NCBI GenBank assembly: GCA_024330965.1
Contig: JANDJL010000011.1
Coordinates: 20,091 to 84,090 of the forward strand
Source: Nitrospira sp.
GTDB lineage: Bacteria; Nitrospirota; Nitrospiria; Nitrospirales; Nitrospiraceae
Direction: 5' to 3'
DNA: 64,000 bases
Shown here piece after piece: positions 1-64,000 of this stretch. The notes under the pieces were generated by a model, which was not told the DNA's origin, searched no databases, and worked only from the letters and a program-made list of their open reading frames with translations. The translations under genes and the position numbers were made by a program. How positions within the stretch are numbered: position 1 is the stretch's first letter; every line of letters starts with the position of its first letter.

Positions 1-381
1 CGGCCCCCAGGTCCTGGCGTTGCGCTGGAGCACAAGCAACGTATCGGGGCGATAGAGCAAGTAGCCAAGATCGACGCCGTCGATCTGCTCGTTCTCGACG
101 TATTTCTTCCCTGACACGATACCCAGCTCTTCGTCAAGCACCTCCACCATGAAGTCCAAGTCCTGCATGGTCGCGATGACCGCAGCCAGCATTCGTCGCC
201 GGTCCGTGGTATCAAAGACCCGCGATTGCGCGGCCCTGATCTTGACCTGGCTCTCTTCCGAAAGCGTGATTTGCGTGCGAGCATCCCACTGGCTGTCGTG
301 CCGCAGTTCGTACGGGGTGGGGCACCCCTGCAACAGCAGGCATAACATGACACCAGAGGCCGTGCCGATCCATCCGAACAT
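1..381 (-). CDS. Lipoprotein-like protein, C-terminus outside the window; paralogue of the next two genes
   Basis: Reverse-strand reading from ATG at 381 gives MFGWIGTASGVMLCLLLQGCPTPYELRHD...KIRAAQSRVFDTTDRRRMLAAVIATMQDLDFMVEVLDEELGIVSGKK; lipobox LLLQGC; open to the window edge. Confidence 0.7.
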   Translation of the reverse strand, partial: MFGWIGTASGVMLCLLLQGCPTPYELRHDSQWDARTQITLSEESQVKIRAAQSRVFDTTDRRRMLAAVIATMQDLDFMVEVLDEELGIVSGKKYVENEQIDGVDLGYLLYRPDTLLVLQRNARTWGP

Positions 382-441
382 CCCCCTTCCGGCGAACGGC
401 AAATCGGTGTGCCAGTGACCCATCGTCATTGCCTGGTCAGA

Positions 442-891
442 TCATTCCTTCACGAGAAACAGCGATCGCTCCAACGTCGCGAAGAAATTCTGATAGACCT
501 TGGGATCTTCGATCGGCTTATTATTGTAGATGGCATTGGCGCGGATCGTCATCCGCCCCTCAGCCTCCGGTCGGACAGTCACCGTGATACCCACGACATC
601 GTAGAACCTCGGCTCGGCAAAACGAGCGGCGGTGACCAGCCCCAACGACTCGTTGGCCCGCTCGATGATGAACCCCAAGTCTTGCAAAGCCGCGATCACA
701 CCTCGCATGGCGACCTGCCGATCCGCCAAATCGAAGGATCGGGATTGCACGCTCCGGATCTTCATCTGCGCTTCAGTCGGCGCAAGCAAATCCTGACTGG
801 GTTGCGGCGCGGCGCAACCCTGGACCATGACAAGCATAGCGGCAAGCAGGCATCCCGCGATCTCGCCCCAGGCAACCGACGGCTTCATCAT
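442..891 (-). CDS. Lipoprotein, paralogue of flanking genes
   Basis: ORF 442..948, likely start MMKPSV at 891; lipobox MVQGC; KIRSVQSRSFDLADRQVAMRGVIAALQDLGFIIERANESLGLVT matches its neighbours. Confidence 0.75.
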   Translation of the reverse strand: MMKPSVAWGEIAGCLLAAMLVMVQGCAAPQPSQDLLAPTEAQMKIRSVQSRSFDLADRQVAMRGVIAALQDLGFIIERANESLGLVTAARFAEPRFYDVVGITVTVRPEAEGRMTIRANAIYNNKPIEDPKVYQNFFATLERSLFLVKE

Positions 892-901
892 CACCTCACG
901 A

Positions 902-1501
902 TTAGAGAGCAAAGGCTTCAAGAAAGACGGCCTTCGACAGTTTGGCAAAGAAAGTCTGGTAGAGAACAGGATCTCGCACCATTTCCATCCGCTGCTCTCC
1001 CGGCAAAATCGGCTGATTGCCGACCGATCCGTTTCCTTTCCAGATGACCCGGTAAAACATGACTCTCACTTCATGGCGCGTCTTCTCCTGATTCAGAGGC
1101 CTGGTGATCAACGTCGCGGCGATTTTCTGATGGAGATCAACCGGGATCACGATTGGGGGCTGCTGCACTAACACCAGCGCAGAGCTAAACAGAAAAATAA
1201 AAAACCGGCTGATGTCTTGGCCGTGTTCCCGTGCGCTCCGCTCCTTCGTCGCTCGCAGAAAGCCCATGTCCCGTACACTTTCCTCGACTTGAAATCCCAG
1301 GTCCTGTAGCACAGCCGCCGAGGCCGAGAGCAGTTCCGCCTCGTCCTTGGTTTCGAAGAAACGGGTCTGCATGGCCCTGTGGCTTGGACTTTCGGCGGTC
1401 AATTGAAAGAACTCAGCCGGCTGCGTCTGCGCGACACAACCCATCAGGTGGCCGGCCAGGATCACCCCGCCAACCATCGTTTCCCATCGACCCTTCGTCA
1501 T
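902..1501 (-). CDS. Lipoprotein, paralogue of flanking genes
   Basis: ORF with MTKGRWETMVGGVILAGHLMGC lipobox; AMQTRFFETKDEAELLSASAAVLQDLGFQVEESVRDMGFLRA motif shared with neighbours. Confidence 0.75.
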   Translation of the reverse strand: MTKGRWETMVGGVILAGHLMGCVAQTQPAEFFQLTAESPSHRAMQTRFFETKDEAELLSASAAVLQDLGFQVEESVRDMGFLRATKERSAREHGQDISRFFIFLFSSALVLVQQPPIVIPVDLHQKIAATLITRPLNQEKTRHEVRVMFYRVIWKGNGSVGNQPILPGEQRMEMVRDPVLYQTFFAKLSKAVFLEAFAL

Positions 1502-1513
1502 GAATCGGTCTAC

Positions 1514-1903
1514 CTAGAACTGCGTATAGTTATAGGCGAAGTCGCGCACCTTCTTCTCTTCGTCGTATTTGATGATGATGGTCAGCGTTCGCTGCCGCTG
1601 GGAGCTTGAGCTGTCGCGCGCGGCGGCCCCCAGAATGATGAGACTGGCAAAAGACGACCGCGCCGTGTCCACCCGGTCAGTGGAGACCTTGTCGTAGATC
1701 CACACCTCCCGACGTTTCTCGTCGGTCGTCACGATGTTTGGACTTCCCAGCAATTCCGCGACTTGCGATGCGGGCATGCCGACCTTGATTTCTCCCTGCA
1801 CCTTTCCGACCGTCAACCGGTCTTCTTTGATCTCCGCCGGCCCGCTTGCACAACCGACCGCCATCGCCAAACACACGCTCAGCACCACCCCTCGTCTTTT
1901 CAT
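1514..1903 (-). CDS. SmpA/OmlA (BamE)-like small lipoprotein
   Basis: MKRRGVVLSVCLAMAVGCASG lipoprotein signal; GKVQGEIKVGMPASQVAELLGSPNIV..REVWIYD pattern of the BamE/SmpA fold; start chosen inside the 195-aa ORF. Confidence 0.65.
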   Translation of the reverse strand: MKRRGVVLSVCLAMAVGCASGPAEIKEDRLTVGKVQGEIKVGMPASQVAELLGSPNIVTTDEKRREVWIYDKVSTDRVDTARSSFASLIILGAAARDSSSSQRQRTLTIIIKYDEEKKVRDFAYNYTQF

Positions 1904-2037
1904 CGAACGTTCCTCCTCATGTTGTGCATCACGATCTTCGCGAATGACCGATCTCGCCCTTTGCAACGGCCACGTTCTTGGAATCGGCAGCTTCCACGCT
2001 CCAGGCGGAGAAATTGCTCGATCGGTTAAATATTTCT

Positions 2038-3489
2038 TCACGCCGGCTCTTCGTCCTCGTGTTGGTCGCCATACGGGGAAGGGATGCCGTAGCGTTTGCA
2101 CTTCTCCCAGAGTGCTTTGCGTGAGAGGCCCAACACCTTGGACGCCGTCGTCCGGCTTCCTTCGACCCGTTCCAAAACGGAGACGATATATTCCTTTTCA
2201 AACTGCTCGCGCGCAGCCGCGAGCGGCATCAACGGTCTGTGGGCCGGCTTTCCGCCGGTCAACCCCTCGTTACAAAAGCCGCACGACTCTTGCGGAGGGC
2301 CGCCGAGATAGGGACAGGTTTGAAATCCGCAGAGATCGGTCGGTTCGATCACTTGGCGCTCATGGCCCAGCGCTACCGCTCGTTCCACGATATTTTCAAG
2401 TTCACGCACATTCCCCGGATAAGAATATCGCAGCAACAGCTCGCGGGCGGCCGGCGAGAATCCTTTGAGCTTTTTGTTCAGCTTGGCGGCGCAGGTTTCG
2501 ATGACATGCTCTGCAATGAGCATGATGTCTTCCCGCCGTTCCCGGAGCGGCGGAATCACGACTTGCACCACGTTCAACCGATAAAACAAATCGTCACGAA
2601 ACCGACCCTGGGCGACCTCCTTGCGAAGATCCTTCTGGGTGGCGCACACCAACCGGACGTCCGCGTCGATGGTGTCGTTGCCCCCGACCCGCTCGAACTT
2701 CCGTTCTTGGAGCACTCGCAGCAACTTCACCTGGACCACCGGCGACAGCTCGCCGATTTCATCAAGGAACAGTGTGCCGCGGTGGGCCAACTCAAACCGT
2801 CCTCGGCGCTGGCGGAGGGCGCCGGTGAACGCCCCTTTCTCGTGGCCGAACAGCTCGGCCTCCAGCAACGTTTCCGGCAGAGCAGCGCAACTCACCTTGA
2901 TCAACGGGCCGTCCCGCCGCGGACTGTTTTGATGCACCGCGTTGGCGACCAGTTCCTTGCCTGTTCCGCTCTCCCCCAGAATCAACACCGTGGAATCGGT
3001 CGCCGCAACCAGCTTGATCTTTTCCAACACCGCCCGCATCCGGCTGTTCGCGCCTAGAATGCCGCCGAAGCAAAACTTGTCCTCCAGCGCCGTCTTGAGG
3101 TCTTGGTTTTCGCGCCGCAACATCACAATGCGCGCGATCCGCTCGACGATCAGCAGCAGTTCGTCCATCTGAAACGGTTTGGTGATGTAGTCCATCGCCC
3201 CCAGTTTCATCGCACCCACCGCCGTTTCCACAGAGCCGTGAGCTGTGATGACCAGCACTTCCGTTTCGGCATCGCGGTCCTTGGCCGCCTTCAGCACGGT
3301 CAAGCCGTCGCAGCCCGGCAATCTCAGATCGGTAATCACTACGTCGAACCGCCTCTGTCCGATAGCCTCGACGCCCTCCGTCCCGGACGAGGCCGTCTGC
3401 ACCTCGTAGCCGACGGCTTCCAGTGCGTCCACCATCGAGAGCCGAATCAACGGCTCGTCGTCCACCAACAGGATCGAGAGTCCTTTCAC
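2038..3489 (-). CDS. Sigma-54-dependent response regulator (REC-AAA-HTH_8)
   Basis: GTG start at 3489; REC (ILLVDDEPL...VVITDLRLPGCDG...KPF), GESGTGKE Walker A, GAFTGA, C-terminal Fis-type HTH; 4-nt GTGA overlap with the upstream kinase. Confidence 0.92.
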   Translation of the reverse strand: MKGLSILLVDDEPLIRLSMVDALEAVGYEVQTASSGTEGVEAIGQRRFDVVITDLRLPGCDGLTVLKAAKDRDAETEVLVITAHGSVETAVGAMKLGAMDYITKPFQMDELLLIVERIARIVMLRRENQDLKTALEDKFCFGGILGANSRMRAVLEKIKLVAATDSTVLILGESGTGKELVANAVHQNSPRRDGPLIKVSCAALPETLLEAELFGHEKGAFTGALRQRRGRFELAHRGTLFLDEIGELSPVVQVKLLRVLQERKFERVGGNDTIDADVRLVCATQKDLRKEVAQGRFRDDLFYRLNVVQVVIPPLRERREDIMLIAEHVIETCAAKLNKKLKGFSPAARELLLRYSYPGNVRELENIVERAVALGHERQVIEPTDLCGFQTCPYLGGPPQESCGFCNEGLTGGKPAHRPLMPLAAAREQFEKEYIVSVLERVEGSRTTASKVLGLSRKALWEKCKRYGIPSPYGDQHEDEEPA

Positions 3490-6400
3490 GGCGCCCGCTC
3501 CACCAATGAATGATCGCGCGATACCGGCAAACACAGCGTGAAGGTCGTTCCCTTGCCGACCTCGCTTTCCACCAAAATCCTGCCGCCGTGACGTTCGACG
3601 ATGCCCAGATTGACGGACAGCCCCAATCCAGTCCCTTCTCCCTCGCCTTTCGTCGTAAAGAAGGGGTCGAACACACGGGGAAGGATGGAGGCCGGAATCC
3701 CCAAGCCGGTATCGCGGACGTCGACTCGGCAGACTCCCTCGGCAACCGAAGTCCGAATGGTCAAGACGCCTCCGTTCTTCATCGCCTGGACAGCGTTGAG
3801 GATCAGATTCATCAAGACCTGCTCGATCATATGGCTGTCCACCATCACGTTGGGCAAGTCGGTCCCCAACTCGGTCTCCAGCGTGATACGGTTGGGAACG
3901 AACAGGTGAGTGGTCAGCACCAACACCCGCTCGACGATCCGATTGATGTCGGCCGGACTGAATTCGGGCTCGTGTTGTTGAGAGAAATCCAGCAATTGTC
4001 GAACGATCTTCTGTACCCGGCGAACGCCGTGCTCCATGGAGGCCCAGTACTCCTCTTGCCTGGCCGGGGAAATGCCGCCTTTTCTCAGGTTGTAAAGACA
4101 ATTCAGGATGCCGCCCAAGGGATTGTTGATTTCGTGTGCCACGCCGGCCGCAAGTTTTCCGATGGACGCCAATTTTTCGGCGTTGCGGATCTGCTGCTCC
4201 AACTTTTTCGTCTCCGTCATGTCGCGGGCGATCCCGAGCACGCCGAGAATGCGGCCCTCGGCGCCTTGGAGGGGAGATACGCTGATCATCGCCGTTCGGA
4301 TCTCGCCTCGCTTGGTCACGATTTCCACTTCATACACCTGTTTCGCACCGATGTCCAAGGTGGCCTTGAGGCGCCGGCCGCGATGACGGCGCGAGAGCAA
4401 CGAGAGATAGGGACGACCCAACAGATCGTCCTTGCGATACCCCCAGGCGCTGACCTTGCCGTTGACATACGTGAATCGCTGTTCCGTATCGAGCGTGTAG
4501 ATGACGTCGTTGGCGTTTTCGAGCAAGTTCTCCAAGTATTGCTTCGTTTCCTCGATCTCCCTCGTCCGTTCTCTCACTTTGAGTTCGAGATCTTCCCGAT
4601 ACGACTGCAACTGTCGCTCGAGTTTTTTTCGGTCCGTGATGTCCCGCATTTGCACCATGACCAGTTCCTGATCGACGCCCCCGGCGCTGATCAGATTCAT
4701 CTCGACCGGCACCACACGGCCGTCGCAGTGCCTGACAGTGATTTCCCTCGTGAAGACCCGCTGGTGGCCGCGCCCGATCTCCGCCACCCATTCTTTAAAT
4801 TCGCGGTGATGCCCTCCTTCGATCAGATCCAGAATGTTCCGTCCGACGACGCTGGCCTCCGCGTAGCCCAGCACCTGTTCCTCGCGTTTGTTCACGGCAG
4901 CGATCAGTCCCTGGGTGTCAACCATGAACACCGAGTCGGCAACCAGATCGAACAGGGCTTTGTAGCGGGCCTGCGAGGCGGCCAACTGCCGCGTGCGCTC
5001 CGAGACGGCCTGCTCCAGTCCTGCCGTATAGCGATGCAGTTCTTGCTCTAACCGGCGCCGCTCCGTCACGTCCCTGACGAACGCCCGGGAATAAATCAAT
5101 CCTCCGCGCTCGTGGTCGAGGAGCGCCGTGGCGTGAATTTCGACGTCGATGGCTCGTCCGTCCTTCGCCACGAGCAAGGTTTCCATAGACCCCTGTCCCT
5201 GCGAGACCAATCGCTCGAGAAAATGCAGCACTCGCGCTTCTTCTCCCTTCGGCACCACTTCCCAAAGCCGAAGGGGCAACATTTCTTCGAGCGTATAGCC
5301 CAATTTGTCGAGCCCCGTCTTATTGACGTGGACGAACCGGCCGCTGCGATCCATCTGGTAAATCATCTCCGGCGAATGTTCGATCAAATCGCGATACCGC
5401 GCCTCCAACTGTTTGACATCGGCCATCTGCCGTTCGATTTGCCCGAACGACCGTTGCAGATTGGCGGCCATGTGATTGAACGCTTCCGCCAACTGTTCGA
5501 TTTCATCGCCGGTTTTGAGGTCCAGCCGCCGGTCCAACCGTCCGCTCCCGATCTCCCGTGCACCCTCCTGCAACAGTTTGATCGGACCGGCGATGCGCCC
5601 CGCCATCACCACTCCGATTCCGCCGAGCATGGCCAAGACTGTCCCGCCGAACAAGAGGATCTTGGTCATCAACTCACCGAGAGGAGCAAAAATTTCTCCG
5701 GGATCCTGCCGCACGACGACCACCCAATGTCGGCCTCCGAGGCTTCCCGCGGCAAGACCGTCGGCGAATCGCACGGGCGCGTACCCGATCATGCCTCCTT
5801 CACTCCCGTGCGAATCATCATCGACCGAAGCCCACCCGGGTTTGAGCGTCCCCAACAGGCCGGCGACGTCGGGATGGATTGTGTGCGCTTCCGGAGCCAG
5901 CACCGGACACAGCACCACGACGCCGTCCGATCCGACCAACATCGCGTGCCCCGTGGCGCCGAGCGAAACCTCCGAAATGGAATGAAAGACGGCGTCGCGA
6001 CGAAGCAGGATCGTCACTGCGCCGATTGCCGTCTTTTGCCCTTCGTCCATGATAGGCACCGCGACGGTCACGACGTGCGTCCCGAAGGCGGGGTCGAACG
6101 TTATATCGCCCACGTAGGGCCGCGCTCCCTCGTCTTGCACGACGGCCTTCCACCACGCCGTCTTCTTGTACCAATATTCCACCTGGGGAATGGAACTGAT
6201 CACCAGGGCTCCCTGCCCGTCCGTCACAAGAATGCCGATGTAGTCGGACTTCCGAATCTCATGCCAGCGGATCAGAGAATTCGTCGAGATCCGGTTGACG
6301 AACAATGGAAACTCGCTGCGCGAATCCCGCTGCCCCCAACGTCGCTGCCAATCCTTGATGATGGCCTCGATGGCGCGGGGATCTTTGCCTTCATAGGTTC

Positions 6401-6671
6401 GATTGGCTTCCAAGACGGCGGCGCGAAGGAACGGCATGGTGGCGAGCTGCTGCGCCTCGTTGATGGTGCGGGTCACCTGCATTTCGACGCGCCGGGCGGA
6501 TTCGACGGCTGCTTCTTTGAGATTCGCCCCCGTTGTCTCGCGTAAAGCCCGGCGCTCTTCGAGATAGAGCAGGATAAGAAACAGCGTCAGAGGCACAAGG
6601 CCGACCACCACGATCGCTGCGATGATCTTGCGCTGGAGGCTGTGGAACCGGCTCCAGAATGTCATGCCCAT
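3486..6671 (-). CDS. Sensor histidine kinase with extracellular Cache-like domain, HAMP, three PAS domains, HisKA and HATPase
   Basis: 1061 aa; N-terminal TM, HAMP, repeated PAS blocks (RDLIEHSPEMIYQMD, YKALFDLVADSVFMVD, LENLLENANDVIYTLD), GVAHEINNPLGG H-box, DTGLGIP..GTGLGLS. Confidence 0.93.
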   Translation of the reverse strand: MGMTFWSRFHSLQRKIIAAIVVVGLVPLTLFLILLYLEERRALRETTGANLKEAAVESARRVEMQVTRTINEAQQLATMPFLRAAVLEANRTYEGKDPRAIEAIIKDWQRRWGQRDSRSEFPLFVNRISTNSLIRWHEIRKSDYIGILVTDGQGALVISSIPQVEYWYKKTAWWKAVVQDEGARPYVGDITFDPAFGTHVVTVAVPIMDEGQKTAIGAVTILLRRDAVFHSISEVSLGATGHAMLVGSDGVVVLCPVLAPEAHTIHPDVAGLLGTLKPGWASVDDDSHGSEGGMIGYAPVRFADGLAAGSLGGRHWVVVVRQDPGEIFAPLGELMTKILLFGGTVLAMLGGIGVVMAGRIAGPIKLLQEGAREIGSGRLDRRLDLKTGDEIEQLAEAFNHMAANLQRSFGQIERQMADVKQLEARYRDLIEHSPEMIYQMDRSGRFVHVNKTGLDKLGYTLEEMLPLRLWEVVPKGEEARVLHFLERLVSQGQGSMETLLVAKDGRAIDVEIHATALLDHERGGLIYSRAFVRDVTERRRLEQELHRYTAGLEQAVSERTRQLAASQARYKALFDLVADSVFMVDTQGLIAAVNKREEQVLGYAEASVVGRNILDLIEGGHHREFKEWVAEIGRGHQRVFTREITVRHCDGRVVPVEMNLISAGGVDQELVMVQMRDITDRKKLERQLQSYREDLELKVRERTREIEETKQYLENLLENANDVIYTLDTEQRFTYVNGKVSAWGYRKDDLLGRPYLSLLSRRHRGRRLKATLDIGAKQVYEVEIVTKRGEIRTAMISVSPLQGAEGRILGVLGIARDMTETKKLEQQIRNAEKLASIGKLAAGVAHEINNPLGGILNCLYNLRKGGISPARQEEYWASMEHGVRRVQKIVRQLLDFSQQHEPEFSPADINRIVERVLVLTTHLFVPNRITLETELGTDLPNVMVDSHMIEQVLMNLILNAVQAMKNGGVLTIRTSVAEGVCRVDVRDTGLGIPASILPRVFDPFFTTKGEGEGTGLGLSVNLGIVERHGGRILVESEVGKGTTFTLCLPVSRDHSLVERAP

Positions 6672-6756
6672 CCCATCGTTTGAGGGAAGGTCCCGCGGGC
6701 AACGACTCGCATACCGGGCGGTCTCCGAACGGAACCGTCTTATTCCATCATCCGGC

Positions 6757-7674
6757 TTAACCGCGTTTCAAGAGTCGGCCGGACTTGCCCGGCCACAGAA
6801 GGACCAACGGGCTTGCGACAAAGACGGACGAGTAGGTGCCGCAAATCACGCCCCAGAGAAGGGCCAGCGAAAAATCGTGCAATACCTCGCCGCCTGCGAT
6901 CGTCAAGGGAATCAGCACAAGGATCACCGTCAAGCTGGTGACGATGGTCCGACTCAGGACTTGATTGACGGCGTTGTTGATGGTGGCCTCTTCGCTCTCC
7001 CGACGGCGCACCTTTAGATTTTCCCGGATCCGATCGAAGACGACGACGGTATCGGTGAGGGAATAGCCGGCCAGCGTCAACAGGGCCGTGACGATGAGCA
7101 GCGTGATCTCCTTGTCCAGCACATAGAACGCACCGAGCACCGCGAGGACGTCATGAAACGTCGCCAGCGCCGCCGCGACGCCAAACCGTAGCTCGAATCG
7201 CGCCGCGATATACATAATGATTCCGGCGAAAGAAATGAGGATCGCGATGAGCGCGTCCTCCTGAAGTTTTTTGCCGATCGTCGGCCCGATTTCGGTCGTC
7301 GAATCGACCACGAACGGATTGTTGGGAAATTCCTTGGCAAACACCCCGACGATCCGTTCCGCGATCTTCTCCTCGATCGTCGTTGAAGTTTTGACGCGAA
7401 CGAGCAGTTTGTTATCCTCCCCGAACTCCTGCAGCTCGGCGTTGCCCACCCCGTTGGACTCCAGCGCTTTTCTCGCTTCATCGATTCGGATCGCCTGATC
7501 GAATTTCAACTGCACCGCCGTGCCGCCGGCGAAATCGATGCCGAGATTCGCCGCCCCCCGTGCAATCTGAATCACGGCCACAAGCCCCAGCGCAACCATG
7601 AGACCGGACAAGGCGAAGGTGATCTTGCGCTTGCCCATGAAATCGATGTCGGTTTTTCCTACAATCTCGAACAT
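6757..7674 (-). CDS. secF: Protein translocase subunit SecF
   Basis: LGIDFAGGTAVQLKF, DTVVVFDRIREN motifs; next to secD and yajC. Confidence 0.97.
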   Translation of the reverse strand: MFEIVGKTDIDFMGKRKITFALSGLMVALGLVAVIQIARGAANLGIDFAGGTAVQLKFDQAIRIDEARKALESNGVGNAELQEFGEDNKLLVRVKTSTTIEEKIAERIVGVFAKEFPNNPFVVDSTTEIGPTIGKKLQEDALIAILISFAGIIMYIAARFELRFGVAAALATFHDVLAVLGAFYVLDKEITLLIVTALLTLAGYSLTDTVVVFDRIRENLKVRRRESEEATINNAVNQVLSRTIVTSLTVILVLIPLTIAGGEVLHDFSLALLWGVICGTYSSVFVASPLVLLWPGKSGRLLKRG

Positions 7675-7744
7675 GCCTGCTCCTTACCAAACGGGCGGGG
7701 CCAGGACTCCGATCCTCGTGCTCCGCCTCAAATTCGCTCTCGTT

Positions 7745-9391
7745 TCAAATACTCAACGTCTGGGCTTTCGGCTGCCGCCGGCCCCACAAATCGAAAATCA
7801 CCTTGGTGCCGACCAACGCCGTAAACAGATTGATTGCGATGCCCAGACACAACGTGACGGCAAACCCCTTGATCGGCCCCGTTCCAAATAAAAAGAGCGC
7901 GACTCCGGTGATCAACGTCGTCACGTGCGAATCGATGATCGTGAGCAACGCCTTGTCGTAACCGGCGTCGATCGCCGTCCGCACGGCTTTGCCGCTCCGC
8001 AATTCCTCGCGGATGCGCTCGAAAATCAACACGTTCGAGTCGACCCCCATGCCGATCGTGAGCACGATGCCGGCAATCCCCGGCAACGTCAGCGTTGCGT
8101 TCAAGGCGGACAGCGCGCCCATCAGACACACCAGGTTGAGAATCAGCGCGAAGTCGGCGATCGCGCCGGAGAGACGGTAATACACGACCATGAACAGGAG
8201 GACCACCGCTCCCGCAATCAACGTCGCCCTGATCCCTTTATCGATCGAGTCTTGCCCCAGAGACGGACCGACCGTCAGATCTTGCACGATCTTCAGAGGC
8301 GCCGGCAGAGCCCCGGCCCGCAGCACAATGGCGAGATCGTTGGCCTCCTGCGTCGTAAAGGTGCCGGTGATTTGGGCGCGTCCACCTCCGATCCGTTCTT
8401 GAATGACGGGAGCCGAATAAATCGTGTTGTCGAGTACGATCGCCATCCGTTTCTTGACGTTCTCCGCCGTGATTCGCTCAAACTCCTGGCCCCCCTTGGA
8501 ATCAAAGGTAATGGACACGTACGGATCGTTGAATTGCCCGATCGATACCCGCGCGTCGCTCAAGACGTCGCCGGTGAGCATGACCCGTTTCTTGACCAGA
8601 TACGGAATCCTGTATTCGCGTCCCGTCTCCTTGTCGATCACGCGCTCAAACAAAATTTCGTCGCCCTCCGGGATCTTGTCCTGAAACTGCCGGATGATTT
8701 CTTCTTCCATCTCCTTTGGAATCCGGGCCGGTAGCTCCAACCGCAGTTGGTTGTCCTCATCCAGCATTTTGAATTCAAGCAACGCGGTTTCCTTGATCAA
8801 GTCCTTGGCCCGCTTGGGCTCTTTGATACCTGGCAACTGTACGACGATCTGCTTCAATCCCTGCCGCTGCACGATCGGCTCGGTCACGCCAAACTGATCG
8901 ATTCGGTTGCGGATCGTCTCCAGGGCCTGATTGATCGCAAAGTCCTTGATGCGCTTGCTCTCCGTGTCGCGCAGTTCCCACACCACCGACGTCGGAGTCC
9001 CAACCGCTTCCTTTTCGACAAACGATGGAAATTCGTCGATCAATTTCTGAACCGCAGGTTTCACGCTTTCATCCGCAAATCGGATCGTTATCTGTTCTGG
9101 AGCCGTTCGTTTCACCGATTCAACGGACAGGTTCTTCTCAGTCAGCAGGTCTTGAAGCGACGTCACGGTTCGATCGACCGCGATCTCCACCGCCCGATCT
9201 TCGTCCACTTCCATCACCAGGTGAATACCGCCTTGCAAATCAAGGCCCAGCGCGATGCCTTTGTCCGGCAGGATGGCCTTCATCCAACCAGGCAACGTTT
9301 GATACAGCGGCTGGTACGACGGCAACGAACATATCACCGACACCACGATGACCAGCGCCAACAATCCCAATCGCCCGCTCACCTTCCTCAT
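7745..9391 (-). CDS. secD: Protein translocase subunit SecD
   Basis: LGLDLQGGIHLVMEV, VDSNVLIFERIREE motifs; 548 aa. Confidence 0.97.
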   Translation of the reverse strand: MRKVSGRLGLLALVIVVSVICSLPSYQPLYQTLPGWMKAILPDKGIALGLDLQGGIHLVMEVDEDRAVEIAVDRTVTSLQDLLTEKNLSVESVKRTAPEQITIRFADESVKPAVQKLIDEFPSFVEKEAVGTPTSVVWELRDTESKRIKDFAINQALETIRNRIDQFGVTEPIVQRQGLKQIVVQLPGIKEPKRAKDLIKETALLEFKMLDEDNQLRLELPARIPKEMEEEIIRQFQDKIPEGDEILFERVIDKETGREYRIPYLVKKRVMLTGDVLSDARVSIGQFNDPYVSITFDSKGGQEFERITAENVKKRMAIVLDNTIYSAPVIQERIGGGRAQITGTFTTQEANDLAIVLRAGALPAPLKIVQDLTVGPSLGQDSIDKGIRATLIAGAVVLLFMVVYYRLSGAIADFALILNLVCLMGALSALNATLTLPGIAGIVLTIGMGVDSNVLIFERIREELRSGKAVRTAIDAGYDKALLTIIDSHVTTLITGVALFLFGTGPIKGFAVTLCLGIAINLFTALVGTKVIFDLWGRRQPKAQTLSI

Positions 9392-9421
9392 GATCGCTCC
9401 ACCCTCTTCATTCCGTGCGGC

Positions 9422-9775
9422 CTACGCATCTTTTTCTTTATCCTCATCTTCTCCGCGCAGCCGCGCGATGGAATCCCGCTGGATCTTGATCCGTGTATTG
9501 TCGGCTATTTGGAGGGTGACGGTCTGTTTGCCGAGATTCGTGACTGTTCCCCAAATGCCGGACGTGGTCACGACTTTGTCGCCTTTCTTGAGCGCATCGA
9601 TCAAAGCCTTCTGCTCTTTCTGTTTCTTCTGCTGCGGCCGGATCAGCAGAAAGTAAAAGATGATGAAAATCAGAATAAAGGGAACGAGGGAGAGCAGTCC
9701 CCCCGGACCTTGACCACCGGCCCCCGCCCCGCTCGCCCCAGTTCCCTGAGCCCATGCTATGGATTCCATCAACAT
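9422..9775 (-). CDS. yajC: Preprotein translocase subunit YajC
   Basis: FYFLLIRPQQKKQKEQKALIDALKKGDKVVTTSGIWG. Confidence 0.95.
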   Translation of the reverse strand: MLMESIAWAQGTGASGAGAGGQGPGGLLSLVPFILIFIIFYFLLIRPQQKKQKEQKALIDALKKGDKVVTTSGIWGTVTNLGKQTVTLQIADNTRIKIQRDSIARLRGEDEDKEKDA

Positions 9776-10989
9776 AACGAACGATCTCCCCTCTTCCGGT
9801 TAGGTAAGCTGTCTCCCGTCGCAACGGCTTCGTGGTCTTCCCGCGCCTCGGCGACCGGCTGTTCCTGCATTCGACCGCGGTAAAAAGCGGCTCGAAATTC
9901 CGAAAATGTTCCTTGCTCGATGGCCGCCCGTATGCGACGCATCAGGTCCGAAACGTACCACAGGTTGTGAAACGTGTTCAGCCGTGCAGCCAACATTTCT
10001 TTCACCGAAAACAAATGATGAAGATAGGCCCGCGAATATCGCCGGCAAACCGGACAGCCGCAATCGGGATCGATCGGTCGCTCATCCCGCGCGTATTGAG
10101 CCTGTTTGATGACCACTCGTCCCGTCGCTGTCAACAACGCCCCCGTCCGTCCATGCCGCGAGGGCGCAACACAGTCGAAGAGATCGATGCCACGAGCAAC
10201 CCCCTCGACCAGATCCTCGGGGTATCCGACTCCCATCAGATACCGCGGCTTGTTTTCCGGCAGTTCCGGCACCGTCACATCGAGCATCGCGTACATCTCA
10301 GCCTTGCTTTCTCCCACGGACAAGCCTCCGACCGCGTAGCCGTCAAATCCCATGGCTGTGAGGTCTCTTGCCGAGCGGACGCGCAGATCCGCGTCCAGAC
10401 CGCCTTGCACGATACCGAACAGAGCTTGGTCGTTTCTCCGCCGACTGGCCAAACATCGCTCGGCCCACAGCTTGGTTCGCCGCACGCCGTCCAGCACCAT
10501 TTCACGGCTTGCGGGCAACGCGACGCAGTGATCGAAGGCCATGATGATATCGGCCCCCAAGGCTTCTTGGATTTCAACGGCGGTTTCCGGTGTGATGAAG
10601 TGATTCGAGCCGTCGAGATGCGATTGAAAGAGTACACCCTCGTCCGTCACCTTGCATAACTTGGCTAAACTGAAAACCTGAAAGCCTCCGCTGTCCGTCA
10701 AAATCGCCCCCGGCCAGCCGGTAAAGGCGTGCAGCCCGCCCATCTCGGCCACGATCTTATGCCCGGGGCGAAGAGAGAGATGATACGCGTTGTTCAACAA
10801 CAACCGGAATCCCATGAGCTGAAGATCATCCGGGGCCAGTCCCTTGACCGGCCCCAACGACCCGACCGGCATGAACGCCGGCGTATCGATGACGGCCCGT
10901 GAGGTGCACAATTGGCCGACCCTGGCTCTGGATTGCCGATCCCGTTGCTGAAGTCGATACTGGATCATGCCGCGCTGTTCTTCCTTCAC
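9769..10989 (-). CDS. tgt: Queuine tRNA-ribosyltransferase
   Basis: TDSGGFQVFSLAKL, GGLSVGE, RYLMGVGYPEDLVEGVARGIDLFDCV, zinc-site CPVCRRYSRAYLHH. Confidence 0.96.
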   Translation of the reverse strand: MKEEQRGMIQYRLQQRDRQSRARVGQLCTSRAVIDTPAFMPVGSLGPVKGLAPDDLQLMGFRLLLNNAYHLSLRPGHKIVAEMGGLHAFTGWPGAILTDSGGFQVFSLAKLCKVTDEGVLFQSHLDGSNHFITPETAVEIQEALGADIIMAFDHCVALPASREMVLDGVRRTKLWAERCLASRRRNDQALFGIVQGGLDADLRVRSARDLTAMGFDGYAVGGLSVGESKAEMYAMLDVTVPELPENKPRYLMGVGYPEDLVEGVARGIDLFDCVAPSRHGRTGALLTATGRVVIKQAQYARDERPIDPDCGCPVCRRYSRAYLHHLFSVKEMLAARLNTFHNLWYVSDLMRRIRAAIEQGTFSEFRAAFYRGRMQEQPVAEAREDHEAVATGDSLPNRKRGDRSLC

Positions 10990-12710
10990 ATCTGCTCGGG
11001 AGCGGAAATTCCCAGTACCGTCAGACCGTTTCTGATGACTTGCTGAACGCCACGCATGAGAGCCAGCCTGGCGGCAGTCCGCTTGGGCGTCAGTTCCTCA
11101 GCCGATCCGGCTTCATCGTGGTCCTGGCTGCCTGCGGGCGGGAGTATTCGATGTTTGTTGTAAAAAGTGTGCAGCAGCGCCGCAAGCTGTTGGAGATAAT
11201 ACGTAACGCGGTGGGGCTCGAATGTGGACGCGCTGGTCTGAAGAATGTCCGGATAGACGGAGAGCTTTCGAATCAGACTTAATTCGTCGGGATCCGTCAA
11301 CGGCGTGAGGTCCGTCTTTTCCGGTCGAGGACACTCAATGCCCCGCACGGCCGCCATCCGCCACAAACTCGCGATACGAGCGTGGGCATACTGTACGTAG
11401 TACACCGGATTGTCTGCCGATCGTTGTTTGGCCAATTCCAGGTCAAAGTCAAGATGGGTCCGTGGATCCCTCATTAAGAAAAAGAACTTCGCGGCATCGG
11501 CGCCCACTTCGTCGATGACTTCGCGCATCGTCACGAACGAACCAGTCCGCTTCGACATCTTGACTTCGACCCCGGCCCGCAGAAGCTTGACGAGCTGAAC
11601 CAATACGACCCGCAACCGCTCTTTCGGGTGGCCGTAGGCCTGCATCACGGCCTCCATGCGGGGGATGTAACCATGATGATCGGCCCCCCATACATCGACC
11701 AAGAGATCGTATCCACGTCGCAGTTTGTCCCGATGATAGGCGATGTCCGATGCCAGGTAGGTGTATTCGCCGTCCTGCTTCTTGACGACACGGTCTTTTT
11801 CATCGCCGAAGACCGTGGAGCGAAACCATAGCGCTCCCTCTCGCTCAAACAAAAGGCCGCGGGCTTGCAAATCGTCCAAGGCCTGCTCCACCGCTCCGGA
11901 CTTGAGCAGCGATTCCTCGCTGAACCACGACTGAAATTCGATACCCAACGACGCCAGGTCCTCGCGGATCAATTTCAACAGTTCCTGATAGGCGAGCGTC
12001 CGACATCGCGCCTCGATCTCCGCCGGGTCGGAAGACTCCGTCTCACCTTCGAGTTTATGCTTGAGTCGCTGAGCCACGTCGCTGATATAGGCACCGTGGT
12101 AACCTTCTTCAGGAAATTCGGTAGGCCGCCCCAACAGTTCTTGATAACGCGCATAGACCGATGCCCCCAACAGTTTCATCTGTCTGCCGGCATCGTTGAT
12201 GTAATACTCGCTGGTCACATCATAGCCGACTGCTCTCAACAGACGAGCAACGGCCTGCCCGATCGCCGCCCCCCGTCCGTGCCCGACATGGAGCGGACCA
12301 GTGGGATTGGCACTGACATATTCCACCAGAACACGACGCCCTCCTCCCACATCGGCTTTGCCATAGGCGTCGCCCCGTATGTCGATCTCTCGTAATACCT
12401 CATGCCACAAGGTCGGTTTGACAGTCAGATTCAAAAACCCCGGACGGACGACTTCCACCCGTTCGAAAAGCCGGCCCGTTTCCGCGAGATGTTCAGCGAT
12501 AATTTCGGCAATCTCGTAAGGTCCCTTTTCTTCCGATGACGCCAAGGACATCGCAATCGTCGTCGCCAATTCTCCCCACTCCGGACGTTTTGGCGCATCC
12601 AGGGTCAGCGCCGGCCATGTTTGCGTTTTCAATCGACCTTTTTTCTTGGCCTCATTGAGAGCACCAAGCAAAGCGGCGACAACCCTCTCCTGAACGACAC
12701 CGTGAGACAT
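10986..12710 (-). CDS. argS: Arginyl-tRNA synthetase
   Basis: ANPTGPLHVGHGRGAAIGQAVARLL (HIGH-type) motif, DALR-type C-terminus; 574 aa. Confidence 0.97.
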   Translation of the reverse strand: MSHGVVQERVVAALLGALNEAKKKGRLKTQTWPALTLDAPKRPEWGELATTIAMSLASSEEKGPYEIAEIIAEHLAETGRLFERVEVVRPGFLNLTVKPTLWHEVLREIDIRGDAYGKADVGGGRRVLVEYVSANPTGPLHVGHGRGAAIGQAVARLLRAVGYDVTSEYYINDAGRQMKLLGASVYARYQELLGRPTEFPEEGYHGAYISDVAQRLKHKLEGETESSDPAEIEARCRTLAYQELLKLIREDLASLGIEFQSWFSEESLLKSGAVEQALDDLQARGLLFEREGALWFRSTVFGDEKDRVVKKQDGEYTYLASDIAYHRDKLRRGYDLLVDVWGADHHGYIPRMEAVMQAYGHPKERLRVVLVQLVKLLRAGVEVKMSKRTGSFVTMREVIDEVGADAAKFFFLMRDPRTHLDFDLELAKQRSADNPVYYVQYAHARIASLWRMAAVRGIECPRPEKTDLTPLTDPDELSLIRKLSVYPDILQTSASTFEPHRVTYYLQQLAALLHTFYNKHRILPPAGSQDHDEAGSAEELTPKRTAARLALMRGVQQVIRNGLTVLGISAPEQM

Positions 12711-12829
12711 GTCGAATCTGCTAAGTTCTCAGCAAAGAAGGAGAAAATGAACGGACCACTTTAGCACACAGGTCTGATGGAGACAAGGTAGAGTCCGGGC
12801 GGTGACCTTACGACTTGATGATCAATTGA

Positions 12830-13810
12830 TCATAATTTTCCACATGCATCCAGTATCTGTTCCGGGGAAATAGCCAAACAACCTTTTTCGGAACAAGCGG
12901 TGACGTGCTCCCACGACGGGCACATGCACGGTCCCGCGCGCAAGACGATTACGTGCGGTCCTTTGGGCGCCCATCGGGCGGGATCGGTCGGCCCAAAGAG
13001 TGCAACGGTGGGAACTCCCAATAATCCCGCCAGATGAGTGATCCCTGAATCATGTCCGATATACACCCATGCTCGGAGAAGCACGCCAGCGACGGTCGTC
13101 AAGTCGGCATCGCGTAAGACAGGGAGAGGATGGCATACTCTCTCCATGACGGCCCTCACGGTTTCCCGATCAGCCGGACCTTCCAGCAGAAGACACTGTT
13201 TCCCTGTGTTCTTTAATTCCTCGATGACGGAAGCCAACACTTCCGGCCTTATACATTTTGCGCGACTCCCGCTCCCCGGATGAATCACCACTATGGGACG
13301 ATCGAGGGTGATGCTCCGTTTCGTCAGACACATCTCTGCGCTCTGCTTGAACGCCGGCCGCACACATATCCGCGGCTCGACCGTCGAACCATGCCCTCGT
13401 CCTCCGATCACTTCACTATAGCGGTCGCTCTGATGCGTCGCCGTTACGGCGGGATCGAACGGTGATTTTATGCACACGTGGCGAATGCCCATCATTTTGA
13501 GACGATTCTCGATGAGACCGTCATCATCCTTCAACCACCCTATGACAAGCTCGCAATCTTGAATCCAGGAGTACCTCTCGCTCAACGGAACCGATTCTTC
13601 ACCAAACAAGAGATCCCGAATGGCGCCGCTTTCAAAAGAAACCCACTCCTCCACTACGTTACATTCCAACAGCAATCGCCCTACTGATTCATGGGAAGCG
13701 AGAATATATCGGTGGTTCGGATAACCAGCCCGAAGCCGTTGAAGAGTCGGAACCGCAAGGAGGACGTCTCCGAGGGAGCCAGGATGAATGGCGAGAACGG
13801 TTTGGGGCAT
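12830..13810 (-). CDS. Glycosyltransferase family 9 (ADP-heptose:LPS heptosyltransferase-like)
   Basis: AIHPGSLGDVLLAVPTLQRLR N-terminus; VVIHPGSGSRAKC, GHDSGITHLAGLLGVPTVALFGPTDPARWAP. Confidence 0.88.
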   Translation of the reverse strand: MPQTVLAIHPGSLGDVLLAVPTLQRLRAGYPNHRYILASHESVGRLLLECNVVEEWVSFESGAIRDLLFGEESVPLSERYSWIQDCELVIGWLKDDDGLIENRLKMMGIRHVCIKSPFDPAVTATHQSDRYSEVIGGRGHGSTVEPRICVRPAFKQSAEMCLTKRSITLDRPIVVIHPGSGSRAKCIRPEVLASVIEELKNTGKQCLLLEGPADRETVRAVMERVCHPLPVLRDADLTTVAGVLLRAWVYIGHDSGITHLAGLLGVPTVALFGPTDPARWAPKGPHVIVLRAGPCMCPSWEHVTACSEKGCLAISPEQILDACGKL

Positions 13811-13816
13811 CGACGT

Positions 13817-14433
13817 TTAACTTCCAACGGGAGAGGGTCCCGCCATTTTTCTGGCTGTCTCCAACTCCTCTGGCGTATTGACATTGAAAAAAGACCGTCC
13901 CCCTGGATCAAGACCGCTTATTTCCGCCTGCTGGACCCATCGAACTCGAAGACTTGCTTCATTGACAACGTCTTTGATACTGAGCCGGCCGCTCCGGACC
14001 ATTGTCTCGATTACCGGCAGACACCGACCGCTATAGAGCGCATGCGTCGGTTGCGGGCCAAACTCGGAACGAGGCATGACTACATCCACGTGGTTTTTCA
14101 ACGAAACCAGGTATTGAATCACGATCGGACTTATGAACGGCATGTCACAAGCAACCGCAAAAATATATGGTGTCTTCGATAGTTTCAATCCTGTGTAAAT
14201 CCCCCCTAGGCTTCCACAATTGGGGATAATATCCCGCCACACCGGTACCCTTGCCTCGATCACCGTGGAATCATCGCCGATCACAATGCTCACGCTCTGA
14301 AAGACACCCTGCAATACAGCGAGGCTTCTCTCAAGAAGAGTGTGTTCCCCGACAAAAAGAAATCTTTTGTCTTTTCCCATCCGCCGACTTCGGCCACCGG
14401 CGAGAAGAATACCCGTGACGTCGGAGATCATCC
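13817..14433 (-). CDS. mobA: Molybdenum cofactor guanylyltransferase
   Basis: GILLAGGRSRRMGKDKRFL signature, VACDMPFISP; start MISDVTG at 14433. Confidence 0.88.
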
Positions 14434-14460
14434 TCTCCCCTCTGTAAGGATCAATGAGGA

Positions 14461-14494
14461 AAAACAAAAAGGGGGTGGGATTTTCCCACCCCCT
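14461..14494 (-). terminator. Rho-independent terminator downstream of the respiratory operon
   Basis: GGGGGTGGGA-loop-TCCCACCCCC inverted repeat at 14471-14493; minus-strand T-rich tract TTTTTGTTTT; lies 3' of the gene ending at 14532. Confidence 0.85.
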
Positions 14495-14531
14495 CTCTCC
14501 CTTGCCAATATTTTTGTGATACCTGACCCGT

Positions 14532-16307
14532 TTACAGAGTTTTTCCCTTCTTCTTGTTGGCACGGCGCGTCAATACCCACCCCTCGAGAAATACGACGCC
14601 GACGGCAATGACAACAGGATAAATGTAGGTCTCCTGTGGAATTGGAGGATTCATAAACGTGTAATAAAACGCAGACACGGCCATTTTTCGACCTGCATCC
14701 CCGTTATGGCCGTCCCATGCGAAAAAGACCGTGGGAATATACTGGCCGACTTCAAAAAACGTGTCTTCATCATAGTCCTGGTCTTTCTTGTTTCCCAGGG
14801 GACGTTCGATCATCACATACCAACGACCATTCTTCCATTCGCTTTTCAGGACTTTAAGATGCTCCTCGTAGTTATCACGTTCCTCAAAGTCCTTATCCCA
14901 TCCAGTCCCTTTGAAAGCCCTGATGGAACCATCGGCTTCCCACTTCACGATATCGACCGGGAATTGCTCGTTCGTTCCGAACAGATACCGCGGCTTAATG
15001 GGAGCGGGGAGTTCCTTCCATTTGACGGGAGTTTCAATGGCGATGGCGTCATTATAGACCGGATAGTTATTCTGCTTCGCCGCTATGGAACCTTCTTCTC
15101 CGGTGGCCGGCTCTTGCTCTGGAATGTCGATATTGACTTCAGTCGGTGCCCAGGGCAACTTGCCCTCAGCCACGCTCTTTGTTCGGTCATCCCATTCCAA
15201 GAGATAGGCAATGGACTTATCGTTGTACAAGGACCGAACCCATATGTCGTCAATTCGATTGACGAAATTTCTCGGCTTATGGGTGATCTGCCCGCCCATC
15301 GCGACATAGCGCCGCGGAGCATTTTTCCACGCTTCGGCCTCGATATCGGCCGGAATTTCCCCTTCCACTAGATTTGATGGAATCACAAAATCGATTTTAG
15401 GCTTATCGGTTAACGGATCTATCGGAAGAGGCTTCCCATCAGCATCACGCTCACACAAGGAATTCACAAAATTGGCGATGTCCCACCGCTCATCTATTGT
15501 CGTGTTGTCCGCAAACGACGGCATGGGAGTTCCATTGATCCCTGTCGAGAAGGTTCTAAAAATGTTGACCACATTGTAAGGATCTTGCCGACTCCCTCTA
15601 AAGTTCCAACATTTATGCCAATTAGCCGGCTGGATAGAAAATCCCCAATCGTCTTTCAAATTGAACGCGTTGCCATCACCACGACCTTCAAGGCCATGGC
15701 ATTCAATACATTTCTTTTCAACAATCAGTTCGGCCCCCCTTTTGAGGCTTTCTTCCGTTGGCGGTTTGGGCTTGAGTTCTGCCACGTTGAGAATAGTTTG
15801 GGTCTCCGACTGTTTATCCGTAAAGCTCCTATCCTTCACAAGCTGGGTTGTGACAAAGGCCAGCACTTGGAGTCGTTGTTCCTCTGTCAGAATACCTTCC
15901 CACGGCGGCATAGCCGATCCCGGTAATCCGTGCGTCACCGTGTCGAAGAGGTCATTTTGACCGCGAACGGGCTTTTTGGCGTCGAACAGAGGAAGTTCAC
16001 CGCTGGCCGTATGACGAATTTTAAACGTCCCTTGATTAAAATTACGCGGGCGAGGCCAGAGTCGATCAGCGCCAGGCCCATCGCCCGCACCATCCACACC
16101 ATGACACCACACGCATTTCGTAAAATATACCCTTTTACCGGCCTCGATCATTTCAGCGGAAGGTGGCGCCGCGAGCTCTCCCTTTTTAAATCCTTCTGGA
16201 ATCCCCCCTTGAGCAAAAGCCGGAATTTCCATGCCAACGGTCATTAAAACGGCCCCGAAGGCAATTGATCGCATCAGCCCAGCCTTCTGAGTTCCACTGT
16301 TTTGCAT
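14532..16307 (-). CDS. Di-heme c-type cytochrome fused to an EB_dh-like (ethylbenzene dehydrogenase gamma-type, heme b) domain, C-terminal TM
   Basis: Signal peptide MQNSGTQKAGLMRSIAFGAVLMTVG..AFA; CVWCH and CIECH; C-terminal half resembles the heme-b gamma subunits of type II DMSO reductases; terminal hydrophobic helix. Confidence 0.75.
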   Translation of the reverse strand: MQNSGTQKAGLMRSIAFGAVLMTVGMEIPAFAQGGIPEGFKKGELAAPPSAEMIEAGKRVYFTKCVWCHGVDGAGDGPGADRLWPRPRNFNQGTFKIRHTASGELPLFDAKKPVRGQNDLFDTVTHGLPGSAMPPWEGILTEEQRLQVLAFVTTQLVKDRSFTDKQSETQTILNVAELKPKPPTEESLKRGAELIVEKKCIECHGLEGRGDGNAFNLKDDWGFSIQPANWHKCWNFRGSRQDPYNVVNIFRTFSTGINGTPMPSFADNTTIDERWDIANFVNSLCERDADGKPLPIDPLTDKPKIDFVIPSNLVEGEIPADIEAEAWKNAPRRYVAMGGQITHKPRNFVNRIDDIWVRSLYNDKSIAYLLEWDDRTKSVAEGKLPWAPTEVNIDIPEQEPATGEEGSIAAKQNNYPVYNDAIAIETPVKWKELPAPIKPRYLFGTNEQFPVDIVKWEADGSIRAFKGTGWDKDFEERDNYEEHLKVLKSEWKNGRWYVMIERPLGNKKDQDYDEDTFFEVGQYIPTVFFAWDGHNGDAGRKMAVSAFYYTFMNPPIPQETYIYPVVIAVGVVFLEGWVLTRRANKKKGKTL

Positions 16308-16345
16308 AGCGTTCCTCTTCCTCAATGAACAAGTCGGAAATACGA

Positions 16346-17383
16346 TCAATCCCAGGTTCGTGGATAGTAGCCTGTATGCCAATATTCGAACAGGATGACC
16401 TTCCATATTTCATCAACCGTCAGGTGCTGTTCCCAAGGCGGCATAACGGATGCCCATGGAAACCCTTCATTTGGGAGACCAATCCCACCTTTTGCGACGC
16501 GCCAGAAGATAAACGTCTCCTGTAACTGAGCAATTGTTCCCGGATCCGTGAAATTCGCTGGGATGGGGTTGAAAGCGAAAGCGTGCAGACCGCGGCCGTT
16601 TAAGTTATCGCCATGACAGAAGTGGCAATTTTGGAAAAATATTTCCCCACCTTCACGGACATACTTTAAGTAACCTTCAGCCTTTTCATCCCAAGGATTG
16701 GCATTCGGCTTCATGAGCCGCCCCATACCCTGCTCAACGATAAGCGAATTGGTATATTCTTGATCGTATTTGCCCTCAGGATTGACACGATACGGATTCA
16801 AGGAGGTTTGCAACACATAGGTCTTTCCGTGCACTTTGGTACTGGCAGGTGGAGCAGGATGCACAGTCCTCAATTCAATCGGCTCTTCCGATTTCGGCAT
16901 CATAGCATTGTACGAGAACCCCCACGTAAGAATGGGAAGAGCGATCAAATAAACGTATCGAAGCACTTTATTGAAGCCAGTCTGAGCATCCAAGACATTC
17001 AAGATCGGCTGTTTGAATTTTTTCCAGTCTTCCTCGTTGGAGGAAACCCACATGAGCACGGCGACAAGCCCTACCGTTCCATACATGGCCCGGACGCTGA
17101 ATGGAATGGGTGGGTAGATTCGATACTTAATGTAGAGAAGGAAGAAGATCCAAAATCCTATCCCTTGCCAGAACCGCGGAATTCCCATTCCCATTGCATT
17201 GAGCATATAGCTCAGTCCGGTAAACCCAAGAACGTAGCATCCGACCTCGAAGAGCATCTGCATCGGCATGTACCCTTCGACAAGACGAATCGTATTCGAA
17301 GGGATAATGTCGAATATCATTCCAGCCAGCAGCAGCAAACCGACAACCCCTACTAAGGCGCCGATCGACATCAGTGCTTTCAT
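16346..17383 (-). CDS. Membrane-anchored monoheme cytochrome c
   Basis: Several N-terminal TM segments, then CHFCHGDNLNGRG cytochrome c domain. Confidence 0.85.
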   Translation of the reverse strand: MKALMSIGALVGVVGLLLLAGMIFDIIPSNTIRLVEGYMPMQMLFEVGCYVLGFTGLSYMLNAMGMGIPRFWQGIGFWIFFLLYIKYRIYPPIPFSVRAMYGTVGLVAVLMWVSSNEEDWKKFKQPILNVLDAQTGFNKVLRYVYLIALPILTWGFSYNAMMPKSEEPIELRTVHPAPPASTKVHGKTYVLQTSLNPYRVNPEGKYDQEYTNSLIVEQGMGRLMKPNANPWDEKAEGYLKYVREGGEIFFQNCHFCHGDNLNGRGLHAFAFNPIPANFTDPGTIAQLQETFIFWRVAKGGIGLPNEGFPWASVMPPWEQHLTVDEIWKVILFEYWHTGYYPRTWD

Positions 17384-17431
17384 CGCTTACTCCCTTTACA
17401 CATCCCAAACGAAATATGGATCTTGCTCACC

Positions 17432-18742
17432 TTATGAAATTTTTGGCGGCGGTGCTCCAGCTTTTACCTGAGAGAGATAATCGACTATTTTCTTCAGAGC
17501 CCCGGCACTCAATTTTTGTCCGAATACTTTGGGCATCGTGTTGTCAGGGAACGGCTTGACCACGTATGCACTAGGATCGACAATTGACTCCATAATGTAT
17601 TCGGCCGGAGACTTGGCTGTTCCCTTGTAGTCAGGCGCTTTGATACGCTGAGCCGCCGTCGTTCCCTCCTCGAGCTTCGGACCAATAGTGCCGACGGCCC
17701 CAGGAATACCCGGTATCGTGTGGCAGGCCACACACTGGGCTTTGGCAAAAATTTGATCCACAGGCTCTGAGCCATCAGCCATTAAAGAGGTCGCTCCATC
17801 TGCCGGCTTGTCTTCCTGAAGCTGGGGACGCTCCCCTTCCGGGATAAACTTTTCATAGGACTTGATCATTTCCTCAAACGACGGAGGCTCCAATCCCTCT
17901 CGTACATACATCCAGGTATCGACAGCCGCCAACTCTGGAAGACTCAGAGAGATCGGTGGCTTATGGATGGCTGGCATGGGACTTTCCCTATCGTTCGTCC
18001 CCTTCACCCCATACCCTTCAACTACATAGCAGCTTGGACAAGCGTGAGACTCCGCTATGTATTCTTGAGCATTCTCTGCCGTGCCAGACCCCGGGAAAGC
18101 CTCCTTCACCGAATATTCTCGTTTAGCAGGATTTCCTTTAGAGTATTTCGGATCTTCCAACCGTTCCTTGGCACGATTAATCAGCCCAAGCAAATTTGGG
18201 GCACGCTCTCCCAACATGCCGGCATGGAACGCATGGCACAAGGGACATTGCCCTTTCCCAATCGCCCCCTGCTCTTTGTTTTTCCCGATTCCTCCAAAAA
18301 TGATTTTCTCTCCCTCGTCGGCCAACTGCTGAGGCGTCATGGAACTGAAATCAAGCTTCTCTTCTACAGGAGGAAATCCCCCTTCTACCTGAGGAAGCCA
18401 GTTCCCATATCCAGACAGAAACGCTGCGACAAAGAACATAAACCCACCGATCTTGAGCAACGCGCTCAGATTGGTGAAGTACAGCGCCATAATGAAAGAC
18501 GTGGCGGTAATCATCGCGAGAGAAACCGGCAGCAGCCTGCTTTCTCCATAAAAGTTGGTTTTGTAATTGGCGATCGCCACGAACAAGAGGAATGTCGAAA
18601 CGATCCCGATAAACGTCTTAAAAACCGCCCGTCTTTTGGCAGCAGGATCACTGATCGATACTTGAAAATAGACAAGCAGCCCAATCAGGATGGCAATCGC
18701 CATCCAACCCATCGAAAGCGCCTCAGCAATCAAATTACCCAA
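17432..18742 (-). CDS. Membrane-anchored cytochrome c with two c-type domains
   Basis: N-terminal TM segments; CPLCH and CVACH motifs. Confidence 0.85.
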   Translation of the reverse strand: MGNLIAEALSMGWMAIAILIGLLVYFQVSISDPAAKRRAVFKTFIGIVSTFLLFVAIANYKTNFYGESRLLPVSLAMITATSFIMALYFTNLSALLKIGGFMFFVAAFLSGYGNWLPQVEGGFPPVEEKLDFSSMTPQQLADEGEKIIFGGIGKNKEQGAIGKGQCPLCHAFHAGMLGERAPNLLGLINRAKERLEDPKYSKGNPAKREYSVKEAFPGSGTAENAQEYIAESHACPSCYVVEGYGVKGTNDRESPMPAIHKPPISLSLPELAAVDTWMYVREGLEPPSFEEMIKSYEKFIPEGERPQLQEDKPADGATSLMADGSEPVDQIFAKAQCVACHTIPGIPGAVGTIGPKLEEGTTAAQRIKAPDYKGTAKSPAEYIMESIVDPSAYVVKPFPDNTMPKVFGQKLSAGALKKIVDYLSQVKAGAPPPKIS

Positions 18743-18825
18743 GGTACTAACCCTCCTACCGCTTCACAAGAAGAGACCAACGACGATACCCTTCCTCGTA
18801 AAGCCGATCCTTAGATAAAAATCGA

Positions 18826-20742
18826 TCAATGGCTTCCAGCCGGTTGTGGGATAGCCCCAGGAACCCCGACTTTTGCCTCAACCGGAGCCTTCTTTGCCGT
18901 CAAACTGCCGAGCCAGAAGACAAAGAGAATGCTGATCCAGAAAAACAGAACGTTGGCCGAGATCACATTGGCGGCAAACCCTACCGTATGGGTATAGGCC
19001 CACGGAGAGTTATCCCGCATAATTTCATTGACATGCCAAAAGAGACGAACCGAGGAACGAATATACCCCATCAATCCCATCATCCAGGTAAAAGCAGTTG
19101 CCAGCATGATGAGAGCATACTGGGAGCGGGCTGAAATTTTGCCCCATTCGATGGGCCCCATCTGCTTGGCACCTTTCATCATCATACTATTGAGGGTGAA
19201 CATGAAAAAGAGGCACGACAGAGTCGTTGCAACTTGCGGCACAGACAGGCCAACACGCACGTTCGCAGGAATGTAATAGCCGTAAATCGCAAGGAATATG
19301 ATGTTTATATATGCGCAGGTAAAAAACACCCCCATAAAGATATTGCCGAACCTTGCCCATGACACAGTTGAAACCTTGTTACCCCTCATGTACCACACAA
19401 AGCTCAGCACCGTGGTCGTGATGATGACGTTGATGCCACCATTCTTCGCTGACATGACTCCATAGTTACCCAGAACTGGGTGCTGCTGCCCTCCCATCGC
19501 CTTCAATTCGGCCGGCGTCATCACCATGGTATGAGGGGTAATAAAGACCATAAACCCGCAGGCCAACAAAAAGACCAGGTACTTGATATACCGCTGATAC
19601 TTCTCGGCACCCCGCATACGGCCCATGGCCTGCCATAAGTAATAATTGGTGCTCAAGAACAGAATTCCTATCATAGTAGCCTGGATAATAAACAGCCACG
19701 CCAGCAGACCGCCCATGAGCGTGATCCCCATTTGCTGCCTGTAGGCATAGACCTCTCTCATCAGCCAATAGCCTGCAAATGGGAGAGGAATGAGGAACGC
19801 CACCCCGAGCGCCATTGCGATATAACCCATCCAATCGTAATGGGCTCGCTCTTCATCGGTCTTTGCAGCCAAAAACTTATAGGCCGCATAGGCAGCCACA
19901 ACACCGCCCCCGAATGCCATGTTCCCGAGAATACGATGGAGATTTAGCGGATTCCACAAAGCCGTATGAATGACGTGCCAAATGTTGCCCAGATAGCGAC
20001 CCTGTTCATCAACGCCGGCAGGCGACATCATGAAACCAATCCATGAATTCGCCAGGAACATGAGCAGCGTGCCAATCACGTTCAGCACGACAGACATGCT
20101 CAGGTGAATCCACTTCAGGAACCCCTCTTTCATCTTGTCCCAGCCATAATAATAAATGTAGAGGGTTCCACTCTCCGCCACAAACATCAAGGCATAGATA
20201 TGCATCACGGGACGGAAGATGCTTGAGAGGTACGAGAAAAAGGTCGGATATAGCGTCAGGAATGTAAAAATAAGAATCCCGCCCAGGATGGCCGTCAACG
20301 AGTAGGCGGTCAGACTGATCTTAATAAAGTCGTATGCCAGTTGGTCATATCGCTTGGCAAGCGCCTTATCTTTGGTGACCACCCCCATGAACTCAATGAT
20401 CATGCAGAAAATCGGGACGGCAAGAACAAAGCTTCCATAATAAAGGTGCTGCTGATTGGCAAACCAGAGCAACACCCGACTTTCAAAGTTGTATCGCGGA
20501 TAATCGGTGGGGCTATCCGTTGTCTTAGGAGCAGGAGCGCCAACCACAATGCCTTCGGTCTTGTAGTAGACATCCCGTGCCTTTTCAACTTTTTCGCCCT
20601 CTTTCTGCGCTCCCTCGGCGACTGGAGCCTCTTCACCTGTAGCCGGCGACGGAAGCGCCATAACGATCGGAAGCAGAAGAGCAACAACCATCGCGCTCAG
20701 CGCAATGATCGAGAGTAACTTCTTCCGGGTTACGACACCCAT
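18826..20742 (-). CDS. Cytochrome bd-like ubiquinol/terminal oxidase-family membrane subunit (copy 1)
   Basis: 638 aa, many TM segments; SRVLLWFANQQHLYYGSFVLAVPIFC resembles the CydA N-terminal helix; paralogous to the 24342..26219 gene. Confidence 0.75.
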   Translation of the reverse strand: MGVVTRKKLLSIIALSAMVVALLLPIVMALPSPATGEEAPVAEGAQKEGEKVEKARDVYYKTEGIVVGAPAPKTTDSPTDYPRYNFESRVLLWFANQQHLYYGSFVLAVPIFCMIIEFMGVVTKDKALAKRYDQLAYDFIKISLTAYSLTAILGGILIFTFLTLYPTFFSYLSSIFRPVMHIYALMFVAESGTLYIYYYGWDKMKEGFLKWIHLSMSVVLNVIGTLLMFLANSWIGFMMSPAGVDEQGRYLGNIWHVIHTALWNPLNLHRILGNMAFGGGVVAAYAAYKFLAAKTDEERAHYDWMGYIAMALGVAFLIPLPFAGYWLMREVYAYRQQMGITLMGGLLAWLFIIQATMIGILFLSTNYYLWQAMGRMRGAEKYQRYIKYLVFLLACGFMVFITPHTMVMTPAELKAMGGQQHPVLGNYGVMSAKNGGINVIITTTVLSFVWYMRGNKVSTVSWARFGNIFMGVFFTCAYINIIFLAIYGYYIPANVRVGLSVPQVATTLSCLFFMFTLNSMMMKGAKQMGPIEWGKISARSQYALIMLATAFTWMMGLMGYIRSSVRLFWHVNEIMRDNSPWAYTHTVGFAANVISANVLFFWISILFVFWLGSLTAKKAPVEAKVGVPGAIPQPAGSH

Positions 20743-20823
20743 GAAAATACCTCCTTCACAAGCAGGACAATTACGCTAGAATTTTTTGTTCTCGCCGCCT
20801 ATCTCCATTCACGTTCGCTCAGC

Positions 20824-20955
20824 CTACTGGCGGAAGAGATACCAAAAATCCAACCCTTGCATATCCATCAAGTAATGATCGATCAACGTAAAGTACCCCA
20901 CCGCGATGACCAACGATACAATCACTGCGATGACCGGATTGTTCAGTGCGCTCAT
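20824..20955 (-). CDS. Single-TM microprotein, 43 aa
   Basis: MSALNNPVIAVIVSLVIAVGYFTLIDHYLMDMQGLDFWYLFRQ; purine-rich GAGGAGAGAAGAGGT upstream of ATG at 20955; the track gives a longer 65-aa version. Confidence 0.7.
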   Translation of the reverse strand: MSALNNPVIAVIVSLVIAVGYFTLIDHYLMDMQGLDFWYLFRQ

Positions 20956-21039
20956 ACCTCTTCTCTCCTCTTGACCATTTACCCCTCTTTCACAAAAAAA
21001 CCGCTTGGGCCCGAACTGCACCCTGACATTCCTGGACTG

Positions 21040-21165
21040 TTAGCAGGGGCACTGAATACCCGCAAACCAATAAAAAAACCACAGCCCGACGGCACAGGTA
21101 ATATAGAAAATCATCTTGCCGATTTTGATTTTAACATCGCTATCCTGCTGTGTTGCCTCTGCCAT
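21040..21165 (-). CDS. Single-TM microprotein, 41 aa, C-terminal CPC
   Basis: My reading of the minus strand: MAEATQQDSDVKIKIGKMIFYITCAVGLWFFYWFAGIQCPC; AAGGAGC upstream; not in the supplied ORF track. Confidence 0.65.
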   Translation of the reverse strand: MAEATQQDSDVKIKIGKMIFYITCAVGLWFFYWFAGIQCPC

Positions 21166-21294
21166 CTATAGCTCCTTGTTCCTGATTAAGAGGAATGAAC
21201 GACCGGCCTTACGTTTCTTGACAGAGAGGTGACCCTGTGTTAATCAACTCCTCGCAAACGCGGTATGAACTTTTGAAGTTGCAAGGAAAAAATT

Positions 21295-21399
21295 ATGTCA
21301 AAAAATGCAAAAGTGTTTGACATTATAGTTTTGGCGGGAATGGTTGTCAACATCATTTTGGCCGTGTTTTTGATCCTGTACTACTTCGACTTTCTCTAA
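21295..21399 (+). CDS. Single-TM microprotein, 34 aa, plus strand
   Basis: MSKNAKVFDIIVLAGMVVNIILAVFLILYYFDFL; AAGGA upstream of ATG; not in the supplied ORF track. Confidence 0.55.
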   Translation: MSKNAKVFDIIVLAGMVVNIILAVFLILYYFDFL

Positions 21400-21401
21400 C
21401 A

Positions 21402-22313
21402 TCAAGTCTTTGCTTTTCTCTCTTCATTTTCGGAAATTTCCGACGTTGCACAGCGAAACCCTATGGTCTCATCTCGGAAGTCAGGCATCATTTTGCTTCG
21501 ACTCGTAATGCGGATGTCGGCGCCGGTGGTCGTGTATCCTCCCCCTCGAAGCACCCGATAGGTCCCATACTCAGGACCTGTAGGGTCCTTGTCAGGTGAA
21601 TCTCTATAATATGTTTCTTGGTACCAATCGGCGACCCATTCCATCACGTTGCCCGCTCCATCCATGACTCCATATGGGCTCTGGTCCGTTTTGAAACTGC
21701 CAACCGGAGCAGACACCTCGTATCCATCATGCACTCGAGCCCAGTTGGCGCCGTTGGCCAACCCGTTATTCCCCCAAGGCCAGAGCCTCCCGTCGCTACC
21801 GCGCATGGCCTTTTCCCACTCCGCCTCCGTCGGAAGACGCCTCCCCTTCCATCGGCAATATGCCTCTGCATCGTCCCAGGAAACGTACACGACCGGTTGA
21901 TTAGGCCCCTTCATCTTTCCGCCGCTCTTGGCATACCGTGCCGGCAAACCCGGTTTTCGATGTCCGGTCGCCAGAACAAATTGCTGATATTGAGAATTAG
22001 TCACTTCGTATCGATCGATGAAAAACTCTTCTAAATAAATTGTCCGTTGCGGTTGTTCGTCAAATCCTCCACTCTCGGTCCCACGAATAAACGGTCCGGC
22101 TGGAATCCTCACCATCTCTTCTTCGATCGGCTCTTCTTTGGACACAGTGTCGGCCTCTGGTCCATCTATGGGGATCGCCTCTCCCGGAATCGCTCCCCCC
22201 AACGGCTCTTCATATGGCGTTAGTGTTGTACCCTTCATAATGCCCGCTATGGGAAGAGCGGCACAGACCAACACCACGATCAGAAACACGACTTTGAACT
22301 TTGTCTCGAGCAT
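21402..22313 (-). CDS. Membrane-anchored SUMF1/FGE-sulfatase-domain protein
   Basis: N-terminal TM; MVRIPAGPFIRGTESGGFDEQPQRTIYLEEFFIDRYEVTNSQY, RLPTEAEWEKA, GNVMEWVADWY, VLRGGGY, GFRCA. Confidence 0.85.
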   Translation of the reverse strand: MLETKFKVVFLIVVLVCAALPIAGIMKGTTLTPYEEPLGGAIPGEAIPIDGPEADTVSKEEPIEEEMVRIPAGPFIRGTESGGFDEQPQRTIYLEEFFIDRYEVTNSQYQQFVLATGHRKPGLPARYAKSGGKMKGPNQPVVYVSWDDAEAYCRWKGRRLPTEAEWEKAMRGSDGRLWPWGNNGLANGANWARVHDGYEVSAPVGSFKTDQSPYGVMDGAGNVMEWVADWYQETYYRDSPDKDPTGPEYGTYRVLRGGGYTTTGADIRITSRSKMMPDFRDETIGFRCATSEISENEERKAKT

Positions 22314-22320
22314 GCCCGCC

Positions 22321-23241
22321 TCATGGAGCAGCAACTGATCCGTTTTCTTGATCAACATCCGCTGCGCAACGGATTCCGATCGTGATATCCGCACGCCAGT
22401 GTTTTGCCGCAAATCGCTTGGAGAGTCTCGCATTATGCGCTGTTTCTCTCCATGATCCGCCGCGGACCACTTTGAGGTCGCCGTCCTCCGGCCCCTTGGG
22501 ATCACGATACGGAGACTTCTTGTAATAGTTCTCGTCGTACGAATCGGCGACCCACTCCGCAACATTGCCAGTCATATCATACAGTCCGTACGGACTCCGC
22601 CCCGTCTCAAACGAACCGGGAGGAGCAAGATATTTATACCCGTCTTCGCTCCCATCCAAATTGGCGTGATCCGGAGCAAACTTATCGCCCCATGCGTACT
22701 TCCTCTTCCCCTCGCCGCGGCCTGCCTTTTCCCATTCCGCCTCCGTGGGAAGGCGCTTGCCGGCCCATTTACAATAGGCCGCCGCGTCGCTCCAAGAGAC
22801 GCTCATGGCGGCAAACTCGGGTTGCAGCAGCTTAGATTGGTCGTCCTCAAACACTTCGATCCTCGGCATCGGGCGCTTCGTCATTTTGGCAAATCGCATA
22901 TATTCCGCCTGCGTCACTTCCTTCAAATCAATATAGAATCCTTTTAAGAACACTTGATGTTCGGGGGCTTCGTCCGGATCACCGTCGTTGCTCCCCATAA
23001 TGAACGGCCCCTCCGGGATATGGACCATTTCACGTCCTTCGTCGCCGATTTTTGTTTTGTACATCGAATAGTCTTGGGACATCGCTTTGGGCGCAGCCGC
23101 CTGAGTTTCGGATGCCACGGATTTCGCAAGTTCTTTGATCTTGTTCGCCTTATACGACTCATACACCAGCATGCCGATCAGTCCAAAAAACGACGCAAAG
23201 ACAAAAATGATCGACCCATACAACACGCCTCTATTTTCCAC
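22321..23241 (-). CDS. Membrane-anchored SUMF1/FGE-sulfatase-domain protein (second copy)
   Basis: N-terminal TM; MVHIPEGPFIMGSNDGDPDEAPEHQVFLKGFYID, RLPTEAEWEKAGRG, GNVAEWVADSYD, VVRGGSWRE, GIRCA. Confidence 0.86.
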   Translation of the reverse strand: MENRGVLYGSIIFVFASFFGLIGMLVYESYKANKIKELAKSVASETQAAAPKAMSQDYSMYKTKIGDEGREMVHIPEGPFIMGSNDGDPDEAPEHQVFLKGFYIDLKEVTQAEYMRFAKMTKRPMPRIEVFEDDQSKLLQPEFAAMSVSWSDAAAYCKWAGKRLPTEAEWEKAGRGEGKRKYAWGDKFAPDHANLDGSEDGYKYLAPPGSFETGRSPYGLYDMTGNVAEWVADSYDENYYKKSPYRDPKGPEDGDLKVVRGGSWRETAHNARLSKRFAAKHWRADITIGIRCAADVDQENGSVAAP

Positions 23242-23258
23242 GCCATCTCCCCCGTCGT

Positions 23259-23642
23259 TTAGGGTTGCGGCGGCGACGGCTCCGTACGATCCGACGAGGC
23301 CTTCTTAGCCGCACGAAAATCCAGCAGCATCGACACTTGGACACCGAGGAATCCGCCCATCGCAGCACCAGCCCCCGCGCCTACCCAAACCCTCTCAACA
23401 TCCGCTACCAACCATGCCAGCGCCCCTCCCAGTAAAGTTCCCGTCATAATGCTCACAAGAAACCGGCGTCCACCCAAAAACCCAACGACACCGCCCAACA
23501 AGAGCCCCACCAGAATGGCAAGGGGCAACGCTCCCCACCCCATGACCATCCCAATCAGAGTTCCGACGGTACCCATCACCGCCATCCCCAAAAGGATGTC
23601 CAGGATTGTCCCCATCGGCATCTCTCGGACTCGCTGATTCAT
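23259..23642 (-). CDS. Small Gly-rich multi-TM membrane protein
   Basis: Hydrophobic Gly-rich helices ([35 protein letters not shown]); co-directional between SUMF and DUF3047 genes. Confidence 0.6.
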
Positions 23643-23652
23643 CGGTCTTAAC

Positions 23653-24342
23653 TCACTGTTTCATCTTTACCGGAAGCGCCATCAGCGGCCCGATGTCGAT
23701 CTCGACACCGGGTCCCGCAACAATCGAGATTCCCCATGCCCTTGGCGCGGGCTCATGCCCATGAATCTTCTTGAAATCTTCATAGACGTTCACACGTTCC
23801 TCAAACCATTGTCCCAGCGCCGTGGTCCCGCTTCGGACCACGATCTCCGACCCACTGAACATCCCTCCCTCGGTGAGCGTGCCTTCGGGCTTCGAGGGAC
23901 TCCAGACGTATTTCGTGAAGACTGGAATAAACAGAAGATCGGTATCAAGCGAGGCATAGACGGCGGCGAGCGGTTCAGTCCCTGTCGGCGCCTTCAACAA
24001 TCGCCATCGCCAAGTCAGGACCGGATAGGCTTTGGGATCCCAATCGATCTTCTTTTTTTTGATCCGTTGCCCCGCGTCCTTCGCTGACAAAAAGACGTCG
24101 CCGTTCTCCGATTGAACTTTATAGGCCTCACGACCTTTTGACTTGCTCCGTTGGCTTTCGTGTTCCCAATGCGAAGGAAACCCGTCGGCATCTTTCATTT
24201 TGAAATCTTCCAAGATCAGGACTTGGTCTTCCGCCAGACCGAAATCAGGCCGGGAGACAAATCCGATCGCCACAAGAGCGATGATCATGGTTTGAATCGG
24301 CACCTTCCATCGCATCAACTTCCCCCTCTCCCTCTCATTCAT
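23653..24342 (-). CDS. DUF3047 family protein
   Basis: [66 protein letters not shown] pattern; ATGA overlap with the upstream bd-like gene. Confidence 0.7.
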
Positions 24343-26219
24343 CAGGTTTCATGCGAAGAGACCGGCGACAACAGCGGCGCATTCGTATTATGACGCTCTT
24401 CTCCCATTACCGGTCGCCGACCCCATTGACACATCCAAAAGAGAACCAGCACCGCTCCCCAAAAGACCACCATGTTCAATGTCACCATTTTCGCGGCGAA
24501 CGCCAGATCCGGAGTAAACGCCCAGGGCGACACGTCGGCCATCACTTCGCTCACGTGCCACGCCAATCGACCTGATGAGCGAATATAGCCCATCAGCCCC
24601 ATCACCCAACTGAAGGCCGCCGCCATTATAAACAGCACCACCATCCCACGCGCTGGAATGTTCCCCCATTGGATCGGCCCATGAACGATCGACCGCTTCA
24701 GCATGGCGCGATTGATCAACAATCCGACGACAATGACCGTCAAGGTCGTGAAGGCTTGCGGCGCCGATAATCCCACTCGAATGTTCGCCGGCAGATAGAA
24801 TCCATAAACGGACAGCCCCACGACATTTGCGAGACCGACCGCAAACAGTATCGCGATCACCACGTTGCCCGTTGTGACCCACGGCACCGTCATGGTCCGA
24901 TTCGCCCGCCGCATATACAAGAAGCTGAGGGCCGTACAGAGGAGAATGACGTTGATGGCTCCATTCTTGGACGACATGACTCCATAGTTCCCAATAACCG
25001 GATGCTGCGCGCCACCCATCGCCTTCATCTCTCCCGCCGACATGAGCAGCGTATGAGGAGTCAACCAAATGAACAGCGCCAACAAGAGTCCCCCGAACAC
25101 CAATTGATAGTAGGGTTGATATCGTTCCGCTCCCTTCAACCGTGCCATGCCTTGCCAGATGTAATAATTGATGCCCAGAAAGAGAGCCCCGATCAGCAAC
25201 GCCTGCACGACAAACATCCAGGTCAGCAGCCCTCCCATCATGGTCACGCCCATAGTCTGCCGAAATGCAAAAACCGACCGCATCAACCAATACCCGGCGA
25301 TCGGCATGGGCACCAACGCGCATACCGTCACGACGAGAAAGACGTACCCCACCCAATCAAAATAGGCCCGTTCCTCGGTCGTCTTGGCGGTGAAGAACCG
25401 GTAACAGGCGTACGCCAACACGACCGCCCCTCCGGACATGATGTCGGCCAGAAACCGATGCACGTTGAGCGGATTCCAGAGGACGGAATGCAACAGATGC
25501 CACCCATTCCCAAGAAACCGACCTTGAGCATCCACGCCCGCCGGCGCCATCATGAATGCGGACCAGGCATTGGCCAACAGCAACAGAGCGGTCCCCACGA
25601 TGTTCGTCGCAACCCCGATGGCCGCATGTATCCATTTCAGGCCCCGCTCGGTCATCCGATCCCAACTATAGTAATACAAGATCAGGAGCACGGACTCGAT
25701 CACGAATACGGCGGCATAGGCCGGCATAAACGATTTGAAAGTTCCGCCCATGTAAGTCATGAAGCTCGGATAGAGCCCGATAAACATCGCGAGCATCAGA
25801 CTTCCGATGATGGCGGTCACGGAGAGCGCCAACACCGCCACCTTCGCCAGATCTCTTGCCAACCCGTCATACCGGAGCGACAACGCCGGCTTGGAGGTCA
25901 TCAACCCCAGAAATTCCAGCAGGGCGCAAAAGAGCGGCAACGCCAACACGAATCCGCCGAAATACGTGTGCTGTTGGGTTACAAACCACACCAGGGCCCG
26001 GCTGTCGAATGAGCCAATCTGCGGGTACGCCGTTTCGTGCGGGGCAGGCGCGGCGGGACCTTGCGGCACGCCGGGCGTGTTGAAATAGACGTCCAGCGAC
26101 TCCTCAGCTAAGGAAGCCCCTTCCATACCGAGCCCCAACAAGACGACCAGGGCCGCGATGGCTCCCATCAGATCGAGCGCTCCCCATTTCTCTCGTCGCA
26201 AACGACCCCGAACGACCAT
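24342..26219 (-). CDS. Cytochrome bd-like oxidase-family membrane subunit (copy 2)
   Basis: Homologous along its length to the 18826..20742 product (SRALVWFVTQQHTYFGGFVLALPLFC, WHLLHSVLWNPLNVHRFL, YGFYLPANIRVGLSAPQ); start taken as MVVRGRLRREK at 26219. Confidence 0.75.
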   Translation of the reverse strand: MVVRGRLRREKWGALDLMGAIAALVVLLGLGMEGASLAEESLDVYFNTPGVPQGPAAPAPHETAYPQIGSFDSRALVWFVTQQHTYFGGFVLALPLFCALLEFLGLMTSKPALSLRYDGLARDLAKVAVLALSVTAIIGSLMLAMFIGLYPSFMTYMGGTFKSFMPAYAAVFVIESVLLILYYYSWDRMTERGLKWIHAAIGVATNIVGTALLLLANAWSAFMMAPAGVDAQGRFLGNGWHLLHSVLWNPLNVHRFLADIMSGGAVVLAYACYRFFTAKTTEERAYFDWVGYVFLVVTVCALVPMPIAGYWLMRSVFAFRQTMGVTMMGGLLTWMFVVQALLIGALFLGINYYIWQGMARLKGAERYQPYYQLVFGGLLLALFIWLTPHTLLMSAGEMKAMGGAQHPVIGNYGVMSSKNGAINVILLCTALSFLYMRRANRTMTVPWVTTGNVVIAILFAVGLANVVGLSVYGFYLPANIRVGLSAPQAFTTLTVIVVGLLINRAMLKRSIVHGPIQWGNIPARGMVVLFIMAAAFSWVMGLMGYIRSSGRLAWHVSEVMADVSPWAFTPDLAFAAKMVTLNMVVFWGAVLVLFWMCQWGRRPVMGEERHNTNAPLLSPVSSHET

Positions 26220-26220
26220 G

Positions 26221-27273
26221 CTACACCTTTGATCCAGGAACAGTCGGCATCGGCGTGCCCACATGTTTTGCTTTTCCAAGAATGCCCATCACAAAAGGAC
26301 ACCGAAGCAGGGCATCATCGATCTTTTGTCCTTGTTGTTCTTCAACGTGCCGGCGATACCCCAAATAGTATCCGTAGAGCGCCATGACTCCGCTCACAAA
26401 GGCCCCGATGGTAACGGAAAAACCGGGCGAGATGGTCGGCAGTTGCAATACAAACAGACCGACACCCATCGCGACCAAATAGTACGTGGACGAAAACGCA
26501 AGCCCCGGCCACCACCAATACTTGAAGAGCTCGGAAAGACTCGTCGCGGCGAACCGCGCTGTCCATGAGGCTCGTCCGCTCAGACCGCCGAAATAGGCAC
26601 ACAAGGTGATCGCGCCCCCCAGCAACGTCACGGCGAGCAATGGCACGATGACCGTCTGCTGCCCCATAACCACCTGATCGAGGGAAGCGGCTGCCGCACC
26701 GATCACCAATCCGGCCGCTACCCAAGGACCGACCTGGACCGCGAAGCCCCTTATCATTGCTCGCAACGGTGCTCCGTCCGGGAATGTGGGAAACGGTTTT
26801 CCCATTGCGGCGATCCGACGCACATGGCCGATTTCGAACGCGTCCCGCGCAACCGACGTACAAGCGACCATGATCGCCATCATGGCAGGACCATCCGGAT
26901 GGTGCAGGTAGTTGTACCCCACCATCCATAACAGCGCCAACACCAACAATGAGAGCTGCACGCCGTAGACCGCTCCGATCCAGAAAATCATCCAGGCGAG
27001 AACACGTCCGCCGTCTTGGCGGGCAATCACCGCCCAGGAGGCGGATCGCCCGATCCGATAGGCGAGCAGAGCCGTCGCCATTGCGATCAGACCGCTTAAC
27101 GAAAGCAATATCAGCGGCTCCGCGATCGGAACCAGGTGTTTGGCCATGCGATACACCACGAACGCGCCCAAGCCCGACACAAGCATGATCGTCCGTTTCC
27201 GCTTTCGGACGGACTCCTCCGTCACAGCCAGGCTCAAACTGGGAAGCACCCGCAAGGCCATCCGATGCAACAT
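26221..27273 (-). CDS. Polytopic membrane protein of unknown function
   Basis: Multiple predicted TM segments; start assumed at MLHRMALRV (27273); the longer ORF N-terminus overlaps the PCP_red gene and looks non-coding. Confidence 0.6.
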   Translation of the reverse strand: MLHRMALRVLPSLSLAVTEESVRKRKRTIMLVSGLGAFVVYRMAKHLVPIAEPLILLSLSGLIAMATALLAYRIGRSASWAVIARQDGGRVLAWMIFWIGAVYGVQLSLLVLALLWMVGYNYLHHPDGPAMMAIMVACTSVARDAFEIGHVRRIAAMGKPFPTFPDGAPLRAMIRGFAVQVGPWVAAGLVIGAAAASLDQVVMGQQTVIVPLLAVTLLGGAITLCAYFGGLSGRASWTARFAATSLSELFKYWWWPGLAFSSTYYLVAMGVGLFVLQLPTISPGFSVTIGAFVSGVMALYGYYLGYRRHVEEQQGQKIDDALLRCPFVMGILGKAKHVGTPMPTVPGSKV

Positions 27274-27359
27274 CTTGTCCCCACCAAACGTGACGCCCAA
27301 GGAAAGAAGCAGCCCACCGGTCGCGCGGTCCTGCGCAACGTTCTCCGCTTCCCAGGTCC

Positions 27360-27854
27360 TTATGTCCTTTGAGCTCCCATTCCAAAATACTTCGCCTTGA
27401 CCTCTTCCATCAGCGACACGGTCACGACATTCATCCCTCGCTCGACCGCCGTGCGTTCCAGCTCGATCTTCGCCATCGCTCGCACAGCGGGCGGCACCTT
27501 CCCCAATCGCCGTTCCGCTTCCGGTTCCCACTCGATCCGTTCGTCGGACGGCGGGCGGAGCAGCGAATCATACGTAATAACCCTGGCATCTCGGGCCCTA
27601 GCCCATTCTTCCGCTTCCTGCCGAACAAGTGCCGCCAAGTAAGGCGGCATTCGGTCCAGCCGATGCAGTGCCTCGTCCGTCCACATCAATCGATCGACCA
27701 ATCCACCGACCTGCCCCGCCGGCACATCGACCCCTACCCTCAGCCCACAACCACGACATTCTGATCGAACAAACCACTGAGGTACCCCGCCTTCGCAAAC
27801 CTGTTCCTCAATCCCTTCCGTGTGCATCCACCGGCCGCACCCGCACGTCAACAT
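27360..27854 (-). CDS. PCP_red (protochlorophyllide reductase C-terminal-like) domain protein with N-terminal Cys motifs
   Basis: Two PCP_red-like units: DEALHRLDRMPPYLAALVRQEAEEWARARDARVITYDSLL and EPEAERRLGKVPPAVRAMAKIELERTAVERGMNVVTVSLMEEVKAKYFG; N-terminal CGCG..CRGCG. Confidence 0.72.
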   Translation of the reverse strand: MLTCGCGRWMHTEGIEEQVCEGGVPQWFVRSECRGCGLRVGVDVPAGQVGGLVDRLMWTDEALHRLDRMPPYLAALVRQEAEEWARARDARVITYDSLLRPPSDERIEWEPEAERRLGKVPPAVRAMAKIELERTAVERGMNVVTVSLMEEVKAKYFGMGAQRT

Positions 27855-27967
27855 TGCCCGTCACCCACAAACCCTTGCTCAGGAGATAGAAATTTCCATC
27901 GCTTCTCGAACTCCAAACCCTTCGATCATCACGCACCGTTCCCTCCCCCACCCATCCCCATCCGACC

Positions 27968-37285: not shown

Positions 37286-38027
37286 CAGCGACCTCGGTGA
37301 GTACGACAGCGCGGAATTTCTCTCCCGCGAAGCCGAACTGATGCCGCTTCTCACATCGGTCAACATCGCCTGTGGCGCGCACGCCGGCCATCCGACCCTC
37401 ATGCGCCGAACCGCACGACTGGCAGCCGAACATGGTGTGGCGATCGGCGCCCATCCGGGATTTCCCAACAAGGGAGACTTCGGCCGGGGCGACCGCCGCG
37501 CATCCCCAGATCAAGTCGCATCCCTGGTCATCGAACAACTTACCACCCTGTCACAGGTCTTGATGGAAGAACGTCTGCCTCTCCGCCACGTCAAGCTCCA
37601 CGGCGCGCTCTATCACTTCGTGAGCTGGAGCCATGACGCCGCCGAATCATTCGTCCAAACCGTGGCGGCCTTCGATCGTCAACTGCTGATCGTCGCACCG
37701 GCCGGTTCCTTCTTGATCGCGAGTGCGGAACGAGCGGGCCTGGGAGTCGTCCAAGAAGCTTTCGCCGATCGCACCTACCGAGCCGACGGCACCCTCGTGC
37801 CCCGTTCCGATGCGGCCGCCCTGCTCCGGACCGACCAGCAGGTCCTTCGCCAATTACGCGAGATCCTTCAAGGCTTCGTCACCAGTATCGACGGGCTGCG
37901 TGTCCCTCTCCACGCCGACAGTCTGTGCATCCATGCCGATACGCCGCGGAGCGTTGACCTCGCCCGCCTCATTCGAGCAGAACTTGAATCGGCGGGATAC
38001 CGATTGGCCCCTCCGAAACGTCCTTAA
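37266..38027 (+). CDS. pxpA: 5-oxoprolinase subunit A (LamB/YcsF family)
   Basis: IDLNSDLGE; VNIACGAHAGHPTLMRRTARLAAEHGVAIGAHPGFPN; VKLHGALYH; EAFADRTYRADGTLVPR. Confidence 0.95.
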   Translation: MRTIDLNSDLGEYDSAEFLSREAELMPLLTSVNIACGAHAGHPTLMRRTARLAAEHGVAIGAHPGFPNKGDFGRGDRRASPDQVASLVIEQLTTLSQVLMEERLPLRHVKLHGALYHFVSWSHDAAESFVQTVAAFDRQLLIVAPAGSFLIASAERAGLGVVQEAFADRTYRADGTLVPRSDAAALLRTDQQVLRQLREILQGFVTSIDGLRVPLHADSLCIHADTPRSVDLARLIRAELESAGYRLAPPKRP

Positions 38028-38032
38028 CCGCC

Positions 38033-39034
38033 ATGTCCCGGATCGAGCATAGGATGACACGCAAACGGGCCGAGATCGACGTCGCTAAACCGGGCTGGCT
38101 CACGACCATCCAGGACCTGGGGCGCTACGGCTACCAGCGATACGGCATGCCGAGTGCGGGCGCAATGGACCGGTTCGCAGCCGTAGTAGCCAATCGCTTA
38201 GTCGGGAATCCCGATCAGGCGGCCGTGCTCGAATGTACCCTCAAGGGCCCGGAACTCCTTTTTCGTGATGACGCACTCATGGCCGTCACCGGAGCGGATC
38301 TCTCTCCGACTCTTAACGGAAGCGACATTCCTCTCTGGACATGTCTCACCGTTCGACGCGGCGGCCGGCTCCGATTTGGCACACGGCGCATCGGGGTTCG
38401 TTGTTACCTCGCCATCGGCGGAGGCTTCGACGTCCCGCTGGTCCTGGGAAGCCGCTCCACCCATTGCCCGAGCCGAACCGGAGGGCTCGACGGGCGGCCG
38501 TTGCGAGCGGGAGATCTGCTGCTGGGCGGTCCATTTGGCAGTGACGTCGAGCGGTTGGTCGGGCGACGGCTGCCCGATCGATTGCTCCCCCGTTATGATC
38601 GATCCATCGTCGCGCGCATCATTCTTGATTCTCGTCGCGAATGGTTCCACAGCGCCGCGTTCACCACGCTCACAAATTCCGTTTACATGGTCGCTCCTCA
38701 ATCCGATCGCATGGGCTATCGTTTGATAGGCCCCCCGCTCCCTCGCACCGGTGCACACCGCTTCATCTCAGAAGGGACGGTGACAGGCGCGTTGCAAGTC
38801 CCGGCCGACGGGCAACCGATTCTTCTGATGGCTGATCGCCAGACCACCGGGGGCTATCCTCCCATCGCCACCGTCATCTCAGTCGATGTGCCCCTCGCTG
38901 CCCAATTGGGTCCCGGCGACACCGTCCGGTTTGTTTCCTGTTCGATTGTCGAAGCCCAGGCCCTCTTGCGAACCCGACATCACCTTCTCGATGCGGCTCT
39001 TCCTCCCGTCGCAATCAACCGGCCGTCTCTTTGA
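38033..39034 (+). CDS. pxpC: 5-oxoprolinase subunit C (KipA family)
   Basis: VAKPGWLTTIQDLGRYGYQRYGMPSAGAMDRFAAVVANRLVGN; SDRMGYRLIGPPL; VPADGQPILLMADRQTTGGYP. Confidence 0.94.
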   Translation: MSRIEHRMTRKRAEIDVAKPGWLTTIQDLGRYGYQRYGMPSAGAMDRFAAVVANRLVGNPDQAAVLECTLKGPELLFRDDALMAVTGADLSPTLNGSDIPLWTCLTVRRGGRLRFGTRRIGVRCYLAIGGGFDVPLVLGSRSTHCPSRTGGLDGRPLRAGDLLLGGPFGSDVERLVGRRLPDRLLPRYDRSIVARIILDSRREWFHSAAFTTLTNSVYMVAPQSDRMGYRLIGPPLPRTGAHRFISEGTVTGALQVPADGQPILLMADRQTTGGYPPIATVISVDVPLAAQLGPGDTVRFVSCSIVEAQALLRTRHHLLDAALPPVAINRPSL

Positions 39035-39148
39035 CGAAAGGAACTTGCCAGCAGCTCGCCGAGGCGCCTCACCGAGATGGTTCTGCGCAATCGCTCACAT
39101 TTTATGCTATGGTGCAGTGTCCGATCGATCACTCAACTGGAGATTGCT

Positions 39149-39454
39149 ATGAGCCGCTTGTGGAGAAACCTGACGATGTTGATGACAGCCGCCGTCATGT
39201 CGTCGGTCGCATCGGCCGCCGGGCCACCTTGCGACAAGTACCCACCCGCCAAACAAGCCCGCTGCGCCGAGATATGGAAAGAGCTGAACGAGCAAGACGG
39301 ACCGATCATCGCCCAATTCGGACTCGATCAGCAAAGACGCCGGGAGGAAGGAACCATCGACGCCCGGCGGCACCTGGCCGAAAACATGGCGTTCATCAAA
39401 CAATCGACCGAGAAGCGGCTTGAACGGCTCAAAGAGCGGATGGCGAGGGAGTAA
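39149..39454 (+). CDS. Small secreted hypothetical protein
   Basis: MSRLWRNLTMLMTAAVMSSVASAAG signal peptide; charged helical C-terminus. Confidence 0.6.
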   Translation: MSRLWRNLTMLMTAAVMSSVASAAGPPCDKYPPAKQARCAEIWKELNEQDGPIIAQFGLDQQRRREEGTIDARRHLAENMAFIKQSTEKRLERLKERMARE

Positions 39455-39477
39455 CGGGACGTTTGGACGATCCGCCC

Positions 39478-40119
39478 CTACGAAGCCCGGATAAACTGAT
39501 TTGTTTCCTTTTCCCACCCGATTTCGGTCTCAGGCCCATGCCCGGTCACGACGACCGTGGCGTCGTCGAGGGTATAGAGCCGTTCTCTGATCGATCGTTC
39601 AATGGCGTCAGGGTCGCCGCCCCAGAGGTCGGTACGGCCGATGCTGCCCCGAAAAAGGGTATCCCCTGCCAACACCAGCTTGTCGGCCGGGACATGAAAG
39701 CTCATCGAACCCGGCGTATGGCCTGGCGTATGGAGCGCGAAAAGGGGGATCTCCCCGACAAACAATCGTTCTTCATCCCTGAGCCAATACTCCGGCATTG
39801 GGACGATTGCGGAGGGCACCCCGAACAGCCGGCATTGGATATCGAGATTCTTCCAGAGATCGAGGTCGTCCTGGTGCAGGCACAAGATCGCCCCCGTCGC
39901 CTCTTTCAACGAACCGGCCGCGAGAAAATGGTCGAAATGGGCATGGGTGTGCAGGATGTGACTCACCGTCAGGCCGAGCCGCCGCACTTCTCCCAGAATC
40001 CGTCCCGGATCACCGCCGGGATCGACGATGATCGCCTGTTTTGTCACGGGATCGCCGATGATCGAACAGTTGCACCCGAGCGGAGGAACGGCGAAGGTTT
40101 TTCGAATCAGTCCGGCCAT
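39478..40119 (-). CDS. MBL-fold metallo-hydrolase (glyoxalase II-like)
   Basis: HTHAHFDHF metal-binding motif, HTPGHTPGSMSF, GDTLFRGSIGRTDL. Confidence 0.93.
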   Translation of the reverse strand: MAGLIRKTFAVPPLGCNCSIIGDPVTKQAIIVDPGGDPGRILGEVRRLGLTVSHILHTHAHFDHFLAAGSLKEATGAILCLHQDDLDLWKNLDIQCRLFGVPSAIVPMPEYWLRDEERLFVGEIPLFALHTPGHTPGSMSFHVPADKLVLAGDTLFRGSIGRTDLWGGDPDAIERSIRERLYTLDDATVVVTGHGPETEIGWEKETNQFIRAS

Positions 40120-40158
40120 GGACGCGCATGCTACCGTTCCTCACCTCTTCGACGCAAG

Positions 40159-40803
40159 CTACGGGAATTCTTCTCCTTCCTCATCCCGGATGATCCATAC
40201 GACGTCCGTCTCGAGGATCGTCCATTCCGATCCCTTTCGATGAAACCACACGAGAAAACCGGCGCCTGTGTCGTCAGGCCTGAAATGTTCCACATAGAGC
40301 AATGCCTGATCATTGCGTAGCGTCCGCCCGATCCTCGAAAGGGCCACACGTTCGGACAACGACGGAGGCGTCTGCGTCAAGAGACCGACCTTCAAGGGCC
40401 TCATGGACAAGGCTTCCGGCTCTTCCATCAACCCGTCCGACAGAAACCGATATCGAGCGCCGAAACGGAAGAGCCCTTCAAGGCGAGCGGAGACGCGATT
40501 TGCCTGCACAAAGTCATGCACCAGCTCTTCCGGAAGACGTGCCTTGAAATAATTCTGTTCATGAAACCAATCGACCGTCAGCGGTCCCGTTTGGTTCGGC
40601 AACAGCCGACCGACGGTCATCCGCTCAATCAATAAGAACCGCGTGTGAGCGGATAGAAACAGCCGCTCGATTGCCCGATCGTACAGGAGATAATCTTCGG
40701 CAGGCACTTCCACCACTCCCCCGCCCGCCTCGCCGCCGAACGTCGCCTGCCACGGCAATCCCAGCCAGCATCCCACCGTCAGGACGGCCACCAGTTTTCT
40801 CAT
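40159..40803 (-). CDS. Secreted hypothetical protein
   Basis: Signal peptide MRKLVAVLTVGCWLGLPWQATFGGEA from ATG at 40803. Confidence 0.6.
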   Translation of the reverse strand: MRKLVAVLTVGCWLGLPWQATFGGEAGGGVVEVPAEDYLLYDRAIERLFLSAHTRFLLIERMTVGRLLPNQTGPLTVDWFHEQNYFKARLPEELVHDFVQANRVSARLEGLFRFGARYRFLSDGLMEEPEALSMRPLKVGLLTQTPPSLSERVALSRIGRTLRNDQALLYVEHFRPDDTGAGFLVWFHRKGSEWTILETDVVWIIRDEEGEEFP

Positions 40804-40907
40804 GATCGAAGCATACAAGGCCGTTTCCGAGACGGTCAAACGTTCGGGCATGGACAACCTGCGGGAAAGCATGGATAATCGGGCCGGCTTTTCGGGAGAC
40901 CTCTTCT

Positions 40908-41642
40908 ATGTTTCGGGCCGGTCATCCTGTTTATCGTCTGCTGGTCATCGGCGCGCTCGCCCTTTCATCGGCCCTCGTCAGTTGCGGCCCGGACGATGCT
41001 CCTCTCAAAGCGGAAAACGAGGCGCTGAAGAAGCAAGTGGCCAAGCAAGAATCCCTATTGACCTCGCTTCAAGACGGTAATCGCGTCATGCAGCAGCAAA
41101 TCGATCTGCTGAACCAGGAACTCCGCGACGCTAAACAGGCCACCGAATCGGCCAAAGAAGCGACCGCCCGCCTGAATGAACAACTGGAGGCCCAACTCGC
41201 ACAGGTCAAGCGGATGAGCGCGGAGATTCAGCGGACGGCCCAGGCCCAAGCGGCCCTGTCCATCAAGGTCGATGACAAAGGAGTCCAGTTCGAGACCATT
41301 CCCCACTCCCTGAACGCCGTTGCCAAAATAACGGAAGAAGCCTTGGCAAGAAACGGCTATCAGATCAAAGCCGGCTTCAGAACCGATCAAAGGGCCGTCT
41401 ACGTGACGGACCGCAAAATCTCATCCCCCGCCTCGCTCGAAATCGCCGGTTTTCGGAACCAATATCTTATCTCCCTTCAAGCCGTGCCGGGAAATGCTAC
41501 GAAACTCGGCGTCAAGGCGGAGTTTGAAAAAGTCGCCCAGGGCGGGCGCATACTGGCTGTCAGCGCGGAGGAGACGGCGGAAATCGAACGGCGTCTGATC
41601 GGCGAAATCAACAAGGCGCTCAACGCGCCAGGCAGGACGTGA
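40908..41642 (+). CDS. Lipoprotein with coiled-coil region
   Basis: LALSSALVSCGPDD lipobox; ENEALKKQVAKQESLLTSLQDGNRVMQQQIDLLNQELRDAK heptads. Confidence 0.65.
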   Translation: MFRAGHPVYRLLVIGALALSSALVSCGPDDAPLKAENEALKKQVAKQESLLTSLQDGNRVMQQQIDLLNQELRDAKQATESAKEATARLNEQLEAQLAQVKRMSAEIQRTAQAQAALSIKVDDKGVQFETIPHSLNAVAKITEEALARNGYQIKAGFRTDQRAVYVTDRKISSPASLEIAGFRNQYLISLQAVPGNATKLGVKAEFEKVAQGGRILAVSAEETAEIERRLIGEINKALNAPGRT

Positions 41643-41835
41643 TCCTGCGCCCAGTACCATCCGGCCGTTGTGCTCGCTGAATTATCCCGTCCTCGCCGGC
41701 GTCAGGGCCTGATCGGGTCCCATGGAAATCATCACGATCAGGAGCCGACCGCATCGGGTGCCCACCTCGCGGCGTTCCGCAACAATCGCTCGTTTTCTTC
41801 GTCGCACATGTCCCTCGTGCTACCATCACGTTTTG

Positions 41836-43389
41836 ATGAATCCTCCGACCGGCACGCACGACTTCCGCACGCTGATCCGCTCCTCTCATCCACTCATTGC
41901 AATCGACACGGTCGAAGAGGATCGCGTGTTGGCCTTGCTTCAGTCGGTCACGACGCAAGAGCGGATGCCCCTCTTCGAGTGGTCCCTCACCAGGGGCCTG
42001 ACTCGATCCGACGGGCCGACGCTCAGCAAATTGACCGCCACACCGCTGGCGCTCCTCCAACACCTGCACGGATTGACGGTCGAAGCGGTTTTTTGGCTCA
42101 AGGATCTCGCGCCGCATCTGCAGGACCCGCAAGTCGCGCGCCAGCTTCGAGAGGTGGCAGCCGTGTTCTGCCGATCGCGCGCTACCTGCGTGATCACCGG
42201 CCATCCCCTCATCCTCCCGCCCGACATTGAGCGTCTCGCGGTTCGATTCGAACTGCGATTGCCCGATACCAACGAGCTGCGATCCATGCTCCATAACCTG
42301 CTCCATTCACTCGGACCGAGGCTGACACCGCAACCGACCGACGCGGTCAGACTCACACCGAGCAAAGCCGGTCAGGCCGACACCACTCCAAGGACGGATG
42401 ACGGGACCGACGAGCACGAAACCGTACTCCGCGCCTTGCGCGGCCTCACGCTCCATCAAGCCCGCCAGATCGTTACGCAGTGTCTCGTCGAGAACGGATG
42501 CCTCTCCGCCTCGGCCGTTCAGGCCATCATCAAGCGGAAGATCCAACTCATCAAGGACGGGGGACTGCTGGAATACTACCCTCTTGAGGACAATCAGTTC
42601 GAGCTGGGCGGCTTTGCCAACTTGAAGGCGTGGTTGGACCGGACCCAAATGGGGTTTACAGACGAGGCCAAGGCGCTCAATCTCCCGCCTCCCCGCGGCA
42701 TCATGCTCGTGGGCGTCCCAGGTTGCGGAAAATCGCTTGCAGCCAAGGCCGTCGCCCGCTCATGGCAACTGCCGCTGCTCAAACTCGATGCAGGACGACT
42801 GTTCGATAAGTTCGTCGGCGAGTCGGAGAAAAACTTCCGCAGAGCGATCGAGATGGCTGAATCCTTGTCGCCGATCGTGCTCTGGATCGACGAAATCGAA
42901 AAGGCCATGGCGGGGGGACGCGGGGACGGCGAGGCCGACGCGGGTTTGAGCCGCCGGCTATTCGGCGCCTTCCTCACCTGGTTGCAAGAGAAAAAACAGG
43001 AAGTCTTCGTCATCGCCACCGCTAACGATCTCTCATCACTACCGCCCGAACTGCTGCGCAAGGGCCGATTCGATGAGATTTTTTTTGTGGATTTGCCAGA
43101 CGATGAAGAACGGAAGGCCATTTGGAGGATCCATTTGCACCTTCGGAAGCAGGACGTGACGCGCTTCGATCTGACCAAACTGGCCAGTGCCAGCGACGGT
43201 TTCAGCGGATCCGAGATCGAACAAGTCGTTGTCGCATCCCTCTATCAGGCGTTATATCAGCGGACCCCGCTGACGACCGATCTTTTGATCGAGGAACTGA
43301 CCAAGACCGTTCCGCTTTCCGTCACCAGACACGAAGACATCGACGAACTCAGGCGGACGGCTTACGGACGGTTTATCAGCGTGCGGTAA
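41836..43389 (+). CDS. AAA-family ATPase, Ycf46-like
   Basis: GVPGCGKSLAAKAVARSW Walker A, VLWIDEIEKA Walker B, LLRKGRFDEIFFVDLPD; N-terminal SSHPLIAIDTVEEDR; start at 41836. Confidence 0.88.
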   Translation: MNPPTGTHDFRTLIRSSHPLIAIDTVEEDRVLALLQSVTTQERMPLFEWSLTRGLTRSDGPTLSKLTATPLALLQHLHGLTVEAVFWLKDLAPHLQDPQVARQLREVAAVFCRSRATCVITGHPLILPPDIERLAVRFELRLPDTNELRSMLHNLLHSLGPRLTPQPTDAVRLTPSKAGQADTTPRTDDGTDEHETVLRALRGLTLHQARQIVTQCLVENGCLSASAVQAIIKRKIQLIKDGGLLEYYPLEDNQFELGGFANLKAWLDRTQMGFTDEAKALNLPPPRGIMLVGVPGCGKSLAAKAVARSWQLPLLKLDAGRLFDKFVGESEKNFRRAIEMAESLSPIVLWIDEIEKAMAGGRGDGEADAGLSRRLFGAFLTWLQEKKQEVFVIATANDLSSLPPELLRKGRFDEIFFVDLPDDEERKAIWRIHLHLRKQDVTRFDLTKLASASDGFSGSEIEQVVVASLYQALYQRTPLTTDLLIEELTKTVPLSVTRHEDIDELRRTAYGRFISVR

Positions 43390-43707
43390 CGGCGACGTGA
43401 CCTCTTTCATCCCGACGGCCTTCACGGTCTCGACGGTTGCCCGCCGCCTGAACCGCTTTCCCTCTGCCAGTGCCCCCCAACGGTCATGAACCCGTCTCGA
43501 TGTGTACAAATCGACTTCCATGAAAGAGCCACCCCACGAGCCGCTTGCCCACCTTTCCGCATACCTCGTTTCATCAATTTTTTCCGTCGTCCCGTTACAG
43601 TCCCGACACGGAGCCGCCGATAAGAACCTGCAAGGACGAGAAAAAGAACCGACACCGTGCCCTTACGTTCACGGCACTGTCGTCCCGTAACCTGTTACAA
43701 TACCTTT

Positions 43708-44139
43708 ATGACGCTCTCCTCAAAGCACACGAGAATGCCGCCTCCCACGTCTCTCCGCCACGCCTTGGTGAACGTGCGGCACGGTCTTTTGAAATTGCAT
43801 AAGGCGCTCATCGTAGCGGAACAGATCACCTTTGAGCGAATTTATGGACGCATCGATTCGACCAGCCAATTGCTCCAGTTGGTCATGAACGACCCCTGGT
43901 TTACGTGGCTTCATCCTCTCTCCAACTTGATCATACGCATCGACGAGTTACTAGAGAAAGAAGAACGTGTCGTCGCGGAACAAGCGGTCTTTCTCGTCGC
44001 TGAAGCACGAGCCTTGATCCGCCCATCCGAAGAGGGAGACGGGTTTGAGCGGAGTTATTACGAAGCGCTGCAGCGGGCCCCCGACGTCGTCATGGCCCAT
44101 TGCGAAATGAAAAAGCTGTTGAACCTTCCTCTCGCCTGA
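43708..44139 (+). CDS. Hypothetical protein, helical
   Basis: ORF from ATG 43708 with amphipathic helices; RHALVNVRHGLLKLHKALIVAEQITFERIYGRI. Confidence 0.55.
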   Translation: MTLSSKHTRMPPPTSLRHALVNVRHGLLKLHKALIVAEQITFERIYGRIDSTSQLLQLVMNDPWFTWLHPLSNLIIRIDELLEKEERVVAEQAVFLVAEARALIRPSEEGDGFERSYYEALQRAPDVVMAHCEMKKLLNLPLA

Positions 44140-44187
44140 GGATCGCACCGCTTCTTGGTCGGTTTCTCCGCGACGATCGTCTCTTTC

Positions 44188-44580
44188 TTAATCTCGGCCG
44201 TGTTTGCCATGGCCTCTGGCCTTGTCACGTCCCTGTTTCCCATGCTCGCCAGCCGCTTCATCGGCTCGATCGAGCCCTCGTTTGCGATGATCTCCGTCCC
44301 GCCGATGCTTGTGTTTGCCCTTTCCTTTCCCCTTCTCTTTATCGTCGTCTCCCTCTTTTCCCCCACCGTTGTCGCGCTCTCTGTCGTGCTTCTTCCGCTT
44401 CATTTTCTTCTCTTTTTCCTTCTCCTCAACCGAATCCCGCTCCTTCACGGACTCCTGTATCGTCGGAGAAGGAGACGTCACAGAGGCGGGAGACTCCACG
44501 GCCTCTTCTTGGGCGTACACATTCAAAAACGTCGTGAACAGCGCAACGGCGATAGCGGCGGCAACAACCTTGATCATCAA
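44188..44580 (-). CDS. Secreted, highly charged low-complexity protein (K/E/D/R/H/G-rich)
   Basis: Signal peptide MMIKVVAAAIAVALFTTFLNVYAQ followed by KEKEKKMKRKKHDRERDNGGGKEGDDDKEKGKGKGKHKHRRDGDHRKR. Confidence 0.5.
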   Translation of the reverse strand: MMIKVVAAAIAVALFTTFLNVYAQEEAVESPASVTSPSPTIQESVKERDSVEEKEKEKKMKRKKHDRERDNGGGKEGDDDKEKGKGKGKHKHRRDGDHRKRGLDRADEAAGEHGKQGRDKARGHGKHGRD

Positions 44581-44880
44581 TCCCTCCTCCTTCTAATAAA
44601 GGCTCCGGACTCCGATGGCACCTGTCGCCGGCGTATTTTCCCCTACCATGACATAACCTATCTAAGGATCAAGCAGCTCTTGAAAATTTTTCGGCTCGAA
44701 CGCCGCTCACCCACATCATCTTCATCTTGAAGTGCTTTCGACTCCGCTCATGCTCAGAGGAGATCAATCTCCATCCGCCGGTCTGGAAAGCACCACACTT
44801 TTGCTCGGCCTGCGGCAAAGATTTTTCGGACTGTGCTATCATAAGCCGCACGTGCAAATAATTTTTTCCCAGGAGGTATC

Positions 44881-45135
44881 ATGACCATCATGCTGATCGG
44901 GTTTACGGTTTTTACGGCGTTTGTCTGGTTTTTCGGGACTGTGATGGCGGGCTTGGCCTGGAGGGTGTTCGAGGGAGAATCCAATAAAATCATTCGTCAG
45001 GCCCAGCAAAGTAACACGGCCTCGATTGCTCCGCCCAAACATCCGTTGGGGCCAAGGAGCGGAAAGTCGGCTCCACCTTCACCAGGTAATGGCCCTCGTT
45101 TCTATATCGATAGAAGACAGACAAGCCCGCGCTAA
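44881..45135 (+). CDS. Small membrane protein of unknown function
   Basis: CAGGAGG RBS before ATG; single N-terminal TM. Confidence 0.6.
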   Translation: MTIMLIGFTVFTAFVWFFGTVMAGLAWRVFEGESNKIIRQAQQSNTASIAPPKHPLGPRSGKSAPPSPGNGPRFYIDRRQTSPR

Positions 45136-45214
45136 AAGAGAAAGGGGCCAATGAAAACGCTCGGAAAGAAGGGAAACAACACGGTCGGGAAGAGGCCTTT
45201 ATGTCCGGTTGCGA

Positions 45215-46651
45215 TCACAACCGAGCGCGTTTTGCTGACTTCCCGGCCCGTAAATACCGGTCGATGCCAGCGGCCATCTTGCGCCCTTCGGCGATGGCCC
45301 AGACGATGAGCGATGCCCCACGCTTCGTATCACCCCCGGCAAAGACGCCGTCAAGATTCGTCATAAAGTGTTCATCCACCTGAACGCCGCCTCGCTGGTC
45401 ATACTTGACCCCCAGGCTGTCAAGCAGACCCTGCTTGACCGGCCCGGTAAACCCCATGGCCAGCAGTACCAGATCGACATCCATCTCAAACTCGGTGTTG
45501 GGGATCGGGGTGAATTTTCCGTTTTCATAGGCCACGCGGTGGGCGTACAACTTGGTGACGCGACCGTTCTGCCCGCCGAATTTCGTGGTGGACACGCTCC
45601 ATTGCCGATCACAACCCTCCTCATGCGCGTGTGAGGTGCGCAACTGCATAGGCCAGAGCGGCCAGGGAGTTGACTCAGCCCGTTGCGGGGGCGGCTCCGG
45701 CAACAGTTCGAATTGATGCACTTCTCGACATCCCTGTCGATGCGCCGTTCCCAAACAGTCGGACCCCGTATCGCCGCCGCCGATAATGACCACCCGCTTG
45801 TCCTTCGCGGTAATCGGCTCATCCGTGATCGGATCTCCGGCATTCCGTTTGTTTTGCTGAGTGAGATAGTCCATCGCGAAGTGGATGCCGCTCAACTCGC
45901 GTCCGGGCACACGGAGATCTCTTGCCTGCTCCGCGCCGAGCGTGAGCCCTACGGCATCAAATCGCTTAAGCAGCTCATCCCCGGACAGATCTTTTCCGAC
46001 CGTCACGTTGGTCACGAATGTAACGCCTTCCGCCCGCATCTGGTCGAGGCGACGGTCGATGACCCACTTCTCCATCTTGAAGTCGGGAATTCCATACCGT
46101 AGCAACCCGCCGATGCGATCCGCCTTCTCAAACACCGTGACATCATGGCCGGCGCGGCACAACTGCTGCGCCGCCGCCAGTCCAGCCGGGCCGGATCCGA
46201 CGATGGCCACCGTTTTGCCCGTCCTGGCGACAGGCAGAATCGGCTCGACCAACCCCTCGCTGAATCCGTGCTCGATGATATTCCATTCGATGATCCGAAT
46301 GGAGACCGGATCTTCGTTGATCCCCAATACACAGGCGGACTCGCATGGCGCCGGACAAAGACGCCCGGTGAATTCGGGGAAATTATTGGTGGCATGCAGC
46401 GCCTTGAGAGCGCTGAGCCACCTGCCGCGGTAGATAAGGTCGTTCCACTCAGGGATCAGATTGACGACCGGACAACCGTTGGTGCTTTGGCAAAACGGGA
46501 CGCCGCAATCCATGCAACGCGCCCCCTGCACCCGCAACTTCTCGTCGGAGATCGGCTCGTACAGTTCCTTCCAGTCTTTGACGCGTAATTCGACGGGACG
46601 CCGCTTCGGTCCCTCGCGCGCGAATTTGATAAAACCCCTCGGATCTCCCAT
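45215..46651 (-). CDS. gltD: Glutamate synthase small subunit
   Basis: CMDCGVPFCQ, CPAPCESACVLGI Fe-S motifs, AIVGSGPAGLAAAQQL FAD motif. Confidence 0.97.
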   Translation of the reverse strand: MGDPRGFIKFAREGPKRRPVELRVKDWKELYEPISDEKLRVQGARCMDCGVPFCQSTNGCPVVNLIPEWNDLIYRGRWLSALKALHATNNFPEFTGRLCPAPCESACVLGINEDPVSIRIIEWNIIEHGFSEGLVEPILPVARTGKTVAIVGSGPAGLAAAQQLCRAGHDVTVFEKADRIGGLLRYGIPDFKMEKWVIDRRLDQMRAEGVTFVTNVTVGKDLSGDELLKRFDAVGLTLGAEQARDLRVPGRELSGIHFAMDYLTQQNKRNAGDPITDEPITAKDKRVVIIGGGDTGSDCLGTAHRQGCREVHQFELLPEPPPQRAESTPWPLWPMQLRTSHAHEEGCDRQWSVSTTKFGGQNGRVTKLYAHRVAYENGKFTPIPNTEFEMDVDLVLLAMGFTGPVKQGLLDSLGVKYDQRGGVQVDEHFMTNLDGVFAGGDTKRGASLIVWAIAEGRKMAAGIDRYLRAGKSAKRARL

Positions 46652-46677
46652 CTGGTTCCAACGCTCCGACGAACGTC

Positions 46678-49600
46678 CTAGTGCGCGGCACCGGCTTTGC
46701 GTTTGCGCTCTTCGAGCACCCGCTTGTAGTCGGTCGGCATCACCTTCACGAATTTGGGCAACATGGCCTCCCAGGCGTCAAGAATCCGTTTCGCGTTTCG
46801 GCTGCCGGTATACATGAAATGCGACGCGATCATCTCATGCAGCATCTTTTTGTCTTCGTCCGTCTTCACTGTTTCAAGCTCGACCATGCCGAGATTGCAG
46901 CGGGACTCAAATTTTCCAAACTCGTTCAAGACGAAGGCGACGCCGCCCGACATCCCGGCGGCGAAATTTCGGCCGGTGCTCCCCAGCACGACCACCACGC
47001 CGCCCGTCATATATTCGCAGCCGTGATCGCCCGTGCCCTCGACGACGGCGCGCGCACCGCTGTTACGGACCGCAAACCGTTCTCCCGCTATGCCGTAAAA
47101 ATAGGCTTCGCCCTGCGTCGCGCCGTACAGTGACGTATTGCCGATCAAGATCGTCTCTTCGGGGTTGAACGTCGCCTCTTTGGGCGGGAAGACGATGATT
47201 TTTCCTCCCGACAAACCCTTGCCCAAATAATCATTGGACTCCCCTTCAAGAATCAAAGTGACCCCTCGCGCAAGAAACGCGCCGAACGACTGCCCCGCCG
47301 AACCGGTAAATTTGATCGTGATGGTATCAGGCGGCAAGCCTTCCAGCCCATACCGTCTCGCGATGCGTCCGGACAACATCGTCCCAACCGCGCGATTCAT
47401 GTTACGGATCGGCAGATCGAGTTTGACCGATTCGCCTCGTTCGATCGCCGGGGCGCAGAACTCGATCAACTTTCTGTCGAGGACGTCCGCAATTCCATGG
47501 TCTTGAACCTGCACGCAGTGGCGAGCCGTGTCCGGGCTGACCTCCGGCATCGTCAACAAGGCCGTCAGATCCAACCCCTTGGCCTTCCAGTGATCGATCG
47601 CCTTGTGAGCCTTGAGTTTGTCCACTCGTCCAACCATCTCGCCGACCGTGCGGAATCCAAGACCGGCCATGATTCTCCGCAACTCTTCGGCAACGAAGAA
47701 AAAGTAGTTCACCACGTGCTCGGGCCGCCCCGTGAACTTTTTCCGAAGCGCGGGATCTTGCGTCGCCACTCCGACCGGACAGGTATTGAGGTGGCACTTC
47801 CGCATCATGATGCACCCCTCGACGATCAACGGCGCCGTCGAAAAACCGAATTCCTCGGCTCCCAGAAGCGCCGCGATAGCGACGTCGCGGCCGGTTTTCA
47901 ACTGGCCGTCCGTTTCCACGCGAATCCGTCCACGAAGATTGTTCAGCACGAGTGTTTGATGGGTCTCGGCCAATCCCAACTCCCACGGAATGCCCGCGTA
48001 CTTAATGGAAGAGAGCGGCGAGGCACCGGTACCGCCCGAATCTCCGCTGATCAGCACCTTGTCCGCATGGGCCTTGGCGACGCCGGCTGCCACGGTTCCG
48101 ACTCCCACCTCCGCAACCAGCTTGACAGAAATATCCGCCTCCGGATTGGCGTTTTTCAGATCAAAAATCAGTTGAGCCAAGTCTTCGATCGAATAGATGT
48201 CGTGGTGCGGCGGCGGCGAGATCAACTGCACGCCAGGAGTCGAATACCGCATCCGCGCGATGACTTCATCGACTTTATGCCCGGGCAATTGCCCGCCCTC
48301 GCCCGGCTTGGCTCCCTGCGCCATCTTGATCTGTAACTCTCTGGCATTGACCAAATAATGGGCCGTCACGCCGAACCGGGCCGATGCCACCTGTTTGATG
48401 TAGGAATTCTTCGAGTCGCCGTTGGGGAGCGGAATGAATCGCTCTGGGTCCTCGCCGCCTTCCCCCGTATTGCTCTTCGCACCGATCCGATTCATCGCGA
48501 TCGCGAGCGTTTCATGGGCTTCCTTGCTGATCGCTCCGAACGACATCGCTCCGGTCGTAAAGCGTTTGACGATCTCTTTCGCCGGCTCAACCTCCTCGAG
48601 CGGAATGGGCTCCGGCAGAAACTTAAAATCGAGCAGCCCCCGCAAATTCGAGCGCCGCTTGCTCTCATCGTTTACCAGTTGCGCAAATTCCTCATAGATC
48701 TTGGGGTCGTTGAACCTGGTCGCGTGTTGGAGCTTGTAGATCGTCTCGGGATTCCAGTTGTGATGCTCACCCTGGACACGGTAGTGAATCTCTCCACCGA
48801 AATCGAGTTGACGGATCGGGGTCGGCTCATAGGCCACGCGATGCCGGCGGAGGGTTTCTTCCCCGATTTCCCGAATACCGATGCCTTCAATGCGCGAAGC
48901 GGTGCCCGTGAAATAGCGGTCGATCAGTTCACGATTGAGGCCGATGGCCTCAAAAATCTGCGCGCCGCAATAGGATTGCACGGTCGAAATCCCCATTTTT
49001 GAAAAGATCTTGAGCAATCCCTTTCCGACAGCCTTGATATATTTTCCCTCGGCGGTCTGCGCATCCAACCCTTCAGGCAAATAGCCGTCCCGTTCCATGT
49101 CCACCAGAGACTCAAATACCAGATAGGGATTCACCGTCCCGGCGCCGAATCCGATGAGACAGGCGAAATGATGCACGTCGCGCGGCTCGCCGCTCTCGAC
49201 GATAAGTCCCACTTCCGTCCTTGTACATTCACGAATCAAATGATGATGGACCGCCGAGATGCCGAGCAAGCTGGGAATCGGCGCCCACTCGTCGTTCACG
49301 CCGCGATCGCTCAAAATCAGGAACTTATAGCCTTCACGAATCGCCTGCGAAGCCTGGCGGCAAAGGTCGTCCACGGCTGATTCCAATCCATCCGGTCCTC
49401 CGGCGACCCGAAAGAGCATCTTGAGCGTCTTGCTTTTGAAGTGCGGATCCGCGATTTCCCGAATTTTCTGAAGGTCGGCGTTCGTCAGGATCGGCTGTTT
49501 GACGCGGATCCGGCGGCACGACTCGGGATGTTCCTCCATGAGATTCGGCTTCGGCCCGATGCTGGTGGAAAGCGACATGACCAGCTCTTCGCGAATCGGA

Positions 49601-51195
49601 TCGATCGGCGGATTCGTCACCTGGGCAAAGAGCTGTTTGAAATATTTGAAGAGCAGTTGCGGGCGTTCGGACAAGATGGCGAGCGGCGTGTCGGTCCCCA
49701 TTGAGGAGACCGCTTCCTGCCCGTCCACGACCATCGGCGTAATGACCATCTTCAATTCTTCGACCGTATAGCCGAAGGCTTGCTGTCGCTGACGAATGGT
49801 CGGATGGTCCGGCTGGGGCACGTTGAGCGGTTCCGGCAACTCATCGAGAGAAATTCGATACTGGGTCACCCACGCGCGGTAGGGCTTTCGGCCAGCGATC
49901 TCCGCTTTGACTTCTTCGTCATCGATGATCCGCCCCTGCACCGTATCCACAAGAAACATACGACCCGGCATCAGCCGTCCCTTTTGGTGGACCCGCTGGA
50001 TATCCAGGGGAAGAACTCCGGCTTCCGACGCCAATACGACCAACCCGTCCGTCGTCACCGTATAACGACACGGCCGCAAGCCGTTTCGATCCAACGTAGC
50101 GCCGATCAGTTTGCCATCCGTAAAACACACGGCGGCCGGCCCGTCCCACGGCTCCTGCATCGCGGCATGGTATTCGTAAAATCCGCGACGATCGAGATCC
50201 ATCTGCGGATTGCCGACCCACGGCTCCGGGATCAGCATCATCATGGCATGCGGCAACGAGCGCCCGCCCATCGTCAGGAACTCGACCGCGTTGTCGAGAC
50301 ACGCCGAATCGCTTTGGTGCTCATCGATGATAGGAAACAGTTTGACGATATCCGGACCGAACAGATCGGAATTCAATCGGCCCTGTCGAGCCTTCATCCA
50401 ATTTACGTTGCCCTTCAACGTATTGATTTCCCCGTTGTGGCAGATGTACCGATAGGGATGCGCCAACGGCCAGGTGGGGAACGTATTCGTGCTGAAACGC
50501 GAATGAACCAACGCCAACGCGCTGACCAGCGAGTCATCCTGCAGATCCTGATAGTACTCCGCCATCTGATGCGGGAGCAGCAACCCCTTGTACACGATCG
50601 TATTGACGGACAAGCTGGCCACGTAAAAATAGTCGCGCCCTTGAATGGCCGATTCACGGATCGCGCGTTCCACGCGCTTGCGGACGACGTACAACTTACG
50701 CTCGAACTGGGCCTCGTTAAAAATATCCCGTGCGATGAAGACCTGGCGCATGAAGGGTTCCGTGCGCCTCGCCACTTCCCCGATGACATCGCTCTTGACG
50801 GGCACGTCTCTCCAGCCGAGCAGCCGCAACCCTTCTTCTTTAATGACGTCGCCAAACACCTGTTCGCACTGACGCCGCTGATCCTCCAGCGGCGGAAGAA
50901 ACACCATGCCGACGCCATATTCGCCGGCCTCTCCCAACGAGACGCCAACATCGGCTGCCGCCCGTTTCAAAAACGCATGGGGAATCTGCAGCAGAATACC
51001 GGCGCCGTCGCCGGTCCGCGGATCGCTTCCCTGCGCGCCGCGATGCGCGAGGTGTTCTAAAACCTGGAGCCCTTTTTGGACGATGTCATGAGACTTCTGT
51101 CCCTTGATGTTGACCACAAAGCCGATTCCGCAGGAATCTCGTTCGTATTGGGGGTCGTAGAGCCCTTGCTTGAGAGGAAAGCCTGGAACGTTCAT
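46678..51195 (-). CDS. gltB: Glutamate synthase large subunit
   Basis: [12 protein letters not shown]-terminal amidotransferase; [65 protein letters not shown]. Confidence 0.98.
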
Positions 51196-51426
51196 GTCCC
51201 GTATCCTGTTCACATTGTGGGGAAGTTTCCTGATCGGACGGAGCGCACCAAACGAGGAGATGTGGACCGAGTTGATTTCATCATGCTCCGGCTGAACCCC
51301 TCAGCCGATTCTCACGGAGGAACTTACTGGATGGGTCCTCTCTCTGTCAAGGTTGGTATCCACTGCTCCTGATCCAGCCACCGTTTGCTTGACTTTATTT
51401 CCCACTCTGCCATACCATCCCCCTCC

Positions 51427-52431
51427 ATGAGCGGAGGGCCCGTGATCTCAACCATCAACACCATGGCGGACGTCTGGGAGGCGTATCGCCACGAACTGGA
51501 AGAAGTCGAGGAGCGAGTGAAGCAAAACCTCGATTCCAGCGTCGCACTCGTCAACACGGTGGCCGCCCAGATCTTAAGCGGCGGTGGAAAACGCATCAGG
51601 CCGCTTCTTCTTTTGTTGAGCGCCCGGCTCTGCGGCTACGCCGACAAAGAGCACTATCAATTGGGGAGCCTGGTGGAATTTATCCACACCGCCACGTTGT
51701 TGCACGACGACGTCGTCGACGAAGCTGATCTCCGACGAGGCCGACGGACCGCCCGACGGGTCTGGGGCAACCAAATCAGCATCCTCGTGGGCGACTACCT
51801 CTATACCAGGGCCATGTGCCGGGTCGTGGAATTCCGAAGCCAGAGCATCAACGAAGTGCTGGCCGAGGCCTGCAAGAAAATGGCGGAGGGAGAAGTCCTC
51901 CAGTTGTACTACAACGGCAATCCATCCATCCCCGAAAGCGACTACATCAAAATCGTCGAGCACAAAACCGCCGGGTTGATCGCAGCCGCCTGTCGCATGG
52001 GCGCCATCCTGGCCGAAGCCTCCGAAGCGCAGCAAGAGGCTCTGTTTCGATTCGGGCAGTATGTGGGGATCGCCTTCCAGGTCGCCGACGACACCCTGGA
52101 CTATACGGCAAACGGCACTTCGCTGGGGAAAACCATCGGCCAGGATCTGCGGCAGGGGAAAGCCACGCTTCCGTTGCTCCACCTGCTCCGGCAGTGCTCG
52201 GAACAGGACGCGCACATGATCAAAGACCGAATGGAAACCAGAACCCTGAGCGCCGCCGACTTGGAACGGATTCTGTTTCTTATGACGGAATATGGGTCGA
52301 TCACCTATGCGATGGATCGGGCCCGGACATACGTGGCCGCAGCCAAGCGGGAGCTCGATCTGTTCGAGGACAGTCAGGCGCGGCGTGCCTTGGCAGTCGC
52401 CGCCGATTACATGATCACCAGAGATCGATAG
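51427..52431 (+). CDS. Polyprenyl diphosphate synthase
   Basis: GGGKRIRPLLLLLSARL, LLHDDVVDEADLRRG (FARM) and AFQVADDTLDYT (SARM) motifs. Confidence 0.95.
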   Translation: MSGGPVISTINTMADVWEAYRHELEEVEERVKQNLDSSVALVNTVAAQILSGGGKRIRPLLLLLSARLCGYADKEHYQLGSLVEFIHTATLLHDDVVDEADLRRGRRTARRVWGNQISILVGDYLYTRAMCRVVEFRSQSINEVLAEACKKMAEGEVLQLYYNGNPSIPESDYIKIVEHKTAGLIAAACRMGAILAEASEAQQEALFRFGQYVGIAFQVADDTLDYTANGTSLGKTIGQDLRQGKATLPLLHLLRQCSEQDAHMIKDRMETRTLSAADLERILFLMTEYGSITYAMDRARTYVAAAKRELDLFEDSQARRALAVAADYMITRDR

Positions 52432-52556
52432 CCGTCTTCCCGCCTGTTCATATCGCAGAACGGCCTTGGGAACAAACTCCCCGCGGGATGGTAAGACTCA
52501 TTTCTCAGTCGATATAAATCGCTCAACCATCGTCACACGGAGCAAGAGGTCCGGTC

Positions 52557-53879
52557 ATGGCAGAGATTTTTCCGTTTCACGGCACACTCTACGACCCCGC
52601 CGTTGTGGGCGACATCAAAGAGGTGGTCGCCCCCCCCTACGACATCATCGACGCGGCCGGTCAGGACGCACTTCATCGACGTCATCCCCACAATATCATT
52701 CGCTTGGAATTGGGACTCGACCAACCGGGAGACGGACAAACCGAGAATCGCTACACCCGAGCTGCCGCCACATTGCGCGAATGGCTGGCAAGCGGCGTGC
52801 TCAAACGAGACCAGCAACCGGCTCTCTACTACCATACTATTGAATATCGCCCCCCCTCATCCGGCGCCGACACAACAGCGTCAAACGTCCTGCGCGGATT
52901 TCTCGCGTTGGTCAAGCTCGAGGCGTTGGACTCCGGGCGGATCTATCCCCATGAAAACACCAGGGCTGAGGCGAAAACCGACCGCCTGAACCTGTTGCAG
53001 GCCTGCAGAGCGAACGTGAGCCCCATATGGTCGCTGTATTCCGATCCGGAGGGCAACGTGATCGGACTTTTGGAAACGGCCGTGAAGGAACAGTCCCCTC
53101 GTTACGACTTTAAAGACGACGCCGGTTTCCGCGAACGGCTTTGGCCCGTCACCGACCCTGCTCTTCTCAATCAAGTTGCTCACGCCATGCGGAGCAAACC
53201 TCTCTTTATCGCGGACGGCCATCACCGCTATGAAACCGCGCTGAATTATCGAGCGCTTCGCCGCCAGGGCAACGGTCCCGCATCTCTCCAACCCTATGAC
53301 TGCGTCTTGATGCTGCTGGCTCCGTTGGAAGATCCCGGCTTGACCGTTCTGCCGACACACCGGGTTCTCACCACTCCCCTGCCATCGTACGAGAAGATCA
53401 AAGCCGTGCTCGGCGAGGCGTTCGACTGCCAGGAATTTCCCTACACGGATGCCACGCAAGAGACGGCGCGCGCGCAATTCATCACCGCCCTCAGGTCGAA
53501 CGGGCGATCCGCCCCTGTGTTTGGAATGGCCGTGAAGGGCGAACCCCGATACGCCACCCTGACGCTGAAGCCGGCCCATCGCCCATCACCCGATTCCTCG
53601 CCCCGCGCGCGGCTTGATGTGTCGGTGCTCCAGCAACTGATCATCGCTAAACTCTGCCCTTCGCGTGAGGAGCAAGAAGCGATTTTGTACACCAAGGACG
53701 ATCATGACGCATTGAATTGGGTGGCTCAAGGAATCGGCACCGGGGCGTTGCTGCTCAACGCGACCAAGGTGAAAGAAATTCGCGCAGTCGCGATGGCGGG
53801 CGAGCGTATGCCGCACAAATCGACGTACTTTTATCCCAAACCGCTCACCGGCTTGGTTCTCCACGTCATGGAGACGTAA
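52557..53879 (+). CDS. DUF1015 family protein
   Basis: FHGTLYDPAVVGDIKEVVAPPYDIIDAAGQDALHRRHPHNIIRLELG; FIADGHHRYETALNYR. Confidence 0.93.
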   Translation: MAEIFPFHGTLYDPAVVGDIKEVVAPPYDIIDAAGQDALHRRHPHNIIRLELGLDQPGDGQTENRYTRAAATLREWLASGVLKRDQQPALYYHTIEYRPPSSGADTTASNVLRGFLALVKLEALDSGRIYPHENTRAEAKTDRLNLLQACRANVSPIWSLYSDPEGNVIGLLETAVKEQSPRYDFKDDAGFRERLWPVTDPALLNQVAHAMRSKPLFIADGHHRYETALNYRALRRQGNGPASLQPYDCVLMLLAPLEDPGLTVLPTHRVLTTPLPSYEKIKAVLGEAFDCQEFPYTDATQETARAQFITALRSNGRSAPVFGMAVKGEPRYATLTLKPAHRPSPDSSPRARLDVSVLQQLIIAKLCPSREEQEAILYTKDDHDALNWVAQGIGTGALLLNATKVKEIRAVAMAGERMPHKSTYFYPKPLTGLVLHVMET

Positions 53880-53896
53880 CACGGGGAGGCAGGACC

Positions 53897-55300
53897 ATGG
53901 CCGCCAAAATCCTCATCGCCGATGATGATCCGGACATTGTGTCGGTGCTGCAAGATCGGCTTCAGTCCCACGGCTATGACATCGTCACCGCACGGGACGG
54001 TCAAGAAGCCTTGGGGCAAATCGCGCAGGAATCCCCAAACCTCGTGCTGTTGGATCTGACCCTTCCCAAACTCTCCGGCATCGACGTCTTGAAGCACTTG
54101 GAGCGTTCGAAGCAAACGGACAGCCTGCCGGTCGTCGTGATGACAGCCCACGGTTCCATCGACATCGCGGTCGAGGCGATGAGGGAAGGGGCTTATGACT
54201 TTCTGACTAAACCGCTGGACAAGGACCACCTGCTGCTCGTTATTCGAAAGGCCCTCGAACGAGACCATTTGCGCCGCCAGATCGACTATCTACGGTCCGA
54301 AGTCGCAGGCCGTTACGCCTCCATCATCGGGAACAGTCCGTCGATCCAAGCCGTTATTGAAGCGGCCCGCCGGGCGGCCAAATCAGACGCCGGCGTCCTG
54401 CTTCTCGGCGAGAGCGGAACCGGCAAGGAACTATTCGCCCGCTCCATCCACCAATGGAGCCACCGCCAGACCATGCCGCTCATTGTCATCAACTGCGTGG
54501 CGCTGACCGAAACGTTGCTAGAAAACGAGCTGTTCGGCCATGAACGCGGCGCCTTTACCGGAGCGGACCGGCAACAGAAAGGCAAGTTGGAAATGGCCGA
54601 CGGAGGCACGGTGTTTCTGGACGAAATCGGCGACATGTCGCTACCGCTGCAAGCCAAACTGTTGCGCGTGCTGCAGGACCGCGAGTTTCACCGGGTCGGC
54701 GGGACCAAGACCATTTCGGTGAATATCCGTATCATCGCGGCCACCAACAAAGATTTGAAGAAAGCCGTCAAAGCCGGCGCGTTCCGTGAAGACCTCTACT
54801 TTCGATTGAACGTCATCACGCTCACACTTCCCCCCCTGCGGGAGCGTCGAAGCGACATCCCCGCCTTGGCTCAATTCTTCCTCGACCGACACGCGAAGGA
54901 TGCCAAACGTCCGCACATGACCTTCAGTCCTGAGGCACTAGAGGCCCTGAGCAAGTACAATTGGCCGGGCAATATTCGAGAGTTGGAGAACGTGATCGCC
55001 CGTGCCGTCGTCTTGAGCCCCACCGACACGATCGAACCCAACATGCTCGCCCTGTTGCAAGAAGAACAGGACCTCCGCCCCAAAGATGGCCCCTCTCTTC
55101 ATTATTTGGATTTACCCTACCATCAATCCATGGAAGAACACAGTCGCTACATCATCGCCCGCGCCGTCGCCCATGCCAACGGCAATCAAACCAAGGCCGC
55201 GGAGTTTTTGAAACTCCAGCGCACCTATTTGGCTCGTTTGATTAAACGCCACAAATCGATGGGAGGGCTGGGACCCTCTGTTCCATCCGACGGCGTATGA
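53897..55300 (+). CDS. Sigma-54-dependent response regulator (orphan here)
   Basis: REC ILIADDDPDIVSVL..LLDLTLPKLSG, GESGTGKE, GAFTGADR, HTH_8 C-terminus; start MAAKIL at 53897. Confidence 0.93.
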   Translation: MAAKILIADDDPDIVSVLQDRLQSHGYDIVTARDGQEALGQIAQESPNLVLLDLTLPKLSGIDVLKHLERSKQTDSLPVVVMTAHGSIDIAVEAMREGAYDFLTKPLDKDHLLLVIRKALERDHLRRQIDYLRSEVAGRYASIIGNSPSIQAVIEAARRAAKSDAGVLLLGESGTGKELFARSIHQWSHRQTMPLIVINCVALTETLLENELFGHERGAFTGADRQQKGKLEMADGGTVFLDEIGDMSLPLQAKLLRVLQDREFHRVGGTKTISVNIRIIAATNKDLKKAVKAGAFREDLYFRLNVITLTLPPLRERRSDIPALAQFFLDRHAKDAKRPHMTFSPEALEALSKYNWPGNIRELENVIARAVVLSPTDTIEPNMLALLQEEQDLRPKDGPSLHYLDLPYHQSMEEHSRYIIARAVAHANGNQTKAAEFLKLQRTYLARLIKRHKSMGGLGPSVPSDGV

Positions 55301-55391
55301 CGCCCCTTTCCATTGATTCGTCAAGAACAAAGACCGGCCATCTCTTCGTCGGCCGTTCCGAAAGAAGAGACGAAGAAGATTTGGTGCTCGA

Positions 55392-56138
55392 CTACCGGCC
55401 GGGGACGAACAGTCGATCCTCCAGGCGAATCAGTCCCGCCCGAACGTCTTGCTCGGCCTGAGCGTATCGTTCGATGGTCCCGACATCGGACCAATAGCCG
55501 TGCATGTCGTACCCCAGCACTCTTTCACCCCGTTTGATGGCTGCGACATAGGGATCAATGATCGATAGCACCGTTCCCCTGGGCACATCCTGCAACAGGC
55601 GTGAATCCAGGATATGAACGCCGGCGAACATGCGCGGGATCGTCGGACCAGCCTGTTCAAGCCCCTTGCCCGTGATGCGAATGATTCGCTGCTCCGTTCC
55701 TATCTCCACCAAGCCCCACCGAACAGCGTCGTCATCCTCCCGCGTCACCAATGTCGCCACGGCTTTCTCGGCGAAATGGAACGCCATGAGTTCCTCCAGG
55801 TCCAGTTCGACGAGCGTATCGCCGTTTAAGACCAACACCGGCTTTCCCTCAAAATAGGACTCGGCCTGTTTGATCCCTCCGCCGGTGCCCAGAATCGTTG
55901 TCTCTTTGGAGTACATAATCCGCAGACCGAATTGCGACCCATCGCCCAATGCCTCTTCGATCATCGAGCCGAGATAGTGCAGATTGATGACGACATCCCG
56001 AAATCCATGACGCCTGAGCAGCAACAGATTCCACACAATCAACGGCGTACCGCCGACCGGCAACAGCGGCTTCGGCATGCCGTCGGTCAACGGCCGAAGG
56101 CGGGTTCCGAGCCCCGCAGCAAGAATCATGGCCTTCAT
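55392..56138 (-). CDS. murU: Nucleotidyltransferase; likely N-acetylmuramate-1-phosphate uridylyltransferase
   Basis: MKAMILAAGLGTRLRPLTDGMPKPLLPVGGTPLI; LVLNGDTLVELDLEEL; YWSDVGTIERY; adjacent to a phosphotransferase as in AmgK-MurU pairs. Confidence 0.68.
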   Translation of the reverse strand: MKAMILAAGLGTRLRPLTDGMPKPLLPVGGTPLIVWNLLLLRRHGFRDVVINLHYLGSMIEEALGDGSQFGLRIMYSKETTILGTGGGIKQAESYFEGKPVLVLNGDTLVELDLEELMAFHFAEKAVATLVTREDDDAVRWGLVEIGTEQRIIRITGKGLEQAGPTIPRMFAGVHILDSRLLQDVPRGTVLSIIDPYVAAIKRGERVLGYDMHGYWSDVGTIERYAQAEQDVRAGLIRLEDRLFVPGR

Positions 56139-56226
56139 AACACGGATCCTCAGAGCCGGGATACGCCGAAAATCAGCGTGATCACCTGCAAACCGGACCG
56201 ACATCACCCGCCGAACGGATGACCGC

Positions 56227-57333
56227 TCATTGCAACTCCGGTACGTACGGAGTGAGGTGGCGGCGCAGCGTTTCCAATTCTGGGTACTTTTGGAGGTTTC
56301 GTTTGACGTAGCCCAACACGCGGGGAATGTCCGGCAGAAACTTGGGATTGTGCTTGACACGATCGATATAGACGAATCGGCCGGCCGCCTTGAGATTTCG
56401 TTGGATGCTGGTGAAATCAAACAAGCGGCGAAACGCGGCACGATTGGCCCAGACGACGCGCCGTGCGGCCATCTGGTCTAGATAGTAACCCACCAAATCA
56501 TCCACCAGCGATTCGTCAAGCTCGATATATGCGTCCCGCAGGAGCGACGCTACGTCGTAGGTCGCCGGCCCCATCAACGCGTCCTGAAAATCGATCACAC
56601 CCAATCGGTCTCCATCGACCATCATGTTCCGCGAATGATAATCCCGATGCACGAACACACGGGGCTGTCCCGCCAACATGTCGGCGATACGCTCGAACTC
56701 ATGGCGGATGGCCGTCCAATCGTCCGCACACATCGGCTTTCCCCGTCTCGCGACGATGCCGTACTCCAGAAAGTGGTCGAATTCCCACATTAATAACGGG
56801 ACGTCAAATCGGCGATGAAAGGCCACACAGCCTAAATCAGCCGGCGTCGTGGCATCCATCTGGAGCCGAACCACAATATCGATGGCCTGCTTATAGCGTG
56901 ACTCCGTCGTTGCAGGGTCGGCCGTACGGACCTCCTCCGCGAGCGTCACGTCACCGAAATCCTCAAGATACAGGAGGCCGGCCTCCACATCATAATAATA
57001 GAGCGTCGGCACCGGCACATCCGCTTTCTCCAGGTGCGCAAGGACATTGACGAAAGGCAACTCGTCGATCTCCTTGCTGACGCCGCTGACCGCCTCCTCA
57101 GACTGTTTGAACCCCTCCGCGTGGGCCAATTGCATGAGGATCACGGAGTGCGGTGGGCCGCCGTCCAGCAACAGACGATAATAGCGCCGGTTCGACGCAT
57201 CACCGGCTAACGCCTGGATCTCTCGTAACGCCAGGCCGGGGGGAAGATACGTGTGAACCGTCCGCGCCACCTGGGACGGATCGGGAGGAAGGGGCGACCC
57301 CACAGAGAGAGGCGCTGAGTTCACCTTCGCCAT
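56227..57333 (-). CDS. amgK: Aminoglycoside-phosphotransferase-fold sugar kinase; likely AmgK
   Basis: VFVHRDYHSRNMMVDGDRLGVIDFQDALMGPATYDVASLLRDAYIEL; N-terminal ALAGDASNRRYYRLLLDGG-type P-loop. Confidence 0.72.
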   Translation of the reverse strand: MAKVNSAPLSVGSPLPPDPSQVARTVHTYLPPGLALREIQALAGDASNRRYYRLLLDGGPPHSVILMQLAHAEGFKQSEEAVSGVSKEIDELPFVNVLAHLEKADVPVPTLYYYDVEAGLLYLEDFGDVTLAEEVRTADPATTESRYKQAIDIVVRLQMDATTPADLGCVAFHRRFDVPLLMWEFDHFLEYGIVARRGKPMCADDWTAIRHEFERIADMLAGQPRVFVHRDYHSRNMMVDGDRLGVIDFQDALMGPATYDVASLLRDAYIELDESLVDDLVGYYLDQMAARRVVWANRAAFRRLFDFTSIQRNLKAAGRFVYIDRVKHNPKFLPDIPRVLGYVKRNLQKYPELETLRRHLTPYVPELQ

Positions 57334-57456
57334 ACGGAGACGATTATATCCGCGACAACTCTATCTGTCACGAAGGACGACTGAATCTCACACGATCGCA
57401 GTCTCAACACGCTTGACGCCGACCCGGTTATCCTGCGGCCAACATCGGCAGATCTA

Positions 57457-58764
57457 TCATTCTTCGCGGCGGCCACGAGTCGCCAGAGCAGTCCGACCGG
57501 CACAACCGGATGCGGGGCACCAACGCGCAAGCACCGCTGCCAGTGTTTGAGCATGAACGGGTTTGCTCAGAAAGTCATCCATACCGGCGGCAAGACACGC
57601 CGCCCGATCATCCACCGCCACATTGGCCGTCATCGCAATGATAGGGAGGTGGACACCGGGCGTCTCCTGCCGGCGAATCTCTGCCGCAGCCTGTATCCCA
57701 TCCATGACCGGCATCTGGCAATCCATAAGAACTACGGCATATCTGACGCGCGAGACCGCCTCGATTGCTTCCCGACCATTCGTCACCACATCGACTCGGT
57801 ATCCCAGCTTTTCAAGCATTCGCACGGCCACCTTTTGATTCACAACGTTATCCTCTGCAAGCAGAATCTGAGGGCCGGCCCGTCTTCGCACTTCCGCCAG
57901 CGTATGCCGTGTGACAAACTCTGACGCGACAATGCGGTGTTCGGGATGGCCAGCAACCGCTGTGGCTCTTGTAGAAAAGTTCATGACCGTCGCGAGGCAT
58001 TCACAGAGTTCCGCCTGACGCACCGGCTTGGTAAGATACGCCTCGCAGCCAGCTTCACGCGCAAGTTTGGCATCACCCCGTTGCCCTCGAGATGCCAGTA
58101 AAACGAGCCGAGTTGAAGCAAGCAGAGGGTCGGCTTTGATCGCCTTGACCAAATCCAGCCCGCTCATCCCCGGCATCTGTGAATCGATGATCGCGACGTC
58201 ACAAGCTTGATTACAAAGCGCCGCGTTGCGTAACAGTTGAAGTGCTTGATGGCCGTTTTCCGCTGAAACCCACGAGACTCCCCATTTCTCCGCATAGAGC
58301 TCAATCACACGGCGGTTGGTCGCGTGGTCATCAACGATGCACAGACGACGTCCTCGCAGGCTTGCCGGAGCTGAGTCCAAGGATGACGAGGGAACGGCCG
58401 ACGGCGGGTGGAATGGGACTGTAAACCAGAACGTACTGCCTTCTCCGATCCGACTCTCCACGCCGATCCGCCCTCCCATAAGCTCGACGAGCTGCTTACA
58501 GATGGCCAAACCAAGTCCCGTGCCTCCATACCGGCGGGTGGTTGAACTGTCGGCTTGGACAAACGGCTGAAACAGGCGCTTTTGTGTTTCCCCGTCGATG
58601 CCGATGCCGGTGTCGGAGACTTCAAATCGAACCGTGGCATCGTCGCCGACAAACCCAACCAACTTGACGGTGATGACAACTTCTCCCCGTTCAGTGAATT
58701 TGATCGCATTGCCGACGAAATTGAAAAGAATCTGCCGCAGTTTTCCAGGGTCTCCACGGAGCAT
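57457..58764 (-). CDS. C-terminal part of a split hybrid histidine kinase (HATPase, REC, REC)
   Basis: [46 protein letters not shown], two REC modules ([49 protein letters not shown]); begins inside the HATPase N-box. Confidence 0.85.

Positions 58765-64000: not shown

Follow-up and report, generated by a model that had tools for sequence, protein, structure and literature searches.

The window, which is the whole 64-kb stretch of Nitrospira DNA that was analysed, contains three short open reading frames between two bd-like oxidase genes (18826–20742 and 24342–26279, both on the minus strand and both matching Pfam Cyt_bd_oxida_I). P1 (20824–20955, minus strand), P2 (21040–21165, minus strand) and P3 (21295–21399, plus strand) encode single-TM microproteins of 43, 41 and 34 aa, respectively, and P2 ends in CPC. 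All three were found where the initial annotation had placed them. Its description of one hydrophobic helix and a purine-rich ribosome-binding site for each was also borne out; the start codons are preceded by the Shine–Dalgarno-like sequences AAGAGGAGAG for P1 (20963–20972, minus strand; including AGGAGAG), AAGGAG for P2 (21172–21177, minus strand) and AAGGAA for P3 (21283–21288, plus strand). P2 and P1 lie directly upstream of the gene at 18826–20742, the first large gene downstream of the pair, which encodes bd-like_2, a NIDE0901/OR-N2-type CydA; P3 is divergent. The CydA gene is followed on the minus strand by genes for two membrane cytochromes c (A, 17432–18742; B, 16346–17383) and, at the end of the cassette, for an alternative NxrC-like protein with cytochrome c domains and an EB_dh heme-b domain (14532–16406). 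The AlphaFold model of the 18826–20742 product had a mean pLDDT of 81.5, and its ten best PDB matches were all CydA of bd oxidases.

The gene order described for bd-like_2 of N. moscoviensis is that of this cassette (PMC6606698), which contains no CydB gene. The NIDE0901-like OR-N2 subunit and an OR-N1 CydA are believed to combine into a CydAA' terminal oxidase (PMC12342949, PMC10839748), for which bd-like_1 (24342–26279) has been proposed as the OR-N1-type partner (PMC12342949). The cassette with bd-like_2, two cytochromes c and the alternative NxrC belongs to this putative oxidase, the subunit composition of which lacks experimental confirmation (PMC10839748). The accessible portions of PMC6606698, PMC12342949 and PMC10839748 do not mention small subunits of the enzyme. 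The labels OR-N1 and OR-N2 used here rest on gene order and on papers citing Murali et al. 2021. Further genes were observed in the neighbourhood, all on the minus strand: two consecutive formylglycine-generating-type (FGE-sulfatase-like) membrane proteins at 21402–23241, conserved adjoining P3; a PCP_red domain protein (PF08369, protochlorophyllide reductase 57 kD subunit) at 27360–27854, conserved in the oxidase neighbourhood; and 'cup', a secreted protein with a weak carboxypeptidase-regulatory-like match, at 29900–30730.

When 148 Nitrospiraceae genomes were searched by tblastn, P1, P2 and P3 were detected in 131, 134 and 135 genomes, respectively. Restriction to the 110 near-complete genomes gave 105, 106 and 108, and those absences that were inspected fell at contig ends or in runs of N. 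In representatives of most genera, synteny extended from the alternative NxrC gene as far as the sequence preceding the second oxidase, and P3 again lay on the other strand. The conservation is strictly syntenic and far beyond chance. Substitutions were mostly synonymous: pN/pS was 0.160 (P1), 0.078 (P2) and 0.044 (P3) over the conserved cores and 0.27, 0.17 and 0.15 over the whole ORFs in 31 representative genomes. Loss of the reading frame or start codon in related genomes, which had been named beforehand as refuting the proposal, clearly did not occur, since the starts are conserved as ATG or occasionally GTG. By the standard of sequence comparison, P1, P2 and P3 are real protein-coding genes under purifying selection; their expression is inferred.

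The conserved residues are specific and do not reflect generic hydrophobicity. In P1, the C-terminal segment DHYLMDMQGLDFWYLFR is conserved and the cross-phylum motif is F..xD...M..QGL, in which F, D, M and QGL are the consensus residues. The P2 core is GKMIFYITCAVGLWFFYWFAGIQCPC and its cross-phylum motif is GP.LF......FF.W, with G, F, FF and W as consensus residues. P3 reads FDIIVLAGMVVNIILAVFLILYYFDFL; its consensus residues are D, I, G and N, and the Gly and Asn of the helix are kept across phyla. A single TM helix together with specific invariant residues was thus found for all three proteins, with P1 being two-helix in some genera. In these deep-branching genera, the P1 homologues are readable with an extra N-terminal TM helix and have 57–79 aa. 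Searches of P1, P2 and P3 against Pfam, NCBIfam and PDB profiles gave only insignificant matches, and no family in them covers any of the three. The CPC tail of P2, predicted to be periplasmic, is confined to the order Nitrospirales, outside which the homologues have different, often His-containing tails. An ancestral metal site at this tail was therefore rejected, as it is order-restricted and other homologues end otherwise; within Nitrospirales the tail may bind metal. Several Nitrospiraceae genomes also carry stand-alone P2 paralogues (41–67 aa, single TM, nearly all ending in GIQCPC), whose neighbourhoods share neither an oxidase nor any other gene. Because such paralogues occur away from any oxidase, P2-like proteins may have another role.

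The association with the OR-N2 gene extends beyond Nitrospiraceae. Profile searches of 246 Nitrospirota genomes detected P2 in 82, P3 in 94 and strong CydA matches in 109. Throughout the class, P3 adjoins the OR-N2 gene, usually together with recognisable P1 and P2, even when the locus has no second bd-like gene, and in distant Nitrospirota families the genes form one co-directional operon in the order P3-P2-P1-CydA-cytochromes c. A CydA-alignment scan of 85,488 species genomes yielded 80 loci in Nitrospirota, Nitrospinota, Alpha-, Gamma- and 'Delta'-proteobacteria and one Lambdaproteobacterium, most of which have small single-helix ORFs before CydA. With profiles built from Nitrospirota alone, both P1 and P2 were recovered directly upstream of this CydA cassette in members of the Alpha-, Gamma- and 'Delta'-proteobacteria and in part of the Nitrospinota.

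Iterated profiles with seeds picked beside CydA are circular, and the sole non-circular test applied these Nitrospirota-only profiles to 76 non-Nitrospirota loci translated in six frames (1.95 million residues), at E < 0.01. It was revealed that P1 lies directly upstream of CydA in 58 of the 76 loci with two matches elsewhere, and P2 in 51 with one match elsewhere. P3 was found within 1.6 kb upstream of CydA in 28 of the 76, with nine matches elsewhere, several of which adjoin the conserved 'cup' gene of Gammaproteobacteria. Reversed-profile controls gave no match in the same 76 loci at this threshold. Across lineages, conservation of the microproteins immediately beside OR-N2 CydA thus exceeds the background. 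No microproteins were found in four Nitrospinota loci with ample upstream sequence, nor beside extra OR-N2 CydA copies (~74–83% identical) in four genomes; these second copies also lack the cytochrome c cassette. Two side observations concern 'cup': its homologue is the direct neighbour of P3 in Gammaproteobacteria, and several loci, from Alphaproteobacteria and some others, carry a tandem second, diverged CydA–cytochrome c–NxrC-like cassette with 'cup' and without microproteins. In the genome of the window, the other bd-like paralogues, including bd-like_1, have no microproteins beside them. The initial annotation had placed the three genes between two oxidase modules; this location is correct, but they belong only to the downstream module with the gene at 18826–20742, not to both.

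It was also proposed there that the three are candidate accessory subunits, as are CydX and CcoQ. The genomic association with OR-N2 CydA strongly supports the first part, with membership in the complex being inferred, whereas membership in the CydX or CcoQ families did not hold, given the lack of profile matches and the different gene order. CydX of cytochrome bd-I (YbgT/YccB family) resembles P1, P2 and P3 in being an accessory subunit with a single helix and less than 50 aa, encoded with a CydA-type gene. None of the three matched its Pfam profile YbgT_YccB, and CydX goes with a subset of qOR1 long-Q-loop enzymes (PMC13189123), whereas the present proteins are three in number, lie upstream of CydA and partner an OR-N2 CydA rather than qOR1-type cydAB. 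CydS of Geobacillus and CydH of E. coli are non-homologous single helices on CydA, indicating that such subunits evolved repeatedly; no sequence relation to them was detected and the oxidase subfamily is different. CcoQ and other small subunits of heme-copper oxidases are likewise single-helix accessory subunits of cytochrome c oxidases, but the neighbour here is an enzyme of the bd superfamily, and P1, P2 and P3 showed neither a CcoQ/FixQ profile match nor a ccoNOQP operon position. The small helical proteins known to be encoded next to bd-type CydA are structural subunits, and they need not be homologous (PMC13189123). P1, P2 and P3 are thus most likely analogous, not homologous, to CydX, CydS and CydH, a reading that rests on analogy.

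Gene neighbourhood fits equally well with assembly or maturation factors that act in heme/copper insertion or cytochrome docking and remain outside the finished oxidase. Such a role would produce an identical genomic pattern, and there are no biochemical, proteomic or Ribo-seq data behind the reading as subunits. The C-terminal CPC of Nitrospirales P2, predicted to be periplasmic, could bind metal in such a factor, and the P2 paralogues that are found alone point the same way. The proteins are tiny, however, with little soluble domain, the CPC is missing outside the order, and the single helices known to accompany bd-type CydA have a structural part in the enzyme (PMC13189123), so that we regard assembly factors as unlikely. 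It is slightly less doubtful, although still not favoured, that the three proteins serve the cytochrome c/alternative NxrC part or a III–IV supercomplex instead of CydA itself. Because the entire CydA-cytcA-cytcB-NxrC-like cassette is conserved with the microproteins, genomic context cannot separate these partners; P2 and P1 abut CydA rather than the cytochrome genes, and the known analogues bind CydA. We consider it likely that P1, P2 and P3 are expressed and serve the OR-N2-type CydA cassette as accessory subunits with one helix each, and that the P3 ORF also carries the operon promoter in Nitrospirales; expression, membership, topology, promoter activity and function are inferred.

The promoter concerns the antisense strand of P3, where an exact sigma-70 consensus, missed by the initial annotation, faces the P2-P1-oxidase operon (21322–21350, minus strand; TTGACA at 21350–21345, N17, TATAAT at 21327–21322). 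With 12 of 12 positions, it was the sole exact match in a consensus scan of the 64 kb, and no exact consensus occurred in 100 shuffles (0 expected). All 67 distinct Nitrospiraceae P3 sequences carry the exact 12/12 promoter. Of 198 genomes of the order, 170 contained a pattern with both hexamers, which the backward control never gave, and a second family of the order contributed four loci with the exact promoter. The four hexamer codons of P3 showed zero synonymous variation, compared with a mean of 0.35 at other codons; among them, in 67/67 sequences, is ATA, a rare Ile codon that accounts for ~7% of the Ile codons in P1 and P2. TTGACA and TATAAT separated by 16–18 nt and conserved under selection, which we required of a sigma-70 promoter, are thus present inside P3.

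Codons could also be frozen by an overlapping antisense ORF, RNA structure or codon bias. In line with this, pS is lower overall in P3 (0.45) than in P1 and P2 (0.70–0.78), and codons 5 and 13, which adjoin the hexamers, are frozen as well. The zero-variation codons, however, spell exactly TTGACA-17-TATAAT, including the rare ATA in all 67 sequences, and a scan of the region against Rfam gave no match; an origin of the freezing other than a promoter is accordingly quite improbable. A further possibility, that P3 encodes no protein and owes its conservation solely to the antisense promoter, its frame being open by chance, has in its favour that the hexamers inside the ORF are perfectly frozen. 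Outside the order, no P3 exceeded a 10/12 match, which is about the level obtained by synonymous shuffling. Since P3 persists there with its protein motif D..I..G...N although the antisense promoter is absent, the protein and promoter constraints are separable. In addition, P3 is co-directional with the operon in distant Nitrospirota, and its codons beyond the promoter vary synonymously while the residues stay fixed. P3 as a promoter only was rejected on the ground that it persists without one, and there is hardly any room left for this explanation. P3 is an old protein, inside which the promoter arose in Nitrospirales. There P3 is a protein and probably a promoter as well, with promoter activity being inferred.

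A second promoter-like element lies in the spacer between P2 and P3 (21218–21246, plus strand), with TTGACA at 21218–21223 and a TG-extended TAATCA at 21241–21246. TTGACA and TGTTA were invariant in 19 of 19 aligned intergenic regions. This element is a candidate for the promoter of P3; because its −10 is weak, an operator (inverted repeat TTGACA-N14/15-TGTTA) is not excluded. If both promoters act, it is inferred that transcription would start at ~21253 (plus strand) and ~21315 (minus strand), face to face, with transcripts overlapping by ~60 nt. We lean, with some reserve, towards the interpretation that in the part of Nitrospirales possessing the locus P3 is dual-coded: one of the terminal oxidase's membrane subunits is encoded on the sense strand, and the antisense strand of these codons holds the perfect consensus promoter of the main oxidase operon, facing P3's own. 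If this is true, transcription interference and the overlap of the 5' ends would physically couple the expression of P3 to that of the rest of the enzyme.

In the proposed mechanism, P2 and P1 would be translated from the oxidase operon, which in Nitrospirales would be transcribed from the promoter within the P3 ORF on the opposite strand, so that the P3 gene would serve as a regulatory element besides encoding a protein. The three proteins would adopt an N-in, C-out topology in the membrane. Like CydX, CydS and CydH in canonical bd oxidases, each helix may stabilise its enzyme, here the putative cytochrome c-oxidizing complex IV (terminal oxidase) of Nitrospira, by packing on the CydA/cytochrome c assembly. 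The conserved P1 segment DHYLMDMQGLDFWYLFR, predicted to be periplasmic by the positive-inside rule and the two-TM homologues, probably contacts the periplasmic cytochrome/NxrC side.

On the evidence of genomic association, P1, P2 and P3 represent three new families of microproteins that go with the OR-N2 cassette, and in Nitrospirales one of them probably has a second function as a promoter, the activity of which is inferred. They point to genes too short for most ORF tracks, and a microprotein gene with codons frozen by an embedded promoter on the opposite strand is a clear example of DNA in dual use that lends itself to testing. The OR-N CydAA' oxidase is regarded as the chief terminal oxidase of those nitrite oxidizers that are most widespread, and P1, P2 and P3, which occur also in Proteobacteria, offer a concrete parts list for its purification, heterologous expression and cryo-EM.
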